64,000 nt of DNA from Colwellia sp. MB3u-45 (GTDB lineage: Bacteria > Pseudomonadota > Gammaproteobacteria > Enterobacterales > Alteromonadaceae): the NCBI RefSeq assembly GCF_014077005.1, contig NZ_JACGVC010000041.1, positions 48,621-112,620 of the forward strand, written 5' to 3'. This document shows, piece after piece, positions 1 through 64,000 of this stretch. A program made the position numbers and the translations under genes. Each line of letters begins with the position of its first letter. The first letter of the stretch is position 1. The notes under the pieces were generated by a model. It ran no database searches, was not told the origin of the DNA, and saw only the letters and a program-made list of their open reading frames with translations.

Positions 1-179
1 TCGACAATGGCTGCAGACGCGCCAGGATAAGAGGTATTAATACTCACTACCGGTGGGTCGATATCAGGATACTCTCGAAGGGGTAGGGTTAAAAAAGCGA
101 CAATACCAAAAGTGATCAAGAGTAAATTAATTACTGTGGCAAAGACAGGGCGCTTAACTGACAGGTCAGATAAAATCAC
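1..179 (-). CDS. RND efflux pump inner-membrane permease, N-terminal part only
   Basis: The visible 59 residues start VILSDLSVKRPVFATV and continue through a hydrophobic helix to a YPDIDPP motif. That is the standard N-terminus of HAE-type RND permeases (cytoplasmic lead, TM1, start of the porter domain). Proton-driven drug or solute export together with the adaptor gene is the expected role. The likely start is GTG at 179-177, which overlaps the adaptor stop codon (GTGA), a sign of translational coupling. The gene runs off the left edge, so substrate class and completeness cannot be judged. Confidence 0.85.
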   Translation of the reverse strand, partial: MILSDLSVKRPVFATVINLLLITFGIVAFLTLPLREYPDIDPPVVSINTSYPGASAAIV

Positions 180-1234
180 GATTTATTCCCTATGGTATTG
201 ACACTAGTACCATCACGTAATTTTAAGGCGCCTTCGACAACCACTTCTGTGCCCACTTCTAGACCACCAATAACCTCAACAAAACCACGGTAGCGACGAC
301 CAATATCTAACGATTTCTTAATGGCTTTACCCGCTTCAACAACAAAAACAAAATGCTGGTCTTCAATCGGAATAATGGCACTTTCGGGTATCTGTAATAT
401 TTGCTCAACTTTGCGTACCACATGCAAATTTAACAACATGCCCGCACGTAACTGATTATCAGCATTGTTAATTTTTGCACGTACTTTTAAGGTTCGTGTG
501 ACACTGTCGATGCGAGAGTCTATCGAGGTGACTTTGCCAACAAATACTTTGTCTTTATAAGCTATATTGTTCGCTTCTATGCGCTGACCAATCGCTACGG
601 TAGTTAAGTAACGCTCTGGAATTGAAAAATCAACTTTAATAATACTCAGATCATCTAAACTGGTGATCACATCGCCAACATTAATTAACGCACCGAGACT
701 AATTTCGCGAAAGCCTAAGATGCCTGAAAATGGCGCTGTAATAGTAAGTTCCGCTAGCTTTATTCTGGCACTGAGTAGTTGTGCTGAAATGGCCTTAGTT
801 TTTGCTTCTTGTTGATCAACCAGCGACTTAGCGGTGGCTTTTTGTTTGTACAAATCTTGAAAACGATTGAGTTGCGCGACAGACTCGGCAAGATTAGCCT
901 GAAGTTCTTCGACTTTAGCCGCTTCCTCTTCGCTATTTAGCCGTACTAAAATGTCATCTTTTTTAACCGTTTCGCCATCTTGAAATAGAACTTCAGCAAC
1001 AACATCTGAATATTTACTGGTAATGTACACCTGCTCATTCGCTCGTGTCGTACCAATGGCCTCGACGGAATCATTAAAATCAACGAGATCGATTTTAGCC
1101 GTTTTTACTGCGACAACACGTTGATACTTTTCGTTGTTGGAGGTCTTTTCAGGCCATTGTAAATAAACAACTAAGGCAATTAACATTCCAACCAGTAATA
1201 ACAAAGGTAAGCGACGACCAATGGCAGTAGACAT
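176..1234 (-). CDS. RND efflux periplasmic adaptor (membrane fusion protein, HlyD/AcrA family)
   Basis: The product is about 352 aa. It has one N-terminal membrane helix (residues ~8-26) and no lipobox cysteine, so it is probably anchored by an uncleaved helix. It then shows the adaptor order: first lipoyl half with VLFQDGETVKKDDILVRL, a coiled-coil hairpin rich in A/E/L/Q, second lipoyl half with ITAPFSGILGFREISLGA, then beta-barrel and membrane-proximal domains. It would link the downstream RND permease to an outer-membrane channel. I chose ATG at 1234, which has an AGAGAG ribosome site 8 nt upstream; a TTG two codons earlier is possible. No outer-membrane factor is visible. Confidence 0.9.
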   Translation of the reverse strand: MSTAIGRRLPLLLLVGMLIALVVYLQWPEKTSNNEKYQRVVAVKTAKIDLVDFNDSVEAIGTTRANEQVYITSKYSDVVAEVLFQDGETVKKDDILVRLNSEEEAAKVEELQANLAESVAQLNRFQDLYKQKATAKSLVDQQEAKTKAISAQLLSARIKLAELTITAPFSGILGFREISLGALINVGDVITSLDDLSIIKVDFSIPERYLTTVAIGQRIEANNIAYKDKVFVGKVTSIDSRIDSVTRTLKVRAKINNADNQLRAGMLLNLHVVRKVEQILQIPESAIIPIEDQHFVFVVEAGKAIKKSLDIGRRYRGFVEVIGGLEVGTEVVVEGALKLRDGTSVNTIGNKS

Positions 1235-1455
1235 AAACAAAACTCTCTAAAATTGAGTAAATTACAGTAACATTATTATAACTTAGATACTGACAGCACT
1301 GGAGACAACTTAGCCTAGGATTTAAGGCTTTGGTCGCAAATTAGAAAAAATATTTAACTTTGTACTTATTAAGATATAATTTAATAAGACATAAACCAAA
1401 TGAAGTATAGCGAGTATGCGCGATGCTTCATTTTTACATTTTAAGGATTGAACTC

Positions 1456-2202
1456 GTGAAAATTATAGCCTCAATTATTATTGTTTTGTTATTACTTAGT
1501 GGTGGTGCTCTTTGGTTTTTAGCAGGAAGCTCACTTAATGGCTACATTAAAGGTCAAATTGAAACGGTGGGCAGCAAAGTCACTGAACAAACGGTTACCG
1601 TAAAAACCGTAGATATTAAGCTTGCTAGCGGCGCAGGTAGTATTTTAGGTATTAATTTAGCCAACCCTAAAACTTATAGCCAACCAAACGCTTTCGCTTT
1701 AGAGGAAGTAACGCTTGATATTAATTTAGAAAGTTTAGCCTCATCACCTATTATTATTGATGCGATCATCATCAAATCACCGCAAGCATTTGTCCAGTTC
1801 ACCCAAACCGGTGGCTCTAATATTAAAGATATTCTCGATGCTATCAAGCGTAATACCCCTGAAGCTGAGGCAAGTGCTGCCGACACTAATACGGGTGAAG
1901 AGCCTAAAATAAAAGTCAGTAAAATTATCCTTGCTGGCACGGCGCTAACACTTGATTTAAGTGCTTTTGGTAATAAAGCACATAGTGCCACGTTACCAGA
2001 TATCACATTAAATAATGTCGGTGGTGAAACTGGTTTGCCTGCAAGCCAACTCGGTGCCGAGATTGTTAAACAAGCATTATCTCAAATTTGGCAACAAGCA
2101 AAAGCCACGCAAAAGAAAAAGTTAACCGACAGTGCTAAAGAGAAATTGAAAGAGAAGCTGGAAGAAAAAGCTAAGAAAAAACTGACTGACTTATTTGGTT
2201 AG
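1456..2202 (+). CDS. Membrane-anchored AsmA-like/hypothetical protein with lysine-rich tail
   Basis: The product is 248 aa if it starts at GTG 1456, which has AAGGA 8 nt upstream; an upstream ATG at 1423 lacks such a site. It has one N-terminal helix (KIIASIIIVLLLLSGGALWF), a middle with beta-rich repeats of the type seen in AsmA/DUF748 proteins (ALEEVTLDINLESLASSPIII), and a C-terminal charged helix of repeated K/E/L. The likely location is the inner-membrane/periplasm interface. The AsmA relation is a pattern judgement, and no enzymatic motif is visible. It stands alone, followed by a repeat region. Confidence 0.6.
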   Translation: MKIIASIIIVLLLLSGGALWFLAGSSLNGYIKGQIETVGSKVTEQTVTVKTVDIKLASGAGSILGINLANPKTYSQPNAFALEEVTLDINLESLASSPIIIDAIIIKSPQAFVQFTQTGGSNIKDILDAIKRNTPEAEASAADTNTGEEPKIKVSKIILAGTALTLDLSAFGNKAHSATLPDITLNNVGGETGLPASQLGAEIVKQALSQIWQQAKATQKKKLTDSAKEKLKEKLEEKAKKKLTDLFG

Positions 2203-2223
2203 TCTTAATTTTTAGTGGTCTTA

Positions 2224-2292
2224 AAACTCAGCCAAAATTGGTCAAAACTAGCCAAAATTAGTCAGAATTAGCCACTACATTTGGCTGAGTTT
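2224..2292. repeat. 13-bp perfect inverted repeat enclosing ten-base tandem repeats
   Basis: AAACTCAGCCAAA (2224-2236) pairs perfectly with TTTGGCTGAGTTT (2280-2292). The enclosed 43 bases are degenerate 10-bp units (AGCCAAAATT, GGTCAAAACT, AGCCAAAATT, AGTCAGAATT). It lies between the two plus-strand envelope genes, so it could act as a transcript hairpin or be a small repeat insertion. Confidence 0.6.
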
Positions 2293-2324
2293 ACAAAAAA
2301 CAACAAATCACAGGACACCTTGTA

Positions 2325-2921
2325 ATGAAAGTAAATAGCCGATTAACCCTACTAGCAATGCTTTGCATTTTGTTGTCATCACATGCCGCTATAGCAAAGC
2401 CATTAGAGCTCAGCGTTATGTTCGGTAAAATATACGGTCCTGACTTGGTTACCAGTGACAATAGCGATATCAATATTGACTCTGGCAATAACATGGCTGT
2501 TGGTATAGCGTGGCAAGCAAATGTTAATGGCCAAGGCCAGATACTTTTGAACCGTGTTAGTCATGATTTTATTGGCGAAAATCAAGCTAATAATGAGCTA
2601 GATATCACTTATGCACATTTTAATGGCATCGCTTTGTACCGTCAGCAAAACTATGTAACGACTTTGAGTTTAGGGCTAGGTGGTGCTTATTTCGATGCCG
2701 AACAGGGTAGTGAAGAACTGTATCCTTCTGCCAGTGTCGCCGTTGGTACTCGCTATGAAGTCTCTCAGCAAGTGGCCTTAGTGACCGAACTACGCGCCTA
2801 TGCCACCTTAATTGATGAGGATGACGCCATGTTTTGCCAGCAGGATATTTGTAGCGCAAACTTTAGCGATTCGCTCTGGATAGATAGTTCAATTGCGGTC
2901 GGAATCGCCATCAAATTTTAG
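2325..2921 (+). CDS. Small outer-membrane beta-barrel-like protein
   Basis: The product is 198 aa. A signal peptide (MKVNSRLTLLAMLCILLSSHAAIAKP) has a likely cut after AIA. The mature part alternates polar and hydrophobic residues with many G/Y/N turns and ends in an aromatic residue (VGIAIKF), a typical barrel C-terminus for BAM recognition. Two cysteines near the end (FCQQDIC) could form a disulfide. The function is unknown; the family resembles single-domain porin-like barrels common in Alteromonadales. Confidence 0.6.
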   Translation: MKVNSRLTLLAMLCILLSSHAAIAKPLELSVMFGKIYGPDLVTSDNSDINIDSGNNMAVGIAWQANVNGQGQILLNRVSHDFIGENQANNELDITYAHFNGIALYRQQNYVTTLSLGLGGAYFDAEQGSEELYPSASVAVGTRYEVSQQVALVTELRAYATLIDEDDAMFCQQDICSANFSDSLWIDSSIAVGIAIKF

Positions 2922-3230
2922 CTTGATAAACCCTTAAGTCACTGGCCAACATGCGCCTGTTCTTAACTTGAAGCTGTTACTCTTCGCAATATATAACAGT
3001 GTAAAAAGCAACAGCTTCGTCAAAAACATCTAAAATTTCAATCACTTACTTTCATTGCCATGCAATGGATCCATACCTATTGTAATATTTTAACTCACCC
3101 TCTGCTAAGCCGGCACAGCTATACCTTATAGTCGTGTAATCATAACGGTATTTTTTGCTTTAATGAGTAAACGGGGATAATCAAACGACAAGCTATAAAG
3201 CCTACTTATCCATTCAGCTATTACTACTTA
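2922..3230. other. Intergenic stretch, no gene seen
   Basis: This is AT-rich DNA between a plus-strand gene and the convergent thioredoxin-like gene. I found no convincing reading frame or RNA. Tandem repeats and a terminator follow it. Confidence 0.5.
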
Positions 3231-3290
3231 AACTATGACCAATTAAACTATGACCAATTAAGCTATGACCAATTAAGCTATTATCAAAAA
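3231..3290. repeat. 15-bp tandem repeat (3 full copies plus a partial)
   Basis: Units are AACTATGACCAATTA (3231-3245), the same (3246-3260), AGCTATGACCAATTA (3261-3275), and a decayed fourth copy (3276-3290). It is non-coding and likely formed by slipped replication. Confidence 0.8.
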
Positions 3291-3304
3291 AGTAAGCCAT
3301 GATC

Positions 3305-3344
3305 AAAAAAATCGCAGAGAATATAATTCATCGGCGATTTTTTC
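3305..3344 (-). terminator. Terminator of the aroF-tyrA-thioredoxin-like operon
   Basis: AAAAAATCGC (3306-3315) pairs with GCGATTTTTT (3334-3343). Read on the minus strand, the hairpin is followed by a T run, and it lies about 35 bp past the stop of the 3377-3850 gene. Confidence 0.7.
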
Positions 3345-3376
3345 TCTATATACTCATACTTACATTGTAAACTAAG

Positions 3377-3850
3377 CTATAACATCGCTGAGATATCAGC
3401 GGTTAATGACACTTTCGGACGTTCAATAATACGACCAATTTCTTTATCGTTTTGATAAACAATAAAAGTGGGAGTATATTTTATATCCTGGTTTTTAGCT
3501 GAGCCGCTTGGCTCTGACTTTGCATAATCGAGGGCAATTAAGCGATTTGAAAGCGTTGGGCTTTGAGCCACTATTTTTAAAAACCTAGGCACTTCACGCA
3601 CGCTGTCATGGCACCAAGAGCCAAAGTAAACGTCTACGTGTAAATTTTTTGGCCAACGGTTAATTTCAGTAATTTCAAGCGCAGACAGTTGCGATGCCTG
3701 ATAACCTTGCTGGAAAAATTTATGATTCGCCATCAGTTGCTGTTGGCTAATTTCACCAAGGGTCATCGGCGCTTTTTCTGCCTGACTATTGGCGCAGCCA
3801 GAAACAACAACAAGCATAATACTGGATAGCGTTACCACAAATTTTCTCAT
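3377..3850 (-). CDS. Thioredoxin-fold lipoprotein with a single active-site cysteine
   Basis: The product is 157 aa. The signal ends in a lipobox (MLVVVSGC), so it should be a lipoprotein. A thioredoxin-like fold follows, with VYFGSWCHDSVREVPRF at the active-site position and the conserved cis-Pro strand YTPTFIVYQNDKEIGR. The usual CXXC is WCHDS: only the first cysteine is left, which argues against a normal dithiol oxidoreductase and for a thiol-binding or peroxiredoxin-like role. It lies 12 bp after tyrA on the same strand, so it is probably the last gene of the aroF operon. A link to aromatic synthesis is not evident. Confidence 0.75.
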   Translation of the reverse strand: MRKFVVTLSSIMLVVVSGCANSQAEKAPMTLGEISQQQLMANHKFFQQGYQASQLSALEITEINRWPKNLHVDVYFGSWCHDSVREVPRFLKIVAQSPTLSNRLIALDYAKSEPSGSAKNQDIKYTPTFIVYQNDKEIGRIIERPKVSLTADISAML

Positions 3851-3862
3851 CTCATTCCTTGA

Positions 3863-5005
3863 TTAGTATTTTTTTAGTTGGTCTGCTTTTGCCAACATCA
3901 CTTTACTTTCCTGCATAAAAATATCAGCATAATCACCAAAGTAATCAGCGACCTGTGAAAACGTCTCAGTAAAAGCGGCTTTATCATTTGATTGCACATC
4001 TTCAAGTAATGCTAAAAATCGATAGGCAAAGCGCTTCATCATAGCAATATTGTCTTGATTAGCGAAAATAATATCAGTATAAAGTTCAGGGTTTTGAGCA
4101 AACAAACGCCCGACCATGATCAACTCCAAACGATAAATAGGTGAACTCATCTCCACCAATTGCGCTATATCAGCGCCTTCAGTCATTAAGTGGTAACCAT
4201 AAGCTATGGTTGAGAAATGTCGCATGACTTGCACCATAGACATGGCTTGATCATGTGTGTGTGCTTCAACCGGATGGATTTTTGCCCCCCAAACATTAAA
4301 TTGCTCTAGTAGCCAATGATACTGTTGTGGAAAGCGTCCTTCGCAAGCAATAATAGTTTGCTTAACTAAACCGGTGACATCAGGACCAAACATCGGATGT
4401 AATCCAACCACGGGGCCAGCATGTACTTTCATCATTTCATATATTGGCGCTTCTTTAATACTGGTAACGTCTGCCAAAATACAGTCTTCAGGCAAAGAGC
4501 CTAATTTTTGGATAACCAAAGTCGTTAATCGAATCGGCACAGCAACAATGACCAAACTCGCCTCGGCTAAAATATCAGCACTATTTGGCCAGTCAGCTTG
4601 CTCTAAAGCCTGTACTTGATAGCCAGAACGAGTAAATAAATCAACAAAAATGCGTCCCAATTGCCCCTTACCACCAATGACAATGACTTTTTTGCAATCA
4701 GGATTGACACAACGATAGCCACTAGCATCTTGGCTGACATATGAATCTTGCATCAAGCGGTGCAGAATATCTTCAATTAATTCTGGCGACAAACCAGCAT
4801 CTATGGCTTGCTGTCGACGCACCTTTAATAAGCTTGCTTCACGCTCAGGGGCAAAAATTGGCATACCCGCGGCGCTTTTTAATAAACCCACTTTGGTGGT
4901 AACAAGGCGACGCTTTGCCAATAATGCCACTAATTGACCGTCAATATCGTCAATTTCATCGCGTAACACACCTAAACTTTGCTCAAATGTAAGTTCGTTG
5001 TTCAT
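3863..5005 (-). CDS. tyrA: Bifunctional chorismate mutase / prephenate dehydrogenase
   Basis: The product is 380 aa, usual for gammaproteobacterial TyrA (E. coli 373). Residues ~1-95 form an AroQ chorismate mutase with the catalytic-helix pattern LRDEIDDIDGQLVALLAKR. From ~residue 108 an NAD-binding Rossmann domain begins (VIVIGGKGQLGRIF), followed by the dehydrogenase motif GLHPMFGPDV. It converts chorismate through prephenate to 4-hydroxyphenylpyruvate for tyrosine. It sits 15 bp after aroF, the same aroF-tyrA pairing as in E. coli, so tyrosine control through the upstream TyrR-type boxes is likely. Confidence 0.97.
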   Translation of the reverse strand: MNNELTFEQSLGVLRDEIDDIDGQLVALLAKRRLVTTKVGLLKSAAGMPIFAPEREASLLKVRRQQAIDAGLSPELIEDILHRLMQDSYVSQDASGYRCVNPDCKKVIVIGGKGQLGRIFVDLFTRSGYQVQALEQADWPNSADILAEASLVIVAVPIRLTTLVIQKLGSLPEDCILADVTSIKEAPIYEMMKVHAGPVVGLHPMFGPDVTGLVKQTIIACEGRFPQQYHWLLEQFNVWGAKIHPVEAHTHDQAMSMVQVMRHFSTIAYGYHLMTEGADIAQLVEMSSPIYRLELIMVGRLFAQNPELYTDIIFANQDNIAMMKRFAYRFLALLEDVQSNDKAAFTETFSQVADYFGDYADIFMQESKVMLAKADQLKKY

Positions 5006-5020
5006 TGTAGCTGCTTATTC

Positions 5021-6145
5021 CTATTCACTAACGGTTGAATTAATCCGCTGTTTTAAAACCACTTCAAGTTTAGCACTCGCCGCTGAAATAAGCTGCTCTG
5101 TAGTTTCAAAATCGATACAAGCATCTGTCACAGAAACGCCATATTTCAGCTGGTCAATGGGTAACTCTGAACTTTGATTACCCGCATTTATATTACTCTC
5201 TAACATAATACCAATAATAGTCTTATTGCCGGCACAGATTTGATCAAAAACATTATCAGCCACTAAAGGTTGACGACGGTAGTCTTTATTAGAATTCCCG
5301 TGCGAACAATCGATCACGATACCCGGCTCTAAATTTTGTTTGGCCAGTTCTTCTTCACATAAAGCGACATTAACCGCATCGTAGTTAGGCTTTTTGCCGC
5401 CACGCAAAATGACATGACCGTCAGGATTGCCAGAAGTTTTAATCAGTGCCACTTGCCCTAAGCGATTGATACCCATGAAACGATGTGAAGAGGCTGCTGA
5501 CTGCAAAGCATTAATAGCAACACCAAGACCACCACTGGTACCATTTTTAAAGCCAATCGGCATCGACAAGCCACTGGCCATTTCACGGTGCGTTTGTGAC
5601 TCTGTGGTGCGTGCACCAATAGCCGACCAACTAAATAGCTCAGCTAAATATTGTGGGCTAATTGGATCTAGTGCTTCAGTCGCCAACGGCAAACCTAACT
5701 CGGTTAAGTAAATCAATAATGCACGAGCCTTGCGAAGGCCAGTTTCCACATCAAATGAACCATCCATATGCGGATCATTAATCAGACCTTTCCAGCCGAC
5801 CGTAGTGCGCGGTTTTTCAAAGTAAACTCGCATAACAATGTATAAACTGTCTTGATATTTATCGTGTAATTCTTTCAGTTGTCTTGCATAAGCTTTAGCA
5901 CCTTCAAGATCATGTACAGAACAGGGGCCGGCAATGACTAATAAGCGATGATCTTTTTTGTGAATAATATTAGCAATAATTTGGCGAGCATTTTTAACAA
6001 AAACACGTCCGGCTTCTGGCAGCGGTAACTCTTCTCGTAAAGCATTAGGGGTAATTAAGACATCTTCCGCATTGACGTGAATATCGTTCAACCTGCTTTT
6101 AGGTATTTGGTTGGCGTCTGACGCCGTTAAGGTATTTTTTGACAT
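5021..6145 (-). CDS. aroF: 3-deoxy-7-phosphoheptulonate (DAHP) synthase, class I
   Basis: The product is 374 aa and catalyses the first shikimate-pathway step, PEP plus erythrose 4-phosphate. It carries the family hallmarks LLVIAGPCSVHDLEGAKAYA, the PRTTVGWKGLINDP loop, the GARTTESQTHREMASGLS segment, and the metal-site HGNSNKD. The operon position before tyrA suggests the tyrosine-sensitive AroF isozyme rather than AroG or AroH. That assignment is inferred from context, not from allosteric residues. It starts the aroF-tyrA-thioredoxin-like unit. Confidence 0.95.
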   Translation of the reverse strand: MSKNTLTASDANQIPKSRLNDIHVNAEDVLITPNALREELPLPEAGRVFVKNARQIIANIIHKKDHRLLVIAGPCSVHDLEGAKAYARQLKELHDKYQDSLYIVMRVYFEKPRTTVGWKGLINDPHMDGSFDVETGLRKARALLIYLTELGLPLATEALDPISPQYLAELFSWSAIGARTTESQTHREMASGLSMPIGFKNGTSGGLGVAINALQSAASSHRFMGINRLGQVALIKTSGNPDGHVILRGGKKPNYDAVNVALCEEELAKQNLEPGIVIDCSHGNSNKDYRRQPLVADNVFDQICAGNKTIIGIMLESNINAGNQSSELPIDQLKYGVSVTDACIDFETTEQLISAASAKLEVVLKQRINSTVSE

Positions 6146-6308
6146 GATTCTTTCCTAAATATGGAACAATAATTGTGAGTGTTAAGTAAAGTATTTTGGC
6201 TAACCACTATTTCTACCAATAGTAATGCGACGAGAAGAGCAACTAGTTAAAGTATGGGAGGTAATAATATCGATACTGCAGATTGTACATTCTTTACGCC
6301 CTTCTTGC

Positions 6309-6349
6309 TGTAAAATAAAGTTTACTTTTTTTGTATCATTTATATTACA
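6309..6349. promoter_or_regulatory. Two tandem TyrR-type boxes upstream of aroF
   Basis: TGTAAAATAAAGTTTACT (6309-6326) differs from the TyrR consensus TGTAAA-N6-TTTACA at one base. TGTATCATTTATATTACA (6332-6349) is a weaker copy. Both keep the critical G and C 14 bases apart. The boxes start 23 bp apart, the strong-plus-weak arrangement known at TyrR-repressed promoters. They lie ~165-205 bp before aroF; a possible minus-strand -10 (TACAAT, 6287-6282) lies between. No tyrR gene is in the window. Confidence 0.6.
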
Positions 6350-6393
6350 CTATAATTTACTCACGTACAGCCCTATTATCAAATATATGACAT

Positions 6394-6422
6394 AAAAAAA
6401 GCGCCAAATGGCGCTTTTTTCT
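6394..6422 (-). terminator. acs terminator (symmetrical)
   Basis: An A run, then GCGCC-AAAT-GGCGC, then a T run (hairpin 6401-6414 extended by A/T pairing). It lies ~22 bp past the acs stop on the minus strand; its symmetry would let it stop transcription either way. Confidence 0.8.
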
Positions 6423-6443
6423 TAATTTTTTATATAGACAATT

Positions 6444-8387
6444 TTATTTATGCACAATACGATTTTTAACTAGGTTCTCGACAACCGCGGGATCAGCCAA
6501 GGTAGAGGTATCACCTAAGGTATCTACATCATTCTCAGCAATTTTGCGTAAAATACGACGCATAATTTTACCTGAACGGGTTTTAGGCAGTCCTGGCGCG
6601 TATTGAATGTAGTCAGGTTTCGCAAAACGGCCTAATTCTTTCGCCACAAACTCGGTTAACTCACGCAATAACTCATCTGACTCTGTCGCATTACTCATTA
6701 AAGTGACATAAGCATAAACACCTTGACCTTTAATTTCATGTGGATAACCCACAACAGCGGCTTCAGCAACTGCAGGGTGCAATACCAAAGCACTCTCAAT
6801 TTCAGCCGTACCTAGTCGGTGACCAGAAACATTCAACACATCATCAACACGACCGGTGATCCAATAAAAACCGTCTTCATCACGCTTAGCACCATCACCG
6901 GTAAAGTAATTACCTGGATATTGGCTAAAGTAGGTTTGATAGAAGCGATCATGATCGCCATAAACACTGCGTAATTGACCAGGCCAACTGCCTGTCATCA
7001 TTAATAAGCCTTGGTTTGCGCCTTCAAGGGTATTTCCATCTTTGTCAAAAAGTGCGGGTTTAACACCAAAAAACGGTTTACCTGCTGCCCCTGGTTTCAT
7101 ATCAACCGCTCCTGGCAAAGAGGTAATTAAAATGCCACCCGTTTCTGTTTGCCACCATGTATCAACAATAGGACAATTACTTTTACCCACAACCTCATAA
7201 TACCAATGCCATGCTTCTGGGTTAATCGGTTCACCTACCGTACCTAAAAGGCGTAACGATGATAAATCCGCTTTTTCAACAAAGCTATCACCAACACTCA
7301 TCAAGGCGCGAATAGCGGTTGGTGCGGTATAAAAAATATTGACTTGGTGCTTATCGCACACCTGCCAAAAACGACTCGCATCAGGATAAGTCGGCACACC
7401 TTCAAAAACCAGTGTGGTTGCGCCATTGGCTAACGGTCCGTAAAAGATATACGAATGGCCAGTGATCCAGCCTGCGTCTGCCGTACACCAATAAATTTCA
7501 CCGTCTTTGTAATCAAAAACATATTTATGGGTCATAGCGGCGTAAAGTAGATAGCCACCACAAGTATGTAACACACCTTTAGGTGTGCCTGTTGAACCAG
7601 AGGTATATAAAATAAAGAGTGGGTCTTCAGCGTCCATCACTTCCGGATCACAAACTGCAGGAAGTTTAGCGACTTCTTCTTGGTAATTCACATCAATTTT
7701 ATCATTCCACGCCACATCACCACCTGTGCGTTGCACAACAATAACTGAGTGAACATTTGGACATTCAGCAACGGCTGCATCAACATTGACTTTCAATGGA
7801 ATGACGCGACCACCTCGAAGACTTTCATCCGAGGTCACAACGACTTTACAGTCAGCATCAGCGATACGTGAACGAATAGCTTCAGTAGAGAAACCACCAA
7901 ATACCACTGAATGCACGGCACCTATGCGGGCACAAGCTAACATGGCATAGCCAATTTCTGGGATCATTGGCATATAAATACAGACACGATCGCCTTTTTT
8001 CACGCCACGTGCTTTTAGTAAGTTAGCAAAACGACAGACATGATCATGCAGCTCTTGATAGGTTATTTTTTTATCTTCGCTAGGGTCATCACCTTCCCAA
8101 ATAATAGCGATATCATCAGCTTTGCTGACTAGATGACGATCGATACAGTTGTAACTAACATTTAATTTACCACCAGAAAACCATTTGATATCAGCAGATT
8201 TAAGGTCAACATCTGAAACACTGTCCCAAGGCTTATACCAATCAAGGAACTGTTCAGCTTGCTCAGCCCAGAAAACATCAGGTTGTTCAATCGACTGCTT
8301 GTACATTGCGTCGTATTTCGCTGCATCAATATAGGTGTGGGCTTTTGCTTGCGCTAATACGGGAAAATGGCTTTTTAGTTTTTGCAT
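6444..8387 (-). CDS. acs: Acetyl-CoA synthetase (AMP-forming)
   Basis: The product is 647 aa, close to E. coli Acs (652). It activates acetate with ATP to acetyl-AMP and then acetyl-CoA. Visible motifs are the P-loop-like [37 protein letters not shown], the hinge region [19 protein letters not shown], and the C-terminal [11 protein letters not shown] with the lysine that Pat-type acetyltransferases modify and CobB restores. It is a single gene with its own terminator. The 275 bp upstream show no clear CRP site by eye. Confidence 0.97.
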
Positions 8388-8662
8388 GCTTAATCCTTGA
8401 AATCTTGTTATTTAATGGCTTGTTGAGACGTCGAAGCAAAACCTCATTCAACTATCGATCAACTTTTTAACTTACCAACATAATAGCCTAACTTTTCGCG
8501 ATGGGACACACCACTTAAGTCGAATATTCATGAATTATTTATATAAGTTTGAGATGGAATAAGTCTAATAGGAAGGTTTAAAATACGGCATAATAACGTT
8601 TTAAAAATAAACAAGACATTTAAATCAAGAAGATAGAATAAAGCCTAGAAAGTGTTGAGGCG
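8388..8662. other. acs upstream region, no gene seen
   Basis: It is AT-rich and holds the acs promoter by position. No convincing operator or reading frame was found. Confidence 0.5.
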
Positions 8663-8776
8663 TTAAAATAAAACCAGTGTTGACTGTTTTCTGTACTTGC
8701 CTAAGCACATAAAACACAATAACAACGAAAATAAACCTAGAGTCGCTGGCTCAGGCACGGCTATGGCTAGGTATTC
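8663..8776 (-). pseudogene. Orphan PEP-CTERM sorting-signal tail (gene remnant)
   Basis: The frame ends in AVPEPATLGLFSLLLCFM followed by CLGKYRKQ. That is a complete PEP-CTERM signal: VPEP motif (from 8758), hydrophobic helix, basic cluster, then a stop a few residues on. No start codon with a ribosome site and no protein body precede it; going upstream one meets the rplS terminator (8839-8870) and then rplS itself. It is best read as the surviving 3' end of a deleted exosortase-sorted protein gene. Confidence 0.55.
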
Positions 8777-8836
8777 CCTGCTTTTATTGTAGCTTTTGCT
8801 AACGTTACAGCTGCTCGATAAGTAAAAAAAACACAC

Positions 8837-8872
8837 AAAAAAGCCTATTTGGTTTCCCAAACAGGCTTTTCT
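8837..8872 (-). terminator. Terminator of the rpsP-rimM-trmD-rplS operon
   Basis: AAAAGCCTATTTGG (8839-8852) pairs with CCAAACAGGCTTTT (8857-8870) around a TTTC loop, with one mismatch position. It lies ~37 bp past rplS with a T-rich tail on the minus strand. Confidence 0.85.
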
Positions 8873-8906
8873 CAAACTAACTAACAATACGCGTATTAAA
8901 GGGGAA

Positions 8907-9260
8907 TTATCTTTTTCCCAATTTCTCTTTAATACGTGCTTTACGACCAGATAGCTCGCGTAAATAGTATAGCTTAGCTTGACGTACATCGCCGCGACGT
9001 TTGACTGCAATTGAGTCAACGATTGGGCTATGTGTCTGGAATACACGCTCTACACCAACACCGTTCGAAGTTTTACGAACAGTGAATGCAGAATTGATGC
9101 CGCGGTTTTTAATAGCAATTACAACACCTTCAAATGCTTGAAGACGTGATTTTTCACCTTCTGTAACTTTTACTTGTACCACAACTGTATCGCCTGGGCG
9201 GTAGTCTGGTGCATCTGTTCTCATTTGCTCGGCTTCGAGCTGCTTAATAATATTACTCAT
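8907..9260 (-). CDS. rplS: 50S ribosomal protein L19
   Basis: The product is 117 aa, normal length. It shows the L19 signature: N-terminal [20 protein letters not shown], central [20 protein letters not shown], and C-terminal [19 protein letters not shown]19 sits at the 30S-50S interface. It is the last gene of the conserved rpsP-rimM-trmD-rplS operon, 12 bp after trmD, and is followed by a strong terminator. Confidence 0.98.
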
Positions 9261-9272
9261 AATACCTTCTTC

Positions 9273-10082
9273 CTAGGTTTCACAGTCATCAGCAGCATTT
9301 TTATTATCAGCCTTAATGGCAATTAACATTTTTTGCTGCTCTGCTGTCAGAGCTAGGTTAGTTAAAAGTTCCGGTCTTCTAGTCCAAGTTCTTTCTAACG
9401 ACTGATATTGGCGCCATTGCCTTATATGCTCGTGATTACCACTTAATAGCACTTTAGGAACAGACTTTGCTTCGTTTACCGAAACGTCCATAACCTCTGG
9501 CCGAGTGTAATGTGGACAATCCAATAAACCGTCAGAAAATGAATCCTGCTCAGCTGATTGTTGATGTCCTAATACTCCAGGCACAAAGCGTGCTACGGCA
9601 TCGATTATGTTCATAGCAGGTAATTCCCCACCACTTAATACATAATCGCCGACCGACCATTCTTCGTCAATTTCAGACTCTATTAGTCGCTCGTCTATAC
9701 CTTCATAACGTCCTGCTATAAATATCAGTCGGTCATGTTGTGCTAATTCACGTACACCAGCTTGGTCCAATTTCCGTCCTTGCGGCGACAAATAAATAAC
9801 CTTCGCTCTACCCTTTTCTTTAATAAGATCAGGGCTGCTATCTTCATCTGCAGCTTTTCTTGCAGCTTGTATAGCATCACGTAATGGTTGAACCATCATA
9901 AGCATCCCTGGGCCGCCACCGTAAGGTCGGTCGTCCACAGTGCGATGTTTATCATGAGTAAAATCTCTTGGGTTCCACTTATGAAACTCAATTAGACCAT
10001 TACGTATCGCTCGGCCTGTCACCCCATACTCAGTAATTGCGTCAAACATTTCGGGAAAAAGGCTTATCACCCCAATCCACAT
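9273..10082 (-). CDS. trmD: tRNA (guanine37-N1)-methyltransferase
   Basis: With the start at [16 protein letters not shown] (ATG 10082) the protein is 269 aa and matches the usual TrmD N-terminus; an in-frame ATG at 10100 would add six residues, and starts further upstream overlap rimM. SPOUT/trefoil-knot residues are visible in [20 protein letters not shown], the [15 protein letters not shown] loop, and [19 protein letters not shown]. It makes m1G37 in tRNAs reading CNN codons and prevents +1 frameshifting. It is the third gene of the ribosomal operon. Confidence 0.97.
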
Positions 10083-10125
10083 TTTCTTATCACTAAGCAT
10101 GTTTGTTAATACACTCTTACTCAAG

Positions 10126-10656
10126 TTAGAAACCTGGGTCCCAGTCAACACAAATTTGTTTATCTTCAGCGCTTATCGAAAGTATAACTTGGTCCATTAA
10201 GTAAGGTATTAACCTTTCTTTTTTACCAAAGCCATCTTTCAGATTAGCTTTAACAACCAGTACGTCGTTAGCGCCCGTTTCCATTATGTCGGAAACCCGA
10301 CCTAGGTCGTAACCTTTGTCAGTAACTACTGCCATGCCGATTAGATCACGCCAATAAAACTCACCTTCAGGTAAGTCTGATAACGCCTCTTCGCTGACAA
10401 ATATCTCTGAACCCACGAGCTTTTGTGCTACATCGCGATCATCAATACCTGCAACTTTAACCACAAGACCATTGTTATGTTTGCGCCAATCGGTAATATC
10501 TACTGATTGAATCTTATCCCCTAATTTTAAAGACCAAGGAAAATAGTCTAGAATGGCTTCTTGGTCATCTGTGAATGAATGAATTTTCAACCAACCCTTG
10601 ATACCGTAGACTGCGCCTACTTTACCTAAAGTGACATCTTTACCAATAACTTCCAC
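10126..10656 (-). CDS. rimM: Ribosome maturation factor RimM
   Basis: The product is 176 aa. The N-terminal RimM domain begins [21 protein letters not shown]. The C-terminal PRC-barrel follows, with [20 protein letters not shown] and GANDVLVV. It binds S19 and helps assemble the 30S head. It lies 28 bp after rpsP on the minus strand, in the standard gene order. Confidence 0.97.
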
Positions 10657-10684
10657 AACAAACTCCTAAAACCTACCAATTAAA

Positions 10685-10933
10685 TTAAGCTGCTTTGTTA
10701 GCATCTTTAATTAATTTGGCCACACGATCAGATACAGTTGCACCTTGACCAACCCAATGGTTGACACGGTCTAAGTCTAAACGTAATTTTTCCGCTTGAC
10801 CTTGCGCTGTAGGGTTGAAAAAACCAACTTTCTCGATGAAACGACCATCGCGAGAGTTACGGCTATCTGCAACAACAACCTGATAGAATGGACGCTTCTT
10901 TGCGCCGGCACGAGCTAAACGAATGGTAACCAT
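10685..10933 (-). CDS. rpsP: 30S ribosomal protein S16
   Basis: The product is 82 aa, full length. It opens [20 protein letters not shown] with the conserved [19 protein letters not shown]. It is the first gene of the operon; a GAGG ribosome site precedes the ATG, and a long leader with a hairpin (10994-11030) lies upstream. Confidence 0.98.
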
Positions 10934-10993
10934 ATCGTCCTCTATATAATTTAAGTGTTAAAACGAATTTCCCAGACATTTCCGTCGACTAAG

Positions 10994-11030
10994 CAACAGA
11001 AAAGCTCGCGTATATTACGCTTTTCTGTTG
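10994..11030 (-). promoter_or_regulatory. 12-bp perfect hairpin in the rpsP leader
   Basis: CAACAGAAAAGC (10994-11005) and GCTTTTCTGTTG (11019-11030) pair perfectly around a 13-nt loop. No T run follows on either strand, so it is not a simple terminator. It lies 60-100 bp upstream of rpsP and could be a leader control element or processing site, or overlap the divergent promoter for the EamA gene. Confidence 0.4.
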
Positions 11031-11173
11031 ACAAAGCAACCTAAAGCTAGCCTTGGATGAATTATTTCGCAAATTAGTTACCCGTGTTAGCAATATAACG
11101 ATATAATCCACGTCTGCAAAACCAAGCGCCATATACCCGCGCTTTAATTCACTCTTTCTAGCCGGCGAAAACT

Positions 11174-12154
11174 ATGACTCAGCTCGCAAACACCAGTATA
11201 AAAGGATTAATGCTAGCGATGACCACGGCTATTATGTGGGGATTACTGCCATTAGCGCTAAAATCTGTTTTAGTACTAATGGACGCTTATACTATTACTT
11301 GGTATCGCTTCGTGTTCGCTGCATTTTTTGTGACCCTATTTTTATCAGCAACCAGAAAAATACCTAACTCAGCACTGCAGCAAACTAGCGTCATGAAACG
11401 ACTATTGCTTGCTGCTATTCTGTTGAGTTTTAACTACATACTGTATCTGGTTTCATTGCACTATATACCAGTAGAAACTGCACAAATGCTTATTCAAATG
11501 GCGCCCTTTTTCATGTTAGTTGGCAGTGTTGTTGTAATGAAGGAACACTTTAGTCGTGGTCAAATGGTCGGCTCTTTGGTACTTATCTCAGGTTTGTTAT
11601 TGTTTTTTAATCAACAATTTATTAATAGCAGTGGCATTGATAGCCATGATTTTTTACTTGGCTTTATCATTATGTTTGGGGCGGCAATAACTTGGGCGGC
11701 CTATGCGATCATGCAAAAACAAATGTTACGTTATTACAGCTCAAACCAAATAATGTGGTGTATTTACTTATTAAGTGCCCTGTTTTTCTTACCCTTGGCA
11801 AGCCCGGAAAAAATAAAGTCTTTAGATGATAGCGCATTACTTTTGTTACTTTTTTGCTGCGCTAACACCCTCATTGCCTATGGCACTTTTGCCAAGTCAT
11901 TAGAATATTTGTCAACCGCCAAAGTGAGTGCAACCTTGGCGATAACACCCTTACTTACCGTGTTGTTTGCCACTATCGCTGAGCAAATTTGGCCAACAAC
12001 ATTCCAAGCACAACAGTTGAATGCACTCGCTTATATCGGAGCCAGCATTGTGGTGTTAGGCTCAATGCTAACGGCCCTCGGTAATAGAATACTTAATAGA
12101 AAAAATATCAATGCGGTTAAAGCGTACTTAAGATTTAAAAATAAAAGCGCTTGA
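11174..12154 (+). CDS. EamA/DMT-family inner-membrane exporter
   Basis: The product is 326 aa with about ten hydrophobic helices arranged as two EamA repeats, the first from LMLAMTTAIMWGLLPLALKS and the second from FIIMFGAAITWAAYAIMQKQ. It belongs to the drug/metabolite transporter superfamily, whose members export amino acids, purines or drugs; the substrate cannot be read here. It is monocistronic, divergent from rpsP, and ends at a symmetrical terminator shared with ffh. Confidence 0.85.
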   Translation: MTQLANTSIKGLMLAMTTAIMWGLLPLALKSVLVLMDAYTITWYRFVFAAFFVTLFLSATRKIPNSALQQTSVMKRLLLAAILLSFNYILYLVSLHYIPVETAQMLIQMAPFFMLVGSVVVMKEHFSRGQMVGSLVLISGLLLFFNQQFINSSGIDSHDFLLGFIIMFGAAITWAAYAIMQKQMLRYYSSNQIMWCIYLLSALFFLPLASPEKIKSLDDSALLLLLFCCANTLIAYGTFAKSLEYLSTAKVSATLAITPLLTVLFATIAEQIWPTTFQAQQLNALAYIGASIVVLGSMLTALGNRILNRKNINAVKAYLRFKNKSA

Positions 12155-12263
12155 TTTAGCCGCTATGACCCACATTGAGTAAAGAAAAATCATAGATTAG
12201 AGCAGTGGTTTATAACAAATTCCTGTCATGCAATTCTAGAATAGAATAGAAAAGAAAAGTGTA

Positions 12264-12304
12264 GAAACCAAAAAAGGTAGCAATATGCTACCTTTTTTGG
12301 TTTC
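12264..12304. terminator. Bidirectional terminator between the EamA gene and ffh
   Basis: A perfect 19-bp stem, with arms 12264-12282 and 12286-12304 around the loop ATA. The core is GGTAGCA/TGCTACC flanked by A6 and T6. It lies between convergent genes and can serve both. Confidence 0.92.
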
Positions 12305-12327
12305 AAAATATGATTTAGCTTAACAGG

Positions 12328-13710
12328 TTAGCGACCCGGCATACCGCCGCCCATGCCACCACCTGGAGGCATCATGCCTTTCATTGAGCGCATCATTTTT
12401 TGCATGCCGCCTTTACCCGACATTTTTTTCATCATTTTTTGCATTTGAGTAAATTGTTTAAGCAATTTATTGACGTCTTGTATTTGCGTACCCGAACCGG
12501 CAGCAATACGACGCTTGCGTGAACCTTTAATAACGTCAGGGCGTTGTCGTTCGGCTTTGGTCATCGAGTTAATCATAGCTTCCATGCGAATGGTCACTTT
12601 GTCATCCATTTGGCCTTTAACTTGTTCCGACATATTACCCATACCGGGTAATTTATCCATCATGCCCATCATGCCACCCATGCTTTTCATTTGCACAAGT
12701 TGGTCACGAAAGTCTTCTAAATCAAAACCTTTGCCACTTTTTACTTTTTTCGCTAATTTTTCAGCTTGTTTGCGATCAACCTTTTGCTCTACTTCTTCAA
12801 TTAAAGAAAGTACATCGCCCATACCCAGTATACGAGAAGCAATTCTGTCTGGATGAAAAGGCTCTAAGGCTTCAATTTTTTCGCCAACCCCCATAAACTT
12901 GATGGGTTTACCGGTAATATGGCGAATAGATAACGCCGCACCACCACGGGCATCACCGTCAGTTTTGGTTAAGATAATACCGGTTAATGGTAAAGCATCA
13001 TTAAAGGCTTTAGCGGTATTAGCCGCATCTTGACCTGTCATGGCGTCAACCGTGAACAAGGTTTCAATGGGGTTAATGGCGGCGTGTAACTGTTGGATCT
13101 CAGCCATCATTTCGCCGTCGATATGCAAACGCCCGGCGGTATCCACAATAACGACATCAAAAAAGTTTTTCTTCGCGTGGTCAATCGCACCGTTGGCAAT
13201 ATCAATAGGCTTTTGGTTAATGTCACTTGGGAAAAAGCCAACATTAATTTCAGTGGCTAACATTTCCAGTTGTTTAATCGCTGCGGGGCGATAAACATCA
13301 GCACTCACCACAAGCACTTTTTTCTTTTCACGCTCAGTTAAAAATTTAGCTAACTTAGCAACAGAGGTCGTTTTACCGGCACCTTGTAAGCCGGCCATTA
13401 ACACAACAGCTGGCGGCGCTGTTTTTAGGTTAAGGGCTTCATTAACTTCACCCATCGCCATTTCAAGTTCAGTGCGAACAATTTTTACAAAAACCTGACC
13501 TGGCGTTAAGCTTTTAGAAACATCTTGCCCAACAGCACTTTCTTTTACTTTGGCAATAAAATCGCGAATAACCGGTAAAGCGACATCAGCTTCTAATAAG
13601 GCCATCCGTACTTCACGTAAAGTGTCTTTTATATTGTCTTCTGTTAAGCGACCACGGCCACTGATATTTTTTAGTGTTTTCGTTAAACGATCGGAAAGAT
13701 TTTCAAACAT
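12328..13710 (-). CDS. ffh: Signal recognition particle protein Ffh
   Basis: The product is 460 aa. The N-domain is followed by the G-domain with the P-loop GLQGAGKTTSVAKLAKFL, DTAGRLHIDGEMM and TKTDGDARGGAALS. The C-terminal M-domain is rich in methionine (KSMGGMMGMMDKLPGMG), with SRKRRIAAGSG binding 4.5S RNA. It is a GTPase that delivers nascent inner-membrane proteins to FtsY. Its neighbours ypjD and yfjD match the E. coli ffh locus, here divergent with an extra permease in between. Confidence 0.98.
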   Translation of the reverse strand: MFENLSDRLTKTLKNISGRGRLTEDNIKDTLREVRMALLEADVALPVIRDFIAKVKESAVGQDVSKSLTPGQVFVKIVRTELEMAMGEVNEALNLKTAPPAVVLMAGLQGAGKTTSVAKLAKFLTEREKKKVLVVSADVYRPAAIKQLEMLATEINVGFFPSDINQKPIDIANGAIDHAKKNFFDVVIVDTAGRLHIDGEMMAEIQQLHAAINPIETLFTVDAMTGQDAANTAKAFNDALPLTGIILTKTDGDARGGAALSIRHITGKPIKFMGVGEKIEALEPFHPDRIASRILGMGDVLSLIEEVEQKVDRKQAEKLAKKVKSGKGFDLEDFRDQLVQMKSMGGMMGMMDKLPGMGNMSEQVKGQMDDKVTIRMEAMINSMTKAERQRPDVIKGSRKRRIAAGSGTQIQDVNKLLKQFTQMQKMMKKMSGKGGMQKMMRSMKGMMPPGGGMGGGMPGR

Positions 13711-13912
13711 AAATGACTCAAATATTAACTTTGCGCAAAAAATTACCTCTATTATACCCGTACAATTAATTAGCGAAAGTAGAAGTTATGTTTTTAAGCT
13801 AATGATGAGATTTAATCTCACGATATGTAGACAAAAAAGCCTAGTTATAGATCAATAACAGTGAAAAAATTTATGATAAACTCTCATTAATTACCTCACT
13901 TTTGGACCAAGT

Positions 13913-15067
13913 GTGAATACCTTTATTTTATTTTTTGACAATTTATTACAGCTCAGCCTAGAAGCTAGCCCATGGCTATTGCTCGGTTTACTTATTGCCG
14001 GTCTGATGAAAGCTTGGGTACCCACCAAAATTTTAAGCCAGCATTTAGGTCATGGTAATAAAGCCATTATTAAAGCGGCATTTATTGGTGCACCATTACC
14101 GCTATGTTCATGTGGCGTGATCCCTGTGGCGACTGAACTACGACGCTCAGGCGCTTCAGCTCCTGCCACTGCAGCGTTTTTAGTCGCAACACCTGAAACC
14201 GGCGTAGATTCGGTGTCGGTTTCCTATGCTTTGTTAGGGCCTGTTCTCGCCATTTATCGCCCCGTAACGGCAATATTATCAGCAATTTTTACCGGTATGA
14301 TAGTTGCAACATCCAAAGAGAGCTTTACCCGAGTAAAAAGCCACAACACGCATAGTGAATTAACAACTTGTTGTGCAAAAACAACAGCCGCTGCTAAAGC
14401 TGAAGCTGAAGCAGCCGAGCCATCCAATTCGTGCTGTGCAAGCAAGCCAACAAAGCCTAGCCATTCGGTACTTAACCATTCAGTACTTAGCCATTCAGTA
14501 CTTAGCCATTCAGTACTTAGCCATTCAGTAATAGCGAAAACATTGGCCGGCATTCGCTATAGCGCAACACAATTAATTGATGACTTAGTGCGCTGGCTAT
14601 TGTTAGGCTTATTGTTTGCCACTGCGGTAAGAACATTTGTACCTACATCATTTTTATTAAGCTATGGCAGTGGCTTAGGCGCTATGTTGGTAATGATTGC
14701 ACTGTCGATTCCTATGTATATATGCGCGACTGCCTCAACACCTATTGCCGCTGGCTTTATTATGGCAGGCATTTCTCCAGGTACTGCATTAGTCTTTATG
14801 ATGGCAGGGCCGGCCACTAACATTTCAACCTTGGGCGTGATCAAAAATGAAATGGGTAGTAGCGTATTAATAAAGTACCTTTTAGGCATTAGCATTTCTG
14901 CCATTAGTTTTGGTTTATTATTGGACTGGGGGCTAGTTTATTTTAACATTGATATTAGTCAGCAAATGCAACACAGTCATCAGTTAATACCTTTTTGGTT
15001 TGGCTTAACTTGTCTTGGCGTATTAACATTCTTAGCCATTAAACCTTTGCGTAAACTCTTGATATAA
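13913..15067 (+). CDS. SO_0444-type Cu/Zn efflux permease
   Basis: The product is 384 aa. It is a permease of the DUF318/ArsP group, with LEASPWLLLGLLIAGLMKAW at the start and the signature PLPLCSCGVIPVATELRRSGAS plus ATPETGVDSVSVSYALLGP. The second half repeats the fold (MYICATASTPIAAGFI). A cytoplasmic linker carries paired cysteines (TTCCAK, SNSCCASK) suited to metal binding, followed by an expanded HSVLS repeat. It starts at GTG 13913. By family it should export copper or zinc. It is divergent from ffh. Confidence 0.85.
   Translation: MNTFILFFDNLLQLSLEASPWLLLGLLIAGLMKAWVPTKILSQHLGHGNKAIIKAAFIGAPLPLCSCGVIPVATELRRSGASAPATAAFLVATPETGVDSVSVSYALLGPVLAIYRPVTAILSAIFTGMIVATSKESFTRVKSHNTHSELTTCCAKTTAAAKAEAEAAEPSNSCCASKPTKPSHSVLNHSVLSHSVLSHSVLSHSVIAKTLAGIRYSATQLIDDLVRWLLLGLLFATAVRTFVPTSFLLSYGSGLGAMLVMIALSIPMYICATASTPIAAGFIMAGISPGTALVFMMAGPATNISTLGVIKNEMGSSVLIKYLLGISISAISFGLLLDWGLVYFNIDISQQMQHSHQLIPFWFGLTCLGVLTFLAIKPLRKLLI
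14461..14530. repeat. 15-bp in-frame tandem repeat inside the permease gene
   Basis: Four full units of CCATTCAGTACTTAG-type sequence (14461-14520), the first one variant, plus a partial fifth (14521-14530). They encode HSVLN then HSVLS copies between the cysteine-rich linker and the second membrane half. Because 15 is a multiple of 3, copy changes keep the frame. Confidence 0.9.
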
Positions 15068-15179
15068 AATAAACAATAGTATGGAGTCTGCTAGCGGTTC
15101 TGCTAGAATCGCTATAGTAAATATTAACTAGCAGTATTATTTACCTTGTGGACAATTTTTAATTTTTTTGGAGCTCTTT

Positions 15180-15980
15180 GTGGAATTTTCAAGTATCAGT
15201 TCATTTACTGCGTTTGTATGCTACAGCGTGGCGACGGTATCAATTTTATCGCGTTTATTTCATCCGAAAGGACCAAACTTAATCATTACCTTGATTTTTG
15301 CCTGTTTGGCGATTGTTTTTCATGTCTTAAGTAGCTCACAATTTTTATTTACCCATAACCACCTTAATTTCTCGCTACCTAATGTGGTTTCACTGGTCAG
15401 TTTAATTATTACCTTAGTTATTTCTACGGTCGCTTTACGCTTCAAGGTGAATTTATTATTACCCGTGATTTATGGTTTTGCTGGCCTTTGGCAACTCAGT
15501 ATGATTTTCATTTCACCGATAGGTAATATGGAAATTGTTAGCGATAAGCTTGCCATGTTAAGCCACATTACTTTAGCCCTTATTGCCTATTGTATTTTAG
15601 TTATCGCCACTTTGTATGCCTTCCAAGTTGCCTATATCAATAAAAAATTAAAAAGTAAAAATATTCAAGCCGTGCATCATTTACCGCCTTTAATGCAAGT
15701 TGAACGTCAGTTATATATTATTTTACTGTTAGGTAGCATCTGCCTATTACTCAGCCAAGCATTAGGCTTTTTGTTTCTTGACGGCATGATCTCAAAAGTA
15801 AATGCGCATAAAACTATTTTATCGCTGATCGCCTGCAGCATTTACTTCTTAACGTTATGGGGACATTTTAAACAAGGTTGGCGTGGCCAACGGGTACTCA
15901 TATTAACCGTAATTGCCACCTTCATACTGACTTTGGCTTATTTTGGTAGCCGATTTGTGAAAGAATTTCTCTTATTATAA
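15180..15980 (+). CDS. ypjD: CcsA/HemX-like inner-membrane protein YpjD
   Basis: The product is 266 aa from GTG 15180, which has GGAG six bases upstream; a TTG at 15168 would overlap that site. It has eight or so membrane helices of the cytochrome c assembly (CcsA) type, including the HITLALIAYCILVIATLYAFQ segment with a conserved histidine and the later ALGFLFLDGM and WGHFKQGWRGQR elements. The E. coli counterpart lies next to ffh and the yfjD gene, as here. Its exact role is uncertain; family members relate to haem handling, and E. coli YpjD has been connected with cation transport. Confidence 0.85.
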   Translation: MEFSSISSFTAFVCYSVATVSILSRLFHPKGPNLIITLIFACLAIVFHVLSSSQFLFTHNHLNFSLPNVVSLVSLIITLVISTVALRFKVNLLLPVIYGFAGLWQLSMIFISPIGNMEIVSDKLAMLSHITLALIAYCILVIATLYAFQVAYINKKLKSKNIQAVHHLPPLMQVERQLYIILLLGSICLLLSQALGFLFLDGMISKVNAHKTILSLIACSIYFLTLWGHFKQGWRGQRVLILTVIATFILTLAYFGSRFVKEFLLL

Positions 15981-16066
15981 TTTTTAGGGTATAAGTTAAC
16001 TTTGTATTACTTTTCCACTTTGGTCTGGTAATACTGCTTATAAATAACGCATCAATAGGATCCCTT

Positions 16067-17344
16067 TTGGATAACATCTCTACCGATATGCTGTTTGTCG
16101 TACTTGGCATTCTCATATTTATATCAGCCTATTTCTCTGGTTCTGAAACGGGCATGATGTCGATTAACCGGTATCGGTTAAAACACTTAGAAAAACAAAA
16201 TCATAGTGGCGCAAAAAGGGTGAGTAAATTACTGGCAAAACCAGATAAATTAATTGGCCTGATCCTGATTGGCAATAACTTAGTCAATATTTTTGCCACC
16301 CTAATTACCGGCATCATAGCGCAACGATTGTACGGCGACGCAGGCGTGTTTTATTCAGGTTTGTTGCTGACCTTAGTTATTTTGATTTTTGCTGAAATAA
16401 CGCCAAAAACCTTAGCCGCACTGTACCCAGAAAAAGTCGCGTTTCCGAGTTCATTAATCCTAGTTTTACTTTTAAAGCTACTCTACCCTTTCGTTATTGC
16501 AGTCAATTGGATCACCAATGGTATATTAGCCATATTAGGCATTAGTTCAGAACAACGTGAACAACACAGTTTAAGTTCTGAAGAATTACGCACCGTGGTA
16601 AATGAATCAGGTGCCTTATTGAAATCTCAAGATCAAGACATGCTGGTGGGTATCCTCGATTTAGAAAATGTCACCGTTGAAGATATTATGATCCCGCGTA
16701 ATGAACTGGTTGGCATCGATATCAATAACGAGTGGAAACGCATCCAAAAACAACTTACCCAGTCAAACCATACCCGGGTATTATTATATCGTGACAATAT
16801 TGACGATGTAGTAGGTTATGTTCACATGCGTGATGCCTTGCGATTAGTCTCAAAAGAACAATTCACCAAAGCAACCTTGTTACGTGCTGTGCGAGAAATT
16901 TATTTTATTCCTGAAGGTACTCCCCTCAATGTTCAACTGTTAAAGTTTCAACATGCAAAAGAGCGCATAGGCTTAGTGGTTGATGAATATGGTGATATTC
17001 AAGGTTTAGTCACCTTAGAAGATATTCTTGAAGAAATTGTCGGTGATTTCACTACAACGATGACGCCAACCACTAGCGATGAAGTTAATATTCAACCCGA
17101 CGGTAGCTATTTAGTCGATGGCAGTGCCACTGTACGTGACGTGAATAAAGAAATGGCCTGGAATTTCCCTACTGATGGCCCAAAAACTATCAATGGCTTA
17201 ATTTTGGAATACCTTGAAGATATTCCAGAAGCAAACTTAAGCGTTAGAATATCAGGCTACCCACTGGAAATTATCGAAGTAAAAGACAATATGATCAAAA
17301 CAGTTAGAATTTTACCTGATTTTTATGATGGTATTAAATCTTAG
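16067..17344 (+). CDS. CNNM/CorC-family transporter (YfjD/CorB-like)
   Basis: The product is 425 aa. The start is TTG 16067, preceded by AGGA at a good distance. An N-terminal DUF21 membrane domain (YFSGSETGMMSINRYRLKHL and ILIFAEITPKTLAALYPEKV) is followed by a CBS pair (VEDIMIPRNELVGI and VVDEYGDIQGLVTLEDILEE) and a C-terminal CorC_HlyC domain (DGSYLVDGSATVRDVNKEM). Relatives move or sense Mg2+/Co2+. It forms a plus-strand pair with ypjD and ends at a clear terminator. Confidence 0.92.
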   Translation: MDNISTDMLFVVLGILIFISAYFSGSETGMMSINRYRLKHLEKQNHSGAKRVSKLLAKPDKLIGLILIGNNLVNIFATLITGIIAQRLYGDAGVFYSGLLLTLVILIFAEITPKTLAALYPEKVAFPSSLILVLLLKLLYPFVIAVNWITNGILAILGISSEQREQHSLSSEELRTVVNESGALLKSQDQDMLVGILDLENVTVEDIMIPRNELVGIDINNEWKRIQKQLTQSNHTRVLLYRDNIDDVVGYVHMRDALRLVSKEQFTKATLLRAVREIYFIPEGTPLNVQLLKFQHAKERIGLVVDEYGDIQGLVTLEDILEEIVGDFTTTMTPTTSDEVNIQPDGSYLVDGSATVRDVNKEMAWNFPTDGPKTINGLILEYLEDIPEANLSVRISGYPLEIIEVKDNMIKTVRILPDFYDGIKS

Positions 17345-17374
17345 CGCTGTAAAGGCTAAACTAGCTTTTCGCGC

Positions 17375-17412
17375 AAAGGCACCGTTGAACCTAAGTCAAC
17401 GGTGCCTTTTTC
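17375..17412 (+). terminator. Terminator after the CNNM transporter gene
   Basis: AAAGGCACCGTTGA (17375-17388) pairs perfectly with TCAACGGTGCCTTT (17396-17409), followed by more T bases. It lies 30 bp after the stop. Confidence 0.93.
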
Positions 17413-18001
17413 TTATGACTTCTTCGACAGCTAAGCTTTAGTAACTAAGCTTTAATAAGTTAGCTTTAGTAGCCAACTACCGTCCTCAGTTATTCATTTC
17501 ATCTTATGATGCCGATCAGTGAATGACATTGACCCCAAAATATTCCTGGCTCATTTTAGATATTTTTGTGGATAGAACGTTCGCCACCGAGACTTACTAA
17601 CAAGGTTATGCACAGCTCTAGATCTGAAGACGATTTTTCCACAATTTCTGTGGATAACAAATGCGAGCCCTCTAACAAATAGCCTTTGAATTTTGCAATC
17701 GATTTTTCGAAATAAAATGAAGTTTTTTTTAAAAATCACTGCGTTTATTTTCTAGCCCTGATTCACACTGAGTTGTTAAAAAATAATACTATTTTTATCA
17801 ACTTTGGCAAGAACTATGCTATGGAACTAACGAATAAAACGGTGCAGTAAAACAGTGTAAGACACGGGTAATTTTAAGAGGGGTAAAAGCTTGCCCTTGG
17901 TTAAATAATGGCTAGTACTATTGCTAGTAATGTTACTAGTAATAAAGCGACAAAAATAACGAGAGGCTAAAGACTTGTTAACCTCTGTCATAATAAATGA
18001 A
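17413..18001. other. Gene-free AT-rich stretch with three DnaA-box-like sites (17567-17657)
   Basis: The sites are TGTGGATAG (17567-17575, one base off), TTATGCACA (17606-17614, fits TTATNCACA) and TGTGGATAA (17649-17657, exact reverse DnaA box), within 91 bp and followed by a strongly AT-rich tract. Imperfect repeats of CTAAGCTTTAGTAA occur near 17433-17475. No credible gene was found. The chromosomal origin would be expected near mnmG/dnaA, so a DnaA-titrating or chance cluster is more likely. Confidence 0.4.
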
Positions 18002-18625
18002 TTAATCACCAAAAAATAAACGCCATAACCAACCATGATTAAGTTCTTCTTCACAGCTTTTAAGCTGACTTGAATAACGCTTACCACGACGATCGACTTT
18101 TCGGGCCACCTTACTTAACCAAGGTTTTTTCTTATAACTTTTATGTTTAAAGCCGCCCCAACCTTCATGATAATTTAAATACTGGTTGTAGCCATCCCAT
18201 TTAGAGACCCTATTAATTTTTTGAGTTTTAAAAATAAACCACCCCATAAAATCGATAGCATCTTCAAAGTCATCACGATCAGCACCCGAATTGTCAGTTT
18301 CTCTCACGTAGTCTGCCCAAGTCATAGTTTTTGCTTGTGAATAGCCATAAGCGCTGCTAACTCTACCCCAAGGAATGAACCCTAGCAGGTAGTCCCTAGG
18401 AGGCAATGCACCGGCTTTAAATGAGCTTTCTTGATACATCATACTCATCGGCACATGAATAGGTACGCCCCAACGTTCGCGCACTTCTTTTGCAATAAAG
18501 TACCAATCTCTATGTTCACGGAATATTTCGCATAAATTTTCAGGATTTTTGGGTGGGCTAGTCGCGCAACTTGATAACGTTAAGCAAGCTAACGCAGAAA
18601 TAATAAGTGTTTTAAAAAAGGCCAT
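18002..18625 (-). CDS. Lytic transglycosylase (SLT)-like lipoprotein
   Basis: The product is 207 aa. The lipoprotein signal MAFFKTLIISALACLTLSSC ends in the lipobox LSSC. The central part has the lysozyme-like catalytic context PMSMMYQESSFKAGA, with glutamate in the QES motif, and the following SAYGYSQAKTMTWADYV. It has a tryptophan-rich, basic C-terminus. It would cleave peptidoglycan from the membrane side. The family (SLT-domain lipoproteins of about 200 aa in marine gammaproteobacteria) is recognised by motif only. It is monocistronic. Confidence 0.8.
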   Translation of the reverse strand: MAFFKTLIISALACLTLSSCATSPPKNPENLCEIFREHRDWYFIAKEVRERWGVPIHVPMSMMYQESSFKAGALPPRDYLLGFIPWGRVSSAYGYSQAKTMTWADYVRETDNSGADRDDFEDAIDFMGWFIFKTQKINRVSKWDGYNQYLNYHEGWGGFKHKSYKKKPWLSKVARKVDRRGKRYSSQLKSCEEELNHGWLWRLFFGD

Positions 18626-18966
18626 GAATGCAGTTACTTAGTTTTGAATGATAATATCATGCCAGAATATTGTCGAATTTTCAGATTAAAGTCGCCATAT
18701 ATGACACTTTTTTCTAGTGCTCGCTTGGAAAGCTCTATTCTGATGCATAAAATAAAAACACCGTAATAACCTCATATTCAAATAGGCGCTAGATACTAGA
18801 TAAAATTCACCTAGGTTTAGGCACTTATTATCTTTTTAGGAATGTTCGTTATGCTGCGCCAATAAGCGCGTATTAGTCAGTAACTTTATATATTTCGCAG
18901 CACATTCATTGTTTGAAGCTAAATTATTAGGGGGCTTTTTTACTTTAAACTTATTTTAACTATTAA

Positions 18967-19206
18967 TCTGACTTTGATAGCCTTATTGGTGAATCATGCA
19001 GACTATAAAACAGGGAAAAAAAGTCAATGTCATGCAAGCAAGCTTCTGCTGAGTGCTCATTAAGGAAGGAAATAAGAGGAAGGACAAATAAACCGTATAA
19101 AAAATGAACCACCAAAACAATAGCCAGTCATAATACGTGAAAGTAAAACCTTCCTGGACTGCTTTCTTATTATTTACAGCGCGTTACCTTAACGCGCTTT
19201 TTTTTG
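18967..19206 (+). ncRNA. Candidate small RNA ending at an orphan terminator
   Basis: A textbook plus-strand terminator (19178-19205) has no plus-strand gene before it. Upstream lies a possible promoter (TTTACT 18939-18944, 16 bp, TATTAA 18961-18966). The last 100-150 nt contain a purine-rich stretch with four GGA motifs (19064-19084), as in CsrA-binding RNAs, and a CCTTCC segment that could pair with it. No known RNA family is recognised, so this is an inference. Confidence 0.3.
19178..19205 (+). terminator. Strong plus-strand terminator without an assigned gene
   Basis: AGCGCGTTA (19178-19186), loop CCT, TAACGCGCT (19190-19198), then an unbroken T run to 19205. On the minus strand no T run follows, so it does not look like the gshA terminator even though gshA ends 37 bp away. 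Confidence 0.75.
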
Positions 19207-19241
19207 CTGAAAGCTTTGCTAACGATTTAGCTTAGGGTTAC

Positions 19242-20837
19242 TCAGGAAAAGTAATCCTGTAAAAACGAATCAAAATCTACTTTATCACTTGCTTCAATAG
19301 CGGCATTTTTTCGCAATGAATCGGTGACGCTTTCAATAAAATATTCTTCGTTAAACTCTTGATAATCATTAGCTAAAAGCTTTTGCCGATAATCAACAGC
19401 CTTAGTAAGTGCCATTTTCGTTAATGATTGATTTTCATCCACCACTGCCGCTAAAATTTGTGCTGATGGCGTTAAACTCGCGTCGTTAATTTTAGCCGCT
19501 TCCGCCGCCAGTACTTGGCTGTATAGCTTACTGTCATTAGCTTGATCTAATAACGTGGCGACACCGGCCATTTGAGCGAAAATTTCGCCACCCCATTGCT
19601 GTACAGACTTTTCTTCTGCGCTGTTTTCTTCTGCACTACCTGTTGTAATATCTCGTAATAATAAGCTTGGATCACGACCTCTTACTACCACAGCATCCAT
19701 ATTTTCTTCACTGGTTGCCTGTGCTTTGCAGTCAAGTATTGGACTCGTTTCCAGCATACAAAAAGTCAGGAAAATGTCTAAAAATCGCACTTGTTCAACC
19801 GTAATGCCCGTGGCAGAAAAGGGGTTAACATCAAGTGCTCTAACTTCAATATATTCAACGCCCCTATTGTTTAAAGCTTCTGATGGCTTTTCGCCGGCTT
19901 TAGCAACACACTTTGGTCGCACTGGCGCGTATAATTCGTTTTCTATTTGCAAAACATTGCTATTGAGCTGTTGGTACTTACCATCCACTTTAATACCAAT
20001 TTTCTCAAATTTTTTCGACGGTAAGTTAATCGCGTTTTTCACCCCGTCTAAGTAGCCTGACAAGTTGTTATAGCAAATTTGCAGTGATGACTGTTCACTG
20101 TTGGTATAACCTAAATCGCTCATACGTAACGACGTGGCATACTCAAGATACAAATAACCTTTTTCGGTTTTTTTAAACGGTAAATCAGTAGGTTTATTTT
20201 TTAAAAAGGAGCCACAAATAGCCGGTGAACTGCCATATAAATATGGGATCAGCCAGCAAAAACGTTTGTAGTTTCTTAACAGTGCAAAATATTTATCAGA
20301 AGTATAATCATCAATGTCATCAGTATTTTTTTCGATGGTCTGCAGCGATTGAAAAAAACTTTTTGGAAAGGAAAAGTTAAAGTGTATACCAGAGATAACC
20401 TGCATCATGCTGCCATAGCGATTTTTTAAGCCTTGGCGATAAACAGTTTTCATTCTACCTATGTTAGATTTACCAAACTGAGCCAAGGGTATTTTATCGT
20501 CATCATCAACAAAGCACGGCATACTCATTGGCCATAATAGCTCACCATCAAGTTGGCTTAAAGTAAACTTTTGCACATCTTCAAGTTGGGCAATAACCGT
20601 TTCAGGTTTATAACTGACCGGGGTGATAAATTCCATCAAGGTTTCTGAGTAGTCGGTGGTAATATTAGGATGGGTTAACGCCGAGCCTAATCGTTCACTG
20701 TGCGGGCGTTCAGACAACCCGCCTTGTGGTAGCACCCGAAGTGCTTCACGTTCTATACCTCGACCAAATTGGCTCAAAGAAGTTTGATGCTTTTCTTGAG
20801 TAAAAGCCGTGATATATTCGTTTAATGATAGTGTCAA
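19242..20837 (-). CDS. gshA: Glutamate-cysteine ligase (proteobacterial type)
   Basis: The product is 531 aa, close to E. coli GshA (518). It opens with the ATP/glutamate-site region GRGIEREALRVLPQGGLS and THPNITTDYSETLMEFITPV, and holds the metal-site motif GVEYIEVRALDVNPFSATGI. It catalyses the first and rate-limiting step of glutathione synthesis, forming gamma-glutamylcysteine. gshB is not in the window. It is monocistronic and divergent from the NhaC-family gene. An ovothiol operon ~30 kb away is a second low-molecular-weight thiol pathway in this genome. Confidence 0.97.
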   Translation of the reverse strand: MTLSLNEYITAFTQEKHQTSLSQFGRGIEREALRVLPQGGLSERPHSERLGSALTHPNITTDYSETLMEFITPVSYKPETVIAQLEDVQKFTLSQLDGELLWPMSMPCFVDDDDKIPLAQFGKSNIGRMKTVYRQGLKNRYGSMMQVISGIHFNFSFPKSFFQSLQTIEKNTDDIDDYTSDKYFALLRNYKRFCWLIPYLYGSSPAICGSFLKNKPTDLPFKKTEKGYLYLEYATSLRMSDLGYTNSEQSSLQICYNNLSGYLDGVKNAINLPSKKFEKIGIKVDGKYQQLNSNVLQIENELYAPVRPKCVAKAGEKPSEALNNRGVEYIEVRALDVNPFSATGITVEQVRFLDIFLTFCMLETSPILDCKAQATSEENMDAVVVRGRDPSLLLRDITTGSAEENSAEEKSVQQWGGEIFAQMAGVATLLDQANDSKLYSQVLAAEAAKINDASLTPSAQILAAVVDENQSLTKMALTKAVDYRQKLLANDYQEFNEEYFIESVTDSLRKNAAIEASDKVDFDSFLQDYFS

Positions 20838-21225
20838 AATAGTTCCTGATGCGTTACGCCAGTGAGTGACTGTTATTTAAGGGTGAAATGTGAATTTTTC
20901 AATGGCTACAATGATTTATTATTCTTTAAATATGAGTAGGTCAAGTAAATAAAGCACCAACAAAACGGTAAAAACTTGCTCTCTAACTTTAAAATCACCA
21001 CCTTACTCTGGTAAAATATACGCTATATTGCTGAACTTATCTTTATCTAACTCAGATATTGCAGCAATTCAGTGAAAGTATGTTTCTTTTTTTAAAATTT
21101 TTTATCCTCAGGTCTGCAAGCATACAGTTTCTTATTGCATGAGCTTACGGTAAAGTTAGCTGCTATAAATTTTTAAGTTATAGCGACAAGTTCCCCCCAA
21201 CATAAAATAATAATAAAGGTTTACT
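20838..21225. other. Divergent promoter region gshA / NhaC family
   Basis: This is 388 bp without a gene. A 7-bp hairpin (GCTATAA 21162-21168 with TTATAGC 21178-21184) lies in the leader of the plus-strand transporter. No known operator was recognised. Confidence 0.4.
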
Positions 21226-22584
21226 ATGCAAGACAGTGTTTTTAGCTTACTTCCCCCGCTTGTTGCTATCATCATTGCCATATGGCGAAAAAAAGCACTT
21301 TTTGCACTTTTATGTGGTGTAATGCTTTGTTATGTCATGATAGCAAATGGCAATCCTATTGACGGTTTAACTGGCACTACACTTGGTATTGCGCAAGTAT
21401 TTTATTCTTTAGGTAACGTATATATTGTCAGTTTCAGCTTATTAATTGGCGCGTTAGTCACCTTGATGAATCAATCGGGCGCGGTAAACGGCTTTATTAA
21501 CCACCTCGCCTCATTAAACTTAGTGAAAAACAGCCGACAAGCTAGCATGTTACCCACAGTGATCGGTACCACCATTTTTACTGATACTAATCTCAGCATG
21601 TTTACTGCCGGCATGGCGAGTCAAAAGCTATTCGATCAGCACAAGCTTAGCCGAGCTAGGCTTGCTTACTTGGTTGATTCAACCTGTGCGCCCATCAGTA
21701 TTTTATTTTTGATTAATGGCTGGGGAGCTTATGTTTTAGGCTTACTTGATGGTTATTCATTTAAGGATCCGGTCGGTATTTTAATTGCTACCATTGGCTA
21801 TAATTTTTACGCCATTATTGCGGTTGCTTTAGCTTATTACACCGCATTTAGTGGCCGAGTTTTTGGACCCTTAAAGCGTGCTGAATCAGTAGTTCAAGCA
21901 CAACAAAAAACCACGGTTGATGATGTTGCCCCCGCCTATATTATGTGGTTCCCGATGCTAACGCTATTAATGGGCACTTTTATACTGCTTTGGTTTACCG
22001 GTGACGGTGATATACGTCGAGGCTCTGGTGCTTTCTCTGTGTTTTGGTCTGTGGTTGCTGCGCTAGTATTCTTAGTGCTCTTAATTATCGGCCACAAGCT
22101 CATGTCATGGTCGACTATCGTTAAAACCATTGTTACCGGTATTAAATATATGTCACCTGTTGTCGCCATTTTAGTCTTGTCGTTTGCTTTTGGCGACGCT
22201 ATTAAAGCGCTTGGTACCGGGGTTTATGTCAGCCAATTAATTAATGTTGAAGTGCCGTTATTTTTAATGGCTCCCATTTTATTTATTGCCGCCGCTATAA
22301 TGGCCTTTGCAACCGGCACATCATGGGGCACCTTTGCAATACTGATCCCCATTGCTGTACCTATCGCGCAACAAAGCGGTTTGCCTATTGAATTTTTGGT
22401 GGCTGCCGTGCTCGGTGGCGGTATATTTGGCGATCATGCATCACCTATTTCCGACACCACCATTGTCGCCTCAATTGCCAGTGGCTGTGATCACTTTGAG
22501 CACGTTAAAACCCAATTACCTTATGCCTTAGTGGGCGCGGTACTCACACTGATTATTTATATCATCATAGGGCTGAGCTTTTAA
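21226..22584 (+). CDS. NhaC-family Na+/H+ antiporter-like carrier
   Basis: The product is 452 aa with about 11-12 membrane helices. It follows the NhaC/IT-superfamily pattern: a duplicated half with LLIGALVTLMNQSGAVNGF and SMLPTVIGTTIFTDTNLSMF, the FLINGWGAYVLGLLDGYSF loop, and a C-terminal half with FATGTSWGTFAILIPIAVP and GGIFGDHASPISDTTIVAS. Some family members exchange organic acids or amino acids instead of sodium for protons, so the substrate is open. It overlaps the next gene by one base (TAATG). Confidence 0.85.
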   Translation: MQDSVFSLLPPLVAIIIAIWRKKALFALLCGVMLCYVMIANGNPIDGLTGTTLGIAQVFYSLGNVYIVSFSLLIGALVTLMNQSGAVNGFINHLASLNLVKNSRQASMLPTVIGTTIFTDTNLSMFTAGMASQKLFDQHKLSRARLAYLVDSTCAPISILFLINGWGAYVLGLLDGYSFKDPVGILIATIGYNFYAIIAVALAYYTAFSGRVFGPLKRAESVVQAQQKTTVDDVAPAYIMWFPMLTLLMGTFILLWFTGDGDIRRGSGAFSVFWSVVAALVFLVLLIIGHKLMSWSTIVKTIVTGIKYMSPVVAILVLSFAFGDAIKALGTGVYVSQLINVEVPLFLMAPILFIAAAIMAFATGTSWGTFAILIPIAVPIAQQSGLPIEFLVAAVLGGGIFGDHASPISDTTIVASIASGCDHFEHVKTQLPYALVGAVLTLIIYIIIGLSF

Positions 22585-23288
22585 TGACTGAGCAAACATT
22601 AACTGTGATTGATCACCAAGCTGACTTTGTCGTCATTGATAAACCCCAAGGGCTGAGTTTTCATGATGAAGATACCCTGGGCAGCGGTTTATTTTCCCAA
22701 ATAAAAGCGCAGCTAAAAAACCAGTTTTCCCTCACTGGGCTTTATCCTGTTCATCGATTAGATAAGATGACCTCGGGGCTGATTATAGTGGCTAAAAATA
22801 GTGCGACCGCAAGAGCGTTTCAACAACAATTTGAGCAACACCAAGTGCAAAAATATTACTTGGCAATAGCGGAGGGTAAGCCGAAAAAAAAACAAGGCTT
22901 AATTAAAGGTGATATGGAGAAAAGCCGCAGAGGTATGTGGAAGTTGCTCCGCACTATGGATAATCCGGCCATCAGCCAATTCTTGTCTTTCACTATCGCC
23001 CCCAAACAACGGCTCTATTTAATCAAGCCTCATTCGGGTAAAACGCATCAAATTAGAGTGGCGCTAAATAGCATAGGTGTACCCATACTCGGTGATCCGC
23101 TATACAACAGTGAACTCAATACTGACCGAGGTTATCTACACGCCTTTGCCTTAAGCTTTAGTTTGCACAATAAACAATATCAGTACTGCCTGCCGCCAAG
23201 CACGGGGGCTGTTTTCAACCACACTTCAACGCTTGCGGTTATAAAGCAACTGACACCACCATGGCAACAATCATGGCCGGCATTATAA
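22584..23288 (+). CDS. RluA-family pseudouridine synthase (TIGR01621-like)
   Basis: The product is 234 aa. It has the family core YPVHRLDKMTSGLIIVAKN with the catalytic aspartate in HRLD, an opening DFVVIDKPQGLSFHDED, and the C-terminal LIKPHSGKTHQIRVALNSIG. No S4 domain is present. The short form resembles the RluA-like group of unassigned target (tRNA or rRNA uridine). It is translationally coupled to the NhaC-family gene by TAATG, though the functions are unrelated. Confidence 0.88.
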   Translation: MTEQTLTVIDHQADFVVIDKPQGLSFHDEDTLGSGLFSQIKAQLKNQFSLTGLYPVHRLDKMTSGLIIVAKNSATARAFQQQFEQHQVQKYYLAIAEGKPKKKQGLIKGDMEKSRRGMWKLLRTMDNPAISQFLSFTIAPKQRLYLIKPHSGKTHQIRVALNSIGVPILGDPLYNSELNTDRGYLHAFALSFSLHNKQYQYCLPPSTGAVFNHTSTLAVIKQLTPPWQQSWPAL

Positions 23289-23328
23289 TCTATACTTAAC
23301 CACCATTATGGCAAAAAATAGCATAAGA

Positions 23329-23356
23329 AAAGGGAGCTAAAATAGCTCCCTTTTTA
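23329..23356. terminator. Terminator between convergent RluA-like and NSS genes
   Basis: AAAGGGAGCT (23329-23338) pairs with AGCTCCCTTT (23344-23353), followed by TT. It is symmetrical enough to work for both strands. Confidence 0.85.
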
Positions 23357-23381
23357 ATCACTAAATTTTAAAGTGGCTTTA

Positions 23382-24728
23382 TTACAATGAATGCCAGAAA
23401 ACAATACCGATTGCGGTGGGACAAACAAACTTAGTGTACCAAGGCCAAATTTTCCAAAACAACGAATGTTCAACCATATCATTACCTTGCTTAAGCTCAT
23501 TTAAAATATCGTTACGAAACCAAATCCAACCAACAAACACACAGCACAACATAGCAATCAGTGGTTGACCATAAACGGTAGACATCGAAATAACTAAACC
23601 AAAAAGCACATCAAAATTAAAGACGATTAAGGTACTTAACATAAATATACCCAGGCCAATAAAGGTAGTGGCTTTTTTCCGTTCAATATTATGGCGTTCT
23701 ACCACAAAAGAAACCGGCCCTTCTAACATTGAAATACTCGATGTTAACGCGGCAATTGACATTAAAACAAAAAAACCAAAGCCAACAAATAAACCAATAG
23801 CCCCCATACCGTCGAATAACGTCGGTAAGACATCAAAAACCAAATTAGGACCAGAAATTAAACTACCATCTGCACTAAAGATGGCGACACCTTGTGCCTG
23901 AGCAACATACATGGATGGAATAATAAGCAAACCGGCCAAGAAGGCAATCGAGACATCAATTAAGGTCACTTGCGCACCAAGCGATACTAAGTTTTCACTT
24001 TTAGATATATATGAGCCATAAATCACCATCACACTAGTCCCTAGTGACAAAGAAAAGAAAGCTTGCCCCAATGCGCTGATCAGTAAGTCGGGCTCAAATA
24101 AACGAGAAATATCAGGATTTAAATACGCCGCGAAGCCTTCTTTTGCCCCTTCTAACGTAAAGACATAGAAGATCAATAAAATCAGCAAACCTATTAGCAT
24201 AGGCATTAAGCGCTTAGACCATTTTTCAATACCCTGCTCAACACCTCGGCGAATAATCGCGATAGTCAGCATCATAAATAACGCAGAGAAAATTAAATTA
24301 CGCGCTATAGATTGTGAGGTTAGCCAGTTTGACGCTTCATTAAAGCCTAACAAAGTCGTCATCGGCTCAATCGCGAATGACATCATCCAACCCGCTAAAA
24401 TGCCATAAAAGCTTAAAATTAATGCCGCACAAACAATACCGCCAAAGCCAACGACAAAAGCAAAACGTTTGTGAAAAATATTACGTGATATTTTTTGTAG
24501 TGACGTCACCGCATTGGCTTGGCCATATCGCCCTATCAGTAACTCCGCCATAAAAGCGGGATACGCTAAACAAAAGGCAAGCACTAAATAAACTAGCACA
24601 AATGCAGCGCCGCCATTACTTGCCGTTTGGGTTGGAAAACCCCATATATTACCTAACCCTACCGCAGAACCCGCCGCCGCCATGATAAAACCAAAACGAG
24701 AACTGAACGCACCTCTAGAAGCAGCCAT
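23382..24728 (-). CDS. Sodium-dependent neurotransmitter-symporter (NSS/SNF) family transporter
   Basis: The product is 448 aa with about eleven to twelve helices. TM1 has the Na+/substrate motif GFIMAAAGSAVGLGNIWGFP and NGGAAFVLVYLV; the helix near FFSLSLGTSVMVIYGSYISK corresponds to TM6. It is LeuT-like and so probably takes up an amino acid or related osmolyte with sodium. It opens MAASRGAFSSRFGF, normal for the bacterial family. It is monocistronic. Confidence 0.92.
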   Translation of the reverse strand: MAASRGAFSSRFGFIMAAAGSAVGLGNIWGFPTQTASNGGAAFVLVYLVLAFCLAYPAFMAELLIGRYGQANAVTSLQKISRNIFHKRFAFVVGFGGIVCAALILSFYGILAGWMMSFAIEPMTTLLGFNEASNWLTSQSIARNLIFSALFMMLTIAIIRRGVEQGIEKWSKRLMPMLIGLLILLIFYVFTLEGAKEGFAAYLNPDISRLFEPDLLISALGQAFFSLSLGTSVMVIYGSYISKSENLVSLGAQVTLIDVSIAFLAGLLIIPSMYVAQAQGVAIFSADGSLISGPNLVFDVLPTLFDGMGAIGLFVGFGFFVLMSIAALTSSISMLEGPVSFVVERHNIERKKATTFIGLGIFMLSTLIVFNFDVLFGLVISMSTVYGQPLIAMLCCVFVGWIWFRNDILNELKQGNDMVEHSLFWKIWPWYTKFVCPTAIGIVFWHSL

Positions 24729-24922
24729 TTAAAACCATCATTATTATTATTTGAATAAGTTAATTTACTTAAAATATTAAGAAAAAAACAGCGTTTATTG
24801 GTAAAAAAGGTCATGAAAGTGCTTTTAATCGCTGTTTTTCGCGTAAACATTTCATTACTAGCTAAATTACAGTCAGTCGTGTTTTTATTGCTACCTATAG
24901 CTTTAAAAAAGATTAAAGCAAA

Positions 24923-24949
24923 AAAAAGAGGCCAAAGCCTCTTTTTAAA
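24923..24949 (-). terminator. yajQ terminator
   Basis: AAAAAGAGGC (24923-24932), loop CAAA, GCCTCTTTTT (24937-24946). It lies ~45 bp past the yajQ stop, with A bases on the left giving the minus-strand T run. Confidence 0.85.
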
Positions 24950-24992
24950 AATCAGACACTAACCAATAGAAAATAACGCTATGACTAGCGCA

Positions 24993-25475
24993 TTAATCTC
25001 TAAAGTTATTATATTGAAATGATTGTTCAAACTCATTTTCTCTGAGTAATTGCATTACCGCTTGTAAATCGTCACGCTTTTTACCGGTAACCCGCACTTG
25101 TTCACCTTGAATTGAAGCCTGCACTTTTAACTTGCTGTCTTTGATCAATTTAACCACTTTCTTGGCCACCAATTGTTCGATGCCTTCTTTAAAAGTCGCC
25201 TCTTGGCTAAAGTTTTTCCCTGTGTGCTCTGTGTTACTCAGTGTCAGCGCTTTGGCGTCAATATTGCGTTTGACTAATTGGCTTCTTAGTACATCCGCCA
25301 TTTGCTTAAGTTGAAAGTCAGCATCACCTTTCATCGTTACTGTTGGCGTTTTCCAAGTAAAGCTTGCGTCTGCACCTCGAAAGTCGAATCGAGTCGATAA
25401 CTCACGGTTAGCATTTTCAGTTGCGTTTCTAACTTCTTCCAAATTAATTTCGGAAACAATATCCATTGAAGGCAT
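24993..25475 (-). CDS. yajQ: YajQ-family nucleotide-binding protein
   Basis: The product is 160 aa, the usual length. It shows [16 protein letters not shown] and [14 protein letters not shown] segments at the N-terminal half and [24 protein letters not shown] repeats at the other half, the two-ferredoxin-fold layout of YajQ. Members bind nucleotides or cyclic di-GMP and act in regulation or stress. It is a single gene with its own terminator. Confidence 0.93.
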
Positions 25476-25703
25476 GATGATTCTCTATCTAACAATAATT
25501 AGGCATATATTATCAATATATGCAATTAATACCAATGCACAAGATAACAAATTATGGCTTTGACTAGGAATAATACCCGTTGAATTAACTCAGCGATCGA
25601 TTATTTATGTTAATGGCAATAAAGCCTTTAGTTCAAAACAACAATGATAGTTTTCGTTGCTTAGCACTGATATGATTAATAACATCTGATTTTATTAAGC
25701 ACA

Positions 25704-26087
25704 ATGACCTACACCGCAATGAAAAGTCGCTATCACTTATCTATTCTCGCCATTATTGTTATGCTATTTTTTTGCTTTTATTTTAGTTCTGAAGACTTGA
25801 GGCGCATGGTTTTTCGTAGCACAGAAATCGACTCTATTGGCCATATTATCAGTTTTTTTTGCTTAACTTGGGTACTACACAGCATATTAAAATTGCCGTT
25901 ATTTAATACAATGTTAACCGTCGCTTTTTACGGCATACTCACCGAGTTAGGACAGTATTATTTAGGCTTTCGCAGTGCGCAAGTAAGCGATTTTATTTCT
26001 GATTTAATCGGCATAGCATTATTTGGCCTTATTAGATGGGCAATTTTGATCTACCGTAATCGCTCGAGTAATAAGTCAATATCATGA
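25704..26087 (+). CDS. VanZ-like small membrane protein
   Basis: The product is 127 aa with four hydrophobic helices and the VanZ pattern: SSEDLRRM, then IDSIGHIISFFCLTWVLH, then AFYGILTELGQYYLGFRSAQVSDFISDLIG. The conserved H, E and D residues in the membrane are kept. Function in non-resistant bacteria is unknown. Its stop overlaps the next start by four bases (ATGA). Confidence 0.8.
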   Translation: MTYTAMKSRYHLSILAIIVMLFFCFYFSSEDLRRMVFRSTEIDSIGHIISFFCLTWVLHSILKLPLFNTMLTVAFYGILTELGQYYLGFRSAQVSDFISDLIGIALFGLIRWAILIYRNRSSNKSIS

Positions 26088-26980
26088 ATATTGTGGTTAT
26101 TGGCCAAGGCGCTATCGGACTGCTCTGGTATCATCATTTAACTAAAGCGCAGAAAAACTCAGTCAGTTTATCCTGCTCAGCAAGCGCAAGCTCTGTGCCT
26201 AAACATTACCACTTTACTGACCTTAACAACCACAGCGAACAGGGTTTATTAACCCTCGCCAATAACACGACCTTGGCCAATGCAGACTTGATATTGCTCT
26301 GCGTAAAGTCTTATCAGGTTAAAGCCGCCATAGCAGCTTTAACCAATAAAATATCAACTCAAGCCATCATTGTTTTTTGTCATAACGGCATGGGCGCATA
26401 CCAGGACTTAGCCAAACTTCCGCAACCTTGTTTAGCGTTATTAACCACCCATGGCTGTAAAATAACCCGCCCTTTTTATGCTCAGCACACGGGTTTAGGT
26501 CACCATGACTTAGGCCTGATCGCTGGTGATATTAGCTCAACAATACGTGATGAACTCACCGCCACATTAGCCCAAGCTTTGCCAACATTGAGCTTTACAG
26601 AGGCTATTAAGGACAAGCAGTGGCTTAAATTAGCGATAAATTGTGTTATTAACCCGATAACCGCGATAGAAAACATCGATAATGGTCAGCTACTTGATGA
26701 TAAATTCAAGTCACTCATCACTAAATTAATTCATGAAATCATCGCTGTAGCGGCTTATGAAAACATTAACTTTGACTTTAACGAGCTGCAAGCAACCATA
26801 CTGCAGGTCGCAACAAATACCGCTAAAAATTGCTCTTCAATGCGTAGTGATATTCTACAGCAACGAAAAACTGAGATTGATTATATCAATGGCTACATTG
26901 TCAATGTGGCTAGAAAGGCAGGTCTTGGTGTACCCCAAAATGAAGAAATAATACAGCAAGTTAGAGCGTTAGAAGTTTAG
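26084..26980 (+). CDS. panE: 2-dehydropantoate 2-reductase (PanE/ApbA family)
   Basis: The product is 298 aa. It has the N-terminal NADPH-binding loop IVVIGQGAIGLLWYHHL, the middle LLCVKSYQVKAAI and ALLTTHGCKITRPFY segments, and a C-terminal helical domain with KLAINCVINPITAI and SSMRSDILQQRKTEIDYING. It reduces ketopantoate to pantoate for CoA synthesis. The genome may have another member, so the specific role is not proven. It is coupled to the VanZ-like gene. Confidence 0.85.
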   Translation: MNIVVIGQGAIGLLWYHHLTKAQKNSVSLSCSASASSVPKHYHFTDLNNHSEQGLLTLANNTTLANADLILLCVKSYQVKAAIAALTNKISTQAIIVFCHNGMGAYQDLAKLPQPCLALLTTHGCKITRPFYAQHTGLGHHDLGLIAGDISSTIRDELTATLAQALPTLSFTEAIKDKQWLKLAINCVINPITAIENIDNGQLLDDKFKSLITKLIHEIIAVAAYENINFDFNELQATILQVATNTAKNCSSMRSDILQQRKTEIDYINGYIVNVARKAGLGVPQNEEIIQQVRALEV

Positions 26981-26997
26981 TACTCTGTAATACCTAA

Positions 26998-27042
26998 CAT
27001 TAAAAAACCCTTAAACAATGAATTATTTGAGGGTTTTTAATG
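26998..27042 (+). terminator. Terminator after panE
   Basis: CATTAAAAAACCCTTAAA pairs with TTTGAGGGTTTTTAATG across a ten-base loop, ending in a T-rich arm. It lies ~20 bp past the stop. The following ~265 bp up to the thiI end show no gene. Confidence 0.85.
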
Positions 27043-27309
27043 TTAAATAAAGGCGTTGCATCCATAGCGTTATTTAGCTGCAGTTGTCGTTGATTTTTGT
27101 CGTCTCAAATAAAATTAACTGAGCTATTCATAACTAGGCTATGTATAAATAGCCTATGCATATTTTCCCCATCAGATTAATTGCCTATTTAACGCTTGCC
27201 GGACTGAAATTCGACCTAGAAAAAATGGCCCAACACGCTATTATCCCCTAGGCTCCATTTAGGCTAGACTCCATCAACGAACAACATTGTGCTGAAACAG
27301 AGTGGTTAC

Positions 27310-28764
27310 TTATGGCCGATACACTTTCACATTGGTAAAGCCTGCGCCTAATAAATAGAGCGCCTGTAATTTACTCATCACACCTTGGTCACAATAAAGT
27401 AAGTAATCTTTAGACTTATCTAAGTCGCCAAATTGACTGGTTAGCTTGTAAAAAGGTAAATGTATAACCTCTACACCTTCTAACGCTAATGGATTGTCAT
27501 CTTCTTCGTCTGGACTACGAATGTCGAGCACGACTGCATTGGCTGGAATGTTATCTAAGGTATCAACCGCATGAATTTCTGCTTCACTTTCTTTGCCAAT
27601 ATCACGAATATCAAATATGCGCGTTTCATCAACCACCTTGTCAAGAATTGAGAAATCAAAGTTTGCTTCTTCTGCCTCAACTTTAGACAATACCGCTTTT
27701 ACCGTTGGCTTTTTAGAAATAACACCACAATATTCAGGAATGGTTTTAGCAAAATCTTCTGTACCAATTTTACGCGCAATATCAATAATATCTTGTTTAT
27801 CGTAGGTGGCTAATGGTCGTAAAATCAAGGTGTCTGTCACCCGATTAATAACGTTTAAGTTAGTTAAGGTTTGACTAGATACCTGGCCTATTGCTTCACC
27901 GGTAACTAAAGCTTGAATACCCATTTTGTCGGCTATTGTGGTTGCCGCTCGCATCATCATACGCTTAAGCACGACACCCATTAGACCGTTTTCAATGTTT
28001 TCTAGTATTTCTGCAACTACAGGTTCAAAATCTACCGCGAAAAACTTCACTCGATGTGACGCGCCGTATTTATTCCATAAATAGTAACTGACTTGCTTAA
28101 CACCGACTTCGTGCGCCGCACCGCCTAAATTAAAAAAACAATAATGCGTTCGTGCACCTTTTTTAATCATTTGATAACTAGCAACACCTGAATCAAAACC
28201 ACCCGACATTAGCGATAGCACATCTTCTTGTGTGGCAATGGGAAAACCACCCATACCTTTGTGACGCTTGGTAACAATATATAAATGTGTATTTTTAATT
28301 TCTAAATACACAGTAACATCAGGTTTTGTCAATTTAACGCTAGCAGATTCAACGTGCAAGTTTAGTCCACTGCCGACATATTTTTCGACGTCCATGGAAT
28401 TAAAGTCGTGCTTACCTGAACGCTTTACTCTGACAGAAAATGTTTTGTTTTCGATATTCTTAGCATGAACCGCTAAGGTTTTTTCACAAATATCATTAAG
28501 GTCAGTAAAGCTGGCTTGTTGCACTTCGAGAAACGTCGGAATGCCTGGCGTGGATTTTAAGGTCTCTATTAATTTTAAACGGTTTTCGGGGCTATTATTG
28601 GACGTATTAACTTCAATGTTGTCCCAGTGCATTTGTGTTGTCACTTGTTCATCAACACGACGCAGCACATTTTTTATACTTGATTCTAAAATCTTAGTAA
28701 AACGCTTACGCACTGGACGGCTTTTAATGGTTATTTCAGCCTGTAACTTAACAATGAATCTCAT
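27310..28764 (-). CDS. thiI: tRNA 4-thiouridine synthase ThiI with rhodanese domain
   Basis: The product is 484 aa from ATG 28764 ([15 protein letters not shown]); two in-frame TTG codons just upstream lie nearer the AAGGG site. Domains in order are a ferredoxin-like/THUMP N-terminus, a PP-loop ATP site ([15 protein letters not shown]), the disulfide-partner region [14 protein letters not shown], and a C-terminal rhodanese with the persulfide cysteine in [11 protein letters not shown]. It makes s4U8 in tRNA and, with the rhodanese domain, can supply sulfur for the thiamine thiazole. Confidence 0.96.
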
Positions 28765-29090
28765 CAACAATAATGCCCTTATTTAGAATGGCGCGCATTA
28801 TATACCTGTTCTCCTCTAATATGCAATTTCAGCGCTAAGCACTCTAAGGTAAACTGATAACGCCTTATCTGCTAGGTTATAAACATTAACAGTGAAATAA
28901 TACCAAAGCGTTTTAGCGATAAAGCGCGGTTAAATTAGGAAAGTTATTTATCTTCAACACCTGTTATTGCACAATAGTTGGCGTATATCTGTGTGCACAA
29001 CAAAATAATCAAGGTAATGGCATGTGCTTAACGTGCAAAAATCTGCCTATTTAAAAGCAGAGGCGATAGACTAGCTTTAAGCTCAGCCAT
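28765..29090. other. Spacer between thiI and pomB
   Basis: The thiI promoter must lie here. No frame or RNA is recognised. It ends at the pomAB terminator. Confidence 0.4.
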
Positions 29091-29119
29091 AAAAAAGGAG
29101 TACCTGATTTGTACTCCTT
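29091..29119 (-). terminator. pomAB terminator
   Basis: AAGGAGTAC (29095-29103), loop CTGATTT, GTACTCCTT (29111-29119), with A bases on the left giving the minus-strand T run. Confidence 0.85.
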
Positions 29120-29155
29120 GTATAACTAGCCTTTAAGTGAGATAAATTTTTATCA

Positions 29156-30091
29156 TCACTGAATGGAGATTGGCGCTGTTTCTTTCGCTTTACCTTGGTT
29201 AATAGCAATTTCAACCCGACGATTTCGACGACGGTTTAAGCGATTAGTATTAGGCACTAATGGCCGTGTGTCGGCATGGCCAACAACCAGTAAACGAGAT
29301 TGGTCAAAATCAGGCACTTTAATAATTTCATGCGCAATAGCCACAGCGCGTTTACTTGATAAGTCCCAATTAGAGGTAAACAATTCAGAACTTATGCCTT
29401 GGTTATCTGTGTTGCCAGAGATCATGATCTCACCGGGCACAGTATTTAATAACAAACCAATTTCTCGCATTATAGGTTTAAATTGAGGTTGTAAGAATGC
29501 TGAGCCTGATGGAAATGAGCCGTTTTCACGAATACGAATAATAACTTGCTGCCCCAATGACTCTAACTCAATAGCGCCGTCTTGAATTTGTTGTTCTAAT
29601 TGCTGGGCTATTTTTTTCACTAGGTCATTAACTTGATCTTGTGACGCTTGTTCTAGCTCATCTCTAGCTTTTTGTGGTGCCGCTGTTGAGACGGTATCTG
29701 CAGTGCTTTGTGATTGACCACCGCGTTGGGTGCCGCGTTGCTCTTGTCGACCACCCGCGGAGGTTTCATCTCCGGCTTGAAATTCCAACATTTGTTGGGT
29801 CATTTCCATGGTTTGTTGCTGAATAACTTCAATCGGGGTTGGCTCAGGTTTACCGGGGCGAAATTCCTGAGCAATAATACTGGTGCCTTTAGGGATGTCT
29901 TTTACTTCTATTTTATTTTGTACACCGAAGGCAAACTTCATTGAGCCCGCAATTTGCTTAAACTTTAATACGTCCATTTCAGAAAATGATAAAAGTAAGA
30001 CGAAAAAACACATCAATAGCGCCATTAAGTCGGCAAATGTGCCCATCCATGGTGGTAATCCTGGGGGTGGGCATTTACATTTATCTGCCAT
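29156..30091 (-). CDS. pomB: Flagellar motor stator protein PomB/MotB
   Basis: The product is 311 aa. A short cytoplasmic lead with a CKCPPPGLPPW motif is followed by a single helix holding the ion-binding aspartate (D21 in GTFADLMALLMCFF). It then has a Q-rich linker and a C-terminal OmpA-like peptidoglycan-binding domain (LVVGHADTRPLVPNTNR, RRRNRRVEIAI). It is a stator B subunit, anchored to the wall. A GGGGAG ribosome site precedes the ATG, 11 bp after pomA. Confidence 0.96.
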   Translation of the reverse strand: MADKCKCPPPGLPPWMGTFADLMALLMCFFVLLLSFSEMDVLKFKQIAGSMKFAFGVQNKIEVKDIPKGTSIIAQEFRPGKPEPTPIEVIQQQTMEMTQQMLEFQAGDETSAGGRQEQRGTQRGGQSQSTADTVSTAAPQKARDELEQASQDQVNDLVKKIAQQLEQQIQDGAIELESLGQQVIIRIRENGSFPSGSAFLQPQFKPIMREIGLLLNTVPGEIMISGNTDNQGISSELFTSNWDLSSKRAVAIAHEIIKVPDFDQSRLLVVGHADTRPLVPNTNRLNRRRNRRVEIAINQGKAKETAPISIQ

Positions 30092-30102
30092 AATTAACTC
30101 CC

Positions 30103-30867
30103 CTACTCTTCAGTTGTATCAACAGCTCGCTTACTTTCAGCAAGGTAGCTCTTTAGCAGGCCTTCAATAACACGTGGATTTTGACCATCTTGAATACCTA
30201 AAACGGCATCAAGCACGAGTTCTTGATTCATTTTCTCTTCTGCTAAACGTAATTTTAATTTAGACGCGATAGGTATGGCAATAACATTCGCCAAAAATGC
30301 ACCGTATAAGGTTGTTAGCAATGCTACCGCCATGGCCGGACCAATTGCCTTTGGGTCATCCATATTCGATAACATAGCAACCAAACCAATCAAGGTGCCT
30401 ATCATGCCCATAGCGGGTGCAATATCGGCTAGGGCCATCATCATGTTTGAGCCAGTTTCATGACGTTCGGTCGTGAGATCGATATCTTTTTGCATCGTGG
30501 TTCGCACAACATCAGCATCATGACCATCAACCAACATATCAACACCTTTTTGCATAAAAGCATTAGAAATCTCAGCTTCCTCTAGGGCTAAAAAACCGCC
30601 TTTACGAGCTGCATCAGCCATTTCTACTGATTTTTCAATTAACTCTTCAGGTGTCTCCAATTTAAACATGAAGGATTTACCAATAATTTTTCCGATACCA
30701 AAAAACTGGCCTAAATTATAATTGGCTAACACAACAAAAATCGAACCACCAAAGACAATAATCACCGACTGAGTATCTAAAAACATGCTAATGTCCCCAG
30801 CGAGTAACATCGCCATAATCAGTAAGCCTATTGCACCGACTATGCCTATTAATGTTGCTAAATCCAC
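30103..30867 (-). CDS. pomA: Flagellar motor stator protein PomA/MotA
   Basis: The product is 254 aa with four membrane helices. It starts with GTG 30867 after GGAGG. The cytoplasmic loop carries charged residues, and the last helices have DIAPAMGMIGTLIGLVAML with the MotA/TolQ/ExbB pattern. Length and the divergent xseB-ispA-dxs neighbours match the sodium-type PomAB locus of Vibrio and related marine bacteria. Sodium coupling is inferred from this similarity. Confidence 0.96.
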   Translation of the reverse strand: MDLATLIGIVGAIGLLIMAMLLAGDISMFLDTQSVIIVFGGSIFVVLANYNLGQFFGIGKIIGKSFMFKLETPEELIEKSVEMADAARKGGFLALEEAEISNAFMQKGVDMLVDGHDADVVRTTMQKDIDLTTERHETGSNMMMALADIAPAMGMIGTLIGLVAMLSNMDDPKAIGPAMAVALLTTLYGAFLANVIAIPIASKLKLRLAEEKMNQELVLDAVLGIQDGQNPRVIEGLLKSYLAESKRAVDTTEE

Positions 30868-31103
30868 AAATGCCTCCGATAAATTTTCTTAGATATACTC
30901 ATTAGGCTGATAATACCTGATGAATAGGTCTGACGCGAATACTTATATTTTTCGTTATACCTTTGTTATCGTCCATATTGTCAATAACTTAACAAGCTAA
31001 TATCAATATTATCTTTATCAACATCAATTCATCATTAATTGACCCCGCGCCCTAGCTAAGGTAAGTTTGCGCCTAGAGTTCATATCACGCAAAAAAAAAG
31101 TCC

Positions 31104-31358
31104 ATGGCCAGAAAAAAAATTGAAAACTTAAGCTTTGAAGAATCATTAGTTGAATTAGAAACCATTGTGAAAAATTTAGAACAAGGTGATCTTAATCTTG
31201 AAGACTCAATGACCTTATTTGAACGTGGCCTACACCTGAGCCAGCATAATCAAGAAAAACTTAAAGGTGCCGAACAGCAAATTAATATTTTGCTGGAAAA
31301 AAACGGCCAAGCGCCATTAGAAAAATTTAATACCGACGAGACTAACATCCGTGACTAA
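31104..31358 (+). CDS. xseB: Exodeoxyribonuclease VII small subunit
   Basis: The product is 84 aa with the XseB helix pattern LSFEESLVELETIVKNLEQG and LNLEDSMTLFERGLHLSQH. With XseA it degrades single-stranded DNA. It overlaps ispA by eight bases; the order xseB-ispA-dxs is the conserved gammaproteobacterial operon. Confidence 0.96.
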   Translation: MARKKIENLSFEESLVELETIVKNLEQGDLNLEDSMTLFERGLHLSQHNQEKLKGAEQQINILLEKNGQAPLEKFNTDETNIRD

Positions 31359-32241
31359 ACTCGCCCATATTGATGATGTGCAAACGCGCATTAATGATTA
31401 TCTCAGCAAAAAGCTTGCAAGCTTAACCCTTAACGATGAAAAGTTATTAGCCGCTATGCGCTACGGCTTACTCATTGGGGGTAAGCGTATGCGGCCATAT
31501 TTAGCTTATATTACCGGGGCAACATTAGACGCCACGCAAAGTGATATTGACGGTGTAGCCGCTGCCATAGAGTGCATTCATGCTTATTCACTGTTGCATG
31601 ACGATTTACCGGCAATGGACGACGACGATTTGCGTCGCGGCCAACCCACTTGTCATAAAGCCTTTGATGAAGCGACCGCTATTCTCGCTGGTGATAGCTT
31701 GCAAACGCTAGCGTTTGATATTATTGCCAACCATGAATTTTCTGAGGCTGTAGACACTAAGCGCATTAATTTATTACGCCACCTTGTTAATGCCGCGGGT
31801 TATCAAGGCATGTGTGGTGGCCAAGCATTAGATTTAGCCGCCACTGATAAAGCCATTTCACTGGCCGCATTAGAAAATTTACACTCGTTAAAAACCGGCG
31901 CTTTACTTGAAGCTTCGGTAAAAATGGCCGCAGAATGCAGCAATAAAGCCACCCTGTATGACAAAGAACAATTAGCCCTTTATGCTAAGCTTGTTGGCTT
32001 GGCTTACCAAGTACGTGATGACATTATCGATATAACATCAACAGAAGAAGAGCTGGGCAAACCCACGGGTTCTGACCTTGCCGCCAATAAAAGTACCTAT
32101 CCCGCATTGTTAGGTTTACAGGGCGCACAAGAAAAAGCCGAAAACTTATATCAACAAGCGCTTCAAGCTTTAGCCACTTTGCCCTACAATACCCAGAGCT
32201 TGTCCGACTTTGCGACTTTCATTGTCAGCCGCAAACATTAA
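31351..32241 (+). CDS. ispA: Farnesyl diphosphate synthase (geranyltranstransferase)
   Basis: The product is 296 aa and starts with GTG 31351. It has GGKRMRPYLAY, the first aspartate-rich motif LLHDDLPAMDDDDLRRG, and the second motif YQVRDDIIDI. It condenses IPP with DMAPP and GPP to FPP for quinones and undecaprenyl phosphate. It lies between xseB and dxs. Confidence 0.96.
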   Translation: MTKLAHIDDVQTRINDYLSKKLASLTLNDEKLLAAMRYGLLIGGKRMRPYLAYITGATLDATQSDIDGVAAAIECIHAYSLLHDDLPAMDDDDLRRGQPTCHKAFDEATAILAGDSLQTLAFDIIANHEFSEAVDTKRINLLRHLVNAAGYQGMCGGQALDLAATDKAISLAALENLHSLKTGALLEASVKMAAECSNKATLYDKEQLALYAKLVGLAYQVRDDIIDITSTEEELGKPTGSDLAANKSTYPALLGLQGAQEKAENLYQQALQALATLPYNTQSLSDFATFIVSRKH

Positions 32242-32263
32242 TTTTTAAATTTAATAGAATCAT

Positions 32264-34150
32264 ATGACTATAAACTTAACTGAATATCCTTTATTGGCCA
32301 AGATCAATTTCCCGGCTGATTTGCGAAAATTAGAGCAAAAGCAATTAACAAAAGTCAGTGAAGAGCTAAGACGTTATCTTTTAAATTCTGTCAGTAAAAG
32401 TAGCGGTCACTTTGCCTCGGGCTTAGGTACCATTGAATTAACCGTTGCCTTACATTATGTTTATAACACGCCATTTGACCATTTACTTTGGGATGTTGGA
32501 CACCAAGCATACCCACACAAAATACTCACTGGCCGACGTGATCAACTCCACACTATTCGACAAAAAGACGGCTTGCACCCCTTTCCATGGCGTGAAGAAA
32601 GTGAATATGACGTACTTAGTGTCGGTCACTCAAGCACCTCAATTTCTGCGGCATTAGGCTTAGCCGTTGCGGCTGAGCAAGAAGCAAAAAATCGTAAGGT
32701 GGTTTCGGTCATTGGTGACGGCGCCATGACAGCAGGCATGGCTTTTGAAGCTTTAAATCATGCCGGTGATATCAATAAAAACATGCTAGTTATCTTAAAC
32801 GATAACGAAATGTCGATATCAGAAAATGTCGGTGCGTTGAATAATCATCTAGCAAAATTACTTTCTGGCAGCATATATACCGGTATCCGTGAAGGGAGTA
32901 AACGCATACTTGAAAACATTCCACCGATTAAAGAATTAGCCAGTCGTGCTGAAGAGCATTTAAAAGGTATGGTTGTGCCAAGCTCCTTATTTGAAGAGCT
33001 GGGTTTTAACTACATTGGTCCGATTGATGGACATGACGTTAATGGCTTAGTGGCGACTATTTCTAATATGCGTAACCTCAAAGGCCCACAATTACTGCAT
33101 ATTGCCACTAAAAAAGGTAAGGGTTATCAACAGGCAGAACAAGATCCAATCAAGTATCATGCCGTACCTAAATTTGATCACACAGAAACAAGCCTACCTA
33201 AAAGCGCACCAAGCTTGCCCACTTATTCAGCCATATTTGGTGATTGGTTATGTAAAGTGGCTGAGCAAGATAGTCAGCTTGCCGCCATTACGCCAGCCAT
33301 GCGTGAAGGCTCAGGTATGGTGGAGTTTAGCCAACGTTTTCCCAAGCAGTATTATGATGTGGCTATTGCTGAACAACATGCGGTCACTTTTGCTGCCGGC
33401 CTAGCTATTGGCGGACAAAAGCCTGTGGTAGCTATTTATTCGAGCTTTTTACAACGCGGTTATGATCAATTTATTCATGACGTGGCGATTCAAAATTTAC
33501 CGGTATTATTTGCCATTGACAGAGCCGGTATTGTCGGCGCTGATGGTGCGACGCATCAAGGGGCATTTGATTTAAGTTTTATGCGTTGCATTCCAAACCT
33601 CACTATCATGACACCCTCTGATGAACGCGAATGTCAGCTAATGCTCAATACCGGTTATCAGTTAAATACCCCTGCCGCCGTGCGCTACCCTCGTGGCAGT
33701 GGCAATGGTGCAACACTACCGGCAATATCAGAAACACTTGAGATCGGCAAAGCTAATGTTATTCGTGCAATAGACGATAACACCCAGCTGCAAAGTAAAT
33801 TGGCTGTGCTTAACTTCGGTACCCTATTAACGCAAGCGAAAATTGCGGCAGAAACTCTTAACGCCACCTTAGTTGATATGCGCTTTGTTAAACCCTTAGA
33901 TCAAGCGCTAATCAAAACACTATGTGCCAGTCACGATTGTATTGTCACCGTCGAAGACAATGCCATTGCTGGTGGCGCCGGCTCTGGTGTTAACGAATTT
34001 ATTTTAAGCCAAGGTATTGCGAAAAAAATTCTCAATATAGGCTTACCCGATAGTTTTATTAAGCACGGTACACAAGCTGAAATTCATCAAGAATTAGGCT
34101 TAGATAGCCAAGGGATAATCGAGAAGATCAGACAATTTATGCAACTATAA
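32264..34150 (+). CDS. dxs: 1-deoxy-D-xylulose-5-phosphate synthase
   Basis: The product is 628 aa. The N-terminal thiamine-diphosphate domain has [16 protein letters not shown] and [18 protein letters not shown]. The pyrimidine-binding part has [15 protein letters not shown] and [20 protein letters not shown]. The C-terminal transketolase-like domain ends with [18 protein letters not shown]. It makes the first MEP-pathway intermediate from pyruvate and glyceraldehyde 3-phosphate. It is the last gene of the operon. Confidence 0.97.
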
Positions 34151-34179
34151 AAGTCTTAATTCACCGCTAGTAACAAACA

Positions 34180-34203
34180 CGCCATTTGACAAAGCAAATG
34201 GCG
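34180..34203 (+). terminator. Hairpin after dxs
   Basis: CGCCATTTG (34180-34188) pairs with CAAATGGCG (34195-34203). The tail (TACTTCCTTATT) is only moderately T-rich, so termination is likely but not certain. Confidence 0.55.
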
Positions 34204-34380
34204 TACTTCCTTATTCGACACTAAACACAGTACAAATACAGCACAAACACACTTCGTCAAAAATTTTTACCTCTCATGCTAAACCTCACTATCACGTTTA
34301 ATCACGCTTACCTTTAAGGCTAGACAAGTGGCTTTTTTTAACGTTATATAAGCGTACAAATAATAATAAAAGGAAGTACT

Positions 34381-35916
34381 ATGCGAAGTTTTATTAGCAT
34401 TATAGCCGCGCTCATGCTCTGCACTTTATCAGCTTGTTCAAAAACAAACATAAATCATCACGAATTAACGGTGACTAAAGTTCACCGCATGATGGAAAAT
34501 AAACAGCTCACAAGTGAAGAATTGGTCAACTACTACTTAGACCGAATAACCAAAATTGATGACCAAGGGCCACAACTAAACGCTGTAGTTCAGCTAAATA
34601 AAAATGCGCTTAAAAGAGCGAAAGAGCTTGATGCGATTTATAAAAAATCAGGCAAAGTAGGACCATTACACGGCATTCCTGTTTTATTAAAAGATAATAT
34701 CGATACTATTGACGGTATGGCCAATACTGCAGGCTCTTGGGCGTTACAAAACCACTATCCTAAAAATGATGCTTTTTTGGTTCAGCAACTTAAAAATGCT
34801 GGTGCGATTATTTTAGGAAAAACAAATTTAAGTGAGTGGGCAAACTTTCGTTCAACCTCGTCGTCAAGTGGTTGGAGTGGCCTATGGGGGCAAAGTAAAA
34901 ACCCATACGACTTAACTACAAGCCCATGTGGGTCGAGTGCAGGCTCTGGTGTAGCCATTGCAGCAGATCTGGCATTATTGGCTGTAGGCACAGAAACAGA
35001 CGGCTCTGTAACCTGTCCATCGGCAATAAACGGTATTGTCGGTATCAAGCCTACTTTAGGTACCATAAGTCGAGATGGCATTATCCCTATCGCCCATAGC
35101 CAAGATACTGCTGGCCCAATGGCGCGCACAGTCACTGACGCTGTGCTTTTGCTTGACGCATTAACTGCGGTCGACAACAGTGACCATGGTGCACTATCGA
35201 CTACCACTGATTATATTAGTCATTTAAAAATAGGCGGCATTAAAGGCAAACGCATCGGGGTTGCCCGAAACCTTATGGGTTATCATGGCCAACTTGATGC
35301 GGTCTTTGAACAAGCTATTGCCGACTTACAAGCTCAAGGCGGAATTATTGTTGATGCAACTAATTTCACCAATACTGATGCTTGGGGTGACGCAGAGTTT
35401 GAAGTGCTGCTGTACGAGTTTAAGCATGGTTTAAATGCTTATCTTGCAGACACAGGTGATAATATCCCTAAGTCACTTGCAGCCTTAATTGCCTTTAATC
35501 TTGCACACGAAGATAAAGAAATGCTTTATTTTAAACAAGAAATATTTGAGATGGCACAAGCTAAAGGACCATTAACTGATGAGCGTTACCGTGCAGCCTT
35601 ACGGCTCGCAAAAAAATCAACGCAAGATGAAGGTATTGATGCCCTCTTGGCTGAACACCAGCTTGATCTGATAATTGCACCAACAACAGGGCCGGCTTGG
35701 AAAACTGATTGGATAAACGGTGACCATTATTTAGGCGCAGCGTCTTCTGCTGCGGCCATTTCTGGTTATCCCCATATTACAGTGCCTATGGGCTATGTTC
35801 ATGGCTTACCTGTTGGTTTATCAATGTTTTCAGGTAAATTACAAGAAGGTAAATTGATTGAAGTTGCCTATGATTATGAGCAATCAACGTTACATAGAAG
35901 ATCGCCAGAGCTTTAA
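34381..35916 (+). CDS. Secreted/lipoprotein amidase (amidase signature family)
   Basis: The product is 511 aa. A signal with lipobox (MLCTLSAC) suggests an exported lipoprotein. The amidase signature follows: catalytic lysine in GIPVLLKDNIDTIDG, then SPCGSSAGSGVAIAADLALL with the Ser-cisSer pair, and GSVTCPSAINGIVGIKPT. C-terminal IAPTTGPAW and YPHITVPMG fit exported amidases acting on peptides or amides. The exact substrate is not known. It is monocistronic, facing ribBX across a shared terminator. Confidence 0.88.
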   Translation: MRSFISIIAALMLCTLSACSKTNINHHELTVTKVHRMMENKQLTSEELVNYYLDRITKIDDQGPQLNAVVQLNKNALKRAKELDAIYKKSGKVGPLHGIPVLLKDNIDTIDGMANTAGSWALQNHYPKNDAFLVQQLKNAGAIILGKTNLSEWANFRSTSSSSGWSGLWGQSKNPYDLTTSPCGSSAGSGVAIAADLALLAVGTETDGSVTCPSAINGIVGIKPTLGTISRDGIIPIAHSQDTAGPMARTVTDAVLLLDALTAVDNSDHGALSTTTDYISHLKIGGIKGKRIGVARNLMGYHGQLDAVFEQAIADLQAQGGIIVDATNFTNTDAWGDAEFEVLLYEFKHGLNAYLADTGDNIPKSLAALIAFNLAHEDKEMLYFKQEIFEMAQAKGPLTDERYRAALRLAKKSTQDEGIDALLAEHQLDLIIAPTTGPAWKTDWINGDHYLGAASSAAAISGYPHITVPMGYVHGLPVGLSMFSGKLQEGKLIEVAYDYEQSTLHRRSPEL

Positions 35917-35946
35917 ATATTGTTGACCTGAGTTTCATATGGCATC

Positions 35947-35984
35947 AAAAAAGCGATTTGAATGACTTCAAATCGCTTTTTTAC
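35947..35984. terminator. Bidirectional terminator between the amidase gene and ribBX
   Basis: AAAAAGCGATTTGAA (35948-35962), loop TGAC, TTCAAATCGCTTTTT, then T. A strong symmetrical stem between convergent genes. Confidence 0.93.
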
Positions 35985-36052
35985 TTGTCGCACATTAGCG
36001 ACATCGCACTCACTTGGCAGTGAAGTAGTAACACGATTCACTACAAAATTGT

Positions 36053-37162
36053 TTACTCAGCAATATATTCCACGACTTCTAAGCCAAAGCCTGAAAGCGA
36101 GTGATATTTCGTTTGTGAACTTAATAAGCGCATTTTACTGACACCTAGATTAGCTAAAATTTGCGATCCAACACCAACGTTACGTGAACCGACATGACGT
36201 TGCACTTCTTTCACGGTTTCACCCGCGTCAAGCTTAGCGTATTTCTGTACTTGGGCAATAAGCTCCATAGGTGACTCGTGCTTGCCTAATAAGACTAATA
36301 CACCACCTTCTTTGCCAATTTTTTCCAGCGCACTCGACATTGGCCATTTAGCGACACTTTCACGTTGACTCAATAATAAGTCTTTAAAGGTATTTTCTAA
36401 GTGCACACGCACTAATGTTGGCTCTTCAGGCTTAATTTCACCTTTGGTTAAGGCAAAGTGTGCTTGACCATCAATAGTGTCTTTAAATACGGTTAAATCA
36501 AAATCACCAAATTCGGTCGGTAATTTACACTTTGAAATCCGTTCAATCGTAGTTTCATTGGCATTACGATATTCAATTAAATCGGCAATAGTCCCCATTT
36601 TTATGCCATGTTTTTCAGCAATAATTTCTAGGTCTGGACGACGCGCCATGGTGCCATCTTCATTTAATATTTCAACAATAACCGCTGCAGCTTCAAAGCC
36701 AGCTAAACGCGCTAAATCAACACCGGCTTCGGTATGACCCGCACGGTTTAACACGCCACCATCTTTGGCAATCAGTGGAAAAATATGGCCGGGCTGCACA
36801 ATCGAGTTATGATCAGCGTCTTTACCAACCGCCGCTAAAACGGTTGTGGCACGATCAGCGGCAGAAATACCGGTAGTTACGCCTTCAGCCGCTTCAATAG
36901 AGACAGTGAAATTAGTGGTGAACTGGGCGTCGTTTTTATCGACCATTAACGGTAATTTTAACAACTCGCAACGCGCTGCCGACATTGGCATACAAATAAG
37001 ACCACGACCATGTGTTGCCATAAAGTTTATCGCTTCAGGCGTTACTTTTTCTGCCGCCATAATGAAGTCACCTTCATTTTCGCGATCTTCATCATCCATT
37101 AAGATGACCATTTTACCTTGAGCTATATCGTCGATAATCTCTTGTGGCGTATGTAAATTCAT
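36053..37162 (-). CDS. ribBA: DHBP synthase with degenerate GTP-cyclohydrolase-II-like domain (RibBX type)
   Basis: The product is 369 aa from ATG 37162 ([12 protein letters not shown]), which has AGAGG upstream. The N-terminal RibB domain is intact: [44 protein letters not shown]. The C-terminal half follows the RibA fold, but the zinc cysteines of real GTP cyclohydrolase II (C-X10-C-X-C) are absent; the stretch [18 protein letters not shown] replaces them. So it should make 3,4-dihydroxy-2-butanone 4-phosphate but not open GTP. This matches the RibBX form described in proteobacteria. A separate ribA would be needed. Confidence 0.93.
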
Positions 37163-37172
37163 GACAACCTCT

Positions 37173-37832
37173 TTATTTAATAAAACCATTACGCGCTAAT
37201 AACGCATGCGTAACACCTGACGACTCTTGCTTGCCAGTTGTTTGCTTGGTAAGTAATCTTTCTAGGTAGCGGGCAATTAAATCAACTTCTAGATTAACTT
37301 TAGTGCCCACTTGGTATGTACTGATAATTGTTTGACCTGTGGTATGTGGAACAATCGTTAAGCGAAATTGATCGGCGCTTAAACTATTGACCGTTAAGCT
37401 AGTACCATCAATAGTCACTGAGCCTTTTTCTGCAATATAGGCTGATAGTTCTGCCGGCATAGTTAACCAATAATCTATGCTATTGCCCTTATGTTCAATG
37501 GCGCTAATTTCACTCACCGCATCAACGTGACCCGACACCATGTGGCCACCGAATCGTGTGGTAGGTAGCATAGCTTTTTCAAGATTAACGCTAGCACCCA
37601 TTTTATAATGTGCGAAACCAGTACGTGTTAAGGTCTCGCTAGATACATCAGCGCTAAAGCTGGTGCTATCCAAGGCAACAACGGTTAAACAAATACCATT
37701 GGTTGCAATTGAGTCGCCTAATTTAACATCTGATAAGTCTAATTTTGCCGTATTAATGGTGACGCGCGCGCCATCGCCTGAGCTATTAATTGCTTTTAAA
37801 TGCCCTACGGCTTCTATAATGCCTGTAAACAT
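37173..37832 (-). CDS. ribE: Riboflavin synthase, alpha subunit
   Basis: The product is 219 aa built from two lumazine-binding repeats, the first from [16 protein letters not shown] with [10 protein letters not shown], the second with [13 protein letters not shown] and [14 protein letters not shown]. It dismutates two 6,7-dimethyl-8-ribityllumazine molecules to riboflavin. It is followed 10 bp later by ribBX; the order nrdR-ribD-ribE-ribBA is typical of gammaproteobacteria. Confidence 0.96.
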
Positions 37833-37930
37833 ATTATGTCTCGTCGCCTGTATAGCTTATTATTTATTATTTATTATTACCGCTGACCCTATTTGGCCTG
37901 AGCCTAGTTTGGCCAATCAAAGCCTTCACG

Positions 37931-39058
37931 TTAACGACTAAACTTTGCCGTTATCCTAATATCTTTACCCACCATACGAATATCATTTATATCAAGGTTT
38001 TTAGCCGCTGATAGCTGCAATATTGCGGGCATATTAAGTAGGCTTTTACCCTCACTACCGATAAGTTTTGGTGCTTGGTAAAGTACCAGTTCATCAACTA
38101 AGTTTGCGCTAATAAAAGCGCCCGCTAGCTTAGCGCCTGACTCAATTAAAATGTCATTCAAGCCTTGTTGAGCCAAGTAAGCTAATAATAAACTGAGATC
38201 GATATATTCACTATCGACCGCTTTAGAAATAATCACTTGTTCTACAAAATGTGGCCAAGTATGGCTATTTTCAATAGTTTGTCGAATTAATATTATTTTA
38301 CTGCTGGTTTTAAAAACAGCAAGATCCGGTGTTAAGCGATTTTTACCATCAATAATAATACGAACTGGCTGCCTAATATCTGCTTTTGCATAACGCTGCT
38401 TTAGCTCACCTAATGCATGCCAACGGACATTCATTTTAGCATTGTCAAAAATAACAGAATCGGCGCCACAAATAATGCCACAACTTTGTGCTCTGAGTCG
38501 CTGGACATCAGTGCGGGCTTCACTTGAGGTTATCCACTGGCTTTCACCACTGGCCATAGCCGTTTTTCCGTCCAAGCTTGCCGCTAATTTACAACGAACA
38601 TAAGGTAATTGGGTGGTCATTAAGTGAATAAAACCAGGGTTTAATGCCCGAGCATCTTGTTCAAGCAAACCAAACTGTGTGGTTATTCCTGCCTCAGTTA
38701 ACAACTCAAGGCCACGACCCGAAACTCTTGGATCCGGGTCCACCATAGCGGCAATAACATGGCTCACTTGTGCTTTAATCAGCGCTTGTGCACAAGGCGG
38801 TGTTAAACCAAAATGACTACACGGCTCTAGCGTGACATAAGCAGTGGCACCTTTGGCTTTGCTTCCCGCCTGTTTTAGTGCATAAACTTCAGCATGCCCT
38901 TGCCCTGCTTTTTGATGAAAACCTTCACCAACCACTTCGCCCTTCAACACAATGACACAACCCACACGAGGATTAGGCGAGGTGGTAAAATGGCCACGCT
39001 TTGCCAAGCTAATGGCGCGCTGCATAAATTGATGATCTTTTAACGAAAAATGGCTCAT
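37931..39058 (-). CDS. ribD: Bifunctional deaminase/reductase RibD
   Basis: The product is 375 aa from ATG 39058 (MSHFSLKDHQF); a TTG four codons earlier is less likely. The N-terminal zinc deaminase has GHAEVYALKQAG and EPCSHFGLTPPCAQAL. The C-terminal NADPH reductase begins RCKLAASLDGKTAMASGESQ. It carries out the second and third steps of the pyrimidine branch of riboflavin synthesis. A TTATTAT simple repeat fills part of the 98 bp before ribE. Confidence 0.96.
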   Translation of the reverse strand: MSHFSLKDHQFMQRAISLAKRGHFTTSPNPRVGCVIVLKGEVVGEGFHQKAGQGHAEVYALKQAGSKAKGATAYVTLEPCSHFGLTPPCAQALIKAQVSHVIAAMVDPDPRVSGRGLELLTEAGITTQFGLLEQDARALNPGFIHLMTTQLPYVRCKLAASLDGKTAMASGESQWITSSEARTDVQRLRAQSCGIICGADSVIFDNAKMNVRWHALGELKQRYAKADIRQPVRIIIDGKNRLTPDLAVFKTSSKIILIRQTIENSHTWPHFVEQVIISKAVDSEYIDLSLLLAYLAQQGLNDILIESGAKLAGAFISANLVDELVLYQAPKLIGSEGKSLLNMPAILQLSAAKNLDINDIRMVGKDIRITAKFSR

Positions 39059-39118
39059 TACTGGACTCAAAATTAAACTATGATGGCGCTTAAGCTATAT
39101 GCCGATCGAACTAATTAT

Positions 39119-39571
39119 TTATTCATCACCTAAACGGGCAATTTCTTCACCAAACTCTTTAATATCTTCAAACGAGCGATACACTGAAGCAAAGCGAATA
39201 TAAGCAACTTTATCTAACACCTTTAGCTGTTCCATAATAATGGTACCCAGCATTTCACTTGACACTTCGCGCTCGCCTGTTGCTCTAAGTTGTGATTTGA
39301 GTTTATTAATCGACAACTCTATTTGTTCGGTGCTGACCGGCCTTTTTTCTAATGCACGTAATAAACCGTTACGCATTTTATCTTCGTTAAAAGGTTCGCG
39401 AGAACCATCACGCTTAATAATGCGTGGCATCACTAACTCAGCACTTTCAAAGGTGGTATATCTTTCATGGCACGCTAAACATTCACGACGACGACGGACT
39501 TGGTGACCATCTGACACTAAACGTGAATCGATAACTTTAGTCTCGTTGGCTGAACAAAAGGGGCAATACAT
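39119..39571 (-). CDS. nrdR: Transcriptional repressor NrdR
   Basis: The product is 150 aa. The zinc ribbon [17 protein letters not shown] ends with [13 protein letters not shown], and an ATP-cone follows ([20 protein letters not shown]). It represses ribonucleotide reductase genes in response to the dATP/ATP state. It comes first in the nrdR-ribD-ribE-ribBX cluster and is separated from glyA by a terminator. Confidence 0.97.
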
Positions 39572-39693
39572 GGATGAGTTCCAAAGTTAACAGGTCATGA
39601 GCAATTTAATCTTGGTATGTTAATTGAAAACACTGCATTAAGCCAAATAGTTTGCGATTAATGGCAAACGAGTACTAGCCCAATAAAAAACAG

Positions 39694-39725
39694 TTAAAAA
39701 AAATGGCCACTAAGGTGGCCATTTT
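39694..39725 (-). terminator. glyA terminator
   Basis: AAAATGGCCAC (39700-39710), loop TAAG, GTGGCCATTTT (39715-39725), with A bases on the left giving a minus-strand T run. It lies ~45 bp past glyA. Confidence 0.85.
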
Positions 39726-39770
39726 AAGTGTAATCAGGAAATAACACGATTATTTAAAAGCTAAATATAA

Positions 39771-41027
39771 TTACTTATAAACCGGGAAGCGAGCACAAAG
39801 CTCACTAACGCCGGCTTGAACTTTAGCGATCACGGCTTCGTTGTTGATATCATCTAAAATATCACAAATCCAACCTGTAGTTGTTTTGGTTTCTTCAACG
39901 CCAAAACCACGACGAGTAATAGCTGGTGTACCTAAACGTAGGCCAGAAGTCACAAAAGGTGAACGTGGATCATTAGGTACAGAGTTTTTATTCACTGTGA
40001 TATGAGCACGACCTAATGCGGCATCAGCATCTTTACCCGTAATATCTTTATCAATTAAATCAAGCAATAATAAATGGTTATCTGTGCCATTAGAGACAAC
40101 TTTATAACCACGTTCTTGTAATACCGCCACCATAGCTTTAGCATTATCTAACACGTTTTGCTGATAGACTTTAAACTCTGGCGCTAATGCTTCTTTAAAT
40201 GCTACGGCTTTTGCGGCAATAACATGCATTAATGGTCCACCTTGACCACCAGGAAATACCGCGCTGTTCAATTTTTTATAAACTGCTTCGTCATCACAAC
40301 CCGAAACAATTAAGCCGCCACGTGGGCCTGCTAATGTTTTGTGAGTTGTTGTCGTTACAACATGGGCATGTGGCACTGGGTTAGGGTATAAACCCGCAGC
40401 AACTAAACCGGCAACGTGAGCCATATCAACGAAAAAGTAAGCACCGACTTTATCGGCGATTTCACGCATACGAGCCCAATCAACCACACCAGAAAAGGCT
40501 GAGAAACCACCAATGATCATCTCTGGTTTATGCTCTAGTGCTAAACGTTCTAATTCAACATAATCAATATCACCGGTTTCAGGGTGCAAACCGTATTGAA
40601 AAGCTTCATATGACTTACCCGAAAAGTTTACGTGTGAACCATGCGTTAAGTGACCGCCATGCGCTAAACTCATACCTAATACTTTGCCACCTGGAGAAAC
40701 TAAGGCTTGGAAAACAGCAGCGTTTGCTTGTGAACCGGCATGTGGCTGCACGTTAGCATAAGTGGCGCCAAATAATTCTTTTGCGCGATCAATAGCCAGT
40801 TGCTCGGCAATATCAACATACTCACAACCACCGTAATAACGCTTACCTGGGTAACCTTCGGCGTATTTATTCGTCAGTTGTGAACCTTGAGCTTCGAGTA
40901 CACGTGGACTACAGTAGTTTTCCGAAGCGATGAGTTCAATGTGTTCTTCTTGACGAACAACTTCGTTACTCATTGCTTGATAAAGTTCTGGATCAAAATC
41001 AGCAATATTCATATCACGTGTAAACAT
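39771..41027 (-). CDS. glyA: Serine hydroxymethyltransferase
   Basis: The product is 418 aa, normal length. It opens [19 protein letters not shown], has [19 protein letters not shown], and the PLP-lysine segment [17 protein letters not shown]. It interconverts serine and glycine with tetrahydrofolate. GAGG precedes the ATG. The upstream region is long and gene-poor; no PurR or MetR site was recognised by eye. Confidence 0.97.
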
Positions 41028-42158
41028 GTTATATCCTCAAATAGTCTGCCATTGGCAATACTGGGGGTTGGCTTTAGTTCTAAATTAATTGCGGCATATT
41101 TTGCCTGAACTTGCTGAGCTTGTACACGATAAAACCGTGCTCTCTTAGTTCATTTTGCAATCGAATATACTTTGCAGTTAGCTGTAAAAGTTTTTAGTAC
41201 TAACATCAACAAATAGTTGAAACTAATATACTGCTTTAAAAGTGCAAAAACAATAAATTTAATTCACTAATCCATGGCTATACCCGAATTAAATACAAAT
41301 AAATAAAAATAACTTGTAAATTATTCGACATTAACAATACTTAGTTGTGTTAACTCGACCCTGCGCTTACCCTGGTGGCAAGGCGCTATTATCCACCTAA
41401 GCCCAAACTCGAATAATAAACGCAAGCATGACTCAAACATTTAAGGCCAATAAAGCGTTACCCCTTGAGTTGGCGCAAAAGCTGAGTAATGCGCGCGTAT
41501 AGTTAACACGATTTATTGAAGCGGCTTGTTTTGAATCGCAGAGTTGGTTTCAAAGCTATTGCTCATAGGATGTAGCCGTCTTTAATGCTGGTTAACCCTA
41601 CCAAGACAATGAATCAATATGCCTTGCTTGCTTACTAAATAAATAACTCAATGGCTCTTTAGAAGGGTTATCCACTTAGCCCAACTGACCACTACATATT
41701 GTGTTTACTAGATTTAACCTCGTCGATCACTTATGCCACAGGCTGTGTGAAAACTCTCAGAGTAAGATTTTTATGCGATGCTACATGAATTAACAGCTGG
41801 CTTTACCTCAAACGTACTACAAAATTTAATCTATGGAGCCTTTTTACGTTGATATTATCCAATTACGCAAGTTCGAAATAGTTTTCACACAGGCTGGCCA
41901 CATTTGAGAATTTATACTGAAAATTTTTGTATGTTTTGATCTGCAGCGGACATGGATGAATAAAACCATTACGCTAGCAACTTCCTGATAGCGTACGTTC
42001 TCCATAGATGAAAAAATCCGTTTCTTGATGATAACTTTTTGCCAATACCCCGTTAAGTCTGAATGCGAACTAAGCCACCATAGCGGTCATATATATTTTT
42101 TGGTGTTGTATTTTCAATCTCAATAACAGCGCTAGTAAATGTTAAAATAAGATAATAA
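41028..42158. other. 1.1-kb gene-poor region with remnants
   Basis: There is no intact gene. A plus-strand frame from ATG 41428 (MTQTFKANKALPLELAQKLS) is broken by several stops within ~215 bp and may be a decayed gene start. A small inverted-repeat element lies at 41741-41894. A motif AGCCACCATAGCGGTCAT (42073-42090) recurs in variant form at 42791-42812. Confidence 0.4.
41741..41894. mobile_element. Small inverted-repeat element (MITE-like, ~154 bp)
   Basis: The left end GGCTGTGTGAAAACT (41741-41755) matches the reverse complement of the right end AGTTTTCACACAGGC... (41880-41894) at 14 of 15 bases. The interior has no frame. A terminal GGCTGTGTGAAAACT-type sequence is typical of IS ends. 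CCACA occurs close to both ends but not in exact register, so a target duplication is unproven. Confidence 0.55.
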
Positions 42159-42635
42159 TTATTTTTTTAAATCATTTATTTTTGACTTTAATTTATTGAT
42201 ATTGGTAGTTGAAGTATCTATTAATGACTGATATTTATTTGTTACCGCAAGCATCTCAGTACTCAAGGCATCTTGGTAAATAGCTCCAGCTAAGTTATTG
42301 TTAGCACTGTAAGTGCGAGCCTTAAGCACATTTAATTCTCTTACCATTTTCTTTTGGTATTTCTTAATATTAGCTTCAGAGCGTTTTATCTTATTGCTGA
42401 TAATATGTGATTTGATAATGTAGTCATTATTACTGGTAGTGGATTGAGGTTGCTTTTGGGGTGACTTGATAGAATTAGACATTACATCTAATATTATTAC
42501 CTTCTCAGGTTCGCCATCGCCGCAAGGCATTTGGCTATATTTAATTACCCCATCAACAGTACATTTATATACTGTTCCCGCTAACGTTTTATTAACCAAT
42601 ATCATTGATAATATAAATAAAACCACCTTGATCAT
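42159..42635 (-). CDS. DUF4124-type exported protein
   Basis: The product is 158 aa from ATG 42635, with AGGGAT upstream; an earlier in-frame start adds 14 residues without a good site. The signal peptide (MIKVVLFILSMILVNKTLAG) is followed directly by the DUF4124 motif TVYKCTVDGVIKYSQMPCG and then a lysine/asparagine-rich helical, probably coiled tail. The function is unknown. It is an isolated gene in a low-density region, more AT-rich than its neighbours. Confidence 0.7.
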   Translation of the reverse strand: MIKVVLFILSMILVNKTLAGTVYKCTVDGVIKYSQMPCGDGEPEKVIILDVMSNSIKSPQKQPQSTTSNNDYIIKSHIISNKIKRSEANIKKYQKKMVRELNVLKARTYSANNNLAGAIYQDALSTEMLAVTNKYQSLIDTSTTNINKLKSKINDLKK

Positions 42636-42677
42636 GACTATATCCCTGTCAATTTTTAATATTAAATAAGATAGCAC

Positions 42678-43039
42678 TTACAATATTAAACACAAATCAT
42701 TTAGGCGAAAAATCACCGTTAGTAACTCACAGGCTACCGTCTGCTGTGAGCTGTGAGCCATAGCAACCAAACCACTTTGACTGGCTCCTGAGCCACCACA
42801 GCGGTCGTTCATCATTTAGTACTAACAAAATCAATACTTCTGCTCATATCCAATAAATAGATATTTTTGCTATCACCCCCCATAATCAGGCTGATCCACA
42901 ATCAGGAAAATAAGCACACTGTATGTTGAATAAACCTAACTTCAAGAGCTAAAAAAGAGCAGTTTAACTTTATTAAAATTTTGTGGTGATAGTTGACGCT
43001 TTAATACTTGCAATCCACAGCGGGACATTTCGCTATTTT
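42678..43039. other. Gene-free spacer with short repeats
   Basis: CTCACAG (42726-42732) pairs with CTGTGAG, which occurs twice just downstream. AGCCACCACAGCGGTCGTTCAT-type sequence (42791-42812) repeats the motif at 42073. No gene is seen. Confidence 0.4.
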
Positions 43040-43291
43040 TTAATTTTCAGCTTCCACTTTGGAAGTATATTTAGCAATGGTTTTACCACTTATTGCCCAT
43101 ACCAAAACGCCTCCCCAAGCAATGAAAGATAAACCTGCTGGAATACAGGCCAACACTATCAGCTTAAATTGCTTCCGATTAAAGATTAATGCAAGCATCG
43201 CAGGGAGAAACCAAAGAATAAATACTCCGACTAACACAAGCGCTATAAAGGCATAGTTTTCACTTATTAATACTTTGTTTAATATATCCAC
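43040..43291 (-). CDS. Superinfection-immunity-like small membrane protein
   Basis: The product is 83 aa with two membrane helices. The pattern FLPAMLALIFNRKQFKLIVL and then IAWGGVLVWAISGK resembles the Imm_superinfect family (named after phage T4 Imm), in which a Leu-Pro in helix 1 is followed by a charged loop and a G-W-x-x-x-L-V-W helix 2. It starts directly after the MerR gene (the MerR stop abuts its ATG), so the two are cotranscribed. Whether it blocks phage DNA entry is unknown; many chromosomal members have no tested role. Confidence 0.55.
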   Translation of the reverse strand: MDILNKVLISENYAFIALVLVGVFILWFLPAMLALIFNRKQFKLIVLACIPAGLSFIAWGGVLVWAISGKTIAKYTSKVEAEN

Positions 43292-44092
43292 CTACTTATT
43301 TCCCTTTAAATTACGTTCCGCATAATAAATCATTGCTGCACGGGCATGTTCAGCATAACCTTCCCCATAATGCTCACAAAGTTCGTTCATTTCTGACATA
43401 TCCACACTGTTGGCCATTTGTATATAGCTGTCAAAACTAATGCCCGTAAAATCTTCAACTATAAGGCTCGACATATGATTGATACTTTTATAGTGTTTGT
43501 CAGTCAACTCTTGCACTTCTTTACTATCTATCGGTTGACCGATTGTCTTTGCAAAAGCTTTTGTGATTTCAAGACTCTCTTCTTGTAGTTCCTGTGCATC
43601 CTCCTCACTTAATTTAGCAAAATTTTGTACACTTTCTTGAACCTTTTCTTCCCCTACCCGAGAGCGAGTCATAGCATCCCATCGCTCTACTTTATCTTTA
43701 GGGATGTCTTGAAAAAAGATATCCAAATTTTTCTTCGCTTGTAAATTATTCATAGTCGCCTCAATACTGTTAATCATTAAAGAAATTGATTGTTGACGTT
43801 CTACTAACATCACTCTTTGTTCAGATAGGACTTGATGTAAGTCTTGACCTTTAGCGTTGAGTAAATTCTTAATGTCTTCAATACTAAAGTCCAAGGCACG
43901 GTAGATTAAAATTTGCTGTAAAATAACTAAGTGCTTTTGACCATATGTTCGATAGCCGTTATCAGGTTGACGCATTGGTACCAGCAACCCCTTATGATCA
44001 TAATAATGTAAGGTTTTTACGCTAACATCAGCCAACTTGCTTAACTGACTTACACTATATATTTTGGCATCAACCATATTATTTCTACCCAT
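43292..44092 (-). CDS. MerR-family regulator with TipAS ligand-binding domain
   Basis: The product is 266 aa; a start five codons later (ATG 44077) is possible. The N-terminal winged helix has YSVSQLSKLADVSVKTLHYY and DNGYRTYGQKHLVILQQIL. A coiled dimerisation helix follows, then a C-terminal all-helical TipAS-type domain, which in TipA and relatives binds small hydrophobic or peptide antibiotics. It should activate its own promoter by untwisting a long spacer. A matching operator is visible just upstream, and the small membrane protein downstream is its likely target. Confidence 0.85.
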   Translation of the reverse strand: MGRNNMVDAKIYSVSQLSKLADVSVKTLHYYDHKGLLVPMRQPDNGYRTYGQKHLVILQQILIYRALDFSIEDIKNLLNAKGQDLHQVLSEQRVMLVERQQSISLMINSIEATMNNLQAKKNLDIFFQDIPKDKVERWDAMTRSRVGEEKVQESVQNFAKLSEEDAQELQEESLEITKAFAKTIGQPIDSKEVQELTDKHYKSINHMSSLIVEDFTGISFDSYIQMANSVDMSEMNELCEHYGEGYAEHARAAMIYYAERNLKGNK

Positions 44093-44131
44093 TAAAGTTG
44101 TGATGTTTTGTAACTTCGTCCTACATTGCCA

Positions 44132-44162
44132 ATGTTCAACTATGACCTAGGGTGAGAGTCAA
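44132..44162 (-). promoter_or_regulatory. MerR-type promoter/operator for the TipAS regulator
   Basis: On the minus strand, TTGACT (44162-44157) is followed by CTCACCCTAGGTCATAGTT, a 19-bp spacer, and then GAACAT as a poor -10. The spacer contains a dyad centred on CCTAGG (GACTCTCACC / GGTCATAGTT, 7 of 10 symmetric). An over-long spacer with such a dyad is the hallmark of MerR-activated promoters. It lies ~40 bp before the gene. Confidence 0.6.
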
Positions 44163-44169
44163 CCAGTAT

Positions 44170-44815
44170 TTATTGTATTAAATGTAACAATCCAAACGTA
44201 AGGCAATAACACGCCCTTAAAAGCCGGAGGTAGTAATAGATTAATTGAACCGCCCAGACTACATTAATATTGAATGTCTAAAATGCTAATATTTGTATCT
44301 TAGCAAGCATGTGGTAAGTTGGATATTCCAAAGAACAAAGATCTTTTTGTGGTAATAGCTCGCTTTCAAATATGAAATCTCACCGGCAGCAATGAGCTTG
44401 CAGCAGTCATAGATTTTGTTCTAATTCTCTAACTGTATTTTGCTTTTTTGATCATGAAGTGAGTCTCAAACCGATTTTGGTAACGTCCACTATGCGAATT
44501 ATTATTAGGTTGGCTATCGACCTGCTTAGGTCAACTAACGAGTGTAATGTTGACCTATGCAAACACTCACAATTCTAAATCCTAACTTCTTCTTTGCGCA
44601 CAAACAAAACCTAAAGGACAAAAGAAAGGAACCACAACATGTAGTGGTTGGTCGGGCTAAGTGGACAGCCCTTTTATTTAGCCACTTTACACTGGCTTTT
44701 ATTTGCTAACTAATGCCACTTACCTGATGCTTTTTATACCCGCTTAACCATAGCCGTTCCACTTCGAGCTTTATCTTGTTATGGAACGGCTCTATCTGTT
44801 ACTAACTTATTGTGA
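44170..44815. other. Gene-free region upstream of the MerR gene
   Basis: Several hairpins occur without T runs: TAGGTCAAC/GTTGACCTA (44527-44557) and AGCCGTTCCA/TGGAACGGCT (~44752-44791, near the ABC permease stop). A weak plus-strand GGGCT/AGCCC stem with TTTT lies at 44654-44675. No gene is recognised. Confidence 0.4.
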
Positions 44816-45979
44816 CTAACTTAACGACATCACCACTTTTTCAGAGGTCAATCGTTTCGCCAAAATTAACACCAAGACTACCGTTAACGCGATAGTGGCT
44901 GCACTGGTAAATAGCAAGGCACTCCAATCAATAGCTAAGCCTTTAAACACATCTTCCATCAACAATGACTGACCAGAGATTGGCATCCAATCGATCCAAG
45001 CAGGCTTATCGTCCATCATCATTAAAGCAAAAGGAATAAAACTAGGCACCATAATCAACATGGTCACGGTTGATTGTGCTTCTTTAAAGCTCTTGGCCTG
45101 AAAGGCGAATAATAGCTGTAGTGCCGCGGCGAGAAAGCAAATAGGTACCAATAACAACAACAATATAACAAAGGTACTGGCGTCAATACTAAAGGTTGCC
45201 CCTATTTTAGTTAGGTCAACAAAGTTCATCGCCACTGAGGTCAACACCAGCATTAATATAATGGAGATAATTGAAATAGAGCTGGCACAACTCAACTTCG
45301 CCAGCACTATTTTCAAGGTACTTACCGGCTGACACAGCAGCATTTCTAAAACATTACGCTCTCGTTCACCTGCGCTCGAATCAATCGCCACGGGTAAACC
45401 CGACATAAACGCCGCCATCATTAAATAAACCCCTAAAATAAGTGAGATCATCACCGCATTGCTACTCGGCAGTGAGGTGTCTTGCTCAAGCAGTTTAATG
45501 GGTTGCAATAATTTAGTGTCTATACCGCGCACTAATAGCCGTTTGTAACCAATAGTTAACGAGTGTTCGCTAATAACGGCTTTAATTCGGCGAATAGGTG
45601 ACGTTAACGATTTCTCGTTATAATCAGCGCGCAAAGTTAATTCAATCGGCTTACCTGCTGCCATATCCGCAATGAATGTCTCAGGAATGCTGAGTTCAAT
45701 ATTACGCTCATTCCAATTACGCTCTTCATCTGCAGGTACATCAGCAAAAGATAAAATATTCTCGTCTTTTAGGGCGTTAATCAGTTTTGGTGCATGCTGC
45801 TCGCCACTATATTTTACATAAACTGGCGGGTTGTCGACCGCTTCTTTAATCGCGACTTTTAACATGACCATGATCATGACCGGCATCAATAAAGCCATGC
45901 TCATCGCGACCATTAATGCGCGCCGGTCGCGAAAAGCTTCTTTAAATTCTTTTACCATTAAGGCTTTTAATTGCATCAT
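44816..45979 (-). CDS. ABC-2 type permease (NatB-like)
   Basis: The product is 387 aa. It starts MMQLKALMVKEFKEAFRDRRAL with an N-terminal helix, a long extracytoplasmic part, then five or so helices. The conserved SSAGERERNVLEMLLCQPVS coupling motif is characteristic of NatB/YhaP-type exporters. Its start overlaps the ATPase stop (ATGA). By family it may export sodium, peptides or drugs; the adjacent exopeptidase gene favours a peptide-type substrate, as an inference. Confidence 0.87.
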   Translation of the reverse strand: MMQLKALMVKEFKEAFRDRRALMVAMSMALLMPVMIMVMLKVAIKEAVDNPPVYVKYSGEQHAPKLINALKDENILSFADVPADEERNWNERNIELSIPETFIADMAAGKPIELTLRADYNEKSLTSPIRRIKAVISEHSLTIGYKRLLVRGIDTKLLQPIKLLEQDTSLPSSNAVMISLILGVYLMMAAFMSGLPVAIDSSAGERERNVLEMLLCQPVSTLKIVLAKLSCASSISIISIILMLVLTSVAMNFVDLTKIGATFSIDASTFVILLLLLVPICFLAAALQLLFAFQAKSFKEAQSTVTMLIMVPSFIPFALMMMDDKPAWIDWMPISGQSLLMEDVFKGLAIDWSALLFTSAATIALTVVLVLILAKRLTSEKVVMSLS

Positions 45980-46722
45980 GCGGCGACTCCTTCATCAGAG
46001 CCTATGAGTTTCACGAAGGCTTCTTCCAATAAACTTTCTCCGGCTAAATCACACAACTCTTGTGGTGTACCTTGGGCCGCTAACTTACCGTTTGAAACAA
46101 TGATCACGCGATCGCATAAGGCAGCAACTTCTTGCATAACATGTGAGGAGAATAAAATGCAGTGACCTTTGGCTTTGAATTTAGCTAAGTGGTTACGCAA
46201 CACGCGCGTACTCATCACATCTAAACCACGGGTGGGTTCATCAAGTACAAAATTTTTTGGTTGATGAACTAACGCCTGAGCCAAGGTCACTTTCATGCGC
46301 TGACCTTGTGAAAACCCCACCGTTTTACGATGCGCTAATTCACTCATTTCTAAATCAGATAGAATTTGCTCAATGGCGGCATGCTTTTTTGCGCCTTGCA
46401 TGCCATGAATACTGGCAAAATAATCAATTTGTTCATAAGCGGTTAAGCGCTCATACAAGCCAAATTTATCGGGAAATATGCCTAATAGTTTTCTAGCTTT
46501 AATTGGCTCTTCTGTTACTTTAATACCATCAATGGTCGCATAACCTTCATCGGCACGAAGTAAACCATAAAGCGTACGTAAACAGGTAGTTTTGCCCGCT
46601 CCGTTAGGGCCTAATATGCCGGTAATTTCACCATCTTTTGCGATAAATGATAGGCCGTCTAGCGCTTTAACGGTATTTTTCTTGCTGACAAAACTTTTAT
46701 GTAAATTATTAACTTCAATCAT
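45976..46722 (-). CDS. ABC transporter ATP-binding protein (NatA-like)
   Basis: The product is 248 aa. It has Walker A ILGPNGAGKTTCLRTL, signature VGFSQGQRMKVTLAQAL (with Q in place of the second G in LSGGQ-type sequence), Walker B FVLDEPTRGLD and the switch histidine in FSSHVMQEV. It is the cytoplasmic motor for the downstream permease. It lies three bases after the S33 hydrolase gene, so all three are one operon. Confidence 0.92.
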   Translation of the reverse strand: MIEVNNLHKSFVSKKNTVKALDGLSFIAKDGEITGILGPNGAGKTTCLRTLYGLLRADEGYATIDGIKVTEEPIKARKLLGIFPDKFGLYERLTAYEQIDYFASIHGMQGAKKHAAIEQILSDLEMSELAHRKTVGFSQGQRMKVTLAQALVHQPKNFVLDEPTRGLDVMSTRVLRNHLAKFKAKGHCILFSSHVMQEVAALCDRVIIVSNGKLAAQGTPQELCDLAGESLLEEAFVKLIGSDEGVAA

Positions 46723-46725
46723 GAT

Positions 46726-48225
46726 TTATTCCTTTGCTTTTGTTGGCATAGCGTTAGAGGTTACTTGAGGTACACCACCACCGTTTAGCCCGACCATAAA
46801 TGACTCATCAGGAATTTCTTCAAGACATGACTCATCAAGTTCCTTTGGCGTTTGTTGCTCTAAAAATTGATTAACGATTTTAATACCACAAGCTGTTGAG
46901 GCAACGATATGCGCGTTGTTTTTGGCAATAATATGATGACTATTGGGTAAATGCGCGTCAGACTTTTCGCCATTACTGGCCGGCGTGACCGGGTCTAATG
47001 CACCTGACATGATCAGGGTTGGAATATCCGCACTAACCGTTTGATAAAAATCGTCGCTCGGTTGATAGCTTGGCCAAACAGCACACACTTTTCCAATCAT
47101 AGTTAAGCTCATGCCTTTAGCGAAACTATTGTCGGCATCGTCAGCTTTCATACCGGCAGATATTCTGGGATAGTCTTCATTGCAAACAATATTAAAATGC
47201 AAAGCTATATAAATACCCATGCCACCTTCACTTTGAGCAATAACACCCGCCAATGGCTTATAGTTACCTAAATAGGCTTGATGAATTAACAGCGGCACTA
47301 GGCTGCGTGTTTCCATCGAGTAAAGTTGCATTTGTATGGTTGAAATGAATTTATCATTACTAATGATAAAGGCGGTATTAGTACCTAATCTTGGATGGTC
47401 AATTTCTACCGTCACCTGTGCTTGCGATAATTTATTGGTGATGGCGGCAAACTCATTTGCCAATTCTGGGTATTGTGCCGCACAACTTAGTTCGTTCTGA
47501 CAGTTTTCAACCAGCTTAATAAAGGACTGCTCTGCGCTTTTACCAAATAAGCCAATAGGCACTTCGATTGGGCCAACACTGTCAAGTACCACACTTTTTA
47601 ACGAATTTGGGAACATACGCATATAAACCAAACCGGCACGGGTGCCATAAGAGCCACCGTAAATATGTACTTGTTGATGACCTAACGCCGCTCGCACCGC
47701 CTCAAAATCTCGAATCGAATTTTCTGAGTTATATTGGCTTAAATCTCCCGTAAGCTGCGCTAGACATTGCTCAATATCAGTAAGGGCAAAATCTTCAGGT
47801 ATACTGGTGTAGGGATCAAGCTCTAGTGAGTCTGTACATTGCAGAGGGTGTGACTGGCCTGTGCCGCGTTGGTCAATAAGAATTAAATCGCGGGTTTTTC
47901 TAATCTCGTTAAAGCCGCGAAAAATATGGCTAGCCAGCTCAGTTGCGGCTTGACCCGGGCCACCGGCCAGAAACATTAGCGGGTGTTTTTCTTGACTATT
48001 ATCTATTGCCGGTAACAGCACAAAATTTATATCAATTTTTACGCCATCTGGTTTTTCATAATTCTCTGGTGTAACTAAAGTGCCGCACTGTACTTGTTGT
48101 CTAATACCCTCTATATAACAGCTTGTTAATGTTAATGGCTGTTTTACATTATTCTCAGCCCAACTGCTGTTGGTTATTGCAATGAGTAAACTTGCACTCA
48201 ATAAACCTTTCCAATTTATTTTCAT
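46726..48225 (-). CDS. Exported alpha/beta hydrolase, S33/TAP-like exopeptidase
   Basis: The product is 499 aa with a signal peptide (MKINWKGLLSASLLIAITNS, then SWA). The fold has FLAGGPGQAATE (oxyanion loop), LIDQRGTGQSHPL, the nucleophile elbow HIYGGSYGTRAG, and a TAP C-terminal domain with the acid in SGALDPVTP and the histidine in NNAHIVAS. Relatives are proline- or tripeptidyl-aminopeptidases that act in the periplasm. It is the first gene of the unit with the NatAB-like exporter, which suggests trimming of a peptide handled by the transporter. Confidence 0.87.
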   Translation of the reverse strand: MKINWKGLLSASLLIAITNSSWAENNVKQPLTLTSCYIEGIRQQVQCGTLVTPENYEKPDGVKIDINFVLLPAIDNSQEKHPLMFLAGGPGQAATELASHIFRGFNEIRKTRDLILIDQRGTGQSHPLQCTDSLELDPYTSIPEDFALTDIEQCLAQLTGDLSQYNSENSIRDFEAVRAALGHQQVHIYGGSYGTRAGLVYMRMFPNSLKSVVLDSVGPIEVPIGLFGKSAEQSFIKLVENCQNELSCAAQYPELANEFAAITNKLSQAQVTVEIDHPRLGTNTAFIISNDKFISTIQMQLYSMETRSLVPLLIHQAYLGNYKPLAGVIAQSEGGMGIYIALHFNIVCNEDYPRISAGMKADDADNSFAKGMSLTMIGKVCAVWPSYQPSDDFYQTVSADIPTLIMSGALDPVTPASNGEKSDAHLPNSHHIIAKNNAHIVASTACGIKIVNQFLEQQTPKELDESCLEEIPDESFMVGLNGGGVPQVTSNAMPTKAKE

Positions 48226-48622
48226 TTTATCTTCCCTTTAAAACCTTGACTGCATAGTCTTATCATTGGCGATTCTATTACATCTTTTTTTTTAAAAATT
48301 TCATTCAAACTATGTTTAATGGCTAACACGACCGACTACCGCGAGATAGAGCCGCTAAGAAGTTAACACATAACCAAGTTGCTAAGCGCTAAATAAAGTA
48401 AAAATAGTTAATTGAAAAGTAACATGACTTGCTGTGATATTTATCATGCTAAAGAGCGATCATCATGCTATTCGATATCAGCAATGCCCTTTGCTCTATA
48501 AAAATAGCCTTATGTGGCAAAAACACACGATTGCACGAAATAACAGAATTAATCATTCACATAGTCCTAAAATAACGATAAAGTCTATTGTAAGTATTAT
48601 TCGCCAGATAAGAGGATGACTG
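48226..48622. other. Spacer between hydrolase and EF-hand genes
   Basis: Divergent promoter region of 397 bp. A possible 61-codon frame (48434-48619) has no family features and is not supported. An AGAGG site for the EF-hand gene is present at its right end. Confidence 0.4.
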
Positions 48623-48841
48623 ATGGAATTAAATCAGTGGGTAGATGAATTATTTGAATTGTTTGATGAAGATAAAGACGGTGTTATCAATCGAAGTGAG
48701 TTTGTCGAATTAATTGACTGCTTGCTACAAGATAAAGGCATTCGTATGTGTGAAACCATATTCAATCGCTTTGATAAAAATCATGACAACTCAATTTCCA
48801 AAGATGAGTTACGTGAAATGGTTATCGATCTAGCACTATAG
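48623..48841 (+). CDS. Two-EF-hand calcium-binding miniprotein
   Basis: The product is 72 aa with two canonical EF loops, DEDKDGVINRSEF and DKNHDNSISKDEL. There is no signal peptide, so it is cytoplasmic by appearance. AGAGG lies 7-8 bases before the ATG, which fixes the start. Small calmodulin-like proteins of this size occur in marine gammaproteobacteria; the partner is unknown. It is a single gene. Confidence 0.8.
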   Translation: MELNQWVDELFELFDEDKDGVINRSEFVELIDCLLQDKGIRMCETIFNRFDKNHDNSISKDELREMVIDLAL

Positions 48842-49100
48842 TGCTTATTTGCGCTTGTATATCGCTCGCTATATAAGCGCACTTTTATCGTCTTGACGAC
48901 TAACCTTTAACCTATTGATTTTAAAGATATAAATAAAAAATATAACTTATCTTTAAAACATAGTACTGAATTTTCAACCCTTTGCTACCCGTTTATGGAT
49001 AGTGCTTGTGCTGTTATTGACACAATTTTTTTCTAAAAAAAATTATTCAAACGCGCTTTCTTAGCCACCTTTTTCAAGTCACTTTTCTCCGCCTTTATTA
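48842..49100. other. Spacer before the MITE-like element
   Basis: AT-rich DNA with no gene or clear terminator after the EF-hand gene. Confidence 0.35.
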
Positions 49101-49257
49101 TACCAATTTCATTAAGTTATTGCCCACTTGTGCTGGTTAAAATACACCAAGGCTACGGTGCTCTCAATCACAATAGCCAGCTATTGCTCAATCAAACGTC
49201 TTGCCCAGATGCATTTTCTCTGCGCACAACAAGATCACAAATTTAATGAAAGTGGTA
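49101..49257. mobile_element. MITE-like element with IS630-type ends (copy 1)
   Basis: Ends TACCAATTTCATTAA (49101-49115) and TTAATGAAAGTGGTA (49243-49257) match as inverted repeats at 14 of 15 bases, next to TA on both sides. The right end, read inwards, matches the start of the IS630 element at 63715 at 24 of 26 bases. The interior is non-coding. Confidence 0.75.
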
Positions 49258-49376
49258 TTACTCAACAATGATGAAACCATGTGAGCTTTTGTACATGTGC
49301 ATAAGCTTAAAGGTCAGACCTCTAGTATTTAGATCCGTGCTTTGCTATTATAATCAGCGTACGCGTGTACACTGAA

Positions 49377-50030
49377 ATGGGAATATATTATAACGTGCAA
49401 ACTCAAGATTACGGCTTAGTGGAAGAAATTGTCAATGCAGTTAGTCACGGACTGGCAGCATTGCTTAGTGTGGCCGGCTTAACACTTTTAGTCACCTTAG
49501 CCTGGATACAAACTGACATGGTTAAAGTCTTCAGTTTTAGTATTTATGGCGCTAGTCTGGTTTTACTGTTTAGTGCCTCAACACTTTATCATGCGCTATT
49601 ACATGAAAAGGCAAAAAGAGTTTTTAAGCTACTCGATCATTGTGCGATTTATTTATTGATTGCCGGCACATATACCCCGCTGATGCTAGTTACATTAGCT
49701 GATGACATTGGCCCGCTAATGTTGGCTATTATTTGGGGGTTAGCCATTTTAGGTATCGCTTTTAAAATTAAGTTTGGTAACAAATATAAAAAGTTATCGC
49801 TATCAACCTATTTAGGTTTGGGTTTAATTTCCCTAACCTTTATACATAAACTCAATGCTAAACTTGCCTATGAAGGTATGATTTTACTGGCTTTGGGTGG
49901 TATTATTTATGGCTTGGGTACTATTTTTTACGTCAGAAAAGACAAGCAATATAGTCATGCTATTTGGCATGTTTTTGTATTTTTAGCCGCTTTGTGCCAC
50001 TTTTTTATGATGTTTTTTTACGTACTTTAA
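49377..50030 (+). CDS. Hemolysin III (HlyIII/TrhA)-family membrane protein
   Basis: The product is 217 aa from ATG 49377; the exact start is uncertain because no strong ribosome site is seen (GTG 49365 and a later GTG are options). It has seven helices with the family motifs EEIVNAVSHGLAALLSVAGL, SASTLYHALLHEKAKRVFKLLDH, CAIYLLIAGTYTPL and the C-terminal HAIWHVFVFLAALCHF. The conserved H/D/S residues of the PAQR/CREST superfamily are present. The role is in membrane homeostasis; real haemolytic activity is not implied. Confidence 0.9.
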   Translation: MGIYYNVQTQDYGLVEEIVNAVSHGLAALLSVAGLTLLVTLAWIQTDMVKVFSFSIYGASLVLLFSASTLYHALLHEKAKRVFKLLDHCAIYLLIAGTYTPLMLVTLADDIGPLMLAIIWGLAILGIAFKIKFGNKYKKLSLSTYLGLGLISLTFIHKLNAKLAYEGMILLALGGIIYGLGTIFYVRKDKQYSHAIWHVFVFLAALCHFFMMFFYVL

Positions 50031-50060
50031 CGAACTAAAAAGTAACAGCTGACAGTTATA

Positions 50061-50088
50061 AGCTGTTAGCTGTTAGCTGTTAGCTGTT
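50061..50088. repeat. Four perfect tandem copies of AGCTGTT
   Basis: Units lie at 50061, 50068, 50075 and 50082, abutting the stop of the aminotransferase gene. AACAGCT (50044-50050) can pair with the first unit. A 7-bp unit is a plausible slipped-strand locus and may form part of a weak terminator. Confidence 0.9.
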
Positions 50089-51286
50089 AAGCGCTATCGA
50101 TACTTGTTGTTAGTAAATAATCTTCAAATATTTCTAGTGTGTTAGCTAAGCTCTTTTGGCCTAAACCTAAGCGAAAATAATTACCTGAAAGTCCAAAAAG
50201 CTCACTTGGCAGCGCTAATATACCGCTTTGCTTGGCAAGTTTATGTGACCAGGATATTATTGAGTCGATATTTTTAACCTCAACTAGTGTGAGGATACCT
50301 GCCTGAGGCTGATGCCAATGTAATTTTTCTGGGTGTCGGGCAACAAGTGCCGAAAAAAGCGCTATATTGTCGGCAATAAGCTGATTATTGCGGGTTAAAA
50401 TTTCTTGGCTATTTTGCAATGCCAGCAGCGCTAATTTTTCATCAATTTTCGAGCAGCAAATAGAATGAACAGCTTTAATTGCCATTAAACTTTGCAGTAA
50501 TGTCTTATCAGGCGTTACCGCCCAACCAATACGAACGCCAGCCAATCCTAAGCTTTTAGACATCACACCCACCACAATACTTTTTGGGTAGTCTAAATAA
50601 CCATGAGCTAGAGCTAAATCATAGTAATTGCTAGCTTGTGAAACATCATCACTTAACAAGTAACACTGATAATGCTGCGCCAGTTGCAGTATTTGCTCAG
50701 CAAGTTCACTGTCGATAACACTACCCGTTGGGTTATGTGGTGAATTCAGCACAATAAGCTGGGTTTTTTTATTCATCACTTGCTTAAAATCGTCAATATT
50801 GGCTTGCCAATGGTTGTCAGCGCAAAGTGCTATTTCTCTAACGATAACGCCCATCGACTTGGCCATACTGACCAAAGACGGATAACTGGGTGTCATGACA
50901 ACTATTTCATCACCGGCACTTAACACAGCTTGATAAATGGCTGAAAGGGCTTCCTGCGCGCCGCAAAATGTCACTGCGCTATCGGCCGTTATTAATCGGC
51001 TATGGCAGTTTAAACCTTGGTGAAACTTAACGATTTCTTGCCGCAACACCTCATCACCTTGAACAGGCGAGTAGCTTAAAAGTGTTGCGCCAATAGGGTC
51101 TGTTTCAACAGCGCTTATAGTTAGATTATCAGTACCTAAACTGCTAGCGCCTAAACCTGCAGTGCCAAGCTGACACAACTGAGCTAATGTCAAAGCCTGT
51201 GCGGTTGAATCACTTAAATTATGCTGTATATAACCCGCAAGACTTTGACTATAAGCAATATGTTTAGGCAGTGAGTAAGTTGGCAT
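50087..51286 (-). CDS. PLP-dependent class I/II aminotransferase-fold enzyme, probable OvoB-type sulfoxide lyase
   Basis: The product is 399 aa of fold-type I. Motifs are NSPHNPTGSVID, LLSDDVSQASNYY (aspartate binding the PLP pyridine) and the Schiff-base lysine in VGVMSKSLGLAGVRIGW. Most enzymes with these motifs are aminotransferases, but OvoB, which splits 5-histidylcysteine sulfoxide to 5-thiohistidine, belongs to the same fold. Its position 58 bp after ovoA on the same strand makes OvoB the best guess. That assignment rests on context; sequence alone cannot separate lyase from aminotransferase here. Confidence 0.7.
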   Translation of the reverse strand: MPTYSLPKHIAYSQSLAGYIQHNLSDSTAQALTLAQLCQLGTAGLGASSLGTDNLTISAVETDPIGATLLSYSPVQGDEVLRQEIVKFHQGLNCHSRLITADSAVTFCGAQEALSAIYQAVLSAGDEIVVMTPSYPSLVSMAKSMGVIVREIALCADNHWQANIDDFKQVMNKKTQLIVLNSPHNPTGSVIDSELAEQILQLAQHYQCYLLSDDVSQASNYYDLALAHGYLDYPKSIVVGVMSKSLGLAGVRIGWAVTPDKTLLQSLMAIKAVHSICCSKIDEKLALLALQNSQEILTRNNQLIADNIALFSALVARHPEKLHWHQPQAGILTLVEVKNIDSIISWSHKLAKQSGILALPSELFGLSGNYFRLGLGQKSLANTLEIFEDYLLTTSIDSA

Positions 51287-51344
51287 AGGTTAGCTATTCT
51301 TCTTTATGTAAATGCTTATGTAAATACGGCTATAAATAAGCAAG

Positions 51345-53453
51345 CTATTTTGCTCGCCAAACGCTGAGCTGACAGTGAGATACATTGAAATTACGCGCAG
51401 AGTCTGCGACAACGCGCGGCAATTCTTTGGTCGCTACAAGGTCAAACTCATCATTGAGCTCACTGGTTAAGGCATCAATACCTGATAAGTTTTCACCATT
51501 AACTTTCACGCCACTTAGCCATTTAGCTTTATCTGTTGTCTGTAACTGATAATGGTAATCCGAAATAATAATCAGTAACCCTGAAGGGTTTAAACGGCTT
51601 ACGGCATTAGCCAATAAACGCTTAGGATCGTAACTCTGCTCCAAAGCATTTTGAATCAAAATAACATCATAGTGCTTAAAGTTATCTTTGAGATTACAAC
51701 CGTCTGCCTGACTGAACAATATCCGATCATTATTAGCCTGTTTGACCTTTTCCGCTAGGGTAATTTCATTATACTCGCAGATATCTCCTTCAATCGTATG
51801 GGTATAACGGACACTAGCACCGGTTTGTAATTGCACACCATATTGAATGGTGCGCGCAGAGAAGTCTACCGCATCAATATGTTGAAAAGATCGACTCAGT
51901 TCAAAGGCTACTCGCCCAACACTACAGCCTAAGTTAAGTAAACGCTCAGTCGCAATATTTTCAGCGGCGATAAAACGCTCTACCTGTTGTGCTATTTGTT
52001 GACCATAATTTTCATGGCCAAGCACATTAGCGCCGAAATAACATTCAAGCTGCTGGCAAATATCTTTACTTGTTTCATATTTATTCACCGCTGCCGGTGG
52101 TTTTTCTGCATGCTCACTAACCACATAGCGAAAGCCTGCATGCTGATAAAAATGTCGACGAAAGGCATAGCGTGAAGAGGCTAAAGTTTCATTGCCCGTA
52201 GAGATCCAAGACCCGCCTTTAATTAAGTTATGCTTGCCGTCGAAAGTCGGTGTCGAAAAGTCGTCGTATAAAGGGTGAACATTAAAGCCAGCAAAGCCGT
52301 CAATGGCTGATTCAGTCCACTGCCAAGTATTACCAATAACATCAAAAAATTCACCCTGCTGATGTCGGTTAACTGGGCATGATGAGGCTTGATAAGCTAA
52401 ATCAATATTACCTGGCACCTCGGGCCACTGGTGTTGGTCACCAGCAACATGCTCACGAAGACAATACCACTGGGCTTCCGTAGGTAAACGAATAAAACCT
52501 GTGGTCGTTTTCTGTCGCCACTGGCAAAACGCTTTTGCTTCTAAGTAATTAACTTCTACTGGCCAATCTAATGGCAAAGGCATTTCACTTGTTAAGTTAC
52601 GCTGAGCATATTCGCCATTGCTATAACGCCAAAACCTCGGCATTTCAGCTTGAGTAAATTCCAGCCATGCTTGTCCTTCTTCGCACCAAAACTGCTCTGA
52701 GCGATAGCCACCGGCGACAACAAAGGCCATGAATTCATCATTGGATACTAAAAATTTAGCGGCACTGAAGTTTTCAACATCGACGTCTTGATGACCATAT
52801 TCATTATCCCAGCCAAAGGTTTTGTCATCTGCTTTTTTTCCTAACGACAAGTGTTGAGACTTAACCGGTATTAATTGGTTTTCAGGTGCCACTGATGAAT
52901 GTAAACACGGCTGCCATTGCTCTTGGCTTGTTAACCACTTTAATGGCAACATACGCATAATCACTGATGACGTTTCAAGATGAATACGTTCGTGCTCGCA
53001 GCCCATCAATATCATCCAGGCTAACGAGTCTTGCGTAATAGGTAAACTCAACTCCATATTATCAATCAAATCGAGTACTAAATCGTAAACTTGCTGGCGA
53101 TAAGTTCGAACTTCATCAACACTTGGCCAGTCATAGTGTTCGCTATTAAGATCGTCCCAACTCATTTCATCAACACCGACCGCGCAAATAGCTTCTAAAC
53201 GACTATTGACTCGCTGTTTAATATATTTACCCAGTATCAGCTTATTGACATAAAAAGTTGCGGTATGGCCAAAATAAAAAATTAACGGGTGGCGTAACCG
53301 TTCTGGCCTTAAAAAATAGGCATGGTCGTGATTGATAAGTGAGAATAATGACTCATATGTCGACCAAGTATTTTTAAAGTATGCCGTTAACTCTTGTCGC
53401 TTTTCTGCTGTCGAGTTGCCATCAAGTGTTGGGGTATTTAATTGTTTTATCAT
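51345..53453 (-). CDS. ovoA: 5-histidylcysteine sulfoxide synthase / thiohistidine methyltransferase OvoA
   Basis: The product is 702 aa with three domains in OvoA order. First is DinB-like, with the iron motif H154-X3-H158-X-E160 in GCEHERIHLE. Second is an FGE-sulfatase/formylglycine-like domain (residues ~215-450; LVSNDEFMAFVVAGGY, RLPTEAQWYCLREH, DVIGNTWQWTES, KGGSWISTGNE). Third is a class I SAM methyltransferase from ~residue 500 (LLNLGCSVGRVAFELS). It joins cysteine to histidine C5 with oxygen and later methylates 5-thiohistidine to ovothiol A. The methyltransferase domain distinguishes it from EgtB. Confidence 0.93.
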   Translation of the reverse strand: MIKQLNTPTLDGNSTAEKRQELTAYFKNTWSTYESLFSLINHDHAYFLRPERLRHPLIFYFGHTATFYVNKLILGKYIKQRVNSRLEAICAVGVDEMSWDDLNSEHYDWPSVDEVRTYRQQVYDLVLDLIDNMELSLPITQDSLAWMILMGCEHERIHLETSSVIMRMLPLKWLTSQEQWQPCLHSSVAPENQLIPVKSQHLSLGKKADDKTFGWDNEYGHQDVDVENFSAAKFLVSNDEFMAFVVAGGYRSEQFWCEEGQAWLEFTQAEMPRFWRYSNGEYAQRNLTSEMPLPLDWPVEVNYLEAKAFCQWRQKTTTGFIRLPTEAQWYCLREHVAGDQHQWPEVPGNIDLAYQASSCPVNRHQQGEFFDVIGNTWQWTESAIDGFAGFNVHPLYDDFSTPTFDGKHNLIKGGSWISTGNETLASSRYAFRRHFYQHAGFRYVVSEHAEKPPAAVNKYETSKDICQQLECYFGANVLGHENYGQQIAQQVERFIAAENIATERLLNLGCSVGRVAFELSRSFQHIDAVDFSARTIQYGVQLQTGASVRYTHTIEGDICEYNEITLAEKVKQANNDRILFSQADGCNLKDNFKHYDVILIQNALEQSYDPKRLLANAVSRLNPSGLLIIISDYHYQLQTTDKAKWLSGVKVNGENLSGIDALTSELNDEFDLVATKELPRVVADSARNFNVSHCQLSVWRAK

Positions 53454-53508
53454 TTAATTCTTCGCTAAATATGTTTGTAGTCCGACGTAGTATTTCAAAG
53501 CTTATGCT

Positions 53509-54612
53509 TTAAATAATGATACTTGGCGGTTGAAATTGTTTTAAATAACCATGTTGCAATAATTGCCCCATACTTAACTCTGTTGTTTTTTCGCCATAAC
53601 TGCCTGTGCCGCTGAGCGCTTTGTCTATGCTTTGGTTAAACCAATCATTATTGGCAAATAAGGTAATAGCTCCAACACTGTTGGCTTGATCATGTAACGA
53701 ACTTGGTAATTGGCCATACGTTTCACTCTGCACTGGGTAACCATTTTTCATATCATCAATAGCTTCAATAACATTTAACAAAGCAAAAATCACATTCAAA
53801 TAGGGATTGTACTGCTCACTCGATGCACCTAGCCTGTGTTCAATCCTTGCGGTTTTATGCCAATTATTCTGACTCACGATGACCTTGTTTTTATCATCAT
53901 ATAATAGTGGCTCAACACCCATTTTTTGATTGTGTTTACCAATGTCTCTGTACAAGGCAATACTGCCTTGATGCCCGCCAGAAATATCAACAGGGGAGCA
54001 CAGCTCTTGTGCTAAGCCATATTTCGATTTTAATACTAATCGCTCAAAAGCTTCTTCTTCTGGCAAATAAATTAAGCAGCAGGCTAAACTTGTACGCAAA
54101 AAATGTTGCTGTAAACATTCACCAAAATCACCAGAAACCAGCAAGTTTCTTCCACTTACATCTTGTACGCTAACATTAATTTGTACCGCATTAGGGATAT
54201 GTACCGCACGGTTATCGCCACTAAAAATACTTTCACAACCAGCAGCCAACTTGCCATGGTCACCCGCCCAAATAACAGGCTTAATAAGTGTTTTTGTCGC
54301 GCCTTGAACAGCGAACAGTTTCGGCAATATTTCAATAGCGCGACTAAGGTTTTGTGCTTCTTTTAATGGACTTTGACCATTAAAAATCGACACATACTCC
54401 CATTGATTACTCCAATACTCAGCAACCACTTCACCATCAATACCCAGTGCTAATAAATTTCTATTCACCTGCCTATAATCTATATGCTTATCTTTTGGCT
54501 TTTGATAACACCCTTCCAGTTCAAAGTGTATTAATGCGCGAAAGCCGCGTTTATTGATGTATTCTTGCAGACCAGAAATTATGGCTTCTGCGAGCCTATT
54601 TAAACTATTCAT
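53509..54612 (-). CDS. Glutamine-synthetase-fold protein with divergent active site (ovothiol operon)
   Basis: The product is 367 aa, ~80-100 shorter than normal GS, mainly at the N-terminus. The GS skeleton can be followed: strand FRALIHFELEG, helix and ALGIDGEVVAEYWSNQWEYV (in place of the HHE-x-GQ-E strand), KTLIKPV (in place of FMPKP), VQINVSVQD (in place of GSGMHxHxS, so the ATP-site histidines are lost), and ARIEHRLGASSEQYNPYLNV at 255-274, close to the R-x-E-x-R...NPYL active-site motif. It could be a ligase or a non-catalytic homolog. It is first in the operon, 55 bp before ovoA. Confidence 0.65.
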   Translation of the reverse strand: MNSLNRLAEAIISGLQEYINKRGFRALIHFELEGCYQKPKDKHIDYRQVNRNLLALGIDGEVVAEYWSNQWEYVSIFNGQSPLKEAQNLSRAIEILPKLFAVQGATKTLIKPVIWAGDHGKLAAGCESIFSGDNRAVHIPNAVQINVSVQDVSGRNLLVSGDFGECLQQHFLRTSLACCLIYLPEEEAFERLVLKSKYGLAQELCSPVDISGGHQGSIALYRDIGKHNQKMGVEPLLYDDKNKVIVSQNNWHKTARIEHRLGASSEQYNPYLNVIFALLNVIEAIDDMKNGYPVQSETYGQLPSSLHDQANSVGAITLFANNDWFNQSIDKALSGTGSYGEKTTELSMGQLLQHGYLKQFQPPSIII

Positions 54613-54867
54613 AATGGATAAATACTTGAACGTTGATATTTTGAATATACTTGGATAATAGGAAAAATTATAGCTAAGTGACTAATAATTTAGTTATACG
54701 TAGTAATGATGATTTAGGATTAAAAAACTTTAACTTGATTGTTATTCTGGTATTTTGCTCGATATAAAGCTTGGCCAGTATTGAGGTAAAACTGAGCAGT
54801 ATTTTCAGGTTGGGACGACAAGACAAAAAAATGTCGCAATCTTGAGACTAGCAGTCACAATAGCTTA
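54613..54867. other. Upstream region of the ovothiol operon
   Basis: AT-rich; the operon promoter must lie here (minus strand). No recognised operator. Confidence 0.35.
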
Positions 54868-55027
54868 TACCAATTTCATTAATTAGGTGGTCTACTTTAT
54901 ACGCAGGGAAAATGACCAAATATAAGGCATTTATTTTAATAACTAGTTGTTCTAATTATTAAATAAATAACGCAGTAGTTGGTTGTTTTAACCAGTAAAA
55001 ATGATCAGATAATTAGTGAGATTGGTA
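54868..55027. mobile_element. MITE-like element with IS630-type ends (copy 2)
   Basis: TACCAATTTCATTAA (54868-54882) and TTAGTGAGATTGGTA (55013-55027) match as inverted repeats at 13 of 15, next to TA on both sides. The left 15 bases equal those of the element at 49101. The interior is unlike copy 1 and non-coding. Confidence 0.7.
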
Positions 55028-55082
55028 TTAATGTTATTTATCTATTTTTTGAGTGAGGAGTTGACCATAAGTTGCTCAACAA

Positions 55083-55130
55083 TGTTTGACTGTGACCTTG
55101 TTTGACTGTGATTTTGTTTAACTCTGACTT
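55083..55130. repeat. Three 16-bp tandem repeats
   Basis: TGTTTGACTGTGACCT, TGTTTGACTGTGATTT and TGTTTAACTCTGACTT at 55083, 55099 and 55115. Non-coding. Confidence 0.8.
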
Positions 55131-55261
55131 TTGACGTTAAACTCGTACTTGCAACAATATTTTTTCTGGGTAGCACACAGAGACACGGCTACGCTAATAC
55201 TAGCAAAAATATCACTTTGGCGAAGAAATGCTCAAAAAAATTTTCCAAACTTCTCAATAAC

Positions 55262-55337
55262 ATCATCACTAATGGGCGAGCCATAGTGATGATATGTTTT
55301 TGATTATTTTCAATGTCGATTAAGAATGTCGATTAAG
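55262..55337. repeat. Hairpin and 13-bp direct repeat before the glutaredoxin gene end
   Basis: ATCATCACT (55262-55270) pairs with AGTGATGAT (55285-55293), followed by T5 on the plus strand. AATGTCGATTAAG is repeated head to tail (55312-55324 and 55325-55337). Neither is a good minus-strand terminator. Confidence 0.5.
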
Positions 55338-55388
55338 AATACGATAATAAAGGTACTTTTTGTGGTTTCAGTATGGGTCTGTTGGGGA

Positions 55389-55619
55389 TTAATTACCTTG
55401 ATAGAGCTCATTGAAGCTTTTAACGTTAAAGCCTTTAAGAACTTGATTGCCGACTTTTAATACCGGCACACCACGTAAGTTTAATTTGGCAAACTCTTTC
55501 TGGCCTGCTGGCGTCTTTACATTGCACAAACGAAACGCAATATTTTTTTCTTCAAGGTAACGTTTTGCCGTCTGGCAATGTGGGCAATTAGTCATGGTAT
55601 AAAGCGTGATACGTTGCAT
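55389..55619 (-). CDS. Glutaredoxin-like protein
   Basis: The product is 76 aa of the NrdH/GrxC size class. The active site is TLYTMTNCPHCQTAKRYL (CPHC) and the cis-Pro loop is LRGVPVLKVGNQVLKGF. It would reduce disulfides or glutathione mixed disulfides. The TVP-type loop is GVPV; without the conserved glutathione-binding residues checked, it could be thioredoxin-dependent. It is a single gene. Confidence 0.87.
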   Translation of the reverse strand: MQRITLYTMTNCPHCQTAKRYLEEKNIAFRLCNVKTPAGQKEFAKLNLRGVPVLKVGNQVLKGFNVKSFNELYQGN

Positions 55620-55710
55620 AAAGTGAGTTTTAAACAGTTAATTTACTCAATTATCGCATAGAATGAGCCTAAAACACTCATTCCCGTGAGATATTATTAT
55701 TGGTTACAAG

Positions 55711-56322
55711 CTAAGTTGCTTGCCATTGTTTAGTCACTAAGACCTTATCTTGATGCAGTATTCGCCCTTCAAAAACATCACCCGATACCACTTCACCGAC
55801 ACCGGCAGGTGTGCCTGTCATCACAATATCGCCGTCTTCTAGGGTAATAAAAGAACGAATTTCATCCAATATGGCTTGCGGTGAATGTAACATCATCGCT
55901 ATTGAAGCAGATTGTCGGCATTCACCATTGATCAAAAGCGCTAACGATAGGCATTCATCAATAACATCTATCGTCACAAAATCGCTAAATAGTGCAGAAC
56001 CTGTAAAGGCTTTAGCGCGCTCCCATGGCAAACCTTTAGCTTTTAACTGAGTTTGCAAGGCTCTTTTAGTCAAATCTAAACCTATAGCAAGGGCAGAAAA
56101 TTTACCTTGTTGATATAAAAAACAAAGCTCAGCTTCATAATGCAAGGTTTCTTGATGGTAAGAGCAAAGTTGCTCACCAATAGCCGCATTAGGTTTCATA
56201 AATAACACCATATCATCAGGAACTTCATTACCTAGTTCGCTAATATGTAGAGCATAATTTCGACCAACACAAATAATTTTAGATGGTGTAATATAAGTAT
56301 TATTAACTTTAACCGAATTCAT
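55711..56322 (-). CDS. Fumarylacetoacetate hydrolase-family protein
   Basis: The product is 203 aa, the short single-domain form. It has IICVGRNYALHISELGNEVP, LFMKPNAAIGE, HYEAELCFLY, and the metal-site region GDIVMTGTPAGVGEVVSGD. Members are metal-dependent hydrolases, decarboxylases or acylpyruvases (YcgM/FahD1-like). The substrate is not determined. It lies in a row of unrelated minus-strand genes. Confidence 0.88.
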   Translation of the reverse strand: MNSVKVNNTYITPSKIICVGRNYALHISELGNEVPDDMVLFMKPNAAIGEQLCSYHQETLHYEAELCFLYQQGKFSALAIGLDLTKRALQTQLKAKGLPWERAKAFTGSALFSDFVTIDVIDECLSLALLINGECRQSASIAMMLHSPQAILDEIRSFITLEDGDIVMTGTPAGVGEVVSGDVFEGRILHQDKVLVTKQWQAT

Positions 56323-56378
56323 TAGACAGCCTTTAATATATGTTAACGCACCATGCTAAGCGCAATCAGTGCCAATAA

Positions 56379-56729
56379 CTATACTATAACTAATTTTAAC
56401 TCGGGTTTAACACAATTTATTGGTGGCACTTTAACTGTATCTGAAGATTTTCGTTGTTGCTTAAAACGGTCAAAACTTACGGTTTCAAGTCCTAATTGCT
56501 GACTCATTTTCCCAAAGGTTTGATAGTCTTCACGTGTGAAGTCATCATCTTCACGAGTCAGCAGACCATCAATATATGCGCTGTCACCATTTAAGGCAAT
56601 ATTGGCAACAGCAGTGTAAGGTTTACCAAAATCCTCAACGCGTATTGCGCGTACCGATTTCACTTCAAAAATCCATTTATCAATTTTAACATAACGGGAC
56701 AAACTATCTTCAGAAGACTGGTTTTTCAT
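56379..56729 (-). CDS. Conserved hypothetical protein
   Basis: The product is 116 aa, unrecognised. A polar N-terminus is followed by a mixed alpha/beta segment (RYVKIDKWIFEVKSVRAIRV, SAYIDGLLTREDDDF) and a basic linker (KQQRKSSDTVKV). No signal peptide, helix or motif is seen. It starts with an ATG after a GGGG-type site. The orderly codon use suggests a real gene. Confidence 0.55.
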   Translation of the reverse strand: MKNQSSEDSLSRYVKIDKWIFEVKSVRAIRVEDFGKPYTAVANIALNGDSAYIDGLLTREDDDFTREDYQTFGKMSQQLGLETVSFDRFKQQRKSSDTVKVPPINCVKPELKLVIV

Positions 56730-56828
56730 GTGGGGAAATCCTTAAAGTCAGTAAAAATGATCGACTGTTTGGTTAAAGAAAACACTAACAGTCGAAAAAA
56801 AAAGCTATTAACAGACAAAAATTATTTT

Positions 56829-57134
56829 TTATAATAAATGCTTTTTCATCTTAGCTAGGTATTGGTTAAATTCTTCTTCATTAATTTCTGTATCACCATT
56901 AATATCGAGCTGAACAAAAACTTTTGTTAATGTCTCATTTTTAGCTAATTCATTTGCACTTAAGCTATTACTATTATCGACATCATAATCTGTGACTAAT
57001 TGAGAAAAAGTGGCTGTAGGCTCTGCCACTTTAAGCGTTGTTTTAGTAACATCATTGTTAGCAAAAGCAAGGTTTGATGCCAGTGATGCGACAACAACAG
57101 TGATAGACAGTTTTTTTAAGCTCATATTATTCAT
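56829..57134 (-). CDS. Exported EF-hand protein
   Basis: The product is 101 aa. A signal peptide (MSLKKLSITVVVASLASNLAFA) has its cut near AFA; ATG codons lie at residues 1 and 4, and an AGGAT lies upstream. Two EF-hand loops follow (DYDVDNSNSLSANEL and DINGDTEINEEEF), so it is a periplasmic Ca2+ binder. It is similar in layout to the cytoplasmic EF-hand protein at 48623 but unrelated in sequence detail. Confidence 0.75.
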   Translation of the reverse strand: MNNMSLKKLSITVVVASLASNLAFANNDVTKTTLKVAEPTATFSQLVTDYDVDNSNSLSANELAKNETLTKVFVQLDINGDTEINEEEFNQYLAKMKKHLL

Positions 57135-57383
57135 ATCTGAATCCTTTTAATTAATAGCACATCAAGAAATATGCCGACCATGGCCCGTGCCACTTACAAT
57201 AGATACTTAGCACATCTCATGCCAAAACATAGGTCATTGATTTTTATATATTTAAATAACCTGCTTAACTAGTCAATGTCTCCAATTAGCAACAACTTGT
57301 CTGCACCATAATTTATATATAGTGAATGGCACTGGCTAAATTATAAAATACACATAAAAAACAAGAGTTTAAAAAAATAAAAA

Positions 57384-57429
57384 GCTGTCAGTACTATTGT
57401 CTCCGTATTGAGACAGCATTGTTTTTTTT
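57384..57429 (+). promoter_or_regulatory. Possible attenuator in the glrK leader
   Basis: TGTCTC (57398-57403) pairs with GAGACA (57410-57415), followed at 57422-57429 by eight T. An earlier GCTGTC (57384-57389) could instead pair with GACAGC (57412-57417), giving two exclusive folds. It sits 58-105 bp before the glrK start. Confidence 0.35.
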
Positions 57430-57487
57430 GCGTTTTTAGCTAACACTATATAAATGTTTATAAGGAAAAAAGGCCCAAGCACACATT

Positions 57488-58996
57488 GTGAGCAATTCAA
57501 CCACACTCGCCAGTAAAGCGCATAATAGAAATTTGTCGATAAAAAGCTTATCAATAAAGTCATTAACCTTATTAGGCTTTGGTTTAGTCGCTTTACCTCT
57601 GGTCATTGCTTTAATTTTTGGTGCCTCACAAGTCAATACGCTTGCTAAAAAAAGTGCCAGTGCAATTACCGGTATTACGGAGATATTGGATCAGCAACAA
57701 TTACTGAAAAGTAGTCAAATCAAACTAGAGCGCAGTGCTGCGCAATATTTAGTACTGCGAGATCCAGCTTTAGCAAACAGTTATAATGAGCAGTGCAAGC
57801 AAATATTACACTTAGCTCAACAATTAATTGCGGCAAGCCAAGACCAAAAATTACAACTATTGGTCGCTGAATATGCCCAAACTGTTACGGCACTGATTGA
57901 ACAGACCATGCCAGAAGCTGTACAAAAATCGCCTACTGACAGCACAATCATCAAGCCAATACAGGTCAAATTTAGTGCCCTAAATATGACCTATGAGCAA
58001 ATTACTCAGCGAAGTGGTGAACTTAACACCTTGCATATCACAAATATTAAACAGGCCGCGCAAGCTGTTCGCGATATTATGATCCAGAGTTTAGTTATTA
58101 TTCCTATTAGCCTACTTATTGCGGCTGTATTTATTTTCTTAATCACTAGCCCACTTAAAGTGCTTACCCAGAGTATTTTTCAATTACAACAAGGGCATTT
58201 TGATCATGAGATCAAAGTAACAGGCTCGCCAGAAATTCAAGAAATAGCACTAGCCCTGGAAAGCATGCGTACACGTTTACAAGCATTAGAGTTACAAAAA
58301 TCGAGCTTTATTCGCCATATATCACATGAATTAAAAACCCCCCTAGCAGCCATTAGAGAAGGCACAGAGCTGTTATATGATAATAGTGTTGGTGAACTCA
58401 ATGCCGAGCAACAAGAAATTTCTCACATTATTAAAGACAGCGTCTTTCGCTTACAAAAGCATATTGAAGACTTACTCGATTTCAATATTGTCCTCGACTC
58501 AACCAGTTTACAAGATTCCAAATTGATACAAATTAATGAGGTAGTCTATCAAGTGATTGCAGAGCAAAAATTAGCTATAAAACGTAAAAAACTTATCCTT
58601 AATAATAAGCTGAGTGATATCGCTCTTTTTAGTAACCGTAAACAAGTAGCGGTTATTATCGACAATATTTTGTCCAACGCGATAAAATATTCACCGGATG
58701 AAGGCGTGATAGATATTTCGTCGGCACTAGTAGATGGCCACTTGCAGCTCTTTATTAGCGATCAAGGCATGGGGATTGCTGAGGGAAATAAAGACAAAAT
58801 ATTTGATGCTTTTTATCAAGGTCCGCCACCTGAGCAAAATTTAATCAAAGGTAGTGGTCTCGGCCTCACCATAGTTAAAGAACTCATACTGCGCCTTAAT
58901 GGCGATATTGAATTTTTGGCTGCAAAAAGTGACCAACAAGGGACTAAAGTAAAAATCACCTTACCACGCGCTTTTCGCCAAGAGGAATCCGTTTAA
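57488..58996 (+). CDS. glrK: Sensor histidine kinase GlrK (QseE)
   Basis: The product is 502 aa; GTG 57488 is the likely start. It has a first helix (~residues 26-48), a periplasmic helical sensor part, a second helix (~195-215), HAMP, a dimerisation domain with the phospho-accepting His280 in IRHISHELKTPLAAIREG, and a catalytic domain with N-box DNILSNAIKYS, DQGMGIAEGNK and GSGLGLTIVKELI. The trio with a small lipoprotein and a sigma-54 regulator equals E. coli glrK-qseG-glrR, which responds to envelope and glmY control. Confidence 0.9.
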   Translation: MSNSTTLASKAHNRNLSIKSLSIKSLTLLGFGLVALPLVIALIFGASQVNTLAKKSASAITGITEILDQQQLLKSSQIKLERSAAQYLVLRDPALANSYNEQCKQILHLAQQLIAASQDQKLQLLVAEYAQTVTALIEQTMPEAVQKSPTDSTIIKPIQVKFSALNMTYEQITQRSGELNTLHITNIKQAAQAVRDIMIQSLVIIPISLLIAAVFIFLITSPLKVLTQSIFQLQQGHFDHEIKVTGSPEIQEIALALESMRTRLQALELQKSSFIRHISHELKTPLAAIREGTELLYDNSVGELNAEQQEISHIIKDSVFRLQKHIEDLLDFNIVLDSTSLQDSKLIQINEVVYQVIAEQKLAIKRKKLILNNKLSDIALFSNRKQVAVIIDNILSNAIKYSPDEGVIDISSALVDGHLQLFISDQGMGIAEGNKDKIFDAFYQGPPPEQNLIKGSGLGLTIVKELILRLNGDIEFLAAKSDQQGTKVKITLPRAFRQEESV

Positions 58997-59568
58997 TGGC
59001 TCATTTACAGCGATTTTCATCCGCAATGAAAGTACTAAGCATAGGGTTACTGTTGTTATCTGGTTGTCAACTCATGACCAAACACGATAATAGCAGCACA
59101 AGTTATGGTGAGTATTACCTAATATTACAACAACTTAACCAACAACAACTAACCAATGAGGTTAGTAAGCAACAAAAAACACTTGAAAAACCAACAAAAA
59201 AAAACAGCCAGATGCACTATGACGCACAAATAAAACTCCTGCTACTTTATAGTCTACCTACGTCACCTATTTACAATGTTTTCAACGCTAAAGTATTGTT
59301 AAATGAATTGAACAGTGAGGATGAAAATGCCGCACTCGCTAATATCAACCCAAGCGATCAGGCTTTTATTTCCTTATTACGCGATCAATTAAATCAATGT
59401 TTACTGATGAGAAGTCGCTTGCTCGCCCAGCAACAAGAGCTTCAACAAGCACAACGACAGCAGGCAATAAAACAGCAAGAAACCTTAATCGAACAAGTGA
59501 AGTTATTAGAACAAACCATTAAACAATTAAAAAATATTGAACAAGCTATTGATAAAAGAGATCAATAA
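58996..59568 (+). CDS. QseG/YfhG-like lipoprotein
   Basis: The product is 190 aa. A lipoprotein signal (VLSIGLLLLSGC) is followed by a glutamine-rich helical body that ends in a coiled coil (LAQQQELQQAQRQQAIKQQE). It overlaps the kinase gene by one base (TAATG). In E. coli the equivalent gene helps the GlrK sensor from the outer membrane. Sequence similarity is weak, so the name rests mostly on position. Confidence 0.75.
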   Translation: MAHLQRFSSAMKVLSIGLLLLSGCQLMTKHDNSSTSYGEYYLILQQLNQQQLTNEVSKQQKTLEKPTKKNSQMHYDAQIKLLLLYSLPTSPIYNVFNAKVLLNELNSEDENAALANINPSDQAFISLLRDQLNQCLLMRSRLLAQQQELQQAQRQQAIKQQETLIEQVKLLEQTIKQLKNIEQAIDKRDQ

Positions 59569-59671
59569 TTGCTAGTTAAAGGCACTATTAAGTGCACTAG
59601 CGATTATTGATCAATTTAAGTTCTATTTTTAGCCATATATTTTAGCCATAGATAAGCACCGAGAATAACCC

Positions 59672-61045
59672 ATGACCAATCTTAATTCAGCTGCCGTTAA
59701 AACAGACAATAAAATTCTAATCGTTGATGACGATCCTAGCTTGCTGCGACTACTTGCTATACGTTTGGCTGCAGCAGGCTATGAAGTTGAGTCAGCAAAA
59801 AATGCCAAAATAGCCCTAGGCCGTCTCGAGAGTTTTCATCCACAATTAGTGATCAGCGATCTTAAAATGGAAGGCATGGACGGCATGGCACTATTTGAAC
59901 AAATAAGAGCTAAGCACCCCCATATTCCGGTTATTATCATGACTGCCCACGGCACTATTCCTGATGCAATCAATGCCACTAAACAAGGGGTTTTTAGTTT
60001 TCTCACCAAGCCTTTTGAAAGTAAAGAACTACTGGAAATAGTACAACAAGCCATTCGTCTGCAACCGGCAGAACTCAACCACAACCAGGCTGATAACCAA
60101 TGGCGTGATAAAATTATTAGTCGTAGTACTATTATGGAGTCGCTTCTACAGCAAAGTAAGCAAGTGGCAAGAAGTGATTTTAGTTTACTTATTCAAAGCC
60201 AAAGTGGCACAGGCAAAGAGCTGTTGGCAAAAGCGATTCATTTGGCAAGCCCTCGACACCAACAAACATTTACCGCTATTAACTGCGCTGCTATTCCAGA
60301 GCAGCTGCTAGAATCTGAATTATTTGGTCATATCAAAGGCGCATTTACCGGCGCGGAAAAAAATCATATTGGCTTATTTCAAGCAGCAGATGGCGGTACA
60401 CTCTTTTTGGATGAAATTGGTGATATGCCCATGAGTTTTCAGGTAAAACTACTACGTACCTTGCAAGAACGAGAAATACGCCCCGTGGGTAGCACACAAG
60501 CGATTAAAGTTGATGTTAGGATTATTTCAGCAACCCATAAAAATTTACAGCAAGCCATTATTGACAAAACATTTCGTGAAGACTTGTATTACCGACTCAA
60601 TGTCGTTGAGTTAGAGTTGCCACCTTTGTCTGAACGTCGAGAAGATATCCCATTACTTGCACAATATTTTTTAAGTCAGTCTGCAGACCAGTCACACATT
60701 AATATTACTGGTTTTTCGCAAGAAGCCATGGAAGTGTTGATCAGCGCAACATGGCCAGGCAATATCAGACAATTACAAAATGTTGTTGAGCAAACACTTG
60801 CGTTGTCTACTGAACCATTAATCAGCGAAATGTTGGTAAAGAATGCACTGCGCGATAACACCACGATTTTACCGTCATTTGTCCAAGCCAGAGATAAATT
60901 TGAACGCGATTACCTTGCCAAGCTGTTAAAAATTACGGCCGGGAATGTTTCAAAAGCAGCAAAAATAGCACAAAGAAATCGCACCGAATTTTACAAATTG
61001 CTTAATCGCCACCATCTTTCAGCAGAGGCCTTTAGGGAAGAATAG
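59672..61045 (+). CDS. glrR: Sigma-54-dependent response regulator GlrR (QseF)
   Basis: The product is 457 aa. A receiver domain with phospho-acceptor D63 (LVISDLKMEGMDG) is followed by an AAA+ sigma-54 interaction domain (QSQSGTGKELLAKAIH Walker A, KGAFTGAEKNHIG, GGTLFLDEIGDMP) and a C-terminal Fis-type helix-turn-helix (NVSKAAKIAQRNRTEFYKLL). It activates RpoN promoters when phosphorylated by GlrK. It is the third gene of the operon. Confidence 0.94.
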   Translation: MTNLNSAAVKTDNKILIVDDDPSLLRLLAIRLAAAGYEVESAKNAKIALGRLESFHPQLVISDLKMEGMDGMALFEQIRAKHPHIPVIIMTAHGTIPDAINATKQGVFSFLTKPFESKELLEIVQQAIRLQPAELNHNQADNQWRDKIISRSTIMESLLQQSKQVARSDFSLLIQSQSGTGKELLAKAIHLASPRHQQTFTAINCAAIPEQLLESELFGHIKGAFTGAEKNHIGLFQAADGGTLFLDEIGDMPMSFQVKLLRTLQEREIRPVGSTQAIKVDVRIISATHKNLQQAIIDKTFREDLYYRLNVVELELPPLSERREDIPLLAQYFLSQSADQSHINITGFSQEAMEVLISATWPGNIRQLQNVVEQTLALSTEPLISEMLVKNALRDNTTILPSFVQARDKFERDYLAKLLKITAGNVSKAAKIAQRNRTEFYKLLNRHHLSAEAFREE

Positions 61046-61258
61046 AGTAAGCCATTTGAGAATACAGCATTCGCTGCTATGAAGTAGTTTGGATAGCTAG
61101 ATGTAGGCGTTTGCTATAAAACCTTAAGCCAAAGCAAAACCAAGAGTGAGGTAAAATAAAGCGCCATGACAAGCCGTGGCTGGTAGGTATGCTATCAAGT
61201 TAAGCGTTAAGCAAGGACTAACTCAAGCCAATAACCATTATTTTAGTAGCGCGTTGGC
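61046..61258. other. Stretch after glrR, no gene seen
   Basis: 213 bp between the glrR stop and the terminator at 61259. Too long for a plain 3' end, but no RNA or frame is recognised. Confidence 0.3.
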
Positions 61259-61290
61259 AACAGTCTTAACAAGCTGTTAAAACTGTTTTT
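61259..61290 (+). terminator. Plus-strand terminator, likely end of the glrKGR transcript
   Basis: AACAGTCTTAACA (61259-61271), loop AGC, TGTTAAAACTGTT (61275-61287), with 12 of 13 matches, followed by TTT on the plus strand only. Confidence 0.75.
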
Positions 61291-61333
61291 GTTATTTAAT
61301 ATCAGTCATTGAATCAGGCGGGAGTTAAGTGTT

Positions 61334-61807
61334 CTACTCAATAGCCAGTAATTCAACATCGAAAATCAATAATGAGCCAGGCGGAATTTTACCTGCCGCA
61401 CTATTACCATAACCTAGCTCTGCCGGTATAAATAAACGGGTTTTCTCACCCACTACCATTAGCTGTAAACCTTCTGTCCAGCCTTTAATCACTTGATTTA
61501 AGCCAAAACTAATCGGTTCATTTCTTTCAACTGAACTGTCGAAAACTGTGCCATCAAGTAAAGTGCCGTGATAATGCACTTTTACTTTTGTGCTTGCCAT
61601 GGGATGAAGGTCACCCTGTCCTGAGGTTAATACCTGATACTGCAAGCCAGAAGCTGTTTCAATCACACCGGTGACTTGTTTATTATTTTCTAAAAACTCT
61701 GCCGCTAGCACAGCATTAACTTTTGCCACTTCACGATTAGCATTATTGCGTACAAAGAAACTGACGATTAAGGCCAGTACAATAATTAGCATAATATACT
61801 TAAACAT
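61334..61807 (-). CDS. FKBP-type peptidyl-prolyl cis-trans isomerase
   Basis: The product is 157 aa. One N-terminal helix (IMLIIVLALIVSFFV) anchors it in the membrane. The FKBP domain follows with KVKVHYHGTLLDGTVFDSS, GLNQVIKGWTEGLQLM and GYGNSAAGKIPPGSLLIFDV, close to FkpA/FkbP type. It would catalyse proline isomerisation during periplasmic folding. AAGGAAT precedes the ATG. Confidence 0.93.
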   Translation of the reverse strand: MFKYIMLIIVLALIVSFFVRNNANREVAKVNAVLAAEFLENNKQVTGVIETASGLQYQVLTSGQGDLHPMASTKVKVHYHGTLLDGTVFDSSVERNEPISFGLNQVIKGWTEGLQLMVVGEKTRLFIPAELGYGNSAAGKIPPGSLLIFDVELLAIE

Positions 61808-61848
61808 TCTTATTCCTTATTATTATTTTTTATGGTTTTTTGCATTGT

Positions 61849-61875
61849 TTGTTGTGATTGTTGTGATTGTTGTAG
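61849..61875. repeat. 9-bp tandem repeat TTGTTGTGA
   Basis: Two perfect copies and a variant third in the FKBP upstream region (61849-61875). It may place promoter elements at variable distance. Confidence 0.75.
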
Positions 61876-61913
61876 TGATTTTCCGCCTTAATATTTAGGC
61901 ATTAAAAAGCGTT

Positions 61914-62624
61914 TTATTTATTAATATTATTAACCTCGAGCGCGGTTAGCTTTCTGCTTAGCCCAACAGCTAAGTGCTGATCAAGTTGCAAATTGCCAAT
62001 TGAGCACCGGTGCAAAGCCATCACTGGGTTACGAAAACGACCAAACATGCGCTTAATTTGATGGTAACGTCCTTCAATAATCTCAACTTGTGCCCGATAG
62101 TCGGATATAATAGTTAATTTTGCAGGCTGAGTCATAATGTCCTCAAACGCAAAATACATACCTTCGGCAAAAGCGGCTATATATTCGGCGGTAAGTTTAT
62201 TTTGCAAGGTTACTATATAACGTTTAGTTATTTTTTTCTCAGGCAAAGTTAAGCGTTCTGACCAACGGCTATCATTGGTCATTAACAGCAAACCAGAAGT
62301 ATTAAGATCAAGTCGGCCGACAATATGCAGTTCATTTTTAAACGGATAGTCAAGTAAATCAAGCACTGTTTTATGCTTTGTATCGCGGGTTGCACTGACA
62401 ACCCCCACAGGCTTATTCAGCATAATATAATAGGCGCAATTAGCTTGGATCACTTTACCGTCCAAGGTGATATGGCTAAAAGTATCAATAATTTCATCAA
62501 TATCATGAGCGACTATATCATTGACCAATACTCTCTTTTGCGCCAATATTAGTCGCACACTTTTGCGATTAACCTGACAATATTGTGCCAAAAATCGATC
62601 CAGCCTAGCCTTATTTAACGCCAT
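61914..62624 (-). CDS. rsuA: rRNA pseudouridine synthase, RsuA family
   Basis: The product is 236 aa. It has an N-terminal S4 RNA-binding segment (LDRFLAQYCQVNRKSVRLIL) and the catalytic GRLDLNTSGLLLMTNDSRWS, with IEGRYHQIKRMFGRFRNPV at the end. RsuA makes pseudouridine 516 in 16S rRNA; the paralog RluE/RluF possibility is smaller given the short size. It is 105 bp after the FKBP gene. Confidence 0.88.
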   Translation of the reverse strand: MALNKARLDRFLAQYCQVNRKSVRLILAQKRVLVNDIVAHDIDEIIDTFSHITLDGKVIQANCAYYIMLNKPVGVVSATRDTKHKTVLDLLDYPFKNELHIVGRLDLNTSGLLLMTNDSRWSERLTLPEKKITKRYIVTLQNKLTAEYIAAFAEGMYFAFEDIMTQPAKLTIISDYRAQVEIIEGRYHQIKRMFGRFRNPVMALHRCSIGNLQLDQHLAVGLSRKLTALEVNNINK

Positions 62625-62652
62625 AATAAAGCCGGTATAAACGGCATCATAA

Positions 62653-63546
62653 TCACACTACATCCTTAATAAGATGAACATCGCGTTGCGGGAATGGAAT
62701 TTTAATATTGGCTTTATCTAACGCTAAATAAATTTCTTTATTCGCTTCATATTTAGCACTGTATAAATTTTCCGTTGGGGTCCACAAGCGCACCGCGATG
62801 TTAATAGCACTATCAGCAAAAGCATCTATACCAATCAAAGGCTTACGGGCTTTACTGACAATATCTAACTGTCCAATCACCTCTTCAAGCAACGCCACCA
62901 CCGCTAACGGGTTTTCGCTATAATCAATGCCAACACTTAACTCTAACAAAGAGTCATGGCTTGAATTATGTAATATTTCACCCACGATATGTTTATTCGG
63001 AATGGTAATTTCAACATTGTCTTCATCTGACAAAATCGTGTATGCCAGTAAAACTTCTTTAACTAGCCCAGTAACACCACGCACCGTAATCGTATCACCC
63101 ACCACAAAAGGACGAATAATAATAATATTAAAACCGGCCGCATAGTTAGCTAGCAAGCCTTGCAGAGCTAAACCAGCACCTAATGAAATAGCACCTATAG
63201 CGGCAATAAATGGCGTAACACTAATGCCTAATTTCCCTAAAGAAATGATGGTTATCATCACTACAATTAACATTTTACTGGTGTTCGCTAAAAAGCGACT
63301 CAGGGTGACATCAAGCTTATGTCGCTCACATAATTTCAGCACGACAGTCGCTATTTTACCTGCAAAAATGTAACCAATAATGAAGATGATAAACGCACCA
63401 ATTAATTGAAAACTGTAATTGGTGAAAAACTCAACAATGATATTGTAAATACGACCCACTTGATCAATTTCATCTTTAAGTAAATTGACGGGGTCTAAGG
63501 TTTTACTTATCTGCTCTGTTGCGCTTGAGCTGCTAGATTCAGCCAT
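62653..63546 (-). CDS. Small-conductance mechanosensitive channel (MscS family)
   Basis: The product is 297 aa, the size of MscS. A serine-rich N-terminus (MAESSSSSATEQIS) is followed by three membrane helices; the pore helix has AAIGAISLGAGLALQGLLAN and is followed by the beta domain start FVVGDTITVRGVTGLVKEV with EITIPNKHI. It opens under membrane tension to release solutes on osmotic downshift. It lies 28 bp upstream of rsuA and may be cotranscribed. Confidence 0.93.
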   Translation of the reverse strand: MAESSSSSATEQISKTLDPVNLLKDEIDQVGRIYNIIVEFFTNYSFQLIGAFIIFIIGYIFAGKIATVVLKLCERHKLDVTLSRFLANTSKMLIVVMITIISLGKLGISVTPFIAAIGAISLGAGLALQGLLANYAAGFNIIIIRPFVVGDTITVRGVTGLVKEVLLAYTILSDEDNVEITIPNKHIVGEILHNSSHDSLLELSVGIDYSENPLAVVALLEEVIGQLDIVSKARKPLIGIDAFADSAINIAVRLWTPTENLYSAKYEANKEIYLALDKANIKIPFPQRDVHLIKDVV

Positions 63547-63714
63547 AAATTAATTCCATATAGTTACGTTACTCAGTTTGTCTATATTACGACAATTTAC
63601 CGCTACATTTGCATTATTATTAGGAATTAAACCGTGAATTTAAACCTTGTACTGACTTTTGCTAACCTGAACATTTAAATCGGTACTCACCACCCCAAAC
63701 CTTCGTACTGCTTA
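63547..63714. other. Spacer before the IS630 element
   Basis: AT-rich DNA of 168 bp with no gene; the mscS promoter would lie here. Confidence 0.35.
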
Positions 63715-64000
63715 TACCATTTTGATTAAATTTGTGATCTAATTAGTTTTATTTTTCATACATTAATATCAGTAGTTATGATCACACTTGAATCCATTGA
63801 TTTTTAATCCCTTATAGCAAAAGAAACTAATGGGCGAATGCGGGTTCGTTTGATGGCGCTTTCTCATATAAAAGGAGGGGCTAATAATTCACAAACCGCA
63901 AGAAACCTTCATATTAGCCGTCGTATTGTTAATGACTGGGTTAAAAGGTTTTATGAACAAGGTCTTGATGGTTTAAAAGAAAAACCTCGCTCTGGACGAC
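63715..64000 (+). mobile_element. IS630-family insertion sequence, left part
   Basis: The left terminal sequence begins TACCATTTTGATTAAATT (63715) after TA, the IS630/Tc1 target. The transposase frame follows and leaves the window. The end resembles those of the two MITE-like elements at 49101 and 54868. Confidence 0.8.
63838..64000 (+). CDS. IS630-family transposase, N-terminal fragment (probably nonsense-mutated)
   Basis: The frame reads LSHIKGGANNSQTARNLHIS and WVKRFYEQGLDGLKEKPRSG, the standard IS630 N-terminal winged-helix pair. The natural start appears to be ATG 63778 (MITLESIDF), but a TAA at 63805-63807 interrupts it ten codons in, after which the same frame continues SLIAKETNGR. 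The first ATG past the stop is 63838. The catalytic DDE domain lies outside the window. Confidence 0.8.
   Translation, partial: MRVRLMALSHIKGGANNSQTARNLHISRRIVNDWVKRFYEQGLDGLKEKPRSGR

Follow-up and report, generated by a model that had tools for sequence, protein, structure and literature searches.

Among the enzymes described next to OvoA, 5-thiohistidine N-acetyltransferase (5THNAT) offers a close parallel in genomic position. This GCN5-type, acetyl-CoA-using enzyme, found mostly in Bacteroidota, is encoded beside OvoA, in some cases beside OvoA homologues without a methyltransferase domain, and is described as a competitor of methylation (PMC12631010). Some OvoA-like proteins without the methyltransferase domain had already been published, in a report that also deals with EgtA of mycobacterial ergothioneine synthesis, an enzyme of the gamma-glutamylcysteine ligase kind that works in a thiohistidine pathway (PMC9103826). 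Like the OvoA/OvoB pathway to ovothiol A, the locus analyzed here has a two-domain OvoA and, where one would expect it, a PLP enzyme, but it contains a third gene, the first of the operon, for a protein with the predicted fold of glutamine synthetase (GS). Unlike the acetyltransferase 5THNAT, this protein is predicted to adopt the GS fold and would draw on ATP and an amino acid. A survey of the openly accessible journal literature by title and beginning of abstract, preprints and subscription journals excluded, showed no GS-fold partner or ligase of OvoA among the papers listed. The GS fold itself is known and the family has no Pfam or NCBIfam model; its association with ovoA appears to be new.

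The locus comes from Colwellia sp. MB3u-45 (assembly GCF_014077005.1, contig NZ_JACGVC010000041.1, positions 48,621-112,620 of the forward strand), and we refer to this whole stretch of 64,000 nt as the window. A first-pass annotation, made from the letters and their reading frames, had described three same-strand genes at 50087..54612, and these limits proved exact, with all three open reading frames on the minus strand (Table 1). Transcription would run from the GS-like gene through ovoA to the PLP gene, which agrees with the earlier placement of the GS-like gene (53509-54612) in front of ovoA.

Table 1. Coordinates within the window of the three genes, the gaps between them and a separate gshA gene
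Feature	Position	Strand	Description
GS-fold protein gene	53509..54612	minus	single-domain protein of 367 aa; putative ATP-dependent carboxylate-amine ligase
Gap, GS-like gene/ovoA	53454..53508	minus	55 nt, from ORF coordinates
ovoA	51345..53453	minus	702 aa; 5-histidylcysteine sulfoxide synthase with C-terminal N-methyltransferase
Gap, ovoA/PLP gene	51287..51344	minus	58 nt, from ORF coordinates
PLP enzyme gene	50087..51286	minus	399 aa; class I/II aminotransferase family; beta-lyase in the predicted role of OvoB
gshA	about 19689-20810	minus	normal glutamate-cysteine ligase (G000:C41:68309-69430)

The middle gene had been named ovoA, and it is one: its product passes both TIGR04344 (657 bits, cut-off 400) and TIGR04345 (243 bits, cut-off 170) and carries a HERIHLE motif (HX3HXE) at residue 154. 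The solved OvoA 8khq matches residues 17-700 with an E-value of 2e-220. The PLP enzyme matches PF00155, the class I/II aminotransferase family (E 1.7e-42). None of its best 25 NCBIfam matches, headed by GntC, PRK07324 and VioD, exceeds its cut-off, so the OvoB role of a beta-lyase expected in the first-pass annotation is a prediction from gene position.

At E 0.1, neither Pfam nor NCBIfam gives a match to the GS-like protein of the window, and searches of the PDB by sequence, with the single protein and with an alignment, returned chance-level matches only. PF00120 detects two of 25 relatives weakly (best E 0.013 at a threshold of E 1), and by gathering score the window protein falls outside that family. 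Even so, the predicted structure, which has the catalytic fold of GS and places the protein in this fold superfamily, bears out the GS fold suggested by the first-pass annotation, as does profile-profile alignment. Against three GS paralogues of carrier genomes (L122-L124; carriers are genomes with the GS-like gene) this alignment gave E 1.9e-6 at a probability of 90%; the same query gave E 7.3e-4 and 26% against a set of 15 proteins, mostly GlnA, and another hhalign comparison with GS reached 44%. The model begins with a helix (residues 3-21) followed by an E-x-E strand (24-37) and ends C-terminally in helices throughout; confidence is low at residues 117-137 and 205-213 (pLDDT < 50). The N-terminal beta-grasp domain is absent, and the protein, at 367 aa, is short compared with the 468-479 aa of the GlnA-type proteins examined. 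Lack of this domain, of a Pfam match and of two active-site histidines, together with the position of its gene next to ovoA, sets the window protein apart from glutamine synthetase and its relatives GmaS and 1-naphthylamine GS. PuuA is a further gamma-glutamyl-amine relative of glutamine synthetase; in fold, the model matches GmaS and 1-naphthylamine GS no better than GlnA. Two other assignments were discarded. A plain GlnA does not fit, as the genome's own GlnA lies on another contig and a PF00120 search misses the window gene; and L122-L124 were dropped as gamma-glutamyl-amine synthetases because none of them passed a GS equivalog model.

Which active-site residues remain? We aligned 137 sequences, 132 of them distinct, comprising the 64 locus sequences described below, the window protein and 72 of the 74 proteins P0121-P0194 (the two dropped are shorter than 300 aa), and took the correspondence with GS from profile alignments. 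At least 136 of the 137 sequences keep the counterparts of GS E129, E131, E212, E220, R321, R355, E357 and R359, every exception being an X. The five glutamates among them, which in GS occupy the n1 and n2 metal sites, correspond to E33, E65, E72 and E258 in 137/137 sequences and to E31 in 136/137, the other being an X. By this alignment, the family retains counterparts of the n1/n2 metal-site glutamates of the GS fold superfamily, and fold and metal-site residues together fit a ligase. GS H269, at the n2/ATP site, is replaced by Gln144 in 137/137 sequences and H271 by a nearly invariant Asn146; both follow an HIPNA loop in which His138 and Asn141 are found in 137/137. Because these histidines are replaced and R339/R344 of GS have no clear counterpart in the profile alignment, the reaction may differ from that of GS. 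Ammonia-using synthetases of types I-III possess both H269 and the beta-grasp domain, and the window protein has neither. In classic GS the beta-grasp domain helps form the ammonium pocket between subunits, so that in its absence ammonia is not the obvious acceptor. The Gln and Asn at the two histidine positions would also suit a protein that is no longer a ligase, whether a regulator with the GS fold or an enzyme that breaks down or detoxifies thiohistidines, and in Robiginitomaculum the class III aminotransferase and beta-keto-acid cleavage enzyme (PF05853) encoded downstream resemble a catabolic cluster. Counterparts of the metal-binding glutamates that do not vary in at least 136 of the 137 sequences are unlike a dead enzyme, however, and we regard this explanation as improbable.

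We tentatively propose, with a little less than even confidence, that the GS-like protein is an ATP-dependent ligase that joins the gamma-carboxyl of glutamate to the alpha-amino group of 5-thiohistidine. OvoA and a beta-lyase, a role likely filled here by the PLP enzyme, would supply the acceptor. On the pattern of glutamine synthetase, the gamma-carboxylate of glutamate would first be phosphorylated by ATP; the alpha-amine of 5-thiohistidine would then attack in place of ammonia, a substitution suggested by the absence of the domain that contributes to the classic ammonium site. Glutamate is probably the acyl donor, judging from the R321 and R359 counterparts and from relatedness to GS; no substrate is assigned to L122-L124, the closest GS paralogues found. 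In gammaproteobacteria ligation may compete with, precede or follow N-methylation by the C-terminal domain of OvoA, and in alphaproteobacteria whose OvoA has no such domain the pathway would end with the conjugate.

Co-occurrence of the GS-like gene with ovoA in other genomes had been put forward as a check, and the association held in 63/64 loci of a pattern scan and in 9/9 and 2/2 carriers of two order samples. The scan covered 84,980 species, one genome each, with two GS-like peptide patterns alone, relatives that have neither motif being missed. In 63 of its 64 loci the GS-like gene has ovoA next to it on the same strand, separated from it in one case (L085) by a 101-aa ORF; the single miss (L092) stops at a contig edge. 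With mechanically assigned start codons, the median gap in these 63 loci is 22 nt; four pairs overlap, and the widest gap, 363 nt, is that of L085. This last locus, from Colwellia maritima, has a short ovoA ORF (602 aa), 363 nt from the GS-like gene. The order of the window contributed nine carriers among 295 genomes, all with the gene beside ovoA; ovoA exceeded the cut-off in 53 of the 295, of which 44 have no GS-like gene. In the order of Robiginitomaculum two of 299 genomes are carriers, both with the gene beside ovoA, and six have ovoA over the cut-off. These 594 genomes were counted apart from the pattern-scan loci, with which they may overlap (L100 and L010 fell together). A phylum-wide sample contained five carriers in 398 genomes, all already counted and hence left out of the tallies, and searches for homologous proteins returned 532 and 75 proteins, whose gene contexts were read within the loci and samples above.

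What follows ovoA is far more variable. In 61 loci the ORFs directly after it fall into 16 groups, six on the other strand: a relative of the PLP enzyme in 26, a P-II protein in ten, an FAD monooxygenase in seven and other groups in one to three each. Because so many different ORF groups follow ovoA, the pair of GS-like gene and ovoA evidently persists while its neighbors turn over. The first-pass interpretation is partly supported: linkage to ovoA and fold agree with it, but the PLP gene, which flanks ovoA in the window, is more loosely linked elsewhere, with a relative directly after ovoA in 26/64 loci. Seven Paraglaciecola loci (L086-L089, L091, L094, L101) have the FAD-binding monooxygenase in place of the PLP gene; for the one of the seven that was scanned (L088), the best model is 3-hydroxybenzoate 6-monooxygenase, below cut-off. 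Ten Colwellia loci (L065, L066, L068, L070-L072, L074, L098, L099, L102) have GlnK (P-II) and AmtB on the same strand after a gap of 195-300 nt, the domains having been confirmed on one example each. A link to ammonia was considered here and set aside: given the gap and the single Colwellia group that these loci form on the OvoA tree, we read GlnK-AmtB as a neighboring unit.

The alphaproteobacterial carriers bear on the acceptor. They comprise two Robiginitomaculum loci (L103, L104) and a Hyphomonadaceae bacterium (G685, the source of protein P0125), and in all three the GS-like gene follows ovoA, after a gap of 4 nt or, in G685, overlapping it by 11 nt. Their OvoAs, 470-497 aa as mechanical ORFs, pass TIGR04344 and lack the methyltransferase domain (3/3), and nothing in the three genomes exceeds the cut-off of TIGR04345, a search blind to methyltransferases of another family; weak generic methyltransferase matches stay below cut-off, as in controls. 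In contrast, the domain is present in 4/4 OvoAs without a GS-like gene in the order of Robiginitomaculum (L141-L144). In these alphaproteobacteria, then, pairing with the GS-like gene goes with absence of the OvoA methyltransferase domain, a contrast of three loci, two of them from one genus, with four, in draft genomes of unstated completeness. In the OvoA phylogeny, three of the complete OvoAs of L141-L144 form the sister group of the Robiginitomaculum OvoAs (99/97), and the GS-linked label requires three changes. Forcing the GS-linked OvoAs into one clade was rejected (lnL difference 89, p-AU 0.00028), which indicates that the pairing arose, or escaped loss, on more than one occasion. Without the long-branched OvoA of G685 the label still takes two changes, on a tree whose GS-lacking rows are the 30 best OvoA loci of the 44 OvoA-positive genomes without a GS-like gene.

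Since loci with a methyltransferase-less OvoA carry the GS-like gene, we favor 5-thiohistidine over ovothiol A, narrowing the "thiohistidine or ovothiol" of the first-pass annotation. Gammaproteobacterial carriers, the window included, do keep the domain, and in them ovothiol A could serve as acceptor. Their retention of it is also what a ligase acting on methylated ovothiol A would call for, or one to which 5-thiohistidine or ovothiol contributes its carboxylate as the acyl part, with a cellular amine as the acceptor; the 3/3 alphaproteobacterial loci in which no methyltransferase domain accompanies the gene, and where ovothiol A is not expected, speak against this alternative, which we consider unlikely. 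The fuller claim, that this GS-fold family makes gamma-glutamyl-5-thiohistidine and that the dipeptide replaces ovothiol A as end product in some alphaproteobacteria, is plausible but doubtful. Both Robiginitomaculum loci continue after the GS-like gene with two further genes (L103, 8146-10315; L104, 8144-10313). On L103, the locus scanned, one encodes a class III aminotransferase that exceeds the cut-off of PRK07483, and the other a beta-keto-acid cleavage enzyme of PF05853. These enzymes possibly carry out further steps on the conjugate.

Could the ligase instead act before OvoA? An enzyme resembling EgtA, which is gamma-glutamylcysteine-ligase-like and acts in the sister pathway of ergothioneine (PMC9103826), might make gamma-glutamylcysteine or gamma-glutamylhistidine as the substrate of this OvoA, and the first position of the GS-like gene in the window operon would suit such a role. 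EgtA acts before its sulfoxide synthase. Here, however, a normal GshA, with PF04262 over cut-off, is present in all nine carrier genomes examined, so that gamma-glutamylcysteine is available without the GS-like gene. Nor is a changed sulfur donor apparent, since carrier OvoAs (64 gammaproteobacterial rows) differ from 30 non-carriers at just one column of the N-terminal 450 residues, a differing column being one whose residue occurs in at least 95% of one set and at most 5% of the other. OvoA is, moreover, reported to couple histidine with cysteine (PMC12631010). An EgtA-like upstream role is in our view less likely than ligation of 5-thiohistidine, and of low probability in itself.

Ligation of 5-thiohistidine, if it takes place, would yield gamma-glutamyl-5-thiohistidine, a thiol dipeptide not known to have been described. 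The GS-like gene is a concrete candidate for such an enzyme, as it stays beside ovoA across gamma- and alphaproteobacteria, belongs to no modeled family and has a predicted ligase fold in which the metal site is conserved; it may lead to thiol peptides of a new class in marine bacteria.

The surroundings of the operon add some minor observations. A promoter scan found 16 sites against 16.5 expected, which is chance level. Terminator-like stems number 11 in window positions 49950-55750, against a mean of 4.2 in shuffled sequences (sd 2.4), mostly on the plus strand and inside genes. Short tandem repeats occur at 55083-55128 and 55312-55340. In front of the operon, positions 54613-55710 hold decayed pieces resembling the C-terminal part of a TPR-GGDEF protein, and a TPR-GGDEF gene, its domains assigned on locus L093, lies directly upstream of the GS-like gene in 35/64 related loci.
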